From: Muscardinus avellanarius
Lineage: Eukaryota; Chordata; Mammalia; Rodentia; Gliridae
NCBI GenBank assembly: GCA_963383645.1
Contig: OY726576.1
Coordinates: 12,132,928-12,196,927, forward strand
Length of the DNA stretch: 64,000 nucleotides
Reading direction: 5' to 3'
Of this stretch, positions 1 through 64,000 are shown piece after piece. Numbering within the stretch: the stretch's first letter is position 1; the number at the start of each line of letters is the position of its first letter. Position numbers and translations under genes: made by a program. The notes under the pieces are model-generated. The model searched no databases. It worked only from the letters and a program-made list of their open reading frames with translations, and was not told where the DNA came from.

Positions 1-60
1 CCATCTTCAAAGCCACAGTGTAAAGTTCTCCTCTCTCTTGCTGACCTTCCTGAGTTCCCT

Positions 61-100
<40 letters not shown>

Positions 101-155
101 GTGGCACTAGGGTTTGATTATAGGGGAAATCTACCTCCAAGTTACACCCCGGTGG
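61..155 (-). mobile_element. B1-dID SINE, 3' (dID) fragment
   Basis: A 38-nt poly-T run is followed by the reverse complement of the dID half (ggtggcactagggtttgatt...). The B1 half is missing, so this is a truncated minus-strand copy. 156-319 shows nothing recognisable. Confidence 0.75.
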
Positions 156-319
156 CTGCTTAGGTACCGCTGGCTAAAACATCCAATTTCAACCCAGCTT
201 CTGAAATGGAGCTGGGCAAGGGGTAACTTCCTCATCTTTTTATTTAGACTTTGCCTACTTAATATTTTCCAAGAGATGTTAGAAAATTTATGGCAAAACA
301 ACTTGACTGCATACCTGAG

Positions 320-760
320 GAACCACGGCAGGGCGTGCGGTGCACAGATGTAATCCCAGTACTTGGGAGACTGAGGCAGGAGGGTCACAGGTTCGAGGCC
401 AGTCGCAGCAACGTAGCGAGCCCCTCAGAAACCTAGTGAGACCCTATTTTAAGGCCAAAAAATGAGCTTGTGTGGTGGTACGGGCTTGTAATCCCAGTAC
501 TTGGGAAGCTGAAAAAGGATCGCAGGTTTGAGGACAGCCTCAACAACACAGCAACACTCTCAGTAATCTAATGAGACCCTGTTTCAAAGTAAAAAAGTAA
601 AATAAAATAGGGCTGGGATGTGGTTCAGAGGTATACGTCCCTGGATTCAATCCCCAGGTCAAAACACACATATATACACAAATATGAAAAGGTAAAAAAT
701 GAAGAATCCAGGGGTATGGCTCAGAACTAGAAAGCCCCTGGGTTCAGTCCAAGACAGGAA
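320..760 (+). mobile_element. Nested pair of B1-dID SINEs
   Basis: An outer B1 half (about 320-463) is followed by a complete second copy (about 464-680, ending ccccaggtcaaaacacac). A separate dID piece at about 709-760 (ggggtatggctcagaactag) probably completes the outer copy. Both are diverged. Confidence 0.7.
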
Positions 761-1010
761 GGAAGAGAATTTATATTTGTTTGGTTTGTGTTTTAGAACT
801 TACTTAAATTTGCACCTCAGATGTATTATTTTATGAGCAGGGGAAAAACTAACAATGCTATAAAATGTGATAGGTATAGTTATTTAAGAAAATATGCATA
901 TTCTTAAAGCCATAACTCTGTGCACTGTTATTGGAGAACTATTTGCTAAATAAATAAATCCACTAGGAATATCCTTCCTTCCTTCCTTTCTTCTTCTCCT
1001 TCTCCTTCCT
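761..1010. other. AT-rich non-repetitive stretch
   Basis: No ORF, RNA gene or recognisable repeat, apart from a short (ttcc)n pyrimidine tract at 974-1010. Confidence 0.5.
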
Positions 1011-1011
1011 C

Positions 1012-1236
1012 TTTTTGTGTGTGGGGTGGGAGTGTGTGGTACTGGGGACAGGACCCAGGGTCATTCTACCTCTGATCTATACCCCCAGCCCTATTTTATT
1101 CTTAAATTTTGAAACAGGGTCTCACTAAGTTGCAGAGAGCCTCACTAAATTGCTGAGGCTGGCCTTGAATCTGCAATCATCCTGTCTCAGCCTTCCAAGT
1201 ACTAGAATTACATGCATGCACCACCGCGCCCGGCTG
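1012..1236 (-). mobile_element. B1-dID SINE
   Basis: The full dimer is read on the minus strand: dID end (ggtactggggacaggaccca), linker (gaaacagggtctcactaag), then the B1 end (caccaccgcgcccggct). Confidence 0.85.
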
Positions 1237-1375
1237 AAACATATCTTCCTCATGATGGAAAGATGCAGGGACAATATCCTATTCTCAGGAGCACTGTGTC
1301 TCTTTAGGGCTGTCCATTTCTCTGTTTTATTTATAAAGAAGAAAAGCTAGGGGCTAGTTTGGGCTAGTCAAGGCT

Positions 1376-1626
1376 TTATTTTATTTTTATTTATTTATTT
1401 TATTTATTTATTTATTTTGGTGGTGGTGGTACTGGGGGTGGAACCCAGAGGCTTTCTACCTCCAGGCTATACTCCCAGACCTTTTTTTATATTTTATTTG
1501 GAAACAGGGTCTCACTAAGTTGCTGAGAGCCTCACTAAGTAGCTGAGGCTGGCTTCGAACCTGTGTGATCCTCCTGTCTCAGCCTCCCAAGCGCGGGGAT
1601 TACAAGCGTGCGTCACCACGCCCGGC
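1376..1626 (-). mobile_element. B1-dID SINE, 'gcgcgggg' subfamily
   Basis: Full-length minus-strand copy with a (TTTA)n tail, dID box ggtactgggggtggaaccca and B1 end gtcaccacgcccggc. It carries the young-subfamily features ctggcttcgaacctgtg and gcgcggggattacaagcg. Confidence 0.88.
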
Positions 1627-1766
1627 AAGACTTTAGACATAAGACTTACTTAGAGTTAAATCTGCAAGGCCTTTATAAAAGTCTATCGCTTTCCATTCTA
1701 TTCTACCCATAAGATCAAACACAGCAGAGCTTTGCTGACAGATACAAGTTGATGGGAAAGGCACTA

Positions 1767-1980
1767 TTTTTTTTTCTTTCTTGTGGCACTGGGGATGGAA
1801 CCTAAGGGCATTCTGCCTCTGAGCTACACCCCCAGCCCTATTTTAATTTTTATTCTTTATTTTGGAACAGGGTATCACTGAGTTGAAAAGGGCCTAAGTA
1901 GCTGAGGCTGTCCGCGAACCGCGATCCTGTCTCAGCCTCTCAAATGCTGGGATAACAAGCGTGCGCCACCACGCCCAACT
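1767..1980 (-). mobile_element. B1-dID SINE
   Basis: Minus-strand dimer: poly-T, tggcactggggatggaacct, gaacagggtatcactgag, gcgccaccacgcccaact. Confidence 0.85.
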
Positions 1981-3093
1981 TCTACGTATTTTTAAGTCGT
2001 GTCAAGTTCTGCCCGTACGAGTTCTGTACGCTCAGCCCACCAGCCTCTGCAGGCGCCTCCTGTATGCAGGACACTGTCCGTCCCCTCTACTCGCACCTCG
2101 GGTCTAGGTTTGGCAGGCAGCAGTCTTAGGCACTGTCAGAATTAGCAAACGGCAAAACAGGAACCCTGCCGGTCAAGCACGGTGCTCTCAAAAGTCCTGT
2201 TCCAATAGGCTGGGCTTTGTAACTCTGAGCATGTGAGCACCCAGCGACCAAACACTCCAGGGGATGAAAGGGCCACCACTCTGCAGAAAAGAGCAACTTC
2301 AAAGAGCTAAATGTGCTCCGGAAAAACTGCTTCTGGGTCGAAAAAGGGTTTCATCAATCCCAGCAATTATAATTCCGGCTTGCTCTCCTGTGTTTTAACA
2401 TAAGCTGGGGGAACCCGCCTCGGGAGGGCAAAGCCGCCTCTCCAGTTAGGGCGCAGGAAGTCAGAGCTTCTTCCACACTGGGGTGGCAGAGGGGGCCAGG
2501 AGAGGTCCCTGGCGGTGGACACACGCCGGGCCAGCGCCCGGAGTGCTGAGACCAGTCTGCGGCTACTCAGCCGAGGAAACTGCAACACCCAAGGCTCCGT
2601 GCTCCATACACAGCCGTAAGAGCGGCTCATGTTTGCTCTTCTTTAAAGCCCTGCTTTGAAGTCAGCCCGACCCAGATCTGCGTCTCGGCTGCCCGCCATT
2701 TTCCAAGTAACATATTAACACGTAACCAACCAGGCTGAGGCTGTCTTTCCTCGTGGGTAATGTGGAGGTCACAAAAGCACTGACATCTTGGGAGCGCTGT
2801 GAGGACCAAAGGGGACACTGGCTGTGACAGGCACACGCACAGCGCCTGGGATGCGGGCAACAGACACAGGCTGACTGATCCCGGGGCCTCCCTTCTTGCC
2901 TAAGGTCTTCTCCGACTCGCACACACCGAGCAATGGAAGAAACCAGGGCAGCTGGTGTTTCCTCGATTGTAGGAAGCCACAGCTGAGTGACAAGCCAGGC
3001 AGGAATGGTCCCTGGGAGAAGCCTTTGAGGGAAGCCATGGCAGACTGAAATGGCCACTGCACTCGTGGACGCTGCAGGTCAGCGCCTGCAGGT
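1981..3093. other. CpG-richer single-copy-looking DNA
   Basis: No interspersed repeat is recognised. GC and CpG are higher than around it. Short ORFs exist on both strands, but none has a recognisable domain, and no paired splice sites were convincing. It could be regulatory or an unrecognised exon; the sequence alone does not decide. Confidence 0.4.
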
Positions 3094-3462
3094 GCGGCTG
3101 GTGATGGAGCGTGCGTGGCTGATGATGGAGTGCGCGGCTGATGACGGAGCATGCGCGGCTGGTGATGGAGCGTGCGCGGCTGATGACGGAGCGTGCACGG
3201 CTGGTGACGGAGCGTGCACGGCTGATGACGAAGCGTCCGCGGCTGATGACGGAGCGTGCGCGGCTGGTGATGGAGCGTGCGCGGCTGATGACGGAGCATG
3301 CGCGGCTGGTGACGAAGCGTGCGCGGCTGATGACGGAGCATGCGCGGCTGGTGACGGAGCGTGCACGGCTGATGACGGAGCGTGCACGGCTGGTGACGGA
3401 GCGTGCACGGCTGATGACGAAGCGTCCGCGGCTGATGACGGAGCATGCGCGGCTGGTTTCCA
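3094..3462. repeat. 21-bp GC-rich minisatellite
   Basis: About 17-18 copies of a 21-bp unit, ggctgatgacggagcgtgcgc, alternate with the variant ggctggtgatggagcgtgcgc, giving a 42-bp higher-order period. Because 21 is a multiple of 3, long ORFs stay open in several frames on both strands. These are best read as a by-product of the repeat. It sits directly in the single-copy CpG-rich block. Confidence 0.93.
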
Positions 3463-3611
3463 GCTCAGTTGGGGATCCTCTTCAAACTGTAACTGCAGGC
3501 AAAGTCCATGCCAGTAAGCAGGCCTCTCTTCCTGCAGCAGGTGTCCATGAAACTCGAAAGGGAGGAGCAGGGAGGTTCACAGATACAAGTAGCACCTTGA
3601 CCTCGTGTGTA

Positions 3612-3822
3612 TGTGGGCGAGGGGGGCTGGGGATTGAACCTGGGGGCTTCCCACCTACGAGCTGCACCCCAACTTCGTTTTAGTTTTTGTTTTTAAACAG
3701 GCACTGGCGAGGTTGCTAAGAGTCTTGCTAAGTTGCGGAAGCCACTCTTGAACCCACAAACATCCTGACTCAACCTCCCTAATACTGGGATCAGAGGTGG
3801 GGGCCACCTCACCCAGCTGCAT
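3612..3822 (-). mobile_element. Old B1-dID SINE
   Basis: Diverged minus-strand dimer (ggctggggattgaacctggg ... aaacaggcactggcgaggtt ... ggccacctcacccagct). The composite element lies immediately downstream. Confidence 0.75.
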
Positions 3823-3833
3823 GCGTTAACTTC

Positions 3834-3850
3834 TAAAAATAATACCCCTC
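3834..3850. repeat. Target-site duplication, left copy
   Basis: taaaaataatacccctc is repeated exactly at 7232-7248. It brackets the composite retroelement, and its A-rich 5' side fits an L1 endonuclease target. Confidence 0.9.
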
Positions 3851-6550
3851 AGGTTAGGCCGGTGCTGGGGCCAGCGAGGCCGGCATCGGAGCCTGCCGTG
3901 AGGCAAGGCCGGTACTGGGGCCTCCGAGGCCAGGATAAGAGCCTGCCAAGGGGCTAGGCCGGTGCTGGGGCCAGCGAGGCCGGCATCGGAGCCTGCCTTG
4001 AGGCATGACCAGTGCTGGGGCCTCCGAGGCCGGGATCGGAGCCTGCCGAGGGGTTAGGCCGCTGCTGGGGCCAGCGAGGCCGGCATCGGAGCCTGCCGTG
4101 AGGCAAGGCCGGTACTGGGGCCTCCGAGGCCAGGATAAGAGCCTGCCGAGGGGTTAGGCCAGTGCTGGGGCCAGTGAGGCCGGCATCGGAGCCTGCCTTG
4201 AGGCAAGGTCGGTACTGGGGCCTCTAGGCCAGGATAAGAGCCTGCCGAGGGGTTAGGCCGGTGCTGGGGCCAGCGAGGCCGGCATCGGAGCCTGCCGTGA
4301 GGCAAGGCCGGTACTGGGGCCTCCGAGGCCAGGATAAGAGCTTGCCGAGGGGTTAGGCCGGTGCTGGGGCCAACGAGGCCGGCAGCGGAGCCTGCTGTGA
4401 GGCATGACCAGTGCTGGGGCCTCCGAGGCCGGGATCGGAGCATGCCGAGGGGTTAGGCCGGTGCTGGGGCCAGCGAGGCCGGCAGCGGAGCCTGCCGTGA
4501 GGCAAGGCCAGTACTGGGGCCTCCGAGGCCAGGATAAGAGCCTGCCGAGGGGTTAGGCCGGTGCTGGGGCCAGCGAGGCCGGCATCGGAGCCTGCCTTGA
4601 GGCATGACCAGTGCTGGGGCCTCCGAGGCCGGGATCGGAGCCTGCCTTGAGGCAAGGCCGGTACTGGGGCCTCTGAGGCCGGGATCGGAGCCTGCCGAGG
4701 GGTTAGGCCGCTGCTGGGGCCAGTGAGGCCGGCATCGGAGCCTGCAGTGAGGCAAGGCCGGTACTGGGGCCTCTGAGGCCAGGATAAGAGCCTGCTGAGG
4801 GGTTAGGCCGGTGCTGGGGCCAGTGAGGCTGGCATCGGAGCCTGCCTTGAGGCAAGGCCGGTACTGGGGCCTCGAGGCCAGGTTAAGAGCCTGCCGAGGG
4901 GTTAGGCCGGTGCTGGGGCCAGCGAGGCCGGCATCGGAGCCTACCGTGAGGCAAGGCCGGTACTGGGGCCTCCGAGGCCAGGATAAGAGCCTGCCAAGGG
5001 GCTAGGCCGGTGCTGGGGCCAGCGAGGCCGGCATCGGAGCCTGCCTTGAGACATGACCAGTGCTGGGGCCTCCGAGGCCGGGATCGGAGCCTGCCGAGGG
5101 GTTAGGCCGCTGCTGGGGCCAGCGAGGCCGGCATCGGAGCCTGCCGTGAGGCAAGGCCGGTACTGGGGCCTCCGAGGCCAGGATAAGAGCCTGCCGAGGG
5201 GTTAGGCCAGTGCTGGGGCCAGTGAGGCCGGCATCGGAGCCTGCCTTGAGGCAAGGTCGGTACTGGGGCCTCTAGGCCAGGATAAGAGCCTGCCGAGGGG
5301 TTAGGCCTGTGCTGGGGCCAGCGAGGCCGGCATCGGAGCCTGCCGTGAGGCAAGGCCGGTACTGGGGCCTCCGAGGCCAGGATAAGAGCTTGCCGAGGGG
5401 TTAGGCCGGTGCTGGGGCCAACGAGGCCGGCAGCGGAGCCTGCTGTGAGGCATGACCAGTGCTGGGGCCTCCGAGGCCGGGATCGGAGCATGCCGAGGGG
5501 TTAGGCCGGTGCTGGGGCCAGCGAGGCCGGCAGCGGAGCCTGCCGTGAGGCAAGGCCAGTACTGGGGCCTCCGAGGCCAGGATAAGAGCCTGCCAAGGGG
5601 TTAGGCCAGTGCTGGGGCCAGCGAGGCCGGCATCGGAGCCTGCCTTGAGGCATGACCAGTGCTGGGGCCTCCGAGGCCGGGATCGGAGCCTGCAGAGGGG
5701 TTAGGCCGCTGCTGGGGCCAGCGAGGCCGGCATCGGAGCCTGCTGTGAGGCAAGGCCGGTACTGGGGCCTCCGAGGCCAGGACAAGAGCCTGCCGAGGGG
5801 TTAGGCCGGTGCTGGGGCCAGCGAGGCCGGCATCGGAGCCTGCCTTGAGGCAAGGCCGGTACTGGGGCCTCTGAGGCCGGGATCGGAGCCTGCCGAGGGG
5901 TTAGGCCGCTACTGGGGCCAGTGAGGCCGGCATCGGAGCCTGCCGTGAGGCAAGGCCGGTACTGGGGCCTCTGAGGCCAGGATAAGAGCCTGCTGAGGGG
6001 TTAGGCCGGTGCTGGGGCCAGCGAGGCCGGCATCGGAGCCTGCCTTGAGGCAAGGCCGGTACTGGGGCCTCGAGGCCAGGATAAGAGCCTGCCGAGGGGT
6101 TAGGCCGGTGCTGGGGCCAGCGAGGCCGGCATCGGAGCCTACCGTGAGGCAAGACCGGTACTGGGGCCTCCGAGGCCAGGATAAGAGCTTGCCGAGAGGT
6201 TAGGTCGGTGCTGGGGCCAACGAGGCCGGCAGCGGAGCCTGCCGTGAGGCATGACCAGTGCTGGGGCCTCCGAGGCCGGGATCGGAGCATGCCGAGGGGT
6301 TAGGCCGGTGCTGGGGCCAGCGAGGCCAGCATCGGAGCCTGCCGTGAGGCAAGGCCGGTACTGGGGCCTTCGAGGCCAGGATAAGAGCCTGCCGAGGGGT
6401 TAGGCCGGTGCTGGGGCCAGCGAGGCCGGCATCGGAGCCTGCCATGAGGCAAGGCCGGTACTGGGGCCTCTGAGGCCAGGATAAGAGCCTGTCAAGGGGT
6501 TAGGCCGGTGCTGGGGCCAGTGAGGCCGGCATCGGAGCCTGCCGTGAGGC
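3851..6550 (+). repeat. VNTR of the composite element, 50-bp monomers in 100-bp dimers
   Basis: About 27 dimers. Monomer A begins ggttaggccggtgctggggc and monomer B begins ggcaaggccggtactggggc. They alternate strictly over most of the array, with occasional indels and swaps. Long ORFs on both strands follow from the array and have no domain. Blocks are duplicated at a spacing of 1,048 bp; for example the variant ccaaggggctagg occurs near 3947 and again near 4995. Confidence 0.95.
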
Positions 6551-7231
6551 ATTACCAGTGTTGGGGCATCCGAGGCCGGGATTGGAATCCTGCCAAGGGG
6601 TTAGACCGGTGCAGGGGCCAATGGCCAGCATCGGAGCCTGGCGTGAGGCAAGTTCACTCCTTCGGCCTCCAAGGTCGGGACCAAAGCCAGCTTAGGGGTT
6701 TGACCGGTTCAGGGGCCAGCGAGACCAGAACTGGGTCCTCCCATGAGGCAAGGCCGCTGCGTGAGCCAGCGAGGTCTGGATCAATCCACTGAGTAGCCAG
6801 GCCACTACTGGGACCATCAAGAGTGGGATTGGTACTTGCAACGCAGCATGCACAGAGAAATATCGCAGAAAATATAAATCAGACGCTTCTCTTAATCAGC
6901 AATAACTAGGAGGAAAAGGGCAACAGGAAGAGGTTGAGCTATAGAAAGGGCCCTATAGTGAAGCAACTAATGTGACCAATCAGAGGGTATGTAATACTGG
7001 AGGACGGAGCCTCTTTAAAATGCAGGAGGTACATAAACAAATGTATCAAAGTAAATCACCAAAGAAGTGTGGGATGGAGGGAGGGGGAGGGAATGGGACA
7101 GGGGCTGGAGGAGGGCTAATTGGATGATGTGTGCTTGTATATCCTCTCAAGTCTTGTACTCCAATGTGATTGATATATGACTACAATGCACCAATTTAAA
7201 AAATAAATTAATTAAAAAAAAAATAAAAAAA
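3851..7231 (+). mobile_element. SVA-like composite retroelement (VNTR + unique 3' domain + poly-A)
   Basis: A complete insertion bounded by an exact 17-bp TSD and ending in an A-rich tail (about 7195-7231), the hallmarks of L1-mediated target-primed reverse transcription. From the 5' end it has a GC-rich VNTR with 50-bp alternating monomers (3851-6550), a degenerating transition (6550-6790), and a unique 3' domain of about 400 bp (6790-7195). That domain contains a CCAAT motif (gaccaatcag, near 6974), a TATA-like ctctttaaaatg and a G-rich purine tract (7075-7120). No ORF encodes a recognisable protein, so it must be mobilised in trans. The architecture resembles primate SVA/LAVA, but I recognise none of the named SVA modules, so common ancestry is not implied. 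A second copy (56893-57813) is almost identical over the 3' domain. Confidence 0.88.
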
Positions 7232-7248
7232 TAAAAATAATACCCCTC
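7232..7248. repeat. Target-site duplication, right copy
   Basis: Exact repeat of 3834-3850. Confidence 0.9.
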
Positions 7249-7346
7249 TTAAACTGTCATCACCTCCAGTGACTGTTTGATGTGAGCTACAATTTCACAG
7301 CCTAAAATAGAGAACTACTGTTTTTTAACTTTAAAAAAAGGAATAG

Positions 7347-7452
7347 AGCCGGGTGTGGTGGCGCACGCTTGTAATCCCCACACTTGGGAGGCGGAGACAG
7401 GAGGATCGTGCTGGTTTGGAGCCAGCGCGCTGGCTTAAGAGGCCCTGTTTCC
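7347..7452 (+). mobile_element. B1-dID SINE, 5' half (split by L1)
   Basis: The B1 half (gccgggtgtggtggcgcacg ... ggcttaagaggccctgtttcc) stops abruptly at the L1 fragment. Its dID half resumes at about 8028. Confidence 0.85.
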
Positions 7453-8027
7453 ACCAGCTATACCACTCCTGGGTATCTTTCCAAAGGGGTTGAATTCAGA
7501 GAACTACAGCAACTTACACATACCTATGTTCATTGCAGCACAATTCGTAATAGCCAAAATATGGAACCAACCCAGATCTCCATCAACAGATGAATGGATA
7601 GCAAAACTTTGGGAAATACACACAATGGAATTCTATTCAGCCATAAAGAAGAACAAAATTATATCATTTGCAAGAAGATGGAAAGTCCTGGAGAGCATTA
7701 AGTGAGATCAGCCAAGCACAGAAGGAGAGGGGACATATGTTTCCTCTAATATGCCCAAACTAGGAAACACAGAGGATACCAGTGGGACTCCTGATAATGG
7801 AGGGGAAATCTCAGCAACGTTTGAATGGAAAGATAGGAGAGGAGGAAGGCTGATCTTGATTAATGAGGGTCAACATCTGAACATGTGTAAAATTATGAAT
7901 AAAACATGGTTAACCTGGACAACCATTGGTGGGAGGGGGGAAGGGAAAACGGGGGCGGGGGGGGAGAGGCGCCAAATATAGTTTAAATGTATACCATTTA
8001 GGTTTAATAAAAATTTTGTTTAAAAAA
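7453..8027 (+). mobile_element. L1 LINE, 5'-truncated 3' end
   Basis: The sequence matches the conserved mammalian L1 region at the end of ORF2 and the 3'UTR (gcagcacaattcgtaatagc, aaccaacccagatctccatc, attctattcagccataaaga). A G-rich tract (7929-7970) and an A-rich end follow. It encodes only the last few dozen ORF2 residues and is interrupted. It is nested inside a B1-dID SINE. Confidence 0.9.
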
Positions 8028-8145
8028 ATGGGTCTGGCAGTGTAGCCCGTGAGAGTGTATCCCGGAGGTAGAAGGGCTTCCAGGAACCCCAGTACCACCA
8101 AAAAATAATAATAAAAATTTAAAAATTTAAAAAAATTTTTAAAAA
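8028..8145 (+). mobile_element. B1-dID SINE, 3' half (split by L1)
   Basis: gggtctggcagtgtagcccg ... ccccagtaccaccaaaaaa with an A-rich tail. It completes the copy that starts at 7347, and has the 'gggcttccaggaacccc' subfamily end. Confidence 0.85.
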
Positions 8146-8327
8146 GGAATAGAAAAGTCACAGAAGTCATCCCCACACAGAGACACCCAGGAAATAAGAG
8201 TGCCCTGCAGAACACCTGAATCTCCAGGTAAAACCCACTACCTGGGATGTGACCAAATAGCCAGTTCTCTTCTCAGTCCCAGAGCAGGGGCTCAGTAACC
8301 ACTCCTGTTCTTTCCTTTCCTCATTCT

Positions 8328-8563
8328 TTTTTTTTTTTTTTTTTTTTTTTTTTGGTACTGAGGGTTAAACTCAGAGGCATTCTACCTCCAAGCTACACCT
8401 ACCTCCAGCCCTTTTTTTTTTTTTTTTTTTTTGCTTTCAGACAGGGTCTCACTAGGTTGCTGAGAGGCTCACTAAGTTGCCAAGGCTGGTCTCAAACCTG
8501 TGATCCTCTTGTCTCAGCCTCTCAGGTGGGCTTAGAGGCGTGCCTTACCACTCACTGCATCTG
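8328..8563 (-). mobile_element. B1-dID SINE with internal poly-T
   Basis: Minus-strand dimer with poly-T tail, ggtactgagggttaaactca, a second T-run in the linker and a diverged B1 end. Confidence 0.8.
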
Positions 8564-8775
8564 GAGTCCAGTGTGGGGGGTACTGGGTTGTTAGTCACTA
8601 AGTTGGATATCACTTAATATACTGTATACATTTCTTTTTGTAGAAAAGAAAATGGCTTCAAAATATTTACATGTCTAAAACATATCCCAACTCCTATTTA
8701 AAAATAGCAACAACACATCAAGAGTTTTGAAATTATTATACTTCTAGTTTGAGTTTGGTTATTAATAACTGTTTT

Positions 8776-9705
8776 TCGTTTTGTTTTTGTGGTACTGAAG
8801 ATTAAACCCAGGTACATTCTGCCTCCAAGCAGAATGAGGTGTACCCTCAGCCCTTTATTATTTTGAAACAGGGTCTCGCTAGGTTGGTAAGTCTCACTAC
8901 AATACATGGTGGCCCACGCTTGTAATCTTTCTCAGTTCTTAGGAGGCTGAGACAAGAGGATGGGGGTTTGCGGACAGCCTCAGCTATTTACTGAGGCCCT
9001 CTGAAACTTAGTGAGACCTTGTTTCAAAAATAAAGAATAAAGCAGGACATGGTGGCGCATGCTTGTAATCATAGTACTTGGGAGGCTGAGACAGAAGGAT
9101 CGCAGGTTCTCAGCCAGCCTCAGCTACTTAGTGAGGCCCTCTGCAGCTTAGTGAGACCCTGTTTCAAAATAAAGAATAAAAAATAGGACTGGTGATGTAG
9201 CTTGGAGGTAGAATGCCCCCGGGTTCAATCCCTAGTACTGCAAAAAAATAAAATTAAATTGTTAAAAAAAGAAAGAATAAAAAGTAGGGCTTGGGGTATA
9301 GCTCAGAGGGAGAATGCCCCTGGGTTCCATCCCTAGTATGACAAAAAGAGGAAAAAAAAAAAAAGAGCCTCGCTACATTGCTGGAGCTGTCCTCAAACCT
9401 GTAATCCTCCTGTCTCAGCCTCTAAGTTTTTTTGTTTGTTTGTTTGTTTGTTTTTTGATGGTACTAGGGGTGGAACCCAGAGGCTTTCTATCTCCAGACT
9501 ATACTCCCAGACCTATTTTGTATTTTATTTGGAAACAGGGTCTCACTAAGTTACTGAGAGCCTCACTAAGTAGCTGAGGCTGGCTTCGAACCTGTGCGAT
9601 CCTCCTGTCTCAGCCTCCCAAGCGCGGGGATTACAAGCGTGCGCCACCACGCCCGGCTCAGCCTCTAAGTATTGTTATTACAGGCATGTGCTAACATATC
9701 TGGCT
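8776..9705. mobile_element. Nested cluster of four B1-dID SINEs
   Basis: An outer minus-strand copy (8776-8900, 9365-9427, 9671-9705) is broken by plus-strand copies (about 8903-9045 with its dID at 9286-9364, and a complete copy at about 9042-9262). A young minus-strand copy at 9428-9656 has the exact TSD ctcagcctctaagt at 9414-9427 and 9657-9670. The outermost copy is the oldest. Confidence 0.85.
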
Positions 9706-10478
9706 TAATTAATTAACTGGATTTTATAGTAATAAAGTTTTATAGAATTACAAAGAGAGGCCATATGAATTATAGACAGGAAAAAGGCAAACACATTTCT
9801 CTATTCTCAAGCATTAAACGCTCTGGACAAAGTGCTAAATATACAGGTTACCAATGGCCTTTGAAGGCTGGGATGTTAACAGATTCTAAAAGAAGAATGA
9901 GGGGCCTTAAACCACTGTTTAGTTTAAACATGTCCACCTGCCGGCTAGGGCCTTTAATCATCAAAGACGCATTGTGTTTAACATTCAAATCTGCAGTAAG
10001 CATTCGAGGAACCTCCCCAGCACTGTTCTCACACAGAAGTTCAAGTCGAAGGAAAGGGCTGAGGTTTCCGACATCCGCACAGCAGCGTCTAAACAACACA
10101 ACTTCAGAGAAACCTTTGTCCCGCCTGAGAATTCACCTTGGGCGCTCTCCAGAACGAGGGTTCCCGTGGCCCTGAGGACACGAGATGCAGGACCTAGGCA
10201 GCTTCTCTGGTGTAGTGTCCACGGGACTGCCTCTGCTCAGAGACCTGCCGCCGGGGGCTCCACCAACACCATCCCTCGCTCACACTGGCTCTGCCCGTCT
10301 GTATACGCCGCGCTCCCTCTGCTCAGCAGCAGAGGAGACGGCAAACACGTGTCCACCGGCAGAGAGCTCAAGTCCATCGAGTCTACAACTCGGAACTAAC
10401 TGGTAGATTCAATTCAACAGCTACTGGAGTGCAAAGGTGTTGACAGGGAGGAAGAAGCACATCCCAAGGAGGGGAACA
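9706..10478. other. Single-copy-looking DNA
   Basis: No recognised repeat. Short overlapping ORFs on both strands (up to 141 codons, plus strand 9974-10396) show no domain. Moderately CpG-rich at 10060-10390. Confidence 0.4.
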
Positions 10479-10948
10479 AGCCCGGCATGGTGGTACACGG
10501 AATCCCAGCACTTGGGAGGCTGAAATAGGAGGATCACAGGTTCAAGGCCAGCCTCGGCAACTTAGCAAGACCCTGTTTCAAAATAAAAACTAGAAGCCGG
10601 GCATGAATGCCCACCCTTCTAATCCCAGTACTTGGGAGGCTGAGACAGGAGGATCACAGGTTCCAGGCCAGCCTCAGCTACTTATGAGGCCCTCAGCAAC
10701 TTAGTGAGACCCTGTTTCAAAATGAAGAATAAAAAATAGGGCTGAGGAGCCAGGCAGGGTGGTGCACGGTTGTAATCTCAGCATTTGGGAGGCTGAGATA
10801 GGAGGATCATGGTTCGTGGACAGCCTCAGCTACTTAGTGAGGCCTTCTGAAACTTAGTGAGAATTTGTTTCAAAATAAAGAATAAAGAAATAGGGGTGAG
10901 GGTGTAGCTCAGAGGTAGAATGCCCCTGGGTTCCATCCCCAGTACCAC

Positions 10949-11015
<67 letters not shown>

Positions 11016-11080
11016 GGCTGAGGGTATAGCTCAGAGGTAGAATGTCTCCAGGTTCCATCCCCAGTACCACAAAAAAGATT
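10479..11080 (+). mobile_element. Three tandem/nested B1-dID SINEs
   Basis: Copies begin at about 10479 (cccggcatggtggtacacgg), 10591 (gccgggcatgaatgcccacc) and 10750 (ccaggcagggtggtgcacgg). dID halves lie at 10870-10950 and 11015-11080, with a (GAAA)n tail between them. Confidence 0.85.
10950..11014 (+). repeat. (GAAA)n microsatellite
   Basis: About 16 gaaa units grown from the A-rich tail of the preceding SINE. Confidence 0.95.
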
Positions 11081-11104
11081 AATTAATTAAACAAGGGATA
11101 TAAT

Positions 11105-11297
11105 TTGTGTGGGGCAGTACTGGGAATGGAACCCAGGGGCCTTCTACCTCCAGGGTTCCCCCCTAGCCCTATATTTCACTTTTTATTTGGAAACAGGATC
11201 TCACTAAGTTGCTGCAGCTGGCTTCAAACCTGCGATCCTCCTGTCTCAGACTCCCAAGTGCTGGGGTGACACGCATGAGCCACCACATTCGGGTTTG
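11105..11297 (-). mobile_element. B1-dID SINE
   Basis: Minus-strand dimer (cagtactgggaatggaaccc ... ggaaacaggatctcactaag ... gagccaccacattcgggtt). Confidence 0.85.
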
Positions 11298-12236
11298 TTG
11301 TTTTTTTTTTTAACAAATACCCTGGATCCCAGATTAGAGTCTTGTCTCACTGATTGGCCTGGGGGGTTAAGAGGAAGCGCTCGCGGCATCTCAAAGGGAT
11401 ATAAGCAGAGCGGTGGGGTGGGCAGGTGTCCCAGGGCCTCATGGCCGCTGCAGCTACTCTGCTTCATGGGAGCAGGAAGGGCAGCGGAGCAGCTGCCCAG
11501 CCCTGGGCCTGGCCGCAGGAAAGCTGCTACTGCACCTGCAGGCACTGGGCGCCACCTGGTAACGCAGCGCAGGCGTGTTCCCTGGACAGCCACTGCACAG
11601 CCTCGCCTGCCTTCGCACACCCGACTGAAATGATGGAGACCCGGGAGGTTTTGTGGACTGTCACCCTGGGATTCCACCCACTGGTTGCTTGGAAAATGCG
11701 CCTAAGACTCAGGTCTCTTGCCACGAATATGAACAGAGATATGGAAGCTGGGCATAAGCTGAGGACAGGGACGTGTGTCCATGCAATAAGTTAGACCGTG
11801 GGCGTTGGGACGCGAGTGGATGCAGTGGAGCCATGTGCTGAGAAAATCAAAAGGTGAAGACGCGAAAGGAGGAGCGGGGCTGAGGCACGATCAGGAAGAG
11901 TGCGTGCTCGCCCAGCTCCAAAGGGTGCAGGCCAGGCTGCGACCCTCACGGAGGGTGGCCGTGGGAAAGGGCCATAGGCAAGCCACAGCCAGCGGGGCTG
12001 AGCTAGGAGTCCTTCACACAGGTAGCCGAAGCCTGGGGCCCATTCTTAGAACCCAGCTCTCGTGGGCGTCCCTGCTGTCTCCCAAAGCTGAGGCCCCCTC
12101 CCCACACCCGCGGCTCTTCCAAGGACTAGAGCACAACACTGACCCCAGCCTTGAAGGTGAGGCCTTGCCACCCACCTGCCTGGGTCCTGCCTGCCACCTG
12201 CTGGCCATGTGTGCCTGTGTTTACTCAGAATTGAAA
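11298..12236. other. GC-rich single-copy-looking DNA
   Basis: About 940 bp without recognised repeats. Several short ORFs (122-176 codons) on either strand have no recognisable domain and conflicting frames. I assign no gene. Confidence 0.4.
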
Positions 12237-12276
12237 GGGCATTCTACCTCCAAGCTACACACCCATATTTTTTATT

Positions 12277-12315
<39 letters not shown>

Positions 12316-12650
12316 TTTTGCGGGCCTGTGGATGAAACCCAGGGGCATTCGACTTCCGAGCTACGCTATTTTTTTTTCTTTATTTTGAAACAGGGTATCA
12401 CTAAGTTGCGAAGGTCGTAAGTAGCTGAGGCTGTCCACGATTCAAGATCCTCGAGTTTCAGCCTCCAGAATGCTTGGATTACAAGCGTGCGCCCCCAAGC
12501 CCAGTGATTTTTTTTTTTTTTTTTTGAAAACAGGGTCTCCGTTGCTAAGAGCCTGGCTGGGCTGCCAAGGCCACCTCTGAACCCACAGCCCCCCTGTGTC
12601 AGCCTCCCAGGTACTGGTTTACAGGCGTGTGTCACCATGCCCAGCTGTGT
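12237..12650 (-). mobile_element. Nested B1-dID SINEs with (TTTA)n tail
   Basis: An outer minus-strand copy (12237-12267 and 12507-12650) is interrupted by an inner copy at about 12268-12506. The inner copy's tail is a (TTTA)n run and its dID box reads gcgggcctgtggatgaaacc. Confidence 0.8.
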
Positions 12651-12779
12651 CTGGCTCGAGACTGAGATGTTGACAACTGCGATGATCTGGCTGCATTACA
12701 ATAGTCTTATTCCATACAGTGGCTGGGAGAGCCAGGAACGAGGCTCGTGCTTAGACCCCCTTCTGCCACCTCTGCTAGT

Positions 12780-13028
12780 TCTTTCTTTTTGTGCTAGGGA
12801 TGGAACCCAGGGGCACTATACCTCTGAGCTACACTCCCAGCCCAATTTTTGTTCTTTATTTGGAAACAGGGTCTCACTAAGTGGCAGAAAGCCTCACTGA
12901 GTAGCTGAGGCTGGCCAGAACCTGCGATCCTCCTGCCTCAGTCTCCCATGTACTAAGATTACAAGCGTGCGCCACCATGTTCGGCCCTATTCTTTACTTT
13001 TTTGAAACAGGGTCTCACTAAGTTGCAG
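12780..13028 (-). mobile_element. B1-dID SINE plus second truncated copy
   Basis: A complete minus-strand dimer at 12780-12985 is followed by a stub (ttttgaaacagggtctcact) that stops at 13028. Confidence 0.8.
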
Positions 13029-13511
13029 AGGGCCAAGATGGTGGCAAGAGTCAGCTGAAGGGCTGCAGGGAAGAAAATCCATACTGCAACTACCCAGGAG
13101 CGGCAGGATTGGAGGGAAAGGGGGCCCCGCGTGTCAACAGGAAATGAAAAACCCAGGCCTTCATCAACTCTGAGAAACCAGAGATGGAAAATGGTCAGCT
13201 TACCCAGCGCGGGCTGCCAGCAGCGAGCTTCGCAGAGCTTGGGCCAGACACCTCACAGTCTGCACTCGGTCACGACCAGGTGACCAGGGACGGCCTTCCT
13301 AATTCCCTCTGGTAGATAAGCTCACAAACGTAGCTCTGGAATGTTGGCAACAATTAATATTTCCATGCTATGTACATGAAGTTCCCTTTGTGGCAGATAA
13401 GCCTGAGCATATTTATTTCTACTTAGGATTAATTATTAGAGATATCATTAAACAGGATGACTGGCCTTCATTTGATTCTAATGTCTTGCTCCAATAATGG
13501 CTGAAAAATAC

Positions 13512-13512
<1 letters not shown>
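13029..13512. other. Unassigned DNA, start resembles an L1 5'UTR
   Basis: It opens with gccaagatggtggcaagagt, which resembles the YY1-bearing 5' end of mammalian L1 elements. It then runs into unrecognised sequence ending near aatggctgaaaaata. No ORF. The L1 assignment is weak; single-copy DNA is the alternative. Confidence 0.3.
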
Positions 13513-13544
<32 letters not shown>

Positions 13545-13765
13545 GTTAGTTACTGGGGATTGAACCCGTGGCATTATACTTCGGAGATACACCCCCAGTC
13601 CTATTTTTTGTTTTGTTTTGTTTTTGTTTTGAAACAGGGTCTTGCTAGATTGCCGAGAGTCTTGCTAAATTGTTAAGGCTGCCCTCAAACAAGGGATCTT
13701 CCTGTCTCAGCCTCCCAAGAAATGGGATTATGGGTATGTGCCACCATGCCTATGCAAGACAGCAT
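13513..13765 (-). mobile_element. B1-dID SINE with (TG)n tail
   Basis: A (TG)n run at 13513-13543 is followed by gttactggggattgaacccg, the linker and a degenerate B1 end. Confidence 0.82.
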
Positions 13766-13808
13766 TTTTACTTAGTTCTGGGAAACCTATGCATAATCTG
13801 GTCCTTTT

Positions 13809-14049
13809 ATTTTTTTATTTTTTATTATTATTATTATTTTTTTTTTTTTGGTGGGACTGGGGATTGAACCCAGAGGCATTCAACCTCAGAGCTACTCCCC
13901 CAGTCCTATTTTTTATTCTTTATTTTTAAACAGGATCTCACTAAATTGTGGAGGGCCTAAGTAGCTGAGGCTGTCCATGAACCTGCAATCCTCCTGTCTC
14001 AGCCTCCCAAGTACTGGGATTCCAAGTGTGCGCCACCACGCCGGGCTTG
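13809..14049 (-). mobile_element. B1-dID SINE
   Basis: Minus-strand dimer with an ATT-rich tail, ggtgggactggggattgaac and gcgccaccacgccgggctt. Confidence 0.87.
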
Positions 14050-14267
14050 GTCCTTTTTTTTAAAATTAACAAATGTTACATACTTGTTATTCTTGTGAAT
14101 ACCAAGTAGCATGATACATAATAGAACTATGTGCACAGCAAAGTTAAAATTGTTTTAAGTATTTAAATCTGAATAAAATAGTCAAAATAAAATACTCAAA
14201 AACTTGTTATTATTCCCTAACCCCAAATGAGTTGTTTGCTCTATCAAGCTAATAAAACAAGCCTGAG

Positions 14268-14698
14268 GCCAGGCGTGGTGGCGCACGCTTGTGATCCCAG
14301 CATTCGGGAGGCTGAGACCGGAGGATCGTGGTTCACGGACAGCCTCAGCTACTTAGTGAGGCCCTCTGCAACTCAGTGAGACCCTGTTTCAAAATAAAGA
14401 ATAAAAAATAGGGTAGGGGGTATAGCTCGGAGGTCACATGCCCCAGGGTTCCATCGCCAGACCCACTAAATAAATAAATAAATAAATAAATAAAAGCCGG
14501 GCGTGGTGGCGCACGCTTGTAATCCCCGCGCTTGGGAGGCAGAGACAGGAGGATCGCGCAGGTTCGAAGCCAGCCTCGCTGGCTTAAGAGAGCCTGTTTC
14601 CAAATTTAAAAAAAAAAAAAAAAATGTCAAAAATAGGTCTGGGAGTGTAGCCTGGAGGTAGAAGGGCTTCCAGGAACCCCAGTACCACCAAAAAATAA

Positions 14699-14733
<35 letters not shown>

Positions 14734-14734
14734 A
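14268..14734 (+). mobile_element. Two abutting young B1-dID SINEs
   Basis: 14268-14492 is of the 'gcattcggga' subfamily (dID ending ccagacccac). 14493-14734 is of the 'gggcttccaggaacccc' subfamily. The pair is flanked by aataaaacaagcctga on both sides (start about 14252, and 14731), so they share one TSD. The second copy landed in the tail of the first. Confidence 0.88.
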
Positions 14735-14835
14735 ACAAGCCTGAATTTTCCAGTAGTTTCTTGTCTTAGTGGTATCATTCCTCTGGTCATTTCTAAGGTT
14801 AGAAATTATTTTTCCCATAAATATGTCATTTAAGC

Positions 14836-15230
14836 GAGGCCTGGTGGTGCACACCTGTGATCCTACCTCGTACTTGGGAAGCTGAGACAAGAAGACTGCA
14901 GGCGAAACCCTCCGCAACTTAGGGAGATGCTGTTTCACTTTTATTTTTTTGTACTGAGGATGGAACCCAGGGACATTCTACCTCTGAACTACACCCGCAG
15001 CCCTTTTTATTTTTCGTTTTGAAACAAAGTCTTGCTAAATGGCTGAGGCTGTCCTCAAACCTGACACCCTCACGTCTCAGCCTCCCAAGTAGTGAGATCA
15101 CAGGCACGGGCGTGCGCCACCCCGCCCAGCTGGAGATGCTGTTCCAAACTAAACATAAAATACACCTGGGGGGGGGGTAGCTCAGAGGTAGAATATTCCT
15201 GGGTTCAATTCCTAGTGCCAAAAATTAATT
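14836..15230. mobile_element. Plus-strand B1-dID SINE interrupted by a minus-strand copy
   Basis: The outer plus-strand halves are 14836-14937 and 15131-15230. The inner minus-strand copy occupies about 14938-15130. The duplicated ggagatgctgtt on both sides marks the inner insertion. Confidence 0.85.
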
Positions 15231-15272
15231 GATTAATTAAAAGATTCCAGCGTCTAGAGCTACAGAGAAATG

Positions 15273-15357
15273 TCAGGCATGGTGACACACACTTGTAATC
15301 CTAGTATTTGGGAGGATGCGACAGGAGGGTTGCAGGTTCGAGGCCAGCCTCAGACAC
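15273..15357 (+). mobile_element. B1-dID SINE, 3'-truncated
   Basis: Only the B1 half is present (caggcatggtgacacacact ... ggccagcctcagacaca). Confidence 0.7.
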
Positions 15358-15946
15358 AGAGATGCAGAGAACATTATCATATGCTGATACTCCCTTGGGT
15401 TGCACTGTGAGAGTCACACAGGATGGCGATTGCTCATGCCTGGCTGAGCAGGGCTGGCGTGGGGCAGGAGCAGGGCGGACAGCGCGGAATGCTCCTACCT
15501 GGGAAGGTCAGCTTGCAGGTGGTGGGGAGTGAAGTGTGAGATGGGTGGTGGTGGGACCCCAGGGAGGCCCCTGCCCACAGGCCTCCATGACCCGCCCTGG
15601 ATTCCTGAAACCTCGCAGTTTTTCTAGGTACTCCAACAACCCGCTGCCTTGTGCCAAAGCCAGTGCTTGGCGGTGCACTCGGGCATTTCTATTTTATTCT
15701 TCGTAAGTTCCTTTTTTTTCTCTCTCTGAGAAATCTTAGTCGGGGACAAATGAACCCACTGCCACCTAGCATGAGAGAGGAGGACAGACAGAGGAACTGG
15801 GACTCCAAAGGGCGTGGGCAGAGAGGCACGCCTGTTTGTGAGGGGCACATGGCATTAGTTTTCTATCTCAAAAGAAATGGTACAGAGTTTATGCCATGGT
15901 GGAATAGTTTATGGCTCTCTTTGTGCATGTTAAAATAGCTGACATA
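15358..15946. other. Single-copy-looking DNA
   Basis: No repeat or gene recognised in about 590 bp. Short unsupported ORFs only. Confidence 0.4.
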
Positions 15947-16062
15947 GCTGGGCGTGGTGGCACATGCCTGCAATCCTAGTACTCGAGTGGCTGAGACAGG
16001 AGAATCGCAAGTTTGAAAACAGCCTCAGAATTTAGCAACCTAGGAAGAAATTGTTTCAAAAC

Positions 16063-16109
<47 letters not shown>

Positions 16110-16565
16110 TCTGGAGAAGCTGGGTTTGGTAGTGCATGCTTGTAATCCCAGTATTTGAGAAGCTGAGACAGGAGGATCACTCAGGTTTGAAGCCTGCCTC
16201 AGCTACTCAGTAAGGCTCTCAGCAACCTAGTGAGACCCTGTTTCCAAATAAAATATTAAAATAATAGGTCTAGGAGTGTAGCCTGGAGGTAGAAAGCCCC
16301 TGGGTTCCATCCCCAGGACCACACACACACACACACACAAAAAAAAAAAAAAAACGCTGAAGGCAAAAATACCTCTGGGTTCAATTATGGTACAGAGATA
16401 GATAAAGAGATAGATAGATGGATGGATGGATGGATGGATGGATGGATGGATGGATGGATGGATGGGAGAGAGAAGAGATTGAGAGTTTGATAGACTGTTT
16501 GGGGGTGCAGCTTGGAGGTAGAACACCTCTGAGTTCAATCCCAAGCACCGCAAAAAGAAATAAAT
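15947..16565 (+). mobile_element. B1-dID SINE cluster with microsatellites
   Basis: Copies start at 15947 and 16118. dID pieces lie at 16253-16320, 16356-16395 and 16499-16565. A (TA)n run (16064-16107), (CA)n (16320-16340) and (GATA/GATG)n (16396-16465) have grown in tails and linkers. Confidence 0.8.
16396..16465 (+). repeat. (GATA)n/(GATG)n microsatellite
   Basis: A few gata units are followed by about 13 gatg units, seeded in a SINE tail. Confidence 0.95.
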
Positions 16566-16799
16566 CAATGAAATCAAATGCCTAACAGCTCTGCTACATA
16601 TCCCTAGCGGCCACCTGCTCTGACGTTCCTTCTGGGAAGCAGAGGAAGCCCGGCAGTCTCTTCCTCCATGGATCAACTAGGAGGCTCAATTCAGTCTCCA
16701 CCTAATCTGATGCTCTGTATGACTCTCTCCTTTTACAGGCAATATCCTGGGGTCCTTCACACCAGCCTTACACTATCTAAGGGTGTTGAGAAGAGACAT

Positions 16800-17008
16800 T
16801 TTGTGTTTGTGTGTGGTGCTGGGGATTGAACTCAGATGCATTCTATGCGCTATACCCCCCAGCCCCATTTTATTTCTTATTTGGAAACAGGGTCGTACTA
16901 AGTTGATGAGGGTCTCACTACTTGCGGAGACTGTCCTTGAACCTGAAATCCTCCTGTCTCAGCCCCCAAAGTAGTGGGACTGCAAGCATATGCCACCATG
17001 CCAACTTC
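16800..17008 (-). mobile_element. B1-dID SINE
   Basis: Minus-strand dimer (gtggtgctggggattgaact ... ggaaacagggtcgtactaag ... tatgccaccatgccaact). Confidence 0.83.
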
Positions 17009-17462
17009 AGCCCTAAGTCCCTGCAGGCTTATCTGCTAATGATATAAGAACCATAGCCGTCAACATCCAAGTATTTGCTGAGTACCTGCTATCCTGGAAT
17101 TGCTTTTGTCATGGGAGGAGACAAATACGGTAATAATCAAATATACAGGGCGCCAAAGGTGGCACGTGTCATGGAGGAGGGTCCGCAGGTATGAGGGAGT
17201 GATCTCAGATGCTGGGGTCGGCTTCCCCAGAAGCATGCAGGGCGAAGGGCCAGGCTCAGTGCAGAGAAAGCCAGCAAGGCTGGAGGGGCGGAGAATGGTA
17301 GGAGACCAGTCCTGGACTGGGGCAGGATGTTCAGCCCAGGATGTTCAGCCCAAAGATCACCAGCCCCAGGGCAAGGACTTTGGCTTATGCTGAGTCAGGG
17401 AAGAAGCCCAGGGGGGTTGTACTGAGGACTAACCAGATCTGATTTCGATTTTAAAAGGATCT
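17009..17462. other. Single-copy-looking DNA, possible MIR/L3-type relic
   Basis: The stretch at 17070-17150 (agtatttgctgagtacctgc ... gagacaaatacggtaataat) resembles ancient MIR3/L3-type repeats. The remainder is unassigned. No supported gene. Confidence 0.3.
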
Positions 17463-17911
17463 TTTGCTGGGAGTGGTGGCGCACGCTTGTAATCCCAGTA
17501 CTTGGGAGGCTGAGACAGGAGGATGGCAGGTTCGCAGCCAGCCTCAGCTATTTAGTGAGGCCCTTCGCAACTTAGTGAGACACTGTTTCAAGATAAAAAA
17601 TAAAATAGGTACAAAAAAAAAAGATCTTTCAAGCCAGGAGTAGCAGTATATACCTGTGATTCCAGTACTTGAAGCCCAGTACTTGGGAGGCTCAGACTGA
17701 GACTGAGAAGGATCTCAAGTTCAAGGTCAGCCTCAGCAACTTAGAAAGACCCTGTTTCAAAATGAAAAATTAAGAGAGCTGGGTGTGTGACTTGATGTTA
17801 GAATGCCCCTGGGTTCAATACCCAGTTCTGTAAAAGAAAATAATAAAATAAGATAAAATAAGATAAAATAAAATGGTAGCTCGCAGGTAGAATGCCCCTG
17901 GGTTGAATCCC

Positions 17912-17957
<46 letters not shown>

Positions 17958-17960
17958 GAG
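17463..17960 (+). mobile_element. B1-dID SINE cluster, (CA)n tail
   Basis: Copies at 17466-17622 and 17633-17836, plus a dID unit at 17875-17925 whose tail is (CA)n to about 17955. Confidence 0.83.
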
Positions 17961-18073
17961 GTGGAAAAGCTAGTTAGATGACTGTAATAGCAATCCATAA
18001 GACAGACAACACAGCTTGGACCAGCATAGTGTAAGCAGAGGGCAAAGACTGTTTAGATTCTAGACTGATTCTA

Positions 18074-18076
<3 letters not shown>

Positions 18077-18120
<44 letters not shown>

Positions 18121-18318
18121 TACTTGGGGGTAGAACCCAGGGGCTTTTCTACCTCCCAGCTATACCCCCAGAACTATTTTATATTTTATTTGGAAATAGG
18201 GTCTCACTAAGTTGCTGAGAGCCTCACTCAGTAGCTGAGGCTGGTTTTGAACCTGTGTGATCCTCCTGTCTCAGCCTCCCAAGCATGGGATTACAAGCAT
18301 GCGCCACCACGCCCAGCT
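18077..18318 (-). mobile_element. B1-dID SINE with (TG)n tail and clear TSD
   Basis: (TG)n at 18077-18118 is followed by ggtacttgggggtagaaccc and a B1 end at 18317. agactgattctattt flanks both ends (about 18062-18076 and 18319-18333). Confidence 0.9.
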
Positions 18319-18333
18319 AGACTGATTCTATTT

Positions 18334-18715
18334 ATTTCCTTTTTTTCCAAGCTATACCCCCAGTCCAATTTTTTATTCTTTATTTCAAAACAGGGTCTCA
18401 CTGAGTTGCAAAGGGCCTCACTAAGTAGCTGAGGCTGCCTGTGAACCATGATCCTATGGTCTCAGCCTCCCAAATGCTGGAATTACAAGCGTGCGCCACC
18501 ACGCCCGGCTTCTATTTATTCATTTATTTACTTACTTATTTGGCACTGGGCATTGAACCCAGGGGAGTTCTACCTCTGAGCTACAATCCCAGCCTTTGTT
18601 ATTTTTTATTTTTCAAACAAGTTCTCACTAAGTCACTGCGTCTGGCTTCAAATCTGTGATTCTCCAGTCTTAGCCTCTCTTAGACTGCAGGTGTGTACCA
18701 CCAAGTCTAGCTCTG
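18334..18715 (-). mobile_element. Two B1-dID SINEs
   Basis: A copy with a shortened dID end (18334-18510) precedes an older copy (18512-18715, tttggcactgggcattgaac). Confidence 0.83.
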
Positions 18716-18790
18716 GATTCTAGATTTACTGTAATGGTACACTTACAGGATTTGCTAAGGAACTGAATGCGAAGTTTAAGAGAAAAAATG

Positions 18791-19010
18791 AAAGCCAAGC
18801 ATGAAGGCGCAGGCCTGAGATCGCCGCCCTGGGACTGAGACGGGAGGATCGCAGTTCACGGCCACACTTCGCACCCCAGTGAGCCTCACAGCAACTCAGC
18901 AAGATTCTGTCCAAATAAAAGCTAAAATGAGGCTAGACGTGTAACGTGGAGGTAGAATGCCTCTGGGCTCAATCCCCAGGACCACAAAAAAGGAGAGAAA
19001 AGAAGAAAGA
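18791..19010 (+). mobile_element. B1-dID SINE, diverged
   Basis: gccaagcatgaaggcgcagg ... ccccaggaccacaaaaaagg. Confidence 0.78.
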
Positions 19011-19059
19011 AGTTGACAGTAACTGCTTGGGCTTTTGCTAAGTGAATACAAGGATGGAA

Positions 19060-19060
<1 letters not shown>

Positions 19061-19116
<56 letters not shown>

Positions 19117-19335
19117 GGAAGGGGGTACTGGAGGTGGAACCCAGAGGCTTTCTACCTCCGGGCTATACTCCCAGACTTATTTTATACTTTATTTGGACAC
19201 AGGGTCTCATTAAATTGCTGACAGCCTCACTAAGTAGCTGAGGCTGGCTTTGAACCTGTGCAATCCTCCTGTCTCAGCCTCCCAAGCGCAGGGATTTCAA
19301 GCGTGCGTAACTACTCCCAGCTGATTTTATTTATT

Positions 19336-19370
<35 letters not shown>

Positions 19371-19690
19371 TTCTGTGGTACTAGGGGTGGAATCCACAGG
19401 CTTTCTACCTCTGGGCTATACTCCCAGACCTATTTTATATTTTATTTGGGCACAGGGTCTCACTAAGTTGCCGAGAGCCTCACTCAGTAGCTGAGGCTGG
19501 CTTTGAACCTGTGCGATCCTCCTGTCTCAGCCTCCCAGGCGCCGGGATTACAAGCATGCGCCACCACACCCAGATTCTGATTTTATTTTGAAACAGGGTC
19601 TATCTAAATTGCTTAGGTCTTGAACCTTTGATCCTCCTGTCTCAGCCTCCCAAGTACTGAGATTACAAGGGGGTGCCACCACGCCAAGAT
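19061..19690 (-). mobile_element. Three consecutive B1-dID SINEs
   Basis: (TG)n 19061-19113 plus a copy to 19322, a copy with a (TTTA)n tail at 19323-19575, and a shortened copy at 19576-19690. Confidence 0.86.
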
Positions 19691-20230
19691 ACGGATTAGG
19701 TTTAGAACAGACCAGGTTTAATTGAGCACAACTAGCTGATGTCATCAAGCACACAGATGGTCTAAATGTCAAGCTGCAGGTCCAAGCTGGAGATAGAAAC
19801 TTGGAACTGAGCAAGGCACGAGGGCATCTGAGGCCCTGGGACTGGCTGAAGCCGCTCCCTGATAACAAGAGCAGAGACTGGAGGACTCAGCACGGGCTTC
19901 CCTCACATTAAAGGCTGGAGACATAAGAGGAGGAGCCAGCCATGGAGACAGAAAAAAAGCAGGAAAGGAAGATGAGGGCCACCACAGGGACCCTCCCAAG
20001 GACTGGAGAAGAAAGGATGTAAGAAGGAACAAGTGACTCTTTATGCCGCTCTTAGATCTAGGAAGCGGATCCTGAGAAGTGGCCACTGGGTTTAAGTGTG
20101 GAGGCCACTGGAGACCTTCCCAAGGGCTATTTCCATGGAGTAAATGGGGACAGAAGCCAGGCTGTGGGGGGACTTGGGAGAGAGGGATTGGAAGCTCCAG
20201 ACACTGATGCCATCATTTGAAAGTCTATGG
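19691..20230. other. Single-copy-looking DNA
   Basis: About 540 bp with no repeat or gene recognised. Confidence 0.4.
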
Positions 20231-20480
20231 ATGCCAGGAGTGGTGGTGCACGCTTGTAATCCCAGTATTTGGGAGGCTGAGACAGAGAATTTGGGTTCGC
20301 GGCCAGCCTCAGCTACTTAGTGAGGCCCTCTGCAACTTAGGGAGACCCTAAAGTTTTATTTAAAGAATAAAAAATTGGGCTGGGGATGTAGCTCAGAGGT
20401 AAATGACCCTGGGTTCAATTCGAAGAAGAAGAGGAGGAGGAGGAGGAGGAGGAGGAGGAGGAGGAGGGAGGAGGAGGAGA
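20231..20480 (+). mobile_element. B1-dID SINE with (GAG)n tail
   Basis: A dimer (tgccaggagtggtggtgcac ... tgaccctgggttcaattc) ends in a (GAG)n run at 20423-20480. Confidence 0.85.
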
Positions 20481-20585
20481 TCCAAACTCTAGCAGGATAT
20501 ATTTGCCATTATCTTCAAATATTCTATTTTTTTTTAAAAAAAAAGCACTTCTTTTTTTTTTAGTATTGGGATTGAACCCACCCAC

Positions 20586-20735
20586 CAGGACCTAAAAGGA
20601 ATGGGTCGACCTCAGCATGGACTAGAACCTCTAAAACTTCTAAACCCATAAGCTCAAAGCAACCTTTTCTCCTTCTACATTGACTATCTCAGGTATTTGT
20701 CCTATGGCAACAGAAAGCTGACTGAAACACATGTC
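20586..20735 (+). mobile_element. MaLR-type LTR relic (3' part)
   Basis: agctcaaagcaaccttttct ... gactatctcaggtatttgtc ... caacagaaagctgactgaaa resembles the 3' end of mammalian MaLR LTRs (MST/MLT1/ORR1 type). It has no termini or TSD. Confidence 0.45.
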
Positions 20736-20789
20736 CTTGCCCCACACATGGCTGAATCCCTCATTAAAGTATCCAGTGAGTCTCTCCCC

Positions 20790-20997
20790 AACACCCCTTA
20801 GGTATTAGAGATTGATCTCAGAGGTATTCTACCTCCTAGTTACACCTCCAACCCAATTTTATTTCTTATTTGGAAACAGGGTCTTACTTAGTTGTGGAGA
20901 GCTTACTAAATTACCGAAGCTGGTTTCAAAGCTGCGATCCTCTTGTCTCTGCTTCCCAAGTACTAGGATTACAAGCACATACCACCACACCCAGCTA
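20790..20997 (-). mobile_element. B1-dID SINE, diverged
   Basis: Minus-strand dimer (gagattgatctcagaggtat ... ccaccacacccagct). Confidence 0.8.
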
Positions 20998-21102
20998 TGA
21001 GCGCTCTTCTAAAGTATTTAATATTTAAGAAATATTTGAATTTCTTAACAAAAACAACCACAAAAACAAGAGTCTGAATACCCATATGCCATGATAAGTA
21101 CT

Positions 21103-21378
21103 TTTTTTTTGGCACTGGGGATTGAACCAGGGGCATTCTACCTCTGAGTTACACTCCCACCCCTATTTTATTTTTTATTTTAAAACAGGGTCTCAGCCGG
21201 GTGTGGTGGCGCATGCTTGTAATCCCTGAGCTTGGGAGGCTGAGACAGGAGGATTGTGCAGGTTCGAAGCCAGCCTCAGCTGGTTTAAGAGACCCTGTCT
21301 CCAAATAAAATATAAAATAGGTCTGGGATTATAGCCCGGAGGTAGAAGGCCCCTGGGTTCCATTCCCAGTACCAAAAA

Positions 21379-21433
<55 letters not shown>

Positions 21434-21825
21434 AATAAAATAAAACAGGGTCTCAGGAGCCGGGCGTGGCGGCACACACTTGTAATCTCCGCGCTTGGGA
21501 GGCAGAGACAGGAGGATCGTGCAGGTTTGAAGCTAGCCGCGCTGGCTTAAGAGACCCTGTTTCCAAAAATAAAAAAGTATAAAAAATAGGTCTGGGAGTT
21601 TAGCCCAGAGGTAGAAGGGCTTCCAGTACCACTAAATAAGTAAGTAAATAAATAAACAAACAAACAAACAAGCAAACAAACAGGGTCTCAGTAAATTGCT
21701 GAGGAATTCACTAAGTTGCTGAGGCTAGCCTCAAACCTGCAATCCTCTGGTCTCTTTCTCCCAAGTACGAAAATCACAGTCTTGCACTACCACGGGCTGG
21801 TGTGTGCTACCACGTACTGAATTAC
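21103..21825. mobile_element. Old B1-dID SINE with two plus-strand SINEs inserted at the same site
   Basis: The outer minus-strand copy is at 21103-21195 and 21690-21825. A plus-strand copy at about 21196-21441 and another at about 21457-21680 both landed at the linker motif. aacagggtctca therefore appears three times (21184-21195, 21444-21455, 21679-21690). Confidence 0.9.
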
Positions 21826-21828
21826 ACC

Positions 21829-22058
21829 TTATTTTTATTTTTTTATATTTTGTGAGGGGGCACTGGGGGCTGAACCCAGGGGGTAACTTTCCACCTCTAA
21901 CATATACCCCTAGCCCTATTTTGTCATTTATTCTGAAACAGGGTCTCACTAAGTTGCCAGAGCCTCCCTAAGTTGCTGAAGCTGGCTTTGAACCCAAGAT
22001 TCTCCTGTCTCAGACTCTCAAGTGCTGGGATTATAGGTGTGCACCACCACACCCGGCT
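21829..22058 (-). mobile_element. B1-dID SINE
   Basis: Minus-strand dimer (gggcactgggggctgaaccc ... gtgcaccaccacacccggct). Confidence 0.85.
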
Positions 22059-22065
22059 CTGATTA

Positions 22066-22180
22066 CGGTTTTAAAGATGACTCGGGAGCTCAGAAGGATT
22101 AAGAAAAATGTCCCAAGTCACACAGCAGCGAGTTGCAGAGCTGAACTTTGAGTGAGTCCAGGTCTATGGACCTCCAGACT
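22066..22180 (+). mobile_element. MIR SINE relic
   Basis: The conserved MIR core and 3' side are recognisable (gaaggattaagaaaaatgtc, ccaagtcacacagcagcgag, ttgcagagctgaactttgag). Confidence 0.7.
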
Positions 22181-22261
22181 GGGTAATGAATGGGAAAGAG
22201 ATGGGCCTTACACTGGGCTTGATAGTATACATTGTGGCGACTCAGTCAGAGGAATTTGCAG

Positions 22262-22279
22262 AGGAGTTGTTATTTATTT

Positions 22280-22334
<55 letters not shown>

Positions 22335-22542
22335 GGGATGGAACCCAGGGACATTTGACCTCCAAGATACACCCCCTGCCCTATTTTTTTTTATTCTTTT
22401 TATTTTGAAACCAGGTCTCACTGAGTTGCAGAGAGCCTCACTAAGTAGCTGAGGCTGTCCCCAAACCGCGATCCCCCTGTCTCAGCCTCCCGAATGCTGG
22501 GATCACAAGTGTGTGCCACCACGCCCGGCAGGAGTTGTTATT
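22262..22542 (-). mobile_element. B1-dID SINE with (TG)n tail and TSD
   Basis: aggagttgttat flanks both sides. (TG)n at 22285-22332 is followed by a minus-strand dimer ending ccaccacgcccggc. Confidence 0.9.
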
Positions 22543-22547
22543 CAAAT

Positions 22548-22620
22548 CCAGAGCAGCTGGGAGTGGAGCATTCTCCAGGCTGTGGGTTCAGTCCCTGGAC
22601 ACACACACACACACACACAA
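22548..22620 (+). mobile_element. ID/dID-like fragment with (CA)n
   Basis: gctgggagtggagcattctc ... ggttcagtccctggacacac resembles a tRNA-derived ID unit. Degenerate. Confidence 0.5.
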
Positions 22621-22699
22621 TCCAAGGTATACTTCATTAGAGGAATACTAAAATCTCTATTGTTCTTACCCATAAAATATAGCAACCTTATATTACTAT

Positions 22700-22706
22700 T
22701 TTCTGA

Positions 22707-22750
<44 letters not shown>

Positions 22751-22950
22751 TGTGTGTGTGGTACTGGAGATGGAACCCAGGGGCCTTCTACCTCCGGGCT
22801 ACACTCCCAGACCTATATTATATTTTATTTGGAAACAGGGTCTCTTAAGCCAGCAGAGGCTAGCTTCGAACCTGCGCGATCCTCCTGTCTCAGTCTCCCA
22901 AGCGCGGGGATGACAAGGGTGCGCCACCACGCCCGGCTTTTCTGAAGTTT
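22700..22950 (-). mobile_element. Young B1-dID SINE with TSD
   Basis: Poly-T, (TG)n, ggtactggagatggaaccca, and B1 end ccaccacgcccggc. ttttctgaagtttt flanks both sides. Confidence 0.92.
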
Positions 22951-22951
22951 T

Positions 22952-23246
22952 GAAAGAACAAAACAACTAACTCTCCTCTCCTCACTGATCCAAGCCTTCT
23001 CCGGCCTCTGAATGCACTTGGCGGGAGATCAGAACCGAGCTGCAGGGGCTCTCCAGGAAACCGCCCCTCTTGGCGACCTTTGAAGTCCCCCCCACAGCTT
23101 TGCTGATGATGTTTTTCTATGTAGGACAATAAATCGTTCCCCTGAGACCTGCTGTTGGAAGAGAGAAACAACCCATCACACACCTTTATATCTGCTCTTT
23201 TTTTTTTTTTTTTAAACGAGAGTTTGCTTTAAACTCCGCTGATTAC
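22952..23246. other. Single-copy-looking DNA
   Basis: Possible intron next to the exon candidate at 23247-23431. It contains a poly-T run at 23198-23213. No repeat recognised. Confidence 0.35.
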
Positions 23247-23424
23247 CTGGCTCGACATCAGAAGAGTGTGGAAAAGAGAGGGAAGCCGCGGAGCTGGGCG
23301 TCGCGCTGCCGGGCTCCTGGCTGCGTCTCTGCAGCACGTAATCTCTTATGTCGCTCGAGGATGGCAGGTCCAGGGCGCAGCTCTCCCCGGGCTGGCTGCT
23401 TGGGCTGACTTCCTGGGCTGCCAT
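23247..23424 (-). CDS. Candidate first coding exon, product unknown
   Basis: On the minus strand an ATG at 23424 lies in a good context (G at -3, G at +4) and opens 59 codons. The frame ends at a splice-donor-like ccag/gtaatc (GT at 23246-23245). Upstream, a pyrimidine-rich tract and ctgcag at 23437-23432 could be an acceptor. The translated segment starts MAAQEVSPSSQPGES and contains SSDIRDYVLQRRSQEP. It is rich in serine and acidic residues, with low repeat content, unlike the antisense-SINE ORFs around it. I do not recognise the protein. It could be a real exon, a pseudogene remnant or chance; no other exon was found in the window. Confidence 0.33.
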
Positions 23425-23550
23425 AGCCCCTCTGCAGAAAGAGGATCCAGCATGAACAGCACTCCCCAGCAGGACCCTTCATTGCAGCCACAGCTCCAAG
23501 AATCATAAAGCTCCCACAACAGTAAAACTAGCAGAGTTTCCTTTCCATTT

Positions 23551-24005
23551 TGTGTATTTTTTATTTTTTGTGGCACTGGGGGGGGTTGAACCCAGAAGCA
23601 TTCTATCTCCAAGCCACATTCCACCCCTTTTTTATTTTTTGTTTTGAAACAGGGTCTCGAGCTGACATGGTGGCACACCTTTGTAACCTCAGTACTTGGG
23701 AGGCCGAGAGGAGGATTGCAGGTTCAAGGCCAGCCTCGGCTACTTAATGAGGTCCTCTGCAACTTAGTGAGACCCTGTTTCAAAATAAAAAATGAAATAG
23801 GGCTGGGGGTGTAGCTTGGAGGTACAATGTCCCTGGGTTCAATCCCCAGTATTGCAAGGAAAAAAAAAAAAAAAGAAAGAAAAGAAATAGTCTCACTAGG
23901 TTTCTGAGAGTCTTGCTAAATTGCTAAGACTGGTCTCAAACCTGTGACCCTCCCGTCTCAACCTCCTAAACACTCGGATTACAAGTGATCACCAAACCTG
24001 GTTTC
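23551..24005. mobile_element. B1-dID SINE (minus) split by a plus-strand copy
   Basis: The outer minus-strand copy is at 23551-23660 and 23886-24005. The inner plus-strand copy at about 23661-23880 (gctgacatggtggcacacct ... ccccagtattgcaagg) has an A-rich tail. Confidence 0.85.
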
Positions 24006-24660
24006 CCCTGTTCTGAATGGTCTTGTTTTTACTTTAAGCCCATATATTTTTCATCCTGAGAAAGAAAGATTCTCAACTGAAAGAAACCAGCAATCACTTC
24101 AGCTAGAAAACAGGTCACACGTCCAAAACTGGGAAAGGTTCCATCACAGATCAATTCCCCGATGAAACGTGTGAGGTACTATAACTCAAGGGTGAGGACG
24201 GAAAATGCTCGTGACATGAAATGCGAAGAAATTTCAAAGCAAATGGTAGGATTCGACCTGGGTTTTACAAAATGAAATACTGTATGTATGTGTCAAATAG
24301 AGACACAGGTGCAAAACGTCCGGAAGGACATATCCCAAATTAATTGCGGGGAGATTACAAGCCATGTGCATTTTCCTCTAGGGTCTACACAAAAAGCAGC
24401 CTGCCAGGTAGTTAACATGCCAGGCTCGGTGCCAGGCGCCCCGATACAAAGGTGAACGCCACGGGCTTCCTCACGGAGCTCAGAGTGGGGAGCAAGCCAA
24501 ACTCAGGGGCAGGGGCAGATTATCACTGCTAACACAGGGGGGCGAGAGAGAGGAGCCCATGGCCAGAGAGGCTTTCTGGAAGGAGTGGTAGCCACCACGG
24601 CCAGAGGAAAGCACGAACTCAGAAGAGCCAGCAAGAGCCAGCACAACGGAATCATTCCTT
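24006..24660. other. Single-copy-looking DNA with MIR-family relic
   Basis: 24413-24515 (tgccaggctcggtgccaggc ... cttcctcacggagctcagag) resembles an ancient MIR/MIR3-type repeat in plus orientation. The rest is unassigned. Confidence 0.45.
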
Positions 24661-24663
24661 TCC

Positions 24664-24715
24664 CATTGTGTGTGTGCGGAGCAGGTACTGGGGATCGGGT
24701 CTCAGTCCTTTTCCC

Positions 24716-24749
<34 letters not shown>

Positions 24750-25326
24750 TGTGTGGTAGTGGGGATTGGACCCAGGGGCATTCTATCTCTGAGATGCACC
24801 CCCAGCTGGCTCAGAGAAGACAATTTTTTTTTTTGAGGTACTGGGGATGGAACCCACAGGGGGATTGTACCTCCGAGCTACACTCCCACTCCCAGCCCTA
24901 TTTTTTAGTCTTTTTAAATTTTTATTTATTTATTTTTTTTCTGCAGCACTGGGGATGGAACCCAGGGGCATTCGACCTCCAGCTACACCCCTGCCCTATT
25001 TTTTTATTCTTTAATTTGAAACAAGGTCTCACTGAGTTGCAGAGGCCTCGCTAAGTAGCTGAGGTTGTCTATGAACTGTGATCCTCCTGTCTCAGCCTCC
25101 CGAATACTGGGATTACAAGCGTGCGCCACCACGCCCGGCTTGAAAAGACAATTTAATAACTGAGTGGACAAAGGGGGTTTCTTTTCTTTTCTTTTTCTTT
25201 GGAAACAGGGTCTTGCTAAGTTTCTGAGAGCCTCACTAAGTTGCTGGGGCTGTCCTCAAACCTATGATCCTCCTGTCTCAGCCTCCCAAGTACTGAGTTA
25301 GAGGCGTGTACCACCAAGCCCGGCTG
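24664..25326 (-). mobile_element. Cluster of five minus-strand B1-dID SINEs/fragments
   Basis: dID stubs at 24664-24705, 24716-24808 (with (TG)n) and 24823-24910, a complete copy at 24911-25139, and a shortened copy at 25180-25326. Confidence 0.83.
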
Positions 25327-25486
25327 CCAAGGGGGTTAAAGAGGAGCTGAGAGTCAAGGAGGAAGGAAAGCTTTGATGACTGGCTGTATTACCAACAGAG
25401 TTAGGGCAGACAAAAGAAGAAACAGGTTTGGAAATTGTTATGCTGAATCAAAGAATAATACATAGCCATTAAAAATAATAATCAGA

Positions 25487-26120
25487 GCTGGCGTGGTGGT
25501 ACACACTTGTAATCCCAGCACTTGAGAGGCTGAGACCAGAGGATCCCAGTTCACGGACAGCCTCAGCTACTTAGGTACTCTATAACTTAGTGACACCCTG
25601 TTTCAAAATAAAGAATAAAAAATAGGGCAGGGGGTGTAGCTCAGAGGTCAAATGCCCTGGGTCCCATCCCCAGACCGGCAAAGTAAGAAAAAAAAAAAAT
25701 ATCACAGGTTCGCAGCCATGCTTGGCTATTTAGTGAGGCTCTCTGCAACTTAGTGAGACCCTGTTTCAAAATAAGGACTAAAAAATAGGGCCGGGGTGTA
25801 GCTCGGAGATAGAATGCCCCTGGGTTCCATCCCCAGTACAGAAAAAAAATAAAATAAAATAAAAAGATAATCAGAGCTGGGCATAGTGGCACATGGTACT
25901 TGGGAGGCTGAGACAGGAGGATGATAGGTTTGAGACCAGCCTCAGCAACTCAGTAAGACCTAGAGAGACTTAAGAGACCTCAGCAACCTAGAGAGACCCT
26001 GTTTCAGAACAAAAAATAAAAGAGGCTGGGGGTGTAGCTCGGAGGTTGAATGCCCCTGGGTTCAGTCCCCAGTAAAACACAAAACACACACACACACACA
26101 TGCGCGCACACACACACAAT
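25487..26120 (+). mobile_element. Three plus-strand B1-dID SINEs, last with (CA)n tail
   Basis: Copies at 25487-25700, 25702-25870 (5'-truncated) and 25875-26120 (tail acacac with a tgcgcg interruption). Confidence 0.86.
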
Positions 26121-26146
26121 AATCAGAACTTCAAAAATCTCAAAAG

Positions 26147-26355
26147 AGCCGGGCGTGGTGGCGCAGGCTTGTAATCCCCGTGCTTGGGAGGCGGAGACAG
26201 GACGATGGCACAGGTTCGAAGCCAGCCTCAGCTGGCTTAAGAAACCCTGTTTCCAAATAAAAATATAAAATAGGTCTGAGAGTGTAGCCCAGAGGTAGAA
26301 GGCCCCTGGGTTCCATCCCCAGTACCACCAAAAAAAAAAAAAAAAAAAAAAAAGA
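26147..26355 (+). mobile_element. Young B1-dID SINE
   Basis: agccgggcgtggtggcgcag ... ccccagtaccacc followed by a run of about 27 A with one G. Confidence 0.92.
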
Positions 26356-26398
26356 ACAGCAGTAGTTCACTTTTCTTATTTCTTAGATTCCGGCCCTT

Positions 26399-26520
26399 GT
26401 GCTAAGCGCTTCATCTACGGTAGCCCTATCAGGCAGGTAACCCCACAATGGCCCTCATTTTCGCAGCCAGAGCCAGGCCTCCAGAGAAGTACTTTGCCCT
26501 GGGCAACGCACCAGAAGCCG
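26399..26520 (+). mobile_element. MIR SINE relic
   Basis: Recognisable MIR 5'/core order: cttgtgctaagcgcttcatc, tcaggcaggtaaccccacaa, tggccctcattttcgcagcc, then a diverged 3' side. Confidence 0.7.
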
Positions 26521-26949
26521 CTCTGCGGAGGCCTGAAGGTCCCCGGCTGCCCGGCCTAAGTTAACCGGATCAGACAAGGACAGGAAGTGCCGACCAGGTC
26601 AACACGAAGCCTGGCGAGGTCCTGCTTGTTTGAGGACACCCTGTCACATGTTTTTGTGGACGCTCGGGCTGCCAGAGCCAAGGTATCAGATGATGGCTCC
26701 TGCAGGGGTCAAGTGATCGGGGCTCCCCACGCCCCAGGACAGCCCGCGCCTGCACGTGCTGCGGGGGCCAGCCAGGCCGGGGCAGGGTCACCACCACAGC
26801 GGGCACCTTCTGCAAGGGAAGGCCGGGTCATGAACCCACGCACACCCTGCCTCTGCACAGGGGCCTGGGGAGAGCCGGCCACCCAGCGCAGGAATGAACC
26901 CTTTCTAAAAACAGCACGCCGAGGATGGCTTGTCTTTGTTTTTAGAGTG
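26521..26949. other. GC-rich single-copy-looking DNA
   Basis: No repeat or gene recognised. A plus-strand ORF (26587-27042) runs into the neighbouring SINE and has no domain. Confidence 0.4.
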
Positions 26950-27152
26950 ACTTTATTTTGGGGGGGAACCCAGAGGCACTTGACCTCCGAGCTACACCCC
27001 CCTGCCCTATTTTTGATTCTTTATTTTGAAACTGGGTCTCACTGACTTGCAGAGGGCCTCACTAAGTGGCCGAGGCTGTCCGCGAACCACGATCCTCCGG
27101 GTCTCAGCCTCCCGAATGCTGGGATGACAAGCGCGCGTCAGCACGCCCGGCA
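26950..27152 (-). mobile_element. B1-dID SINE
   Basis: ggggggaacccagaggcact ... gaaactgggtctcactgact ... cgtcagcacgcccggc. Confidence 0.85.
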
Positions 27153-28130
27153 ACAAAACTGTTCTAAATTCATATAAAAATGCAAGGGACTTTAGAAGAG
27201 TCAAAACAATCTTGAAAATGAAAAATGAAGTTGGAAACATCGTATTTTCTGATTTTAAAACTATACCAATAAAGATCGTGCAGTACCAACATAAATAAAG
27301 AACATAGATAAGTGGAATAAAATTGCAAGTTCAAAAGTCAAATCCTGCCTTTACCGACTATCGATGAAGCAGTCTGGGAAACAGTCTGGCAGTCCCTCAA
27401 AAGCTTAAACAGTGTTTATACTCTGACGTAGCCGTTCTGGTCTCCAGTAAATGCTCAAGAGAAAGGTATAAACCAGGCACGGTGGCACAGCCTGGAATCC
27501 CAGTATTTGGGAAGCTGAGACAGGAGGATCGCAGGTTTGAGAACAGCCTCAGCAAGTGGTGAGACTCTCATCAACCTACCAAGACCCTATTTCCAAATAA
27601 AAATAAGCCTGGGGTGTGGAGCTGGGTGTGGTGGCACACGCTTGTAATCCCCGCGCTTGGGAGGCTGAGACAGGAGGATCGCGCAGGTTCGAAGCCAGCC
27701 TCAGCTACTGAGTGAGGCTCTCGGCAACTTAGTGAGACCCTGTTTCCAAATAAAATATAAAATAGGTCTGGGAGTATAGCCCGGAGGTAGAAATTCCCCG
27801 GGTTCCACCCCCAGTACCACTAAAAAAATAAAAAATAAAATTAAACAAGGGCTCAAAGGTAGAATGCCCCTAGGTTCCATCTCCAGTTCCACAAGAAAAA
27901 AAAATCACATATTATGTGATTCTATTTATGTCAAATGTCCAACTTAGAAAACTATACACAGTAATTGCTCAGGACTGCGGGATGATAGTGAGTAAGCATT
28001 ATGCTACTGAACACAGGAACCCACTGGAGCCCCGTGGGTACAGGATTCTTCTTTGGGGTGATGAAACCATTCTAGAATTAGATTAGAATGGTGGCTGCAC
28101 ACTTCTGTGAACGTATAACACCCGCTGCAT
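27153..28130 (+). mobile_element. Old L1 (ORF2 end to 3'UTR) broken by SINEs
   Basis: 27153-27472 matches conserved L1 ORF2 DNA (ctaaattcatataaaaatgc, caaaacaatcttgaaaatga, agtccctcaaaagcttaaac). 27906-28130 resembles a late ORF2/3'UTR segment (gtgattctatttatgtcaaa, ttggggtgatgaaaccattc). Many stops and indels make it a fossil. Plus-strand SINEs at about 27473-27617 and 27618-27840, and a dID piece at 27848-27905, separate the two halves. Confidence 0.75.
27473..27905 (+). mobile_element. Nested B1-dID SINEs inside the old L1
   Basis: The outer copy is at 27473-27617 plus dID 27848-27905. The inner young copy is at about 27618-27840 (agctgggtgtggtggcacac ... ccccagtaccactaaaaaa). Confidence 0.85.
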
Positions 28131-28355
28131 GATCCAGGTGTGGTGGCGCACACTTGGATTCTCAGAGTTCGGGAGGCTGAGACCGGAGGATCGCAGTTCG
28201 TGGACTGCCTCAGCTGCTTCGGCCCTTTGCAATTCAGTGAGACCTGTTTCAAAATAAAAAATAAAAACAGGGCTGGGGGTGTAGCTCGGAGGTCAAATGA
28301 CCCTGGGTGCCATCCCCAGACCTGCAAAAAAAAAAAAAAAAAAATGCTGTATGTC

Positions 28356-28405
<50 letters not shown>

Positions 28406-28488
28406 GGGGGGTTGTTACTGGGGCTGTGTGTGCCTCTGAGATATACTTCCAGCCCTTATTTCTCGTTTTTTTGTTTGTTTGTATGTTT

Positions 28489-28534
<46 letters not shown>

Positions 28535-28965
28535 GAACCCTGGGGTATTCTACCTCTAGCCTTATTTTATTCTTATTTTTAAAGCAGGGAGCCAGGCGTG
28601 ATGGCGTATACTTGTAATCCCAGCAGTCATTCGGAAGGCTGAGACCCGAGGATCGCGGTTCGTCGACAGCCTCAGCTACTTAGTGAGGCCCTCTGCAACT
28701 CAGTGAGACCCGGTTCCAAAATAAAGAATAAAAAAAAACAGGGCAGGGGGTGTGGCTCAGAGGTCGAATGCCCCTGGGTTCCATCCCCAGACCCGCAAAA
28801 ACAAAAACAAAAATAATAAACAAAAAACACAAATAAAACAGGGTCTCGCAGGATTGATGAGATTCTCACTACTTGCTGCGGCTGGCCTGGAATCTGCGAT
28901 CCTCCTGTCTCAACCTCCATAAAACTGGGATTAATAGGGGTGCGCTACCACGCCAGGCGTCCATG
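28131..28965. mobile_element. B1-dID SINE cluster with (TG)n and (CA)n
   Basis: Plus copy 28131-28345; (TG)n 28357-28405 with minus dID remnants 28406-28455; (CA)n 28490-28530 and minus dID 28530-28590; plus copy 28591-28815; minus stub 28837-28965. Confidence 0.82.
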
Positions 28966-29059
28966 TTACATTTTGGGCACATTTTATGCTGTCTAAATAG
29001 GAATTTCACAAGAAAGCTTTTTTCACTAAAAGAAGCGGCGAAACTCATTCGGACCCACT

Positions 29060-29460
29060 GGCTGTAAATTCCGGAGACTCCCCGATGCCCGGGCTTCACG
29101 GCCAGGGGGTGCGGGGCCGGCGACGATGGCGGCGTGCCCAGGGAATGGCAGCTTCCCGACGGCGAAAGAACGATCCAACACCCGGCTGGGACCCCTCGCC
29201 CCTTCCCAAGGCACTCGAGTCGATGCCGAAAACTGGAGGAAAAGAACCGCCAAGGCCCAGATCCACTCACCGCCCAACCACAGCCAGCGCCGGAAGCGGA
29301 AGTGGAGGCGCCATCTTTGTTGTGGGAAAAGTGAGGTCCGAAAGGAAGTCCCCGGACCGATTCTGGCTGTAGGCAGGCACGGGCAGCTACGGTGCTGTGG
29401 CCATCTTAACTGAGGGCATTTGCCCAGACTGGGAAGCTCCCTGCGTGGGGCCAGTTTGGG
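29060..29460. promoter_or_regulatory. CpG-rich promoter-like segment
   Basis: A compact CpG-dense block with ETS-like ccggaagcggaagtgg (29290-29305) and YY1-like motifs on both strands (gacgatggcggcg near 29121; gccatctttg near 29310). On the minus strand an ATG in the context aagATGGcg (about 29315) is followed within 45 nt by a strong donor-like g/gtgagt (29266-29272). On the plus strand atggcagcttcccgacgg also opens a frame. This fits a bidirectional or minus-strand housekeeping-type promoter and first exon. No transcript can be shown from sequence alone, and I recognise no product. Confidence 0.38.
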
Positions 29461-29472
29461 CAATTTGTAGAG

Positions 29473-30055
29473 ATTTTTTTTTTTTTTAATACTTTTATTA
29501 GTGCATCTCACATCATATAGTTCATAGCAGTGATAGTGACATACAATCCTTCAACATCTGGTGGGCTTTTCTGCACCCACCCACCCCACCGTACAGGGTA
29601 TTGAGATTGGCACGGGTATTCCCACATATGAACAAATGCCCATCAATGTGATGCCTTCATTAATCTCTCCCCTCCCTTTCCCCTAGACCACCGCCCTGGC
29701 TCCACTGCAGTTTCTTATTTGGAGGCCTTTGGTATCCTGATCACCCCCCAGCTCCCACATAGGAGAGAAAATATAGGACCCTTCACTTTCTTTAACTGGC
29801 TAATCTCACTAACACTTTTCTCCAGATTCAGACATTTTTCCTGAAAATGACATTATTTTGTTCTTCTCGATAGTGAGTAGAGTTCCACTGTGTGAGTACC
29901 CCATAATTTTGTAATCCATTCATCTGTTGATGGACACCTAGTTTGGTTTTATAATTTGGCTTTTGTGAATTGTGCTGCTATAAACATGGATATGCACATA
30001 TTATTATAATTCTCTATTCTCTAATTTTGGGAATATAGCCAAGAGTAGAATAGCT
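29473..30055 (-). mobile_element. L1 LINE 3' end
   Basis: A poly-T start is followed by antisense L1 3'UTR with a C-rich tract (29660-29690) and the conserved end of ORF2 in antisense (tccattcatctgttgatgga, cttttgtgaattgtgctgct, ataaacatggatatgcacat). 5'-truncated. It belongs to a different 3'UTR type from the L1 at 7453. Confidence 0.9.
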
Positions 30056-30069
30056 GGAGTTTTTTTTGT

Positions 30070-30100
<31 letters not shown>

Positions 30101-30293
30101 GTTTTTTAGTACTGGGTATTGAACCAGAAGCGTTCTTCAAGTTATACCCCCAGCCTGATTTTATTTTTGTTTTGTTTGGGAACAGGGTCTCACTAAGTTG
30201 TGGAGGACCTTGCTAAATTGCCAAGACTGAAATCCTCCTGCCTAAGCCTCCCAAGTACTGGGATTACAAGTATGCGCCACCATGCCTGGCTGA
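30056..30293 (-). mobile_element. B1-dID SINE with (TTTTG)n tail
   Basis: agtactgggtattgaaccag ... ggaacagggtctcactaagt ... gcgccaccatgcctggct. Confidence 0.86.
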
Positions 30294-30350
30294 AAAATGC
30301 TTATTTTTAAGTAAATTTGGTAGATGCTAATGGACCAGGAAATATACTTA

Positions 30351-30772
30351 ACTCTTTTTTTGGTGGTACTGGGGGTGAAACCCAGAGGCTTTTCTACCTC
30401 CGGGCTATACTCCCAGACCTATTTTATATTTTATTTGGAAACAGGGTCTCACTGAGTTCCTGAGAGCCTCACTAAGTAGTTGATGCTGGCTTCGATCCTC
30501 CTGTCTCAGCCTCCCAAGCAAGGGGATTACAAGCCAGCACCACCACACCTGGCTTATTTAACTCTTTTTTAGCCTGGGGATTGAACTCAGAGTCATTCTA
30601 CCTCCAAGCTACATCTCCCAGCCCAATTTTATTTCTTATTTGGAAACAGGGTCTCACTAGGTTCCGGAGAGCTTCACTAAATTTCCAATGATGGTTGTGA
30701 ACCTGTGACCCCTCCTGTCTCAGCTTCCCAAGCACTGAGATTACAAACTTGTGCCACCACACCCAGTTTATA
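30351..30772 (-). mobile_element. Two B1-dID SINEs
   Basis: A young copy at 30357-30553 lies between repeated taactctttttt and has landed in the tail of an older copy at 30556-30772. Confidence 0.88.
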
Positions 30773-30800
30773 TTTAACATTTCATAAAAGTTAATTCTCC

Positions 30801-31375
30801 TGCTGGACATGGTGGCACATCTTGTAATCCCAGTACTTGGGAGACTGAAACAGGAAGATCACAGGTTCAAGGCCAGCCTCAGCAATATAGGGAGACCCTA
30901 TTCTCAAAAAAATAAAAAGGACTAGGGAGCCAGGTGTGGTGAGCACACTTGTACTCTCAGTACTTGAGAGGCTGAGATAGGAAGATTGCACGGGTTCGAA
31001 GCCAGCCACGGCTGCTTAGTGAGGCTTTCAGCAACTTAGTGAGACCCTGTTTCCAAATAAAGTATTAAATAAAAAAAGGTCTGGGAGTATAGCCCGGAGG
31101 TAGAAAGCCTCTGGGTTCCACCTCCAGTACCATCAATAAATAAATAAATAAATAAAATAAAAAGGACTAGGGAGCCAGGTGTGGTGAGCATACTTGTACT
31201 CCCAGTACTTGGGAGGCTGAGACAGGAGGATCAAAGGTTCACAGCCAGCCTCAGCTACTTAGTAAGTCCCTCCACAACTTAGTGAGACCCTGTTTCAAAA
31301 TAAAAAATAAAAATAGGGCTGGGGGTATAGCGCGAAGGTAGAATGCCCCTGGGGTCAATCCCCAGTTCCACCCAA
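30801..31375 (+). mobile_element. Three plus-strand B1-dID SINEs, segmentally duplicated junction
   Basis: 30801-30925, 30926-31150 and 31160-31375. The junction aaaaaggactagggagccagg occurs twice (about 30914 and 31158), marking the TSD of the middle copy. Confidence 0.87.
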
Positions 31376-31584
31376 AAAAAACAAATTATATCTTATCCCT
31401 CTTTATCATGTTGAACCTTGATCTTTCTAATTGCTCTCTGCTTTCAGGACTTGGCATTAAGAAAGGGGAAAGAAAATATCACAAAAGTTCAACGGTTAAG
31501 TAATTAATGAGGGTCAAGGCATCTTATTGCTTTGTAATCAGGCAATATTGCAAAGTCATAATTAAGTAATAACTAGACAGTAGG
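31376..31584. other. AT-rich single-copy-looking DNA
   Basis: No feature recognised. Confidence 0.4.
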
Positions 31585-31831
31585 AGTGGGCAATGTGGCA
31601 CAGGCCTATAATATCAACTATTTAGGAGGCTGAGGCAGGAGGATCACAAGTTTGAGACTAGTTTCAGCAACTAAGCCACACGCAATGTCTCAAAAAATAA
31701 AAAAATAAAATAATAAACTGGAATTGTGGCACACACCTATAATCCCAGCCACCCTGTGGGAAGCTGAAGCAGGAGGATTGCAGGTTCAAGGCCAACCTCA
31801 GCAACTTAACAAGACCCTGTTTCAAGTTCAT

Positions 31832-31874
<43 letters not shown>

Positions 31875-32338
31875 CTACGGATTGAACCCCGGGGCATTCT
31901 ACCTCAGAGCTAAACCCTCAGCCCTTTTTAATTCTTAATTTTGAAGCAGGGCCTCACTAAGTTGCTGAGACTGGCCACGAACCTGCAATCCTCCTTGTAA
32001 AGTTGAAATTGAGTGGTGGTGGGGAGGGTCGCAAAGGAGTTAAACACCAGCCTAGTTATCAAAAGCTAGCGGAAGTATCCTGATATTTAAAGTGTTGGGG
32101 GGGTTGGGGAGTCTAGCAGTGTGGGAATGCCAATTCTCTCATGACATCTAGAGTCTGGTGATGCCTCATGGAGATACCTGAAGTCTCACAATATATCCGT
32201 TTCTGGTTTCTGGGGTTCTCCCTCCTGTCTCCACTGCGGGGTCCTATAGAAGAAGGGAGGGACCCGACCTATCACTCCTGTCTCAGCCTCCCAAGTACTG
32301 GTATTACAAGCATGCACCACCACACCTGGTTCCCCTCT
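31585..32338. mobile_element. SINE cluster interrupted by a TG...CA insertion
   Basis: Plus copies at 31585-31695 and 31717-31825. A minus copy with a (TG)n tail (31836-31873) covers 31874-31995 and resumes at 32275-32338 after the 279-bp insertion. Confidence 0.82.
31996..32274. mobile_element. Probable short solo LTR, 279 bp
   Basis: It starts tgtaaagttgaaattgag, ends gggacccgacctatca, and is flanked by the 5-bp direct repeat ctcct (31991-31995 and 32275-32279). Removing it restores a continuous SINE. TG...CA ends plus a 5-bp TSD fit an LTR element. Orientation and family are unknown, and no coding potential is present. Confidence 0.6.
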
Positions 32339-32595
32339 AGACCTTTTAATTTTTTGTTTTGAAACAACAGGGTTTCGCTAAATTGTTGAGAGTCTCACTA
32401 AATTACTGAGCCTGATCTTGGAACTGAAATCCTCCTGTCTCCGCCTTAACTATTTATTTTTTTATTTTTATTTTGAAACAGAGTCTTTCTAAATTGATTA
32501 GAGTCTCTCTAAGTTTCTGAGCCTGGGCTCAAACCTGTGATTCTCCAGTCTGAGCCTTACAAATACAGGGATGTGTGATATCATACCTGCCCATT
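32339..32595 (-). mobile_element. Two shortened B1-dID SINEs
   Basis: ttttgaaacaacagggtttc (32339-32448) and tattttgaaacagagtcttt (32450-32595); B1 halves only. Confidence 0.7.
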
Positions 32596-32765
32596 TATCT
32601 TTCTGATAAATACCTTTGAGTTCTCAGAGAGTGCCTCCCTGTTCTCAGAGAGCGCCTCCCTGCCCAGAATGAGTAAGTACTCAGAGGACTGGGTGAAACT
32701 TGCCAAGGACTGCTAGCCTTAGTTGGCTTTGTCAATATATTTTGATTCTCTGAGTGATTTTGCTT

Positions 32766-33183
32766 TCATTATTTATTCATTTACTTATTGCACAGGACTA
32801 GGGCTCGAATCCAAAAGGCGTTCTGCAACTGACCTCCATTCCTAGTCCCTTTTATTTTTATTTTATTATTTTTATTATTGACTTATTGTTATACTGGGGG
32901 TCGAACCCGAGACATTCTACCTCCAAGCTACACCCCCAGTCTTTTTGTATTTTTTGTTTGTTTGTTTGTTTGTTTGTTTTGCGGGTCTGAGGATGGAAGC
33001 CAGGGGAATTCTACCTCCGAGCTACACTCCCTGTCCTATAATTTTTATTCTTTATTTTGAAACAGGGTCTCACTAAGTTACAGAGGGCCTCACTAAGTAG
33101 CTGAGGCTGTCCGTGAACCGTGATCCTCCTGTCTCAGACTCCCAAATGCTGGGATTACAAGCGTGCGCCACCATGCCCGGCTA
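32766..33183 (-). mobile_element. B1-dID SINE fragments and one complete copy
   Basis: dID stubs at 32766-32850 and 32851-32940. A complete copy at 32941-33183 has a (GTTT)n tail and gcgggtctgaggatggaagc. Its right flank (33184-33222) is repeated after another SINE at 46592. Confidence 0.83.
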
Positions 33184-33189
33184 GACATA

Positions 33190-33515
33190 ACATTCTTAAT
33201 ACAAATTAAACTGCTTTTGCATAATACATGTTTCAAAAGTTCTTTTAAAGCTAGGTTAGGTGTCTGAGACAGAAGGACGGAAGGTTCATTGCTAGCCTCA
33301 GCAATTTACCTGCAGAAATTGAAGAAAACAGTAAATAAAAAAAAAATTACTTCTAAACACATTTCCCAAGCATGGATTATGTTTAATTTTCTTGGCATTC
33401 CTTGAGAAGGTATTTACTTGAAGATAAAATAACCCAGATTTATGTCTAAATATCAGGCAGAAGCCACTCTGATTTTAAGATTTCCTTGGATAATTCCTAA
33501 AAGAATTACAGAGAT
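33190..33515. other. AT-rich DNA with a small SINE fragment
   Basis: gtgtctgagacagaaggacg ... gctagcctcagcaatttacc (33258-33310) is a B1 remnant. The rest is unassigned. Confidence 0.4.
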
Positions 33516-33735
33516 GAAGCCGGGCGTGGTGGCGCACGCTTGTAATCCCAGCATTCAGGAGGCTGAGACCTGGAGGATCGCGGTTCGCAGACAGCCTCAG
33601 CTACTTAGTGAGGCCCTCTGCAACTCAGTGAGACCCGGTTTCAAAATAAAGAATAAAAAATAGGGCAGGGGGTGTAGCTCGGAGGTCAAATGCCCCTGGG
33701 TTCCATCCCCAGACCCGCAAAAAAAAAAAAAAAGA
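33516..33735 (+). mobile_element. Young B1-dID SINE with perfect TSD
   Basis: agccgggcgtggtggcgcac ... ccccagacccgc plus poly-A. aagaattacagagatga flanks both sides. 'Gcattc...acccgc' subfamily. Confidence 0.93.
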
Positions 33736-33910
33736 ATTACAGAGATGAGAGTGGGCATTCTATTTTTGTGATAACTTTGTGTTTCTAGAAAAAAGAAAAA
33801 AGCAAACTCCTGTTACCTTTCCTTCTTTCTATTCTGTTGACTAGCTTTGAGTATTTCATTGTTACTGAGATCTGTTTTTAGAATAAAATTTGTTCTCTTT
33901 AAAAAAAAAA

Positions 33911-34060
33911 AAGCCGGATGTGGTGGCACACGTTTGTAATCCCAGCATTCAGGATTAAAAGAAAAAAAAAAAAAACTAGAGTGGCAATGTAGCTCAGAGG
34001 TAGAATACCCTTGGGTTCAATACCCAGTACCACCACCACCAAAAAAAAAAAAAAAAAAAA
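33911..34060 (+). mobile_element. Internally deleted B1-dID SINE
   Basis: The B1 start (agccggatgtggtggcacac) jumps after about 45 nt to the dID half (gtggcaatgtagctcagagg ... agtaccaccaccacc). Confidence 0.75.
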
Positions 34061-34231
34061 GGAATTGACTACATAGAAATATGAAAGGTGTCCTCACCAC
34101 ATACTGGAACCACATAAAAATAAGAGAAGGACCTGATGCCCATGTTATATAAAGAGATGGCTCCAGGAATTGCTGTGGAAAGAAGCCACGGTCAGCTGGG
34201 GTAGCTATCTCTAGAAAGTAAGATTAGGTAA

Positions 34232-34579
34232 TGTTGGAAATAAAAGGACAAAGGAAACTCGACTCCACATCAAGGACCAGGCTTTATTCAGGGATAAAAC
34301 CTGGAAGGGAGCCCTGACCAGGGCAAGAACCCACGAGAGCGGGATTCTGCTTCCTTACAGACTGGAGGCTTCTCCTGGGTTAAGGAGCAGAGTTACAGGA
34401 GCGGTCATGTAATTCCCCCGTGGGAGGCTTGACACCCAGCCAGGTTGGGTAAAACTTATGGGCTGGGGCCGGGGGGACCGTTAGGCGCGTGTCTGCCTGT
34501 TTTCACGCTTTTTCTTGGTTCTGTTTTCTCTCCCGTCTCCTTCCACAAGACCTCACCGCCGGACCTCACAGTGCCCACA
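34232..34579 (-). mobile_element. Solo LTR, 348 bp
   Basis: On the minus strand it runs from tgtgggcactgtgaggtccg to ttttatttccaaca, with an AATAAA polyadenylation signal (tgaataaagc, antisense of 34283-34292). Flanks are ggtaa (34227-34231) and ggtag (34580-34584), an imperfect 5-bp TSD. No internal region is present, so it is probably a recombined solo LTR. Confidence 0.7.
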
Positions 34580-34649
34580 GGTAGGGCTGTCTGAAAAGTG
34601 AACACTATTACTTTTTACTTTATAAAGCTTGGTGTTTGTACTGTTTTAG

Positions 34650-34652
<3 letters not shown>

Positions 34653-34693
<41 letters not shown>
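34653..34693 (+). repeat. (TG)n microsatellite
   Basis: About 20 tg units. Confidence 0.95.
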
Positions 34694-34695
<2 letters not shown>

Positions 34696-35096
34696 GGTGA
34701 ATTAAGTTCTTACTTCAGAACCCCCCCCCCAACCCACGAGCTAAGTTTCCTGAGAGGCCTTGGTCTGACCGGTTAAGCTACCATCCCCCTGGTCACTTAG
34801 CTGGGAGACCTGCCCCTCCTGGTGACTGTTGGCCAATCAGTGAAAGGGACATTCCCCGCTGACCCAGAGCCAATTACCTGGCCGCAGGACCCCCTCCCAT
34901 GGGACTCTAGCCAGTTAGTTCAAAGGGCACCTCTCCTAGCCTATTAGCCCCAACCTGTGACTCCAAGCCCCTATATAACACTGACCCCAGCATGCGTTCC
35001 CTCTCTCCTTTATTCTTTTTCTCTTCCCCTTTCTCTTTCTTCATCTCTCTCTCTCTCTTCCTTTCATACCGGGGTCTCTGGTGTGGTCAAACTTTG

Positions 35097-35098
<2 letters not shown>
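34692..35098 (+). mobile_element. Probable LTR, U3-R part
   Basis: It has two CCAAT boxes (ttggccaatcag near 34829, agccaattacc near 34869), a TATA box (ccctatataacactga near 34970) and a downstream pyrimidine-rich tract, in the order of a gammaretrovirus-like LTR. Its 3' end is cut by a SINE with a (TG)n tail. No TSD was found, and a non-LTR promoter is possible. Confidence 0.5.
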
Positions 35099-35141
<43 letters not shown>

Positions 35142-36028
35142 ACTGGGAACTGAACCCAGGGGCATTCTTCCTCTGAGCAACACCTCCAGCCATATTTTAT
35201 CTTTTATTTGGAAACAGGGTCTCACTAAGTTGCAGAGTGTTATGGTTTGGGGGGTGAGGGTTACCGTTTGGGGGAAACTGTCCCCGGGGATCTTTGTTAG
35301 ACCCCTGGGAATAATTTCCCAGTAAAACCACAAAAAAAAAAAAAAAAAACCCAAAAACAGAAAAACCATGGGTTCTTGTCCTGAGCTAAGGATAAATACA
35401 CATTAGCCCGGACTCTTGCTGAAGATTTAAAGAAGTTTATTAAAAAGATAGAAATACAGAAGATAGTTACAGCCCCATGCCATTCAGGCATGGGGGGGTT
35501 CGAATGAATTCACCCAAGATACAACACGTGGACCAAATTTTTCTATACATGACACCCTCCATCTTGTTCACATAATTCTGGTGTAGTAAAAATCCTGTAA
35601 GGTTTCTCCCCTTACCCTGTAAGGTACCTACCCCCCACCAAGGTGTCTTTCACAAAGGTCCATCCCCTCCTCCCATCCTACCTAGATTATTATGTAGATC
35701 TGTCTTTAGAAAGAGGAAGCCCTAGCTCCCCTCTCCTATGGACTTGCTAATTACTTTTAGCTCAGTCAAAGTTTCAAGAGCTGTTTGCTTCTTGACCGAA
35801 AACAAGACCAAGTCTTCCTTTCCCCAGGTCTGCCACCATTTTGACACAATTATTTTTGAAATATATCTATTAATAATCAGAGCTTTCTCAAATCTTCCTA
35901 GGCCATTCCCAATACTGGTACACAGAGGGCCTCACCATGTTGTTGAGGCTGGCCACAGATCTGCGATTCTCCTGTATCAGCCTCCCAAGTACTGAGATTA
36001 CAAGCATGCACCACCATGCCTGGCTTAA
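35099..36028 (-). mobile_element. B1-dID SINE with (TG)n tail, split by a solo LTR
   Basis: Halves at 35099-35237 and 35923-36028. cagag is duplicated around the LTR. Confidence 0.88.
35238..35922 (-). mobile_element. Solo LTR, 685 bp (family shared with 39006)
   Basis: Minus-strand termini are tgtaccagtattgggaatgg and ccataaca. The TSD cagag (35233-35237 and 35923-35927) is exact, and removing the element restores the SINE. The minus strand contains an AATAAA-type signal (tttttaataaacttc). There is no gag-pol-env and no second LTR, which fits LTR-LTR recombination. Confidence 0.85.
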
Positions 36029-36067
36029 ACTCATGATTTTTTTTTTAACATTATTAAAATATATACA

Positions 36068-36720
36068 GTAAGCCAGGCGTGGTGGCGCACGCTTGTAATC
36101 CCAGCATTCGGGAGGCTGAGACCAGAGGATCGCGGTTCGCGGACAGCCTCAGCTACTTAGTGAGGGCCTCTGCAGCTCAGTGAGACCTGGTTTCAAAATA
36201 ATGAATAAAAAATAGGGCAGGAGCTGTAGCTCAGAGGTCGAATGCCCCTGGGTTCCATCCCCAGACCTGCAAAAAAATAAAAAAATAAAAATAAAATATA
36301 TACAGTAGGGCCGGGCGTGGTGGTACACACTTGTAATCCCAGCATTTAGGAGGCTGAGACAGAAGTATGGCAGTTTGTGGACAGCCTCAGCTACTTAGGG
36401 AGACCTTTGCAACACAGTGAGACACTGCTTCAAAATAAAGAATAAAGCTGGATGTGGTGACACAGCTTGTAATCCCAGCATTTGGGAGGCAGAGACTGGA
36501 GGCCCTTCAGAGAGGCCCTTCACAACTCAGTGTGACCCTGTTTCAAAAATAAAAAGACTGAAAAAAAAAATAGAGCTGGGGGTATAGCTGGGAGGTACAA
36601 TGCCCCTGGGTTCCATTCTCAGTACCACAGAAAAATAAAAAATATTCTTTATTTTTGTGGGCTGGGGGTGTAACTCAGAAGTAGAATGCCCCTGGGTTCA
36701 TTCAATTCCCAGTACCAAAA

Positions 36721-36767
<47 letters not shown>

Positions 36768-36850
36768 GAGTTGGGCTTGTGGTGTAGGCCAATGGTAGAG
36801 AACTTACCCAATATACTTAAAAGCCTGGGTTCAATCTCCAATAATGTGAA
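36068..36850 (+). mobile_element. B1-dID SINE cluster plus ID element
   Basis: A young copy at 36068-36295 has repeated aaaatatatacagta flanks. Further copies are at 36309-36450 and 36451-36640, and a dID unit with (CA)n at 36660-36765. A full ID-like unit is at 36768-36850 (gtggtgtaggccaatggtag ... cctgggttcaatctccaa). Confidence 0.85.
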
Positions 36851-37049
36851 AGAAAATAAAAAATAGAAAGAGTGATAGTACTATCCTAAATGTCCATGCC
36901 CCAACCATCTCATGTGTTTTAGAAGCATCATTAGTGTGTACTGTAATAACCCGGAAGTCAGAGTATCTCATTGCTGAAACGGCTTGTTTAAAGGCCAAGA
37001 GAGAGCTGGGCATGGTGGTGAGCTGAGAGACAGAATAAGAGAAAAAGAA

Positions 37050-37225
37050 GCTGTGCGTGCATGGTGGAGCACACCTGTGATCACACTATTTGAGAGGCTG
37101 AGACAGGAGGATTGCAGATTCGAGGACACACTCAGCAAGTAGGAAGAGTCTCATCAACATAGTGAGAACCTGCTTCAAAAAAAAAAAAAAGCCAGGTGTG
37201 GTGGCGCACACTTGTAACCAATCCT
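37050..37225 (+). mobile_element. B1-dID SINE fragments
   Basis: 37050-37185 (B1 half plus poly-A) and a truncated start at 37186-37225. Confidence 0.72.
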
Positions 37226-38106
37226 GCCAAGTACCCAAAGGTGGAGGACCCGCTGAGCGCACAATCCTCCCGTACCATCAAAGGGCCTGTCCTTCCTTCT
37301 CCCTGTTCTTGAGAAGGACTGACTCCTTGTCTAGTGACAGCATTGGCTATAAATACCTGTTATCAATAAGCCCTTGCAGCTGCCTGGAGCCAGGGAATTT
37401 CTCAGGAAGCCAAGTGTTTCTGAAGTTCTAGAAAGCAAAGCCAAGCTCTTAAGAGAGTGCTACGTAAAAATCACAGACCACTGTCTGATACCAAGCCCCT
37501 GCGGCAGGCCCCACAGACCAGGCTAAAAGTTTCAATGGAGTCAACTCGTGTTTGAGTTCCAGGCACCGCGCTGTAACCAAGCTGTTTATCTGACCTTCCA
37601 ATAAACCAGGATTGGAGAGATAACAGCCAAGTTTCCCCATTGGGCTCATTTCAACTGGCAAGCTGAACTGCCTGTGCCTTAATCCTTGTGTAAGAAACTT
37701 ATGTTTAAAACAGGTGACCTGAAGTAACCCAGTGTTAACCAACTACTTATTTTCCTTTTATTCTTTTTATTTATTTATCTATTTTTTTGTGTGGTACAGG
37801 GGATTGAACTCAGGATTAATCTACCTCCGAGCTACATTTCCAACCCTATTTTAGGTTGATGAGAGTCTCACTACGTGCTGAGGCTGTCCTCGAACCTGCG
37901 ATCCCCCTGTCTCAGCCTCCCAAATACTGGGGTTAAAGGTGTTTGCTACCACACTCAAATTACTTGCTCCCGGTCTTGTTCTCTGTTTCTGCTTTCTTTG
38001 GCCCTTTCCTGTCTATAAAACCAATCTCCCCTGCTTGGTTTACTGGAACACTTATTTTATGAAATAAAGAATTGCCTGAATCTAGAACTGAAAATAAAGC
38101 CAATTA
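37226..38106 (+). mobile_element. Possible ERV LTR (class unclear) interrupted by a SINE
   Basis: The 3' segment (37961-38106) has a TATA-like tgtctataaaaccaatctc and two polyadenylation-like motifs (gaaataaagaatt, aaaataaagccaa), resembling mammalian ERVL/MLT2-type LTR ends. 37226-37745 could be its U3 but is unassigned. A minus-strand B1-dID SINE occupies 37765-37960. No TG...CA termini or TSD were found. Confidence 0.4.
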
Positions 38107-38334
38107 AGATTTTGACCTTGCCAGGCGTGGTGGCGCACGCTTGTAATCCCCGCGCTTGTGAGGCGGAGACAGGAGGATCAGGCAGGTTCAAAACCAGCCG
38201 CACTGGCTTAAGAGACCCTGTTTCCAAATAAAAAGTATAAAATAGGTCCGGGAATGTAGCCCGAAGGTAGAAAGGCTTCCAGGAACCCCCGTACCACCAA
38301 AAAAAAAAAAAAAAAAAAAACAGATTTTGAACTT
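38107..38334 (+). mobile_element. Young B1-dID SINE with TSD
   Basis: agattttga flanks both sides (from about 38107 and 38322), followed by ccttg and acttag. ccaggcgtggtggcgcacgc ... gtaccacc plus poly-A. 'gggcttccagg' subfamily end, here aaggcttccagg. Confidence 0.88.
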
Positions 38335-38531
38335 AGCTGACTGATGCATGCCTGTAATCACAGTACTTGGATAGATACGAGGACCACAGGTTCAAGGACA
38401 GCCTCAGCAATTTAGCAAGACTCTCAGCCAGCACCTGTTTCAAAAAACAGAAAGAGCTTGTAATCGCAGGTGGAACCCAGGGGCATTTTACCTCTGAGCA
38501 ACACTTCCAGCCCTATTTTCCTATTTAGTCT

Positions 38532-38574
<43 letters not shown>

Positions 38575-38905
38575 GGCAGTACTGGGGCTTTCTACCTCCG
38601 GGCTACAACCCCAGCCCTATTTTTTTTTTAATAATTTATTTGGAAACAGGATCTCACTTGCTGAGAGCCTCACTAAGTAGCTGAGGCTGACTTTGAACCT
38701 GTGCGATCCTCCTGTCTCAGCCTTCCAAGAGCTGGGATTACAAGCGTGCACCACCATGCCCGGCCTTTATTCTTTATTTTGAAACAGGGCCTCACTAAGC
38801 TGTGGAGGCCTCACTAAGTAGCTGAGGCTGGCTGTGAACCTGGGGTCCTCCTATCTCAGCCTCCCAAGTACTGGATTACGAGCATGCGCCACCACACTCG
38901 GCTTC
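38335..38905. mobile_element. B1-dID SINE cluster with (TTTC)n
   Basis: Plus copy 38335-38460; minus dID 38455-38530; (TTTC)n 38529-38572; minus copies 38573-38765 and 38766-38905. Confidence 0.83.
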
Positions 38906-39005
38906 CACATTCTTTCTCTTATTTCGGAATGTACCGTGCCTTAAGTTCCAACAACAACACAAAACTAAGAGTCATTCCCAATAGCCCTGAATACGATGAG
39001 GTTTT

Positions 39006-39680
39006 TGTTATGGATTTGGGAGAATATGGTTGTGGGGAAACTGTTCCCAGGGACCCCTGTTAGGGTCCCAGACACAATTTCCCTCAAACCACAAAAAAAC
39101 CCCAAACAACCAAAAACAGAAAAAAAACCCCGCGGGTTCTTGTCCTGAGCTAAGGATAAATATACATAGCTTGGAAAGTTCCTGAAGATTCAAAGTTTAT
39201 TAAAAGATAGAAATACAGAGGATAGGTGCAGCTCCATACCAGACTGGCATGGAGGGGAGACTCGAATGAATACACCAAAGGGATCACACGTGGACCGGAA
39301 TTTTATTACCATGACCTCCATCTTGTTTACGTAATTCTGACATAGTGAACATCCCTGTAAGGTACCTTCTCTTACCCTGTAAGGTACCTCCCCCAGCAAG
39401 GTGTGGCGAGGTGTCTCCTTTCATGAAGGAAGAAGGTCAAACCCTGCTCCATCCTCCCTAGACCATCATGTAGATCTGTCTTTAGATAGAGGAAGTCCTA
39501 GTTCCCCTCTCCTATAGACTTGCTAATTACCTTTAGCTAGGTTAATTTACATTGGAATAGTTGCCTGCTTTTAGGCAGAAACCAAGTCCTTTCACAGCTT
39601 TGCTCCTCACCCAATTTTTGAAATATATTAATAATCATACCTTTCTCAAATCTTCCTAGGCCATCCCCAATACTGGTACA
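39006..39680 (-). mobile_element. Solo LTR, 675 bp (family shared with 35238)
   Basis: Minus-strand termini are tgtaccagtattggggatgg and ccataaca. The 5-bp TSD gtttt is exact (39001-39005 and 39681-39685). It is clearly homologous along its length to 35238-35922, with small indels. Confidence 0.87.
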
Positions 39681-39712
39681 GTTTTCATGACAGAAAACTA
39701 TTGACGCATATT

Positions 39713-40737
39713 TATTTTTTTGTGGTACTGGGGATTGAATCCAGGGGCATTCTACCTCTGAGCTATAACCTCAGCCCTATTTTTTATTCTTTATTTTAAA
39801 ACAAGGTCTCACTAAGTTATAGAGGGCCTCACTAAGTAGCGGAGGCTGGTTGTGCACCTGCAGTTCTCCTCTCTGAGCCTCCCAAGTACTGGGATTACAA
39901 GTGTGTGCCACCACGCCTGGCCAAGCCCTGTTTTTTAGTCTTTATTTTATTTTATTTTGCAGTACAGGGGATAGAACGCAGGGGCATTCTACTTCCGAGC
40001 TACACCTCTAGCCCTATTTTTTATTCTTTATTTTGAAACAGGGTCTCACTGAGTTGCAAAGGGCCTAAGTAGCTGAGGCTGGCCATGAACTTTGATCCTC
40101 CAGTCTCAGCCTCCTGAATGCTGGGATTACAAGCATGTGCCACCACACAGGACCTCAGTCTTTTTTTTTTTTTTTTTTTTTTTTGCAGGTCTGGGAATGG
40201 AACCCAGGGGCATTCGACCTCTGAGCTGCACCCCTTACCCTATTTTTTATTTTCTATTTTGAAACAGGGTCTCACTAAGTTGCAGATGGCCTCACTAAGT
40301 AGCTGAGGCTGTCTGCGAACCATGATCCTCCAGTCTTAGCCTCCCAAATGCTGGGGTTACAAGCGTGCGCCACCACGCCCGGCTTTAGTCTTTTTTATTT
40401 TTTATTTTTATTTTTGGTGGTACTGGGGTTCCTGGAAACCCTTCTACCTCTGTACTACACTCCCAGACCTATTTTTATCCTATTTTATTTGGAAGCAGGG
40501 TCTCTTAAGCCAGCCAGCCACGGCTGGCTTCAAACCTGCACGATCCTCCTGTCTCTGCGTCCCAAGCACAGATTACAAGCATGCGCCACCACGCCCGGCT
40601 AGTCTTTATTTTTAAACAGGGTCTCACTAAGTGGCAGAGGGCCTCACTAAGTAGCTGAGGCTGGCCACAAACTTACATCCCTGCTCTCTTAGCCTCCCAA
40701 GTACTGGGATGACAAGCACATACCACCACGCCGGGCT
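39713..40737 (-). mobile_element. Five consecutive minus-strand B1-dID SINEs
   Basis: 39713-39920, 39921-40152, 40155-40385 ('gcaggtctggg' subfamily), 40386-40600 ('ggggttcctgg' subfamily) and a shortened copy at 40601-40737. Confidence 0.88.
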
Positions 40738-40769
40738 ATTAATTCCTATTTGATCTATAGACCAGAGGA

Positions 40770-40829
40770 TGTAGGGGCGCAGCTCAGTGATAAAGCAATG
40801 CTCAGCATCCACCACACCCTGGTTCAGTA

Positions 40830-40877
<48 letters not shown>
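40770..40877 (+). mobile_element. ID-like SINE with (CA)n tail
   Basis: A full ID-like unit (ggggcgcagctcagtgataa ... caccctggttcag) without a B1 half, then (CA)n at 40831-40877. Confidence 0.7.
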
Positions 40878-40879
<2 letters not shown>

Positions 40880-41230
40880 GGCATGAGGTTGGGGATGAGA
40901 AGGAAGAAAGTCACAAGTCGCCTAGGGTCTCCCGTATCCACAGCCAAGAGGCGGACTCCTCATGGCCCACGCCCTCCAGGAATGATCTCAGATTAAGCAC
41001 CCTGGGACGCAGTGCTGTGTGAGTAAGGACTTAGTCAGTCCCTCGTGCTACCACAAGCAGTGAACACATGCCCTGAATGAAGGTCACTAGATCAACCTAG
41101 CCCTAGTCATGTCCTGACAGTTACCCTACTGTTCCTCTCGGGGTCCTCAGGGTTTCCTGCCTCTCTCTGTGTCTGACGTTGCTCACCTGTTTTACTTGAG
41201 AAATGCAATGAGTCAAACCTAAACATTTCA
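40878..41230. other. Single-copy-looking DNA
   Basis: About 350 bp. No repeat or gene recognised. Confidence 0.4.
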
Positions 41231-41428
41231 AGCCGGGCGCGGTGGCGCACACTTATCATCCCAGTCCTAGGGAGGCTGAGGCAGGAGGATCCGTGTTCAC
41301 GGTCAGTCTCAGCCACTTAGTGAGGCCCTCTGCAACTTAGTGAGACCCTGTTACAAAATAAAGAATAAAACATAGGGCAGGGGGTGTAGCTAGGAGGTAG
41401 AATGCCCCTGGGTCCCATCCCCAGTACC

Positions 41429-41463
<35 letters not shown>

Positions 41464-41560
41464 TGGAAGTGTAACTGGAGGTAGGATGGTAGGATGCCCC
41501 TGGGCTCAATCCTCAGTAAACAAATAAATAAATAAATAAACAAACAAACAAATAAATATG
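41231..41560 (+). mobile_element. B1-dID SINE plus extra dID unit
   Basis: Complete copy 41231-41460 with a run of about 29 A, then a dID unit 41461-41520 with an (AAAT/AAAC)n tail. Confidence 0.86.
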
Positions 41561-41599
41561 GGAATATTGTGTTTTACGATATTTATGGTACAATTTTTT

Positions 41600-41667
41600 T
41601 AAATTTGATTTGGTGGTACTGGGGATTGAACCCAAGGATATTCTACCTCCCAGCTACACCCCACTTT

Positions 41668-41726
<59 letters not shown>

Positions 41727-42835
41727 CTGTCTATCTCTCTTTCTTTCTTTTTTTGTATCAGGGATAGAACCAAGGAGCATTCTACCTCTGAGCTCCACTC
41801 TCAGCCCTTTTTTTTTTTGCAGGTCTGGGGATGGAACCCAGGGACATTCAACCTCCAAGCTACACCCCTGCCTTATTTTTTATTTTTTTATTTTGAAACA
41901 GTGTCTCACTGAGTTGCGGAGTGCCTCACTAAGTAGCTGAGGCTGTCCAAGAAAGGCTATCCTCCTGTCTCAGCTTCCCAAATGCTGGGATTACAAGCAT
42001 GTGCCACCACGCCCAGTTCCAGCCCTATTTTTTTTTTTTTTTTTTTTTTTGTGATGCTGGGGGTGGAACTCAGAGGCTTTTCTACCTTTGGGCTATACTC
42101 CCAGACTATTTATACTTTATGGAAACAGGGTCTCACTAAGTTGCTGAGAGCCTCACTAAGTAGCTGAGGCTGGCTCCAAACCTGTGTGATCCTCCTGTCT
42201 CGGCCTCCTAAACGCTGGGATTACAAGTGTGCGCCATCACGGCTGGCTCCATCCCTATTTTTTATTCTTTATTTTAAAACAGTCTCACTGAGTTGCAAAG
42301 AGCCTCACGAAGTAGCTGAAGCTGTCCCCAAACTGTGATCCTCCTGTCTCAGCCTCCCAAATGCTGAGATTACAAGCTTGTGCCACCATGCCTGGCTAAC
42401 CCAATTTTGTTTTTGTTTTTGTTTTTTTGTGGTACTGGGTATCCTGGAAGCTCTTTTACCTTAGGGTCTCATAAGTTACAGAACAGAGAGCCTCACAAGT
42501 TGCTGAGGTTGGCCATGAACCTGCAATCCTCCTGTCTCAGACTCCCAAGTACTAGGATTACAAGGGGTTGCCCTCACACCCGGTTTTATTTTTTTATTTC
42601 AATTCCCAGTACCATAAAAGAAAAAAAAAAACTTAACACATTTCTGTGTGTGTGTATGCATTTGTGCACACTTAGACTGAATCCAGGGGCATTCTACCTC
42701 AGAGCTACATCCCCAGCCCTATTTTTTTATTTTGAAATGAGGCCTTGCTAAGTCACTCGGGCTGGTCTCGAACTTACAGTCCTCCTGGCTCAGCTTCCCA
42801 AGTCCTGGCATTAAAAGTGTGCACCTAGCTAGGAC
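41600..42835 (-). mobile_element. Minus-strand B1-dID SINE array
   Basis: dID stubs 41600-41665 and 41750-41810 flank (TTTC)n 41666-41755. Complete copies lie at 41808-42018 and 42019-42248, shortened copies at 42249-42397 and 42404-42590, and a copy with degenerate tgtgtgtgta tail at 42645-42835. Confidence 0.83.
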
Positions 42836-42840
42836 ATAAC

Positions 42841-42841
42841 C

Positions 42842-42920
<79 letters not shown>
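42841..42920 (+). repeat. (TCTG)n(CT)n microsatellite
   Basis: About 12 tctg units and then about 15 ct units in the tail of the SINE that hosts the ERV. Confidence 0.95.
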
Positions 42921-42924
<4 letters not shown>

Positions 42925-42927
42925 GAT

Positions 42928-43251
42928 TGTTAAGTTGGGTCCTGCACTCATGTGACTTTGTGTCACATGACCTCTGCAGGGCAAGGGAGGGGCTGAAACC
43001 CCCGCGAGAATTGGGCATTCCCGCGAGTAAACCCCCATCTCGCGAGATGCATGCCTTTAAAAGGAGAGCCCGCGTCCTCTAGCTTCGGACAGGCGCGCGG
43101 GCCCCACGGTGCCTCGCCCTGATCCCCGGGAGAGCCGTGCCATTAAAACTTTACATGCCACGTGTACCGGACCTCTCTCGTGTTTTTCACACTCCGCCGT
43201 ACGCACATTATTTTTATTTTACTCGTATTTAATTTTTTATTTTACTTATCA
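42928..43251 (+). mobile_element. 5' LTR of the ERV
   Basis: Begins tgttaagttgggtcctgc and ends tttacttatca. It contains a TATA-like ctttaaaagg (about 43054), a polyadenylation-like attaaa (about 43142) and a CpG-rich U3/R with palindromic tctcgcgaga (about 43038). Confidence 0.92.
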
Positions 43252-43253
43252 TT

Positions 43254-43274
43254 TGGTGCCGAACCGGGAGAACT
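43254..43274 (+). promoter_or_regulatory. Retroviral primer-binding site, tRNA-Phe-like
   Basis: tggtgccgaaccgggag follows the LTR after two bases. It matches the tRNA-Phe 3' end as used by IAP-type elements, apart from two apparent 1-nt deletions. This suggests a class II/IAP-like origin of the leader or a decayed site. Confidence 0.65.
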
Positions 43275-43817
43275 CTTGGGTCCCTCCGCATTTTTTTCCT
43301 TTTTTTTTTTTTTTTCTGTTTTCTCTTTTTATTTTTACTCTCTTTTTGAGCCCCAGACTCTCCAACCCGCCAGCAGCTCGCCTGTGAGGTCCCACACCAG
43401 CGCTCCGCTTGCAGGCGTTGCTCCCACCACTGCCGCCGCTGCCGCCCCGTGCCTGCGTGGACTACCTCCTGCACGGGCCAGGACCTCTGCCTGCCGCTTG
43501 GACCTCCTAAAACCGCCGTTCCCGCCTGCCCACGCCGCCCGCCGCTGGAATGGGACCGCGCCGCCCGCGGACTGCGCCACGCCGTGCGCCTATGTCTTCT
43601 CCGCGCCTGGCGTTGCTTAGACCCGCCTGCCGGGGCCGCCTGCCTCCTCCATCTAGGTGGCCGCCACTCTGCTAAACAGCCCCCAGCCCGCCAAGTCCAG
43701 CCCGCGCTCCAGCTGGTTCCTCCACTCGGACTCGCGCCCTGGCGCCCTTCACCCTGTGCCTGCCCACCCCTGCTGCCTGGGCCTGGCCATTCCGGTAAGC
43801 AGCCACATGGAATTACT

Positions 43818-43833
43818 GGGGGGGGGGGGGGGG
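43818..43833 (+). repeat. G16 homopolymer in ERV leader
   Basis: An uninterrupted run of 16 G just after a splice-donor-like motif. It is probably length-variable and could be an assembly-sensitive site. Confidence 0.9.
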
Positions 43834-43902
43834 TCGCCAGCTTTGGCCCGCCATCTTGGACACGTGAAATCACTGGGGGGCCGCCATCTTGGCCCCACCA
43901 TC

Positions 43903-44270
43903 TTTAACCCCTCCCACCTCATGGCCTCACTGGAGGCCTCACCATCCTTAACCCCTCCCACCTCATGGCCTCACTGGAGGCCTCTCCATCCTTAACCCCT
44001 CCCACCTCATGGCCTCACTGGAGGCCTCGCCATCCTTAACCCCTCCCACCTCATGGCCTCACTGGAGGCCTCTCCATCCTTAACCCCTCCCACCTCATGG
44101 CCTCACTGGAGGCCTCGCCATCCTTAACCCCTCCCACCTCATGGCCTCACTGGAGGCCTCTCCATCCTTAACCCCTCCCACCTCATGGCCTCACTGGAGG
44201 CCTCGCCATCTTTAACCCCTCCCACCTCATGGCCTCACTGGAGGCCTCACAATCTTTAATCCCTCCCACT
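43903..44270 (+). repeat. 44-bp tandem repeat inside the ERV
   Basis: About eight units of cttaacccctcccacctcat + ggcctcactggaggcctc + nccatc. The variable base alternates (ctctcc / ctcgcc), giving an 88-bp higher-order period. It spans no ORF of known type. Confidence 0.93.
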
Positions 44271-45579
44271 TTCCACTCCTAACCAATCCTAGGAGTCGGC
44301 GGCCATCTTTCTGGCCCGAGCCAGGCAGCTTGGCACTTGCTCTGCCTGCCAACCGCCTGCGCGGGCCAGGACCTCTGCCTGCCGCTTGTACCTCCTAAAG
44401 CACCGTTCCAGCTTGGTTCTCCGGTCACCGCCGGGACCTCTGGCCGGTTTGCCCCACCCGCCCCGAGCCAGGCTCACTGGCGGTGCTCCTCGGGGCCCAG
44501 CCTCAGCGTCTGGCGTGTGCCTGGAAGCCATTTTGTCTCCACGCCGCGGGCCCGGCAAGCCATGCCGCCTGCGCACCCCCACTGATCCCACCTGCGCCAG
44601 CCGCCAGTGCCGTCCACACCAGCCACCGGCATCCACGCGCCCCAGCTCCACCACGCTCCCAGCAGCTTCTCAGCGCTTCTGTCGCAGCCAGCGCTGGCTG
44701 GCAACACTTCACTCCGGTAAACTGCCTCCTTCCCTTGGTTAGCGGGTTCCGGACTTGGGTCTTCCGGTCCACTGGGACCTAAAAATCCAAGCGCTTGGTG
44801 ACCCATTGTCCCCCGGTCCACTGGGACCACGCTGCGGATGACCAGGTCATCCTCCGGTTTTGAGAAGGAATGAAGACGTTCTTCCCTATCTCTTAACCTC
44901 TGTTTCCGAACGATTGAGCAGGGAAATCGGGGACGCCCATTTCCTGTTCTTCGTTTCCGCCCGCGAACCAATTATGGGGAGTCGAACCTTTATACTAGCA
45001 GATGCCCTGAGAGCCTGTCTGCCTTGATACGAGTTGGGAAATAGGTTGCGGTGGCCCAGGAATAGTTAGGAACTTTTATAAGCGGTCTGGTATCCTTCCA
45101 AATGCTCTCCCCCATCAGCTTCCATTTATTTTCCCGCCAGCTGCCATTTTGTGATGGCGCGTAGTCACTGCCTGGTGATGTCACAGTCGCCATCTTGGCC
45201 CGCGCCAGACTGCAATTTTGCTGGGCGGCCTGCGTGGGCGCGCCCTAGGTGCTGTGGGAAACGCCGGGGCTGGGGCGACACCCTCTGCCCGTGGGGAGTC
45301 TGCGTTGCCATTCTTGCCAGACACCAGCCCCGGGACGCGCTCTTTGTGAGTATAGGTCCGTCACAGCTGACAGAACCTTAACATAGCATCTAAGTTTTAA
45401 TTCCAGAGAGAAACAGGCGGAAATGGAGCATACACTCCGACTTTGCCAAAAAGCAGATCCCTGGTAGCTGCCCTTTGGCTGGCGGTGGCGGCTCAGCCCC
45501 CTGGAGCGCCACCTACGTGTGGAGGACTGCAACAACAACTACCTCCAGGAGCCTGCCTCAAGTGGGGCGAAGCCACGCC

Positions 45580-45730
45580 TACCAATCAGACTGCTCGGCG
45601 TGTGGCCAGGAGGGCCACTGGAACAGTGCCCTTGGAAAAGGGTGAGCCCCAGGTGCCTCAACACAGGGGGAGCACCTTTCCAGACCAGGCCCCGCCGCTG
45701 GCCCTACTCAGCCTGGCTGAAGACTGATGG
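45580..45730 (+). pseudogene. Degraded retroviral gag nucleocapsid/protease-junction remnant
   Basis: In one frame codons from 45592 read CSACGQEGHWNS, that is C-x2-C-x4-H of a retroviral CCHC zinc knuckle. The fourth ligand is lost there by a frame break of about 2 nt and a stop soon after. Downstream residues in another frame are proline-rich, as at a gag-pro junction. This is non-functional as it stands. The motif is short, so the assignment is moderate. Confidence 0.5.
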
Positions 45731-46056
45731 CTCCTGGATCCCTCAACCTCCATCCTCTTTGCCAGCTCAGGGTAGCTCTCCAGGTACTGAGTAAGCCAGT
45801 CTCCTTTTTGGTCGCCTGCTCAATCTCATGATTTGTTTTTTTCTTTAATAGCCCTTGCCTGTTCAAGCCTCCTCAAGCGCACATCACTAAGCTGTCCAGG
45901 GTAACCTCCAATTCGCACTGCAGCTATCCACCCACCTGCCCCCCCCCTTCTGGGGGACTGGATTCCCGACTCCTCCCGGCCTGGGGCCCCTGACGACGCC
46001 CCTTGACAGCAGGAAGAAGCTAGAGGGTCCAATCGTCATCCATTATCCCTACCATC

Positions 46057-46068
46057 AAAAGGCCGGAA
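46057..46068 (+). promoter_or_regulatory. Polypurine-tract-like sequence before the 3' LTR
   Basis: aaaaggccggaa immediately precedes the 3' LTR. The purine run is interrupted, so it is a weak tract. Confidence 0.5.
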
Positions 46069-46392
46069 TGTTAAGTTGGGTCCTGCACTCATGTGACTTT
46101 GTGTCACATGACCTCTGCAGGGCAAGGGAGGGGCTGAAACCCCCGCGAGAATTGGGCATTCCCGCGAGTAAACCCCCATCTCGCGAGATGCATGCCTTTA
46201 AAAGGAGAGCCCGCGTCCTCAAGCTTCGGACAGGCGCGCGGGCCCCACGGTGCCTCGCCCTGATCCCCGGGAGAGCCACGCCATTAAAACTTTACATGCC
46301 TCGTGTACCGGACCTCTCTCGTGTTTTTCACACTCCGCCGTACGCACATTATTTTTATTTTACTCGCATTTAATTTTTTATTTTACTTATCA
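46069..46392 (+). mobile_element. 3' LTR of the ERV
   Basis: The same 324-bp length and termini as the 5' LTR. Differences seen by eye include ctctagc/ctcaagc, gccgtgcc/gccacgcc, gccacgtg/gcctcgtg and ctcgtattt/ctcgcattt. Confidence 0.92.
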
Positions 46393-46397
46393 GTGAT

Positions 46398-46592
46398 ACT
46401 GGGGATGGAACCCAGGGGCATTCTACCTCTGAGCTACACCCCCAGCCCTGCTTTTTATTCTTTATTTTGAAACAGGGTCTCACTGAGTTTCAAAGGGCCT
46501 CACTAAGTAGCTGAGGCTGGCTGTGAACCGCGATCCTCCTGTCTCAGACTCCCAAATGCTGGGATCACAAGCGTGCGCCACCACGCCCGGCT
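46398..46592 (-). mobile_element. B1-dID SINE hosting the ERV, right part
   Basis: actggggatggaacccaggg ... gcgccaccacgcccggct. The tail side lies left of the ERV at 42841-42927. Confidence 0.87.
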
Positions 46593-46955
46593 AGACATAA
46601 CATTCCTAATACAAATTAAACTGCTTTTGCCTGGCTATCCCCTTCCTTCCTCCTGCACCTGTAGGGGAAAATTCCCATGATGATAGTCGAAATAGAAGGG
46701 TCTCTTTTTTCCTGAGAGGACAATAAAAAGTCTGATTCAGTTCTCTGGGAAGCGCCAGGGAAAAGTCCCTCCTGGGGCACAATGGTTCCTTTGTGCCCTC
46801 ATCCCCAGCGGCTCCTTCGGGCCACTCAGCCGGCTCTGGTCTTAGGCTGCCTGTTCTGCTCAGCACAGGCTCCTCCCCTCCGCCAAGAGCTTCTCAAAAT
46901 TTCTCCTCTCCTCTTGGCAGCGGAGCCCCCCACCAAGCTGTCAAACACCCAAACC
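46593..46955. other. Single-copy-looking DNA
   Basis: Starts with about 39 bp shared with 33184-33222. The rest is unassigned; short ORFs without domains. Confidence 0.4.
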
Positions 46956-47496
46956 CAGCTGGGTGCGGGATGCCCCCTGGATCCCCGCTGCTTGGGAAGC
47001 TGAGGCAGGAGGTCAGCAAAGTCAAGGGTAGCGAGATGCTGCCTCAAAACTCAAAGGTAAAGAGGAGTAGGGATGCAGCAGGGTGGCAGAGCAGCCCAGG
47101 GGTCAATCCTCAGAGCCATGCCAGGAAAATAAACAAATCCAGATCTGTACCGGCTGCTTCTCCTTCCCTCCGCTTGACTCTGAGCACCAGTAATCCCGGT
47201 ACTTGGGAGGCGAGACAGGAGGATCAAAGGTTCCAGGACAGCCTTGGCAATTAGTGAGACTCTCATCAACCCAGTGAGACCCTTTTGAAAATATAAATTA
47301 AAAAAAAAAAAATGTCTGGGAGTGTAGCTTGGAGAATGCCCCCTGAATTCAATCCCCACTACCAAAAAAAAAATTTGGAGAAGCATGCTCACAGGACAGT
47401 CCTCAACCTAGCAGGACCCTATTTCAAAATAAAAATAAAAAATAGGTCTGGGGGTGTAGCTCAGAGATAGAATGCCCCTGGATTCCAACCCCAATG

Positions 47497-47540
<44 letters not shown>
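46956..47540 (+). mobile_element. Plus-strand B1-dID SINEs, old to intermediate
   Basis: 46956-47135 (very diverged), 47190-47370 and 47375-47505 (truncated 5' end), the last with (CA)n at 47502-47538. Confidence 0.72.
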
Positions 47541-47541
<1 letters not shown>

Positions 47542-47624
47542 CTCTAATGGTTTTCTTGATCTGGCCTCTACACCTCCTATGACTCAGTAGCTCTAGGATG
47601 GGGCAAGAGAATCTGTTCTTATTT

Positions 47625-47852
47625 TATTTATGTATGTGTTTGTTTATTTGTTTATTAGTACTGGATGTTGAGCCCAGGGGTGTTCTACCTCTGAACTGCA
47701 GCCCCAGCCTGATTTTATTTTTTATTTGGAAACAGGGTCTGGCTAAGTTTCCGAGGGCCTCGCTAAATTGCCACGGCTAGCCTTGAGCCTGAGATCCTTC
47801 TGTCTCAGCCCCCAAATACGACGCTGACAGACGTGTGCCACCGCCTGGCTCC
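47625..47852 (-). mobile_element. B1-dID SINE
   Basis: tagtactggatgttgagccc ... ggaaacagggtctggctaag ... cgtgtgccaccgcctggct. Confidence 0.82.
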
Positions 47853-48140
47853 TGCCCCTGATATCTAAACCTGGATCAGCCTGATGAGTTTGTGCCGCCC
47901 CAGAAAAGGTAATTAGGGAAGAAATTGTTCCATTCCAGATTGTTTTGGACCACAAACAACTTGCTCTAAACGCCAGCCAGGTCTTCAGGCCAGGTTTTGT
48001 GAGTGCTGGAGGCTAGTCGAAAAATCCTGTTCATTCACCTGTGGGCAGATTAACGAGTGTGCTTTCAGAGCCGTGAGAAGGACATCCTTCCAAGGAGGGT
48101 AGCGGAGCAGAACTCTGGCCCACTGACAGTGGGCATGTAA

Positions 48141-48386
48141 CCTGAAGGTGCTTCTTTTTGTTGTTGGTGGTGGTACTGGGGGTGAAACCCAGAGGCTTTC
48201 TACCTCCTGGGTACACTCCAAGACCTATTTTTATATTTTATTTGGAAACAGGGTCTCACTAAGTTGCTGAGAGCCTCGCTAAGTAGCTGAGGCTGGCTTC
48301 GAACCTACGTGATCCTCCTGTCTCAGCCTCCCAAGCGCAGGGATTGCAAGCGTGGGCCACCACGCCCAGCTCTGAAGGTGCTTTTT
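48141..48386 (-). mobile_element. Young B1-dID SINE with TSD
   Basis: ctgaaggtgctttttt-like flanks on both sides. Body ggtactgggggtgaaaccca ... gggccaccacgcccagct. Confidence 0.9.
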
Positions 48387-48563
48387 TGGGTTGACTGGGA
48401 CAGAATGGAATAAATGTTGACTGGACTAGCTTGAGAGACAGGCAGGGACTTATTCACATACTGGTATAATTCACAGACCAGGAGCTGGACGTCGAAGGGC
48501 TTCAGGAGGAGGAAGCCTAGAACAGAGAGTCCGCTCTCGTCTCTGCACCTCGATTCTCTTGCT

Positions 48564-48780
48564 TTTTTCTTTTCTTTTTGCGGGTCTGGGGATGGAACCC
48601 AGGGGCATTTTACCTCTGAGCTACACCACCAGCCCTATTTTTTATTCTTTATTTTGAAACACGGTCTCACTGAGTTGCAGAGGGCCTCACTGAGTAGCTG
48701 AGGCTGTCCGTGAACAGAGATCCTCTGGTCTCAGCCTCCCGAATGCTGGGATGACAAGCGTGCGCCACCACGCCCGGCTT
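48564..48780 (-). mobile_element. B1-dID SINE
   Basis: gcgggtctggggatggaacc ... gaaacacggtctcactgagt ... gcgccaccacgcccggctt. Confidence 0.88.
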
Positions 48781-48939
48781 AAAGGTGTTTTTGTTAAAAG
48801 CACAGTCAATGAGGCAACGGCATAGGAGGAGGGGAGGGAAGACAGAACCAGGAGACAAAGCTCACGAGTGAGGTCACAAATGATACCTAGTGGGAGGAAA
48901 ATAGTCCTGATTTTCACTTTTCTGAAGCTTCCCCTGTGG

Positions 48940-49104
48940 TGATAAAGCCTGTAATTGCAGGACGTGGGAGGCTGACACCGAAGGATCACAGGTTCAAGGC
49001 CAGCCTCAGCAACTTTGTGAGACCCTGTCCCAAAACAAAAAAATATAAAGGGCTAGAGCTGTAGTTCAGAGGTAGATACCCCTGGGTCCAATCCCCAGCA
49101 ACCC

Positions 49105-49145
<41 letters not shown>
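48940..49145 (+). mobile_element. 5'-truncated B1-dID SINE with (CA)n tail
   Basis: aaagcctgtaattgcaggac ... ggtccaatccccagcaaccc, then (CA)n 49108-49145. Confidence 0.78.
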
Positions 49146-49147
<2 letters not shown>

Positions 49148-49149
49148 GA

Positions 49150-49519
49150 ATATCAGTGGTGCTCTTGGGGCTTTTTTTTTTTTTAATATCTTTCGGATCT
49201 GTTTTGCAACATAAACCTTTCTTCAACTCTCTGCCCATGCTTCAAAAAATATCTGACAACTCAGACTTCACGGATTCCTTGTTTCTTGACAGTTGTTTTT
49301 TTTTTAATGTCAGTTACCTGGAGCAAATGACTTATTCTTTCATTCAACAAATACTTATGTTGGGTTCGTGGAAGGCGCATCAAGGAGAGAAGATGGATGA
49401 GGGGGGAATGGGGGTGGACGGACGGTTGGCTGATCAGCAGACAATAAAGTGCCCGTGTTGTAGTTACGAGCATCCATAGTGCCGTGGAAAGGGCTTGTTC
49501 TGGAAAGTCATTGACTCTA
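49150..49519. other. Single-copy-looking DNA
   Basis: About 370 bp. A 107-codon plus-strand ORF (49156-49479) has no recognisable domain. Confidence 0.35.
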
Positions 49520-49688
49520 GCCGGGCACGGTGGCACACGCCTGAAATGTCAGTACTTGGAAGCAAGACGGAGGATTGCAGGTTTGAGGACAGCCTCAGCA
49601 ATATAGCGGCTCTCAGAAAACTAGTGAGACCCGGTTTCCAAGTAAGAAAGAAAACTGGCAGGGAAGTAATAGCTCAGAGGTTCAATCC

Positions 49689-49745
<57 letters not shown>
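49520..49745 (+). mobile_element. B1-dID SINE with (CA)n tail
   Basis: agccgggcacggtggcacac ... ggttcaatccctagtaac, then (CA)n 49697-49745. Confidence 0.84.
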
Positions 49746-49748
<3 letters not shown>

Positions 49749-49790
49749 GCACTGAATCTTTAACTTGTGTTCTTCAAAAGTCTTTTAAAG

Positions 49791-50037
49791 AATGTGATAT
49801 GGCCGGGCGTGGTGGCGCACGCTTGTAATCCCAGCATTTGGGAGGCTGAGACCTGGAGGATCACGGTTTGCAGACAACCTCAGCTACTTAGTGAGGCCCT
49901 CTGCAACTTAGTGAGACCCTGTCTCAAAATAAAGAATAAAAAATAGGACAGGGGGTGTAGCTTGGAGGTCAAATGCCCCTGGGTTCCATCCCCAAACCCG
50001 CAAAAAAAAAAAAAAAAAAAAAAAAATGTGATATAGG
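49791..50037 (+). mobile_element. Young B1-dID SINE with TSD
   Basis: aatgtgatat on both sides. ggccgggcgtggtggcgcac ... ccccaaacccgc plus A25. Confidence 0.92.
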
Positions 50038-50050
50038 AAATTGTGGGGAG

Positions 50051-50161
50051 CCATTAAGGTTTTCCCCTTTAAGAATACGTCTAACTTTCCATGACCCCAA
50101 ACCTTATTGGCTAAAGGCAAAGGACAGTCAGAAGTATTCTTAAAGGGGAAAACCTTAATGG
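50051..50161. repeat. Perfect 28-bp inverted repeat (large hairpin)
   Basis: 50051-50078 (ccattaaggttttccccttt...) is the exact reverse complement of 50134-50161. Pairing continues inward for about 12 more bases with mismatches, leaving a loop of roughly 30 nt. It could be a small MITE-like element, an inverted duplication in an LTR start, or a hairpin RNA source. No TSD was identified. Confidence 0.85.
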
Positions 50162-50201
50162 CAATAATGCCTCCTGTATATTTTTGTCCTCTGTCGAGTT
50201 C

Positions 50202-50298
50202 TTTTTTTTTTTTTTTTTTTTTTCAGAACTGGGAATGGAATCCAGGGGCATTCTACCTCCAAGCTACACCCTCAGCCCTGTTTTTGTTTGTTTGTTTG
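50202..50298 (-). mobile_element. B1-dID SINE, dID half only
   Basis: Poly-T, cagaactgggaatggaatcc ... cagccctgtttttgtttg; cut at the LTR-like sequence. Confidence 0.78.
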
Positions 50299-51190
50299 TG
50301 AGGAGATAGAAAGGAAATAGGCAGATAGGGAAAAGGCCTTGGTAGAAAAAAGTTAATTTCCTGAGTTTCCTGAGGGGCGACAAATGCCTGAAACTCCAAA
50401 GGCTCAGAGATAAGAAGGACCAGAGCTTCACAAAGCCATCAGTTTACTAATCAACAAACCCAGGAGCCCAAACCCAGGAGCAAGGCTGACACTTCACTGA
50501 AAGGAGATTCTTCAAGGACTTGCAAATACCCTATGCAAATTCTGAGAGCTGCTTCCCAGAATTCTCCTTGGAAGTCACCCTAACCAAAAACGGACTTGCA
50601 AGCAGTCAGGCCTTTGCCTTACTCGATGGCAAAATGGGGACTTTCCCTCTCGGGACCCCCCCCCCCTTTTGGGGAGCTGCTCTTTCTCTCTCGCAGGTCA
50701 TGTTGGCCCTGAGAGAAGGCAGAGTGCATCTGAGGGCACGTGGCATGGGCGACTCTCGAGTAGTGACCTGAAGGCCTCTGCTGGACATCTAGGCTGACCA
50801 GGCCCCTAGGGGTGACCTGCACCTCTTTTCTGGCAGATCGCGTGGACTCTGGGAGAAAGTAGTTTGCAACTGATGGGCACTTGGCTCGGGCGACACTCAG
50901 GTAGTGACTCTGAAGGCAGCTACTGGACCCCAGAGTTCCGACCGCCCCTTTGGGGTGTTCGACCACTTTTCTCTATTTCCCTTCTGGCAGATTGCATGGA
51001 CTCTGGAAGAAAGCAGCCTGCACCTGAAGGCAATTTGGCTTGGGCTACTCTCAAGTATTGTCCTGAAGGCAGCTGCTGGACCCAGAGTTCCAGCCCCTTT
51101 GGGGTGTTCAGCCATCTTCCCCCTATTCCCTGCTGTTTCCAATAAACCTTTTACTCCCCTTCCTGAGGCCTGCAGGTGTCATTCTTTGCA
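50299..51190 (+). mobile_element. LTR-like element with triplicated module
   Basis: It contains three diverged copies of a module of about 125-145 bp (about 50671-50775, 50801-50925 and 50943-51085), each with cccct(t/a)(t/g)gggg, a (t)ctggcag step and gactct(g)aag/gaaggcag elements. A fourth partial start and an AATAAA signal (tttccaataaacc near 51136) follow. Repeated R/U5-like modules near a polyadenylation signal resemble gammaretroviral LTRs. The left end may extend to tgtggggagccattaagg at 50042. TSD not found. Confidence 0.55.
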
Positions 51191-51199
51191 CCCCGTTTC

Positions 51200-51340
51200 A
51201 TTTCTTTGTGCTTTATTTAGAAACAGGGTCTCATTAAGTTGTGGAGGGCCTCACTAAGTAGCTGAGGCTGGCCTTGAACCTGCGATCTTCCCATCTCAGC
51301 CTCCTAAGTACTGGGATTACAGGGGGCGCCACCACGCCCG
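51200..51340 (-). mobile_element. Shortened B1-dID SINE
   Basis: tttagaaacagggtctcatt ... ggcgccaccacgcccgact. Confidence 0.8.
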
Positions 51341-51519
51341 ACTCTATGTCAAGTTTTTATTCTTCCTTGAGTGTCATGGATGTTTGAAGTCTTCTAACGT
51401 TCTCTAACCCACAGCGCTGATACTGCCACCTCTTCCCTACCTGCCTTAAAGGAATTGGAAGCCATTTGCAAATAGCTATTCCCTGACCTCCTTCCATTAG
51501 GCTCCTAACCTCCTTCCTT

Positions 51520-51780
51520 AGGCTGCTGTTGCTGTTGCTGTTACTAGGGATTGAACTCAGGAGCATTCTACCTCCCAGCTACACCTCCAGCCCTATTTTA
51601 TGTTTTGTTTTCAAGCAGTCTCGCTAGGTGGCTAAGAGTCTCATTACTTGCCAAGGCTGCCCTCAAATCTGCGATCCTCCCGTCTCAGCCTTCCAAGCAC
51701 TTGGATTACAAACTCGATCCTCCCGTCTCAGCCTTCCAAGCACTTGGATTACAAACTCGTGCCACCATGCCTGACTTTCC
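51520..51780 (-). mobile_element. B1-dID SINE with internal 43-bp tandem duplication
   Basis: The usual minus-strand dimer, but 51673-51715 and 51716-51758 are exact copies (gatcctcccgtctcagcctt...). Confidence 0.87.
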
Positions 51781-51787
51781 TCTTTAC

Positions 51788-51960
51788 TTATGACATATCA
51801 AAGTCAATCACTAAGCCAAACATGAGAAAGAGGGAGAGGGAAGGGATGGGCCAGGGATTGGGGAAGGGCTAAATGAGTGACTTCTGCATCTACCTTCTAC
51901 TATCTTGTAGTCCATTAAGACGCACGACTACAATACACCAATTTAAAAAAAAAAAAGGAA
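51788..51960 (+). mobile_element. Old relative of the composite element's 3' domain
   Basis: catatcaaagtcaatcacta ... gggagagggaagggatgggc ... gactacaatacaccaattta plus poly-A aligns with 7045-7200 but with many differences. It is a 5'-truncated insertion of about 160 bp. Confidence 0.75.
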
Positions 51961-51984
51961 AAGAAAGAAAGAAAGAAATTACTC

Positions 51985-52425
51985 AGCCAGGTGTGGTGGC
52001 GAATGCTTGTAATCCTAGCACTTGGGAGGCTGAGATATAGGAGGATAACAGATTAGCTGATAGGATCAGCTGTTTAGTGAGGCCCTCTGCAATTTAGTGA
52101 GACCTTGTTTCATAATAAAAAGCAGGGCTGGGGGTGTAGTTTGAAGATAGAATGCCCCGGGTTCCATCCTCAGTACCACAAAAACAAAAACAAGACAAAA
52201 AACTAAATTATTCCAAAATAAAAATTCTGAGCGCAAGCCGGGCATGTTTATAATCCCAGCATTTGGGAGGCTGAGACAGGAGGATAGCAGTTCGCATCCA
52301 GCCTGTCTACTTAGTGAGGCCCTTTGCAACTCAGTGAGACCCTGTTTCAAAATAAAGAATACAAATTAGGGATGGGAGTGTAGCTCAGAGGTAGAATGCC
52401 CCTGGGTTCCATCCCCAGTATGGGG
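51985..52425 (+). mobile_element. Two plus-strand B1-dID SINEs
   Basis: 51985-52190 and 52238-52425 (gccgggcatgtttataatcc ... ccccagtatggggg). Confidence 0.85.
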
Positions 52426-52429
52426 GAGG

Positions 52430-52970
52430 GGGGAGGCAATTGAGTGCAAATTGCTGGTGCAATTTGGTCCCTGTTCTAGGCTTCTCTGCCCATTTGTCAG
52501 TGGTTAGAAGCAAAGATTCTTATCTTTTGTACTTAGTTTTGTTACAGGGGGAATCAGGACGTGTTGTTTTGCAGAAGCCACTCCTGGAAAGGACGGTGTT
52601 TAGATCCTGCTGGGTCGGGTTTGCACAACATCTTCCAGGGCAATAGTCCATTTTCAGAATGTGCCAAGCCTTCTGAAACCAACCCCGGGAACATGGCCAT
52701 TCCAGAAATATCCGAAAGGTGAATATGGCTAACTTCTCGTGCAGTTCTGGGGCAAGCCGGGAGGGTGTCATGGGTCACTTAGATACAGTCAGTCTTTCCA
52801 GCATATCTCTCGATATAAGGTAACATACCACCTCCTTGGTGGTTATTCTGGTATTGCTAAGGCCAAGCAAGAGGCCGCAGTTAATTATAGGACCAATTCA
52901 GTTCATTTGTATCGTCAGCATTAGCTGGTTTGTCTGTATTATTTTCCTTAAAAATCTCCACCATTGCCAG
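52430..52970. other. Single-copy-looking DNA
   Basis: About 540 bp free of recognised repeats. ORFs of 60-80 codons have no domain. Confidence 0.4.
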
Positions 52971-52971
52971 A

Positions 52972-53940
52972 TATGGTGGTGCACACCTCTAATCCCAGTA
53001 CTTGGGAATTAGGCTAAGACAGGAAGATTGCAGATTTGAGGCCAGCCTCAGCTCTTAGCAAGGCCCTCAGAAACCTAATGAGGCTTTGTTTCAAAATAAG
53101 AAATAAAAAGGGTTGGCGGTAAGCCCGGTGTGGTGGTGCACGCCTCTCATCTCAGCATTTGGGAGGCTGAGACAGAAAGATCAAGGTTCACAGACAGCCT
53201 CAGCTGAGGCCCTTTACAATTCAGTGAGACCCTGTTTCAAAATTAAGAATTAAAAAAAATAGGGCTGGGGTGTAGCTCAGAGGTAGATACTCCTGGGTTC
53301 CATCCCAAATATTGCAGAAAAAAAAATTGGAGGTAGGATATCTCTAAATTCAATCCCAGTGCCATTAAAAAACAAAACAAAACAAAAAAACCCCACTCCA
53401 TTCTGCCAGGTGTGGAGGGAAGCTGAGACAGGAGGATCACAGGTTCACAGTCAGCCTTATATACTTAAGTGAGGCCCTCCACAACTTAGACTCTGCTTCA
53501 AAATAAAGAATAAGCTGGGAGCTTGGCATGGTGGTACACGCTTGTAATCCTAGCATTCAGGAGGCTGAGACCAGAGAATCACGGTTCATGGCCAGCCTCG
53601 GCTACTTAGTGAGGCCCTAAGCAACTCAGTGAGACCCTATTTCAAAATAAAGAATAAAAAATAGGGCAGAGGGTGTAGCTCGGAGGTGGAATGCCTCTGG
53701 GTTCTATCCCCAGACCCCCCCCCCAAAAGAAAAGAATCAGCTGAGCATGGTGGCACACACTTATAATCCCAGTAGTTGGGAGGCAGAGACTGGAGGATTG
53801 CAGGTTTGCAGCCAGCCTCAGCAAGTAGCGAGACTCCCATCTACCTAGTGAGACCCTGTTTCAAAATAAAAATAGGGCTGGAGGTGTAGCTTGGAGGTAG
53901 AATGCCCCTGGGCTCAATTTCCCAGTACTGCAAAAATCAA
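52972..53940 (+). mobile_element. Five plus-strand B1-dID SINEs, partly nested
   Basis: 52972-53120 (its dID probably 53327-53370), inner copy 53123-53320, shortened 53405-53515, 53521-53735, 53740-53940. Confidence 0.84.
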
Positions 53941-54011
53941 ACAAATAAACAACAACAAAATCCAACTTCATCATTGCTTTACCACCAACGCAAGACAGAG
54001 ACAGACAGACA

Positions 54012-54068
<57 letters not shown>

Positions 54069-54072
54069 GCGC
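54012..54072 (+). repeat. (CA)n(CG)n microsatellite
   Basis: About 21 ca units followed by about 9 cg units after a short gaca run; strongly alternating purine-pyrimidine. Confidence 0.95.
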
Positions 54073-54599
54073 AACAGATTGGAGAGGGGGAGCAAGATAG
54101 ATGAATTATTGCAACTTTTTCCAACTAGAGATGGAGTCAATATTTTGGTGACTTGAGTTTGGGCGTGGCTCTGTGAGCTGCTTTGCCTAATGGGACAGCA
54201 GCAGAGAGGACAGGGCCCCTCTGCCCCATGTGACCACGCTGGGGCGGCCCCGCCAGATTCCTTGGGCTCCTCAGGCCTCCAGCTCTATCACCCTCTGTCA
54301 TCCTGGGCGCGCAGATGCCTTGGTGTGTGACCAAGCGATGACCTGGTGTGTTACTTTCATGAGCCTCCCGAGTTCTTTTGAAAGGATGATGTCCTCTCGC
54401 TTTCTCCTGGCCCTCTAAATTCTAGTGAGAAGCCCCACCTAAAGGCTTCAGATATTAACTGCTGAATAATCTTTCTTTAGATTTACGGAACCCAGAACCT
54501 CTAGTGACCTTTGAAACGCCCTGCCTTAATCTTAATTCTATGCAGCAACTAACTCAAGGCTTAGAAAGTGCTGTGAGGTTTAACTTGCAGGATTTTCTT
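54073..54599. other. Single-copy-looking DNA
   Basis: No repeat or gene recognised. Confidence 0.4.
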
Positions 54600-54815
54600 C
54601 TTTGTTTTGTTTATTTGGTACTGGGGACTGAACCTGGTGGTATCCTACATCCAAGCTGTACCCCCATTCCTCTTTTATTTTTATTTTGAAACAGGGTCTC
54701 ACCAGGTTGATGAGAGTCTCACTACTTGCTGAGGCTGTCCTCAATCCTCCCGTCTTAGCCTCCCAAGTACTAAGATCACAGGTGTGTGCCACCATTCCTG
54801 CTAAACTTGCAGAAA
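54600..54815 (-). mobile_element. B1-dID SINE
   Basis: tggtactggggactgaacct ... gaaacagggtctcaccaggt ... gtgtgccaccattcctgct. Confidence 0.83.
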
Positions 54816-55414
54816 CTTAATCTGTCGGGCATGGTACTGACCTTTAAGTGGTGAATTGCCCAGAGCCAATTCTGGTAACAGATGTACTAGATATGTGACA
54901 TTTGCCTCACCAGATCCGATCTCAGTCTTTCCCATTCTGTTTTATATCCTGGATGCTAATCTCTGCAGACTGCTCGAAAAGGCGATTCCATCTGGTTTCC
55001 CTTTGGCTTTAATCAAGAAAGGTTTTGGCTGGAGAGTAATGCTGCTGCCTGGATGTTCCCAAAGCCCGCCCTGAGGACTGTTATGGGTTAGGTAGGCTGT
55101 GTTGTTTCTGTAGCGAAGCCGGAGCTACCAAGATGTCGCTGCTCTCTGTAACCCTAACCACTACTACCAGTTGGCCCTTTAGGGTTAAGGGTACCAATGG
55201 CTTCCCAATCTTGCCAGCCCCATTAGCGCACCGTCTACCCTTAATGTGCACATTCTTTCTAACTAGTCTATGAAATTCTCCTCAATCACCTCATTTGCGT
55301 GTGACACCAGTTTCCTGTCAGGAAATGGAATGGGAAATCACGAGACTGATGTCTGCTCTCCTTAAAGGAAGACCCGTCATCTATGAAGACCTGCTGTCTT
55401 GTCTCAAATATTGC

Positions 55415-55417
<3 letters not shown>
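54816..55417. other. Single-copy-looking DNA
   Basis: About 600 bp. A plus-strand 72-codon ORF (54856-55071) has no recognised homologue. No repeat recognised. Confidence 0.4.
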
Positions 55418-55472
<55 letters not shown>

Positions 55473-55640
55473 ATATATGTATATATACACACATATATAT
55501 GTGTATATATGTATATATACACACACATATATATATGTGTGTGTATATATACACACACATATATATACGTGTATATATACACGTATATATATGTGTGTAT
55601 ATATGTATATATATAGGTGTATATATATATATATTTCCAA
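55418..55640. repeat. (TA)n/(TG)n/(CA)n alternating purine-pyrimidine block
   Basis: About 220 bp of nearly uninterrupted alternating purine-pyrimidine, with many small palindromes (acacatatatatgtgt type). ORFs here are artefacts. Confidence 0.95.
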
Positions 55641-55932
55641 TGTCAGCTATTTAGGCCACTTGGTGTGTAGCATTTTGTTGTGGCAGCTGCACAGACACAG
55701 GCCATCCTCTGTTCTCACAGGTTGAGGCTTTGCCCCAGGGCACTGTGGGTGCCTTGGGTGGCAGATGTTGTCAGTACATCAAGAACTTTTCCTCGGCTGC
55801 AGGTGAAGTCGGCCGTGAGCCAAGGAAGCAGAGTCCACGCTGTCAGCCGGGCATTGTTGCCGGCTTACAAACACCGCTGCCTGATTCTCACCATCCACAG
55901 ACATCCTACCCAGGGTAGAGTGTGAGCCAGCG
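55641..55932. other. Single-copy-looking DNA
   Basis: Nothing recognised. Confidence 0.4.
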
Positions 55933-56407
55933 CCGGGCATGGTGGCAGATGAGTGTAATTCCAGTACTTGGGAGGCTGAGAAAGGAGCATCACAGGTTCA
56001 AAGCCAGCTTCAGCAATTTAGCAAGGCTGTCTGCAAATGAGCAAGATACTGTTTCCAAGTGAAAAATAAAATAGGGATGGGGTAGAATGCTCCTGGGCTC
56101 CATCCTCAGCTCCACACACATACACAAGTATAAACTAGAGCTGCCTGTGGTGGCGCATGCCTGCAATCCCACAATCCTACTTTTTTTGTGTGTGTGGTAC
56201 TGGGGATGGAACCCAGGAGCATTCTACCTCTGAGCTATACCCCCTGCCCTATTTTTTATACTTTATTTTGAAACAGGGTCTCACTGAGTTGCAAAAGGCC
56301 TCACTAAGTAACTGAAGCTATCCATAAACCGCGATCCCCCTGTCTCAGACTCCCGAATGCTGGGATGACAAGCGTGTGCCCCACGCCCGGCTTCCCACAA
56401 TCCTACT

Positions 56408-56441
<34 letters not shown>

Positions 56442-56576
56442 GGGTGCTGTGGATTGAGCCCAGAGCATTGTACCTTGAGCTACACCCCCAACCCCTATTT
56501 TTAATTTTTTTTTTTTTTTTGTACTGAGGATTGAACCCAGAGGCATCTTACCTCCAGGCTACGCCCCCAGCACAAT

Positions 56577-56615
<39 letters not shown>

Positions 56616-56892
56616 TTTTTGCGGGTCTGGAGATGGAATTCAGGGACATTCGACCTCCAAGCTATACCCCCTGCCCTATTTTTTATTCTTTATTTTGAAA
56701 CCAGGTCTCACTGAGTTGCGGAGGGCCTCACTAAGTAGCTGAGGCTGTCCGCGAACTGCGATCCTCCAGTCTCAGCCTCCCAAATGCTGGGATTACAAGC
56801 ATGCGCCACCACGCCCAGCTTTTAATTCTTATTTGGAAACAGGGTCTTACTAGATTACTGAGAGCCTCACTAAATTGCTGAGGCTGGCTTTG
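55933..56892. mobile_element. Dense SINE cluster
   Basis: Plus copies at 55933-56120 and a stub at 56140-56177. A minus copy at 56180-56393 is bracketed by cccacaatcctacta. Then (TTG)n 56408-56440, minus dID pieces 56441-56510 and 56505-56575, minus complete copy 56576-56820 with (TTTA)n, and a minus half copy 56821-56892 that continues at 57829 beyond the composite. Confidence 0.85.
56878..56892. repeat. Target-site duplication of composite copy 2, left
   Basis: ctgaggctggctttg, repeated exactly at 57814-57828. Confidence 0.88.
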
Positions 56893-57813
56893 TTTTTTTT
56901 TTTTCTAATTTAATGTATATTAAAATTTTATTAGATTATATAGTTTACTTTGCCATCATTGAACACCCATATTCAAATTTTATTCAAAACTGATTTTATT
57001 TTATTTTTTTCAGTGTATATGTATTTTATTTTATTTTATTTATTTTTTTATTTTATTTTTTAAATTAATTTATTTTTTAAATTGGTGCATTGTAGTCATA
57101 TATCAATCACATTGGAGTACAAGACTTGAGAGGATATACAAGCACACATCATCCAATTAGCCCTCCTCCAGCCCCCATCCCATTCCCTCCCCCTCCCTCC
57201 ATCCCACACTTCTTTGGTGATTTACTTTGATACATTTGTTTATGTACCTCCTGCGTTTTAAAGAGGCTCCATCCTCCAGTATTACATACCCTCTGATTGG
57301 TCACATTAGTTGTTTCACTATAGGGCCCTTTCTATAGCTCAACCTCTTCCTGTTGCCCTTTTCCTCCTAGTTATTGCTGATTAAGAGAAGCGTCTGATTT
57401 ATATTTTCTGCGATATTTCTCTGTGCATGCTGCGTTGCAAGTACCAATCCCACTCTTGATGGTCCCAGTAGTGGCCTGGCTACTCAGTGGACTGATCCAG
57501 ACCTCGCTGGCTCAAGCAGCGGCCTTGCCTCATGGGAGGCCCCAGTTCTGGTCTCGCTGGCCCCTGAACCGGTCTAACCCCTAAGCTGGCTTTGGTCCCG
57601 GCCTTGGAGGCCGCAGGAGTGAACTTGCCTCACGCCAGGCTCCGATGCTGGCCATTGGCCCCTGCACCGGTCTAACCCCTTGGCAGGATTCCAATCCCGG
57701 CCTCGGAGGCCAGAAACCGGCCTAGCCTCATGGCGGGCTCCAATGCCGGCCTCGTTGGCCCCAGCACCAGCCTAACCCCTCGGCAGGCTCCAATCCCGGC
57801 CTCGGAGGCCCCA
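56893..57813 (-). mobile_element. SVA-like composite retroelement, copy 2, with 3' extension
   Basis: Antisense and inserted in a SINE with an exact 15-bp TSD. In element orientation: about 330 bp of VNTR-type DNA (57813 down to about 57481), the unique 3' domain (about 57480-57079) at roughly 99% identity to copy 1 by eye, the element's own A-rich tail (about 57078-57000), about 95 bp of extra DNA with two AATAAA-type signals (56999-56906), and a terminal poly-A (56905-56893). The second tail after unrelated DNA is what a 3' transduction would look like. Confidence 0.85.
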
Positions 57814-58042
57814 CTGAGGCTGGCTTTGAACCTGTAAACCTCCTGTCTCCGTCTCCCAAGTATGGGATAACAAGCATGTACCACCATGCCTGGCTTTAAT
57901 TTTTATTTTTTATTTGGAAACAGTCTCACTAAGTTGACGCAAGGCTTACTGAGTTGTTGATGCTGGTTTCAAACCTGTGATCCTCCTTTCTCAGCCTCCC
58001 AAGTACTGAGATTACAGGCATGCACCACCATGCCCAGCTCCT
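57814..58042 (-). mobile_element. B1-dID SINE remainder and a shortened copy
   Basis: 57814-57895 completes the SINE broken by composite copy 2 (its first 15 bp are the TSD). 57896-58042 is a second minus-strand half copy. Confidence 0.82.
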
Positions 58043-58043
58043 T

Positions 58044-58212
58044 GTACTTGGGACACTGAGACAAGAGGATCACTGGTTTGGGCCAGCCTAACCAGTCTCA
58101 CTAACATAGTGAGACTTTCAGAAACTTAGTGAGACACTATTTCAAAACAAAAAATAAAACAGGGCTGGGGATGTACCTAAGAGGTAGAATGCCCCTGGGC
58201 TCAATTCCCAGT

Positions 58213-58245
<33 letters not shown>
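58044..58245 (+). mobile_element. B1-dID SINE with (CA)n tail
   Basis: cttgtacttgggacactgag ... gggctcaattcccagtataa, then (AC)n. Confidence 0.8.
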
Positions 58246-58247
<2 letters not shown>

Positions 58248-58286
58248 TAATAGATATGACCAAGTTGTTCTCCTAAGGGATTATGT

Positions 58287-58411
58287 CAGCCAGGCGTGGT
58301 GGCACACACTTGTAATCCCAGTACCTGGGAGGCTGAGACAGGAGGATCACAGGCTCACAGCCAGCTTCACCCACTTTGTGAGGCCCTCTACAATTTGGTG
58401 AGACCCTGTTT

Positions 58412-58454
<43 letters not shown>

Positions 58455-58760
58455 TTATTTATGATACTGGGGTTCCTGGAAGCCCTTCTATCTCTGGGCT
58501 ACACTCCCAGACAATATATATATATATACATACATATATATATATATTTTTTTTTTTTGAGGGTCTCTTAAGCCAGCGAGGCTGGCTCCAAACCAGCGTG
58601 ATCCTCCTGTCTCCGCCTCCCAAGCGTGGGGATTACAAGCGTGCACCACCACGCCCGGCTAGACCCTGTTTTAAAATAAAAAATAAAATAGGGCTGGGGG
58701 TGTAGCTCAGAGGTAGAAGGCCCCTAGGTTTAATTCTCAGTACCACGAAAAATAAATAAA
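58287..58760. mobile_element. Plus-strand B1-dID SINE split by a minus-strand copy
   Basis: Outer halves 58287-58410 and 58663-58760. The inner copy at 58411-58662 has (TTTA)n and an internal (TA)n expansion. agaccctgtttt is duplicated around it. Confidence 0.9.
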
Positions 58761-58994
58761 TACGTAAAAATAAAAGACTATATCAATTTATATTGCATGG
58801 GCCATGTCTATTTCTCCACCCCTTTCTGATAGTTTATCAGAGATTTCGATCTTGCCAACCTAATAGATAGAACACAGCATCTCTTTGTAACTTTCATGTG
58901 TACATGTCTTTTGGCTCAGAACAGTCGAGTGTGTGGCAAAGACGGGCAAACGGAAGTGTTCCTGCTGTGCTGACAACCTCGGCTTGTATATCAC

Positions 58995-59820
58995 ATTGGA
59001 TCCTGAGGAATGGATCTAGGGGCAATCTATCTCGGAACCACATTCCCAGCCCTTTTAATTAATTAAATAATTTTTCGGTACTGGGGATGGAACCCAGGGG
59101 CATTTGACCTCGGAGCTACATCACCTACCCTATTTTTTTATTCTTTATTTTGAAACAGGGTCTCACTGAGTTGCAGAGGGCCTCAATAAGTAGCTAAGGC
59201 TGGCCGAGAACTGAGATCTTCCTGTCTCAGCCTCCCAAATGTTGGGATTATAACCGTGCGCCACTATGCCTGGCTTTATTTATTTGTTTTTAAAATGTTT
59301 GTATTGAGGATTGAACCCAGGGGCATTCTACCTCTGAGCTAGGCCCTAACCCTTTTTTTTTTTTGTTTTGTTTTTGTGGGTCTGGGGATGGAACCCAGGG
59401 GCATTTGACCTCTGAGCTACACCCCCTGCCCAATTTTTTATTGTTTATTTTGAAACAGGGTCTCGCTAAGTTGCGGAGAGCCTCACTAAGTAACTAAGAA
59501 TATCCGCGAACCTGCGATCCTCCTGTCTCTGCCTCCCAAATGCTGGGATTACAAGGGTGTGCCACCACACCTGGCTCCCAACCCTATTTTTCTTTTTCTT
59601 TTTTTTTTTTTTTTTTTTTTTTGGTGGTACTAGGGGTGGAACCCAGAGACTTTCTACCTCTGGGCTATACTCCCAGACCTTTTTTATATTTTTTATTTGG
59701 AAACAGGGTCTTACTAAGTTGCTGAAAGCCTCACTAAGTAGCTGAGGCTGGCTTCGAACCTGTGCGATCCTCCTGTCTCAGCCTCCCAAGTACTAGGATT
59801 ATAAGTGTGCAAGAGGCCAC
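58995..59820 (-). mobile_element. Minus-strand B1-dID SINE array
   Basis: dID stub 58995-59060; copies 59061-59275, 59356-59580 and 59581-59815; stub 59276-59355. Confidence 0.86.
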
Positions 59821-60177
59821 CTCGTCACTGAGTGTACAGTCTACAGATCGCAAGTCATGTCCCCTAACCAATTAAAGAGATCGCGTTCCGTTTCAGTCCA
59901 GAAACTTGTTCTCTGTTAAGACTGGGATTTTCGGGACACAGAAAAGCAGTAGAGAAGGCGGTGCGGCGGGCCGGGGGAGGGTTGGGCAGCGGGCAGAGCG
60001 CTACCTGCGATTCCTGGAAGTCAGGTCGGGCTGCCGGCCAGGGCTCTCACTTTCCCCCCAGTCCTCCCTCTCTGATGCAGATCTTCGTCCTGTGCGGATC
60101 GCCTTACTGGGTGCTCTATTTTAGACGGACCTTCAACACCTTCCCGGGGCTCTGGTCCTTGCTCTGATCCTGCTGGT
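59821..60177. other. CpG-richer single-copy-looking DNA
   Basis: Contains a CpG-dense core at 59955-60045 but no convincing exon. A weak promoter-like region is possible. Confidence 0.3.
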
Positions 60178-60250
60178 TTTGCAGTGCTGGGGTAAAGCCA
60201 GGGCCTCGCACGTTAAGGCCAGCGCTGTACCACTGAGCCGTCCCCACCCC
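60178..60250 (-). mobile_element. ID element (full, without B1)
   Basis: Minus strand of agtgctggggtaaagccagg ... cgctgtaccactgagc, a tRNA-derived ID core that keeps the part deleted in dID. Confidence 0.8.
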
Positions 60251-60481
60251 ACCCCGGTGTGGCTTCTTTTGCTGGCCCAACAATTGGTTTGCTTGCATCA
60301 GGCCTTCGGATGGATCTGCTCCAGCAGTGGGGCCGACTTTCAAAAGGACACCACTGCAGACAATAGGGTGGTGGATGCAAGACCCCTCTGCTGTCAGGAG
60401 AAGTCACGAGGTCCTGGCCTGAACGCAGCAAATTTCTGCCCCCCCCCCATCTGCACATCGTGTGCTAAAAATGATTGCAAA

Positions 60482-61125
60482 GCTGGGCGTGGTGGCCCAC
60501 ACTTGTTATCTCAGTACTTGGGAGGCTGAGACAGGAGGATCGCAGGTTCACAGCCAGCCTCGGCAACTTACGCCTTCTGCAACTTAGTGAGACCCTGTTT
60601 CAAAATAAAAAAATAGGGCTAAGAGTGTAGCTCGGAGGTAGACAGCCTTTCTCTGGGTTCAATCCCCAGTACATCACACACAAAGACACAGCTGTATATT
60701 TTTATAATATGTATGTATTTATTTATGTGTGTGTTACTAGAGAGTGAACCCAGGGATGTTCTGCCTCTAAACTACATGCTTATTTTGAAACAAGGTCTCT
60801 CTAGCCGAATGCCTGTAATCCCAGTATTTGGGAGGCTGAAACAGGAAGATTGAGGGTCCTAGGACAGTCTCAGCAAGTTGCGAGACTGAGCAACTAGTGA
60901 TACCCTATTTAAAAACAAAAAACAAACACAACTGGAGGTATAGCTCAGAGGTAGACCATCCCTGGGTTCAATCTCCAATACTACAAAATTTAAAAAGAAA
61001 GAAACAGAGTCTCATTAAATTGCTGAGGGCTTCGCTAAATTGCCAAGGCTGGCCCTGAACCTACAATTCTCTTGTCTCAGCCTTCCAAGAACTGAGGTCA
61101 TAGGTGCATGCCACCACGCCCAGCT
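60482..61125. mobile_element. SINE cluster
   Basis: Plus copy 60482-60685; minus stub 60715-60800; plus copy 60801-60990; minus half copy 61000-61125. Confidence 0.8.
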
Positions 61126-61189
61126 CTTTTACAATTTCTTGAATTGATTCCAGGTAAGTATCATCTCAAAGGAAGTAGATGCTCTTTGT

Positions 61190-61710
61190 CTGTCTGTTTT
61201 GTGTTAATAGGGATTGAACCCAAGGGCATTCCATTCCTGAACTACAGCTCCTCCGGTGAGATTTTATTAATTAATTAATTTATTTATTTAGTGACACTGG
61301 GAGTGGATGCATGATTTTACTTTGAAACAGGGTCTTGCTAAGTTGCTGAGGGTTTCACTAAACTGCCGAGGCTGATCTTGAACCTGTGATCCTCCTGTTT
61401 CAGCCTCCCAAGTACTAGAATCATAGGCATTCACTATCATATCTGGCTTTATTTTTTATTCATTCTTTTTTTCTTTTCTTCTTTCTTTCTTTTCTTCTTC
61501 CTTCCTTCCCTTCTTTGAGAAACTGGGGATGGAATCCAGGAGTGTTCTACCTCCAAGCTACACCCCCAGCCGTAGTTTTTCTTCTTTATTTTGAAACAGG
61601 GTCTCACTAAGTTGTGGAAGGCCTCATGAAGCTGGCCGTGAACCTGCGATCCTCCTGTCTCAGCCTCCCAAATGCTGGGATTACCAGCGTGCCCACCACA
61701 CCCAGCTAAT
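61190..61710 (-). mobile_element. Minus-strand B1-dID SINEs
   Basis: dID stub 61190-61255; old copy 61260-61450; copy 61470-61710 with a (TTCT)n tail. Confidence 0.82.
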
Positions 61711-61825
61711 GTGTCCATTTCTTCCTCTTGGCATTTTTTCGGCTCCCCGAGATGGTGCAGCTGGCTCAGCACCCCCCCATGCCCCAGCACAGCCCACTCT
61801 GCCACCTCCCAGCAGGGAGAGGCCC

Positions 61826-61945
61826 TCACTGTAATTTCATCTTTGCTTTACCGATAAGGTAACTGATAGAAGGTAAGCGGGCTCTCCACCGGGGTCAGTA
61901 ACAGCGCCAGGATTTAACCAAGCGGCATCCAGAGCTCAGGGCGAG
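61826..61945 (+). mobile_element. MIR SINE relic
   Basis: tcatctttgctttaccgata ... ggtcagtaacagcgccagga ... tccagagctc resembles the MIR core and 3' side. Diverged. Confidence 0.55.
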
Positions 61946-62242
61946 GCGCCGGGCTGCCCTGGGCGACACCACCTGCTCCGCTCTTATCGAGAACCATAGC
62001 CCGAGCTGAATGCTTTTTTTTCCAAGGGTTTCTTCTCCAGAGACTGAGGGGTATAAATATCCAATAAACCACACGCAATATCCTAAAGTAAAAATAAATT
62101 CTGCTGAAGGCGCAGCTGTTAGGGGTAGAAAGACCCCCAAATCAATCTTGTCTCACTTTTTTTTTTTTGGTTCTGAAATAGATCAAAAGTAATGTTGATA
62201 TGAGCCCTAAAGGACATGAAAGGTATAAAAAGGGGAACAGGG
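61946..62242. other. Single-copy-looking DNA
   Basis: Nothing recognised. Confidence 0.35.
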
Positions 62243-62430
62243 CCCGGGCGTGGTGGTGCATTCCTGTAATCCCAGTATTTGGGAGGCTGAGATAGGAGGA
62301 TTGCGGGTTTGAAGCCAGCCTCAGCAACCTAGTGAGAACCTGTTTCAAAATAAAAAATAACATTGGCTGGGAGTATGGCTCAGGGGTACCACGCCCTAGG
62401 TTCAGCCTCCAGTACCCAAAGTGTGTGTTG
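62243..62430 (+). mobile_element. B1-dID SINE
   Basis: cccgggcgtggtggtgcatt ... taggttcagcctccagtacc. Confidence 0.84.
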
Positions 62431-62526
62431 GGGGTGAGTGGGACAAAGCCCACCTTTTTCTTTTTCTCCCACCTTAGTGCAGGTGGTTCAGGGGCTGGAA
62501 ACTTTATTTAGAAAAGCTACATTCAA

Positions 62527-62944
62527 AGCTGGGCGTGGTGGCGCACGCTTGTAATCCCAGCATTCGGGAAGCTGAGACAGGAGGATTGAGGTTGGCAGAA
62601 AGCCTCAGCTACTTAGCGAGGCCCTCTGCAATTTAGTGAGACCCTGTTTCAAAATAAAGAATAAAAGCCGGGCGTGGTGGCGCACGCTTGTAATCCCAGC
62701 ATTCGGGAGGCTGAGACCTGGAGGATCGCGGTTCGCGGACAGCCTCAGCTACTTAGTGAGGCCTCTGCAACTCAGTGAGACCCGGTTTCAGAATAAAGAA
62801 TAAAAAATAGGGCAGGGGGTGTAGCTCGGAGGTCAAATGTCCCTGGGTTCCATCCCCAGACCCACAAAAAAAAAATAAAAATAAAAATAAAGAATAAAAA
62901 ATAGGGCTGGGGGTATAATGCCCCTGGGTTTCATCCCCAGTTCT

Positions 62945-62986
<42 letters not shown>

Positions 62987-63370
62987 GAAAAATAAATTTA
63001 AAAAAAAGAAAAAAGAAAAGCTACATTCTACACCAGGCGTGGTGGCACACACTTGTAATCTCAGTACTTGGGAGGCTGAGACAGGAAGATTGTAGGTTCA
63101 AGGATAGTCTCAATAAATAGTGAGACTCTCTTTAACCTAGTGAGACCCTGTTTCAAAATAAAAATTAAAAAATAAATAGGAGCTGGGCGTGGTGGCGCAC
63201 GCTTGTAATCCCAGCACTTGGGAGGCTGAGACAGGAGGACCGCGCAGGTTTGAAGCCAGCCTCAGCTACTTAGTGAGGCTCTCAGCAACTTAGTGAGACC
63301 CTGTTTCCAAATAAAATATAGAAATAGGTCTGGGAGGATAGCCCAGAGATAGAAAGCCTCTGGGTTAGCC
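62527..63370 (+). mobile_element. Nested plus-strand B1-dID SINEs
   Basis: Outer copy 62527-62665 with its dID at 62905-62950 and an (ATA)n tail (62947-62986). Inner young copy 62668-62880. Then copies 63033-63178 and 63181-63370. Confidence 0.87.
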
Positions 63371-63470
63371 ACATCCTAACATTCTGGGAAAATTGTCCTT
63401 AGGACCTGGATCTTGGGTTTGTGCCCATGTGTTCTGCCCTAAGCACATATATGAATTGATAACAGGCATG

Positions 63471-64000
63471 TGTCAAGTGGGGTGGCCCACACTTGTACTT
63501 GGGAGGCTGACACAGGAGGACGGCAGGTTCACAGCTAGCCTTAGCTACTTAGCAAGGTTTTCAGCAACCTAGTGAGACCCAAGTGAGTCTCCAAATAAGA
63601 AATAAAATCAGACTGGGAGTGGAGCTTGGAGGTAGATGCCTCTGGGCTCAATTCCCAGAACCTAAAATAAACAAATAAAATAAAAAATAAAGGCCATGTG
63701 TACACTTCCTCCTCCTCCTTTTAGTACTGGGGAGTGAATTACCCCAGGGGCATTCTATCCCTGAATTACACGTCCAGCCCCTTTTATTTTTTGTTTCGAA
63801 ACAGGGTCACCACTGAGGCTCAGCGGGACACGGGTTACACACCTGTAACCCCCGTACATGGTAGGGTCACAGGTTCCAGGCCAGCCACGGCAACTTAGTG
63901 AGACCATGTTTCAAAATAAAAAATAAATCATTTTAAGCCAGGCATCATGGCACACACTTGTAATCCCAGCATTCGGGAGGCTGAGACTGAAGGATCACGG
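63471..64000. mobile_element. SINE cluster to window end
   Basis: Plus copy 63471-63675; minus dID stub 63720-63815; plus half copy 63816-63925; plus copy starting at 63930 and cut by the window edge. Confidence 0.82.

Follow-up and report, generated by a model that had tools for sequence, protein, structure and literature searches.

A dispersed VNTR-bearing, non-coding retrotransposon family with a LINE-1-like 3' end in the genome of Muscardinus avellanarius

HAL1 and spliced LINE-1 derivatives are non-autonomous, internally deleted descendants of LINE-1, and 3' transduction is known for SVA, whose 3' part is a SINE-R derived from HERV-K. Two sources give hominoid primates as the only group with VNTR composites (PMC4432496, PMC7353768). 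Passages of the former also describe the central GC-rich VNTR of SVA, with its conserved end arrays and variable interior, the gibbon LAVA, with a central VNTR and a 3' part containing LINE-1 sequence, and SVA2 of macaque and gibbon, which combines a VNTR with a 3' unique sequence (PMC4432496). A 5' CT-hexamer and an Alu-like region are the hallmark of SVA, LAVA, PVA and FVA. Mouse LINE-1 (L1Md) carries a variable number of tandem monomers at its very 5' end, followed by a single-copy tether-like block, according to PMC6454616 and PMC9022269. A young dispersed VNTR family in a rodent, if true, would be an independent replicate of the hominoid-type layout, and what a VNTR contributes to a parasite of LINE-1, be it RNA stability, escape from silencing or ORF1p binding, would become testable outside apes.

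The window analysed here is a stretch of 64,000 nucleotides from M. avellanarius. Its element at 3834-7248 (plus strand), referred to as copy 1, is with a probability of about 0.9 a 5'-truncated member of a dispersed, young and non-autonomous family of retrotransposons mobilised by LINE-1. It is bounded by an exact 17-bp TSD, TAAAAATAATACCCCTC, at 3834-3850 and 7232-7248, which has no other plus-strand occurrence in the window; a repeat of this length was found in 0 of 4000 random position pairs of equal spacing. The 5' TSD is followed by a GC-rich VNTR (3851-6840) recognised by periodicity and self-comparison, made of dimeric 50+50 bp units and 5'-truncated with respect to the longest copies. 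Its 50/100-bp periodicity covers 3856-6756 and degenerate units continue to about 6840, while in its interior a block of ~1.05 kb has been partly amplified (96-100% identity at offset 1048 over the first ~800 bp). The 3' domain, hereafter D, consists of a front part (6841-7043), with CCAAT at 6976 and TTTAAAA at 7014, and of a tail part (7044-7199) containing a G-rich tract and homologous, by profile match, to the 3' terminus of a LINE-1 copy; an A-rich tail (7200-7231) precedes the 3' TSD. The first-pass annotation had described this TSD, this VNTR and these 3' motifs with the poly-A, all of which were recovered. Its complete 3.4-kb insertion is indeed complete between the TSDs, but the element itself is truncated within the VNTR, as 12 of the 22 copies read extend further 5'.

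The same annotation's view that the element lacks coding capacity was borne out: D has stops in all six frames, and among the antisense open stretches of the VNTR (132-182 aa) the one reading frame submitted to a protein search had no homologue. No Rfam match was found inside copy 1. A reading of the 3' domain as a structured RNA was rejected on the latter ground and on its folding, no better than that of shuffles (z +1.2). Viral and prokaryote collections scanned for exact patterns gave 0 matches, which is uninformative for a mammal. An LTR origin of the 3' domain, with CCAAT and TATA as parts of a U3, was also set aside on the layout of the domain and on its end: the G-rich tract follows the TATA-like box instead of preceding it, and the element end matches a LINE-1 end.

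The nearly identical second copy nearby, also reported at first pass, lies at 57813-56893 on the minus strand and is 98.0% identical to copy 1 (11 substitutions over 549 aligned bases). It has its own 15-bp TSD, CAAAGCCAGCCTCAG, whose 5' repeat (57814-57828) is located within a SINE and whose 3' repeat occupies 56878-56892. Joining the flanks into an empty site restores the SINE, 107 of 399 HSPs to other SINEs aligning across the junction. Between the TSDs are found, by alignment to copy 1, a truncated VNTR (57436-57813) that aligns in register to copy 1 at 6462-6840 (92.9%) and the 3' domain (57077-57435), then an A-rich tail with a transduced 3' segment of ~100 bp (56893-57076), in which AATAAA is placed 22 nt before a terminal A12. 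The two copies are 50 kb apart, on opposite strands, with different TSDs and truncation points.

The family was surveyed in the genome from which the window originates (2.5 Gb) using the 406-bp 3' domain as query, and the best 40 of 279 first-look candidates were scored. All 40 were matches, distributed on 16 contigs, and 25 of them reached at least 98% over the full 406-bp query. This list is incomplete, since window copy 2 is missing from it despite being ~98% identical. Twenty of these copies (ranks 2-21 of the 40) were fetched and read together with the two window copies; truncated or older copies are therefore under-sampled, the fetched ones being top-scoring. The VNTR lies 5' of D in all 22 copies, and an A-rich stretch follows D in all of them, interrupted in L034. 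A strict TSD (>=10 bp) was found in 16 copies, with 16 different sequences, and the total rises to 19 of 22 with L050, identified by eye, and L037 and L039, obtained by extending the search to 1.65 kb of 3' flank. Some of these TSDs are less clear-cut: the 11-bp TSD of L050 is ambiguous, a 14-bp repeat located 320 bp downstream being an alternative, that of L039 (12 bp) is A-rich and that of L046 (19 bp) is partly a CA repeat. No TSD was found for L036 and L045, and L033 runs off its locus. At least three copies have 3' transductions, and two of them, L037 and L039, have a common transduced segment (92.9% over 368 bp). Pairwise divergence of D has a median of 1.7% (231 pairs), which together with the dispersal and the private TSDs agrees with the first-pass proposal of a recently mobile, LINE-1-type family.

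The longest copies display, from 5' to 3', GC-rich 125-bp monomers, a unique block of ~475 bp (hereafter U), the VNTR, D and the poly-A. U is present in 12 of the 22 copies and the monomers in 11; the 10 copies without U begin inside the VNTR, the start of L033 lying off its locus. Reading L031 and L044 through to their 5' ends shows that both start in the monomers; the starting point within the array varies between copies, and the monomer array of L031 has a CpG o/e of 0.71 and a GC of 0.71. One of the long copies, that of L031 at G000:C23:80561942-80571800, lies on the minus strand. The VNTR ranges from 0.26 to >7.8 kb among copies; it is central in the longest ones, its end arrays being conserved and its interior and length variable, and the U/VNTR junction differs in L045. 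As judged from its reading frames, the longest form appears devoid of evident coding capacity: the longest open piece of U spans 84-99 aa (11 copies), and for U, searches of Pfam with five pieces of a single copy and of Rfam with two copies found no match, nor did PDB sequences give one of meaningful E to the single piece compared. Outside the elements, the 22 loci yielded no U and no front of D; some of these loci contain older LINE-1 copies.

The rodent element resembles SVA in being non-coding, in its LINE-1-type insertion and poly-A, in its 3' transductions and in its central VNTR with conserved ends and variable length, and to this extent the first-pass term SVA-like is appropriate. It does not extend to membership of SVA or LAVA, as the CT-hexamer and Alu-like region were absent from the copies tested: no 7SL-type Rfam match was found inside L031, L044 or copy 1 (E <= 0.5 or 1), flanking SINEs giving sub-threshold 7SL matches, and no hexamer repeat was found inside window copies 1 and 2. 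Its 5' end is instead formed by the 125-bp monomer array and U, its 3' end is LINE-1-like, and its units are of 50/100 bp versus 30-50 bp in SVA; its host is moreover of rodent type, with a SINE structure (B1 plus ID) that suggests a squirrel-type rodent. Compared by description, LAVA differs by its hexamer and Alu-like region, and no Alu was noted in the 3' part of the rodent element; SVA2, also compared by description, has 39-40-bp units. The L1Md monomers are of ~200 bp, again by description, versus 125 bp here, and the rodent element has a second, longer array downstream and no ORFs in D-bearing copies. It differs from HAL1 and spliced LINE-1 derivatives in having no evident ORF1 or ORF2 and in a VNTR that makes up most of its length.

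The LINE-1 connection of the 3' end comes from the last ~155 bp of the element, for which a LINE-1 copy in L041 has a homologous 3' terminus (E 2.2e-20 with an iterated profile that had taken in earlier matches, a shuffled control giving no match). Upstream and in the same orientation, this LINE-1 copy has an ORF2 piece (E 2e-16 to human ORF2p in PDB). The two ends are diverged and do not belong to the same subfamily. Compared pairwise with the window's two older LINE-1 3' ends, the D tail had no nhmmer match and gave z of 3.7 and 1.8 by local alignment; only the iterated profile linked it, weakly, to one of them (E 0.0015).

Dispersal, TSDs, poly-A, truncation, 3' transduction, VNTR length variation and a LINE-1-type 3' end were all observed. 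Segmental duplication or satellite spread, which the mere 50-kb distance between the window copies might evoke, is very improbable as the source of the family, considering the opposite strands, the different TSDs and truncation points, the SINE restored at the empty site of copy 2, the matches on 16 contigs and the 16 distinct sequences among 16 strict TSDs; for TSD-bearing copies, their distinct TSDs, strands and truncations rule it out. Under retrotransposition, Pol II would start in the CpG-rich 5' monomer array, a putative promoter as in mouse LINE-1, and the RNA would be polyadenylated at the end of the element or at a signal downstream of it. Reverse transcription in trans at new sites would probably be the work of LINE-1 proteins and would often halt early within the VNTR, which may expand and contract through block duplication. 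The family would have originated either as an internally deleted LINE-1, with a 5' UTR joined to a 3' end, or as a composite that acquired a LINE-1 3' end, the two origins being about as likely. There is an even chance that the family, whatever its origin, is already catalogued in Dfam or Repbase as a squirrel repeat, perhaps under two entries, a LINE-1 5' end and a satellite: automatic repeat libraries are unlikely to have missed some two thousand U candidates, although no rodent VNTR retrotransposon appears among the matches listed in the literature, to which the search was confined.

To the first origin we give close to an even chance. The monomers, U, VNTR and front of D would be the 5' UTR of a young LINE-1, joined to the 3' end of that LINE-1 by RNA splicing or template jumping, one deleted form being then amplified as a discrete family. 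This origin would reveal how such elements can arise out of their own helper, and it would imply a LINE-1 lineage whose 5' UTR holds two tandem arrays. It is favoured by the homology of the D tail to the end of an ORF2-bearing LINE-1 copy, by the 5' tandem monomers, a promoter design of mouse LINE-1 in passages of PMC6454616, by the first-look candidates for U (2009, versus 279 for D, as candidate rather than copy counts) and by the fact that only 2 of 40 scored U places adjoin one of the 40 places of the incomplete D list. Moreover, at one locus, C10, a U copy is followed by a VNTR (L051) and by the front of D (L053, 100% over 100 bp); after another ~1.05 kb, in the same orientation, comes an open stretch (L054) resembling two other LINE-1 copies in their ORF1 region. 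This is however a single locus seen with 100-bp probes; L054 has no match to LINE-1 models in Pfam, its link to ORF1 being DNA similarity (70-74%) to L031 and L049, and the ORF1 RNA-binding piece (L057, PF02994, E 3e-5) occurs another 3.6 kb past L054, more than a single ORF1 would span, and may thus belong to a neighbouring LINE-1. Absence of the C10 copy from the scored D list does not show that it is without the D tail, since the list also misses window copy 2. In addition, an older relative beside L045 crosses position 7044 unbroken by ~20 bp, which puts a junction at this position in question and suggests that it may lie elsewhere. That U and the front of D were seen nowhere else in the 22 loci also argues against a deleted LINE-1 and for a composite in the manner of SVA and LAVA, convergent with LAVA, in which a LINE-1 3' end was fused to promoter monomers, a U and a VNTR that do not themselves derive from LINE-1. 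Such a fusion, which we hold possible at somewhat below even odds, is further consistent with the central VNTR and its conserved end arrays and variable interior, with the 3' transductions and with the lack of Pfam, PDB and Rfam matches for U; against it, the ORF1-like sequence downstream at C10 and the LINE-1 3' end make a single LINE-1 source simpler. We advance only tentatively, as a proposal more doubtful than probable, that a rodent lineage independently evolved an SVA-type LINE-1 parasite with two stacked arrays (a 125-bp monomer promoter and a 50/100-bp VNTR of >7.8 kb), and that selection has favoured a long internal VNTR in LINE-1 parasites more than once, rather than its being an ape accident.

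Two further parts of the window are related to these LINE-1 ends. The region at 7439-7978, which we take from its motifs to be a LINE-1 3' region, is similar to the LINE-1 copy of L041, and its two open pieces have no Pfam family. An older, 5'-truncated relative of the D tail part (70% by alignment), without established TSD, occupies 51796-51950 on the plus strand. The oldest relative seems to start ~30 bp after the TTTAAAA box, which we consider a coincidence.

The insertion on the plus strand at 3834-7248 belongs to a real, young, LINE-1-type, non-autonomous family. A search of the dormouse genome with its 3' domain (front part 6841..7043, tail part from 7044) gave 279 first-look candidates, and the 40 that were scored, spread over 16 contigs, all match at 88-100%; 25 reach ≥98% across the full 406-base query. 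These 40 are a lower bound, the second copy of the window being absent among the matches listed. Twenty-two copies were read, namely ranks 2-21 of the 40 matches (20 copies, fetched with ~9.8 kb) and both window copies. Pairwise divergence of their 3' domains has a median of 1.7% (231 pairs), against 15-32% for SINEs in the listed window alignments, and the family is therefore young.

The arrangement proposed in the first-pass annotation, a VNTR of GC-rich 50/100-bp units directly 5' of the same 3' domain, is found in all 22 copies, with VNTR lengths from 261 bp to >7.8 kb; the longest array seen, that of L033, runs past the end of the fetched locus. First and last units are conserved and the interior is variable; in L045 the junction with the upstream sequence deviates. 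The VNTR of the 3834-7248 copy (CpG o/e 0.57) contains a repeated block of ~1.05 kb, with 96-100% identity over about 800 bp. Upstream of the VNTR, 12 of the 22 copies carry a unique block of ~475 bp (U), and in 11 of these 12 the 5' end consists of GC-rich 125-bp monomers (187-757 bp; o/e 0.71 for CpG and GC 0.71 in L031), giving 2.5-8.0 kb up to the end of the 3' domain. The start point inside the monomers varies among copies. In searches with U, Pfam (five pieces) and Rfam (the L031 and L044 sequences) gave no match and PDB gave only four hits, at E 0.5-1, regarded as chance; in 11 copies the longest open piece of U spans 84-99 aa.

The window insertion is real, with an exact 17-bp target-site duplication (TSD) matched by 0/4000 random position pairs, but the view of it as a complete 3.4-kb element does not hold: because 12 copies run on 5' into U, 11 of them into monomers, it is 5'-truncated. 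Just upstream lies a 21-bp minisatellite (3094-3455, 17 copies), its unit different from that of the VNTR. The nearly identical second copy also stands (57813-56893, minus strand; 11/549 aligned bases differ). It is hosted by a SINE and has an independent TSD of 15 bp, a length reached by 1/4000 random pairs; once its flanks are fused over a single TSD copy, 107 of 399 window alignments span the junction, the best listed at 84.5% over 336 bp. A segment of ~100 bp, in which AATAAA stands 22 nt ahead of a terminal A12, separates the A-rich tail of this copy from its second TSD; we read it as a 3' transduction. An old third relative without an established TSD (51796-51950) covers only the last ~155 bp; shortly upstream is a perfect 43-bp tandem duplication of SINE-like sequence (51672-51759). 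A 44-bp minisatellite (8.6 copies, 96% match) occupies 43891-44269.

Private TSDs were likewise borne out, a strict automatic test assigning 10-20 bp, every one different, to 16 of the 22 copies. L050 has an 11-bp TSD by eye and a rival 14-bp repeat 320 bp downstream. In L037 (15 bp) and L039 (12 bp, A-rich) the TSDs are visible only with a wider 3' flank search, the insertions running 390-520 bp beyond the 3' domain; their common segment (92.9% over 368 bp), ending in an older relative of the domain's tail, is a shared 3' transduction. A TSD was looked for and not found in L036 and L045, and L033, whose start lies outside the fetched locus, is also among the copies without a TSD call. By inspection, many TSDs but not all start in A-runs, as expected for the LINE-1 endonuclease. 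In L046, the 3' domain is separated from a 19-bp TSD by ~180 bp that include a CA repeat and a stretch of ID-like SINE; this is probably a further 3' transduction, although the CA repeat weakens the TSD.

According to PMC4432496, SVA, LAVA, PVA and FVA have in common a CT-hexamer/Alu-like region at the 5' end together with a central VNTR; that paper and PMC7353768 both state that VNTR composites occur only in hominoids. The VNTR of the present element is also central, whereas its 5' region is not theirs; it therefore fails as a member of the VNTR composites, although its way of working is similar. Among the papers listed by literature searches there was none on a rodent VNTR retrotransposon; the words SVA-like, rodent and VNTR occur in the accessible part of the review PMC4982230, and squirrel, marmot and Sciur are absent from that of PMC13174262. 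The family did not turn up in print in these searches, and repeat databases could possibly already catalogue it.

The link to LINE-1 starts at the 3' end. An iterated profile of the last ~155 bp of the 3' domain matches, in L041, the terminus of a LINE-1 copy (E 2.2e-20); an older LINE-1 end at 29586-29492 gives a weak match (E 0.0015). These E-values are optimistic because the profile had taken in earlier hits; a shuffled control gave 0 hits at E<=1. The profile also has matches, not assigned to a parent element, in L050, L039, L043 and L031. Upstream of its matched end and in the same orientation, the LINE-1 copy of L041 holds a 56-aa ORF2 piece (E 2e-16 against human ORF2p structures), as well as a stretch that aligns with the LINE-1 3' region at 7441-8035 at 75% identity over 512 bp.

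For the 5' part, a genome search with U gave 2009 candidates, the 40 scored all at 99-100%, only 2 of which adjoin a listed copy of the 3' domain. At two further places (L051, L052) the sequence read after U is VNTR. On the contig C10, the front of the 3' domain follows the VNTR (100% over 100 bp); ~1.05 kb past it, an open stretch (L054) resembles ORF1-region sequence in two further LINE-1 copies, and 3.6 kb beyond lies an ORF1 RNA-binding piece (L057; PF02994, E 3e-5; LINE-1 ORF1p in PDB, E 1.6e-4). These observations suggest that monomers, U, VNTR and domain front form a LINE-1 5' UTR, which would make the element a deleted LINE-1. However, an older relative beside L045 runs unbroken across 7044, the boundary of front and tail, and one locus sampled by probes cannot settle the origin. 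If a LINE-1 origin is true, the 5' monomer array would depart from a statement in the accessible part of PMC6454616, that tandem monomers of the LINE-1 5' UTR lie close to the 5' end only in mouse, which has many more per element. Also on C10, a GC-rich hairpin-like stretch (L056, G000:C10:46029250-46029349), similar at 67-72% to non-element sequence in L049 and L031, may belong to the 5' end of an older LINE-1.
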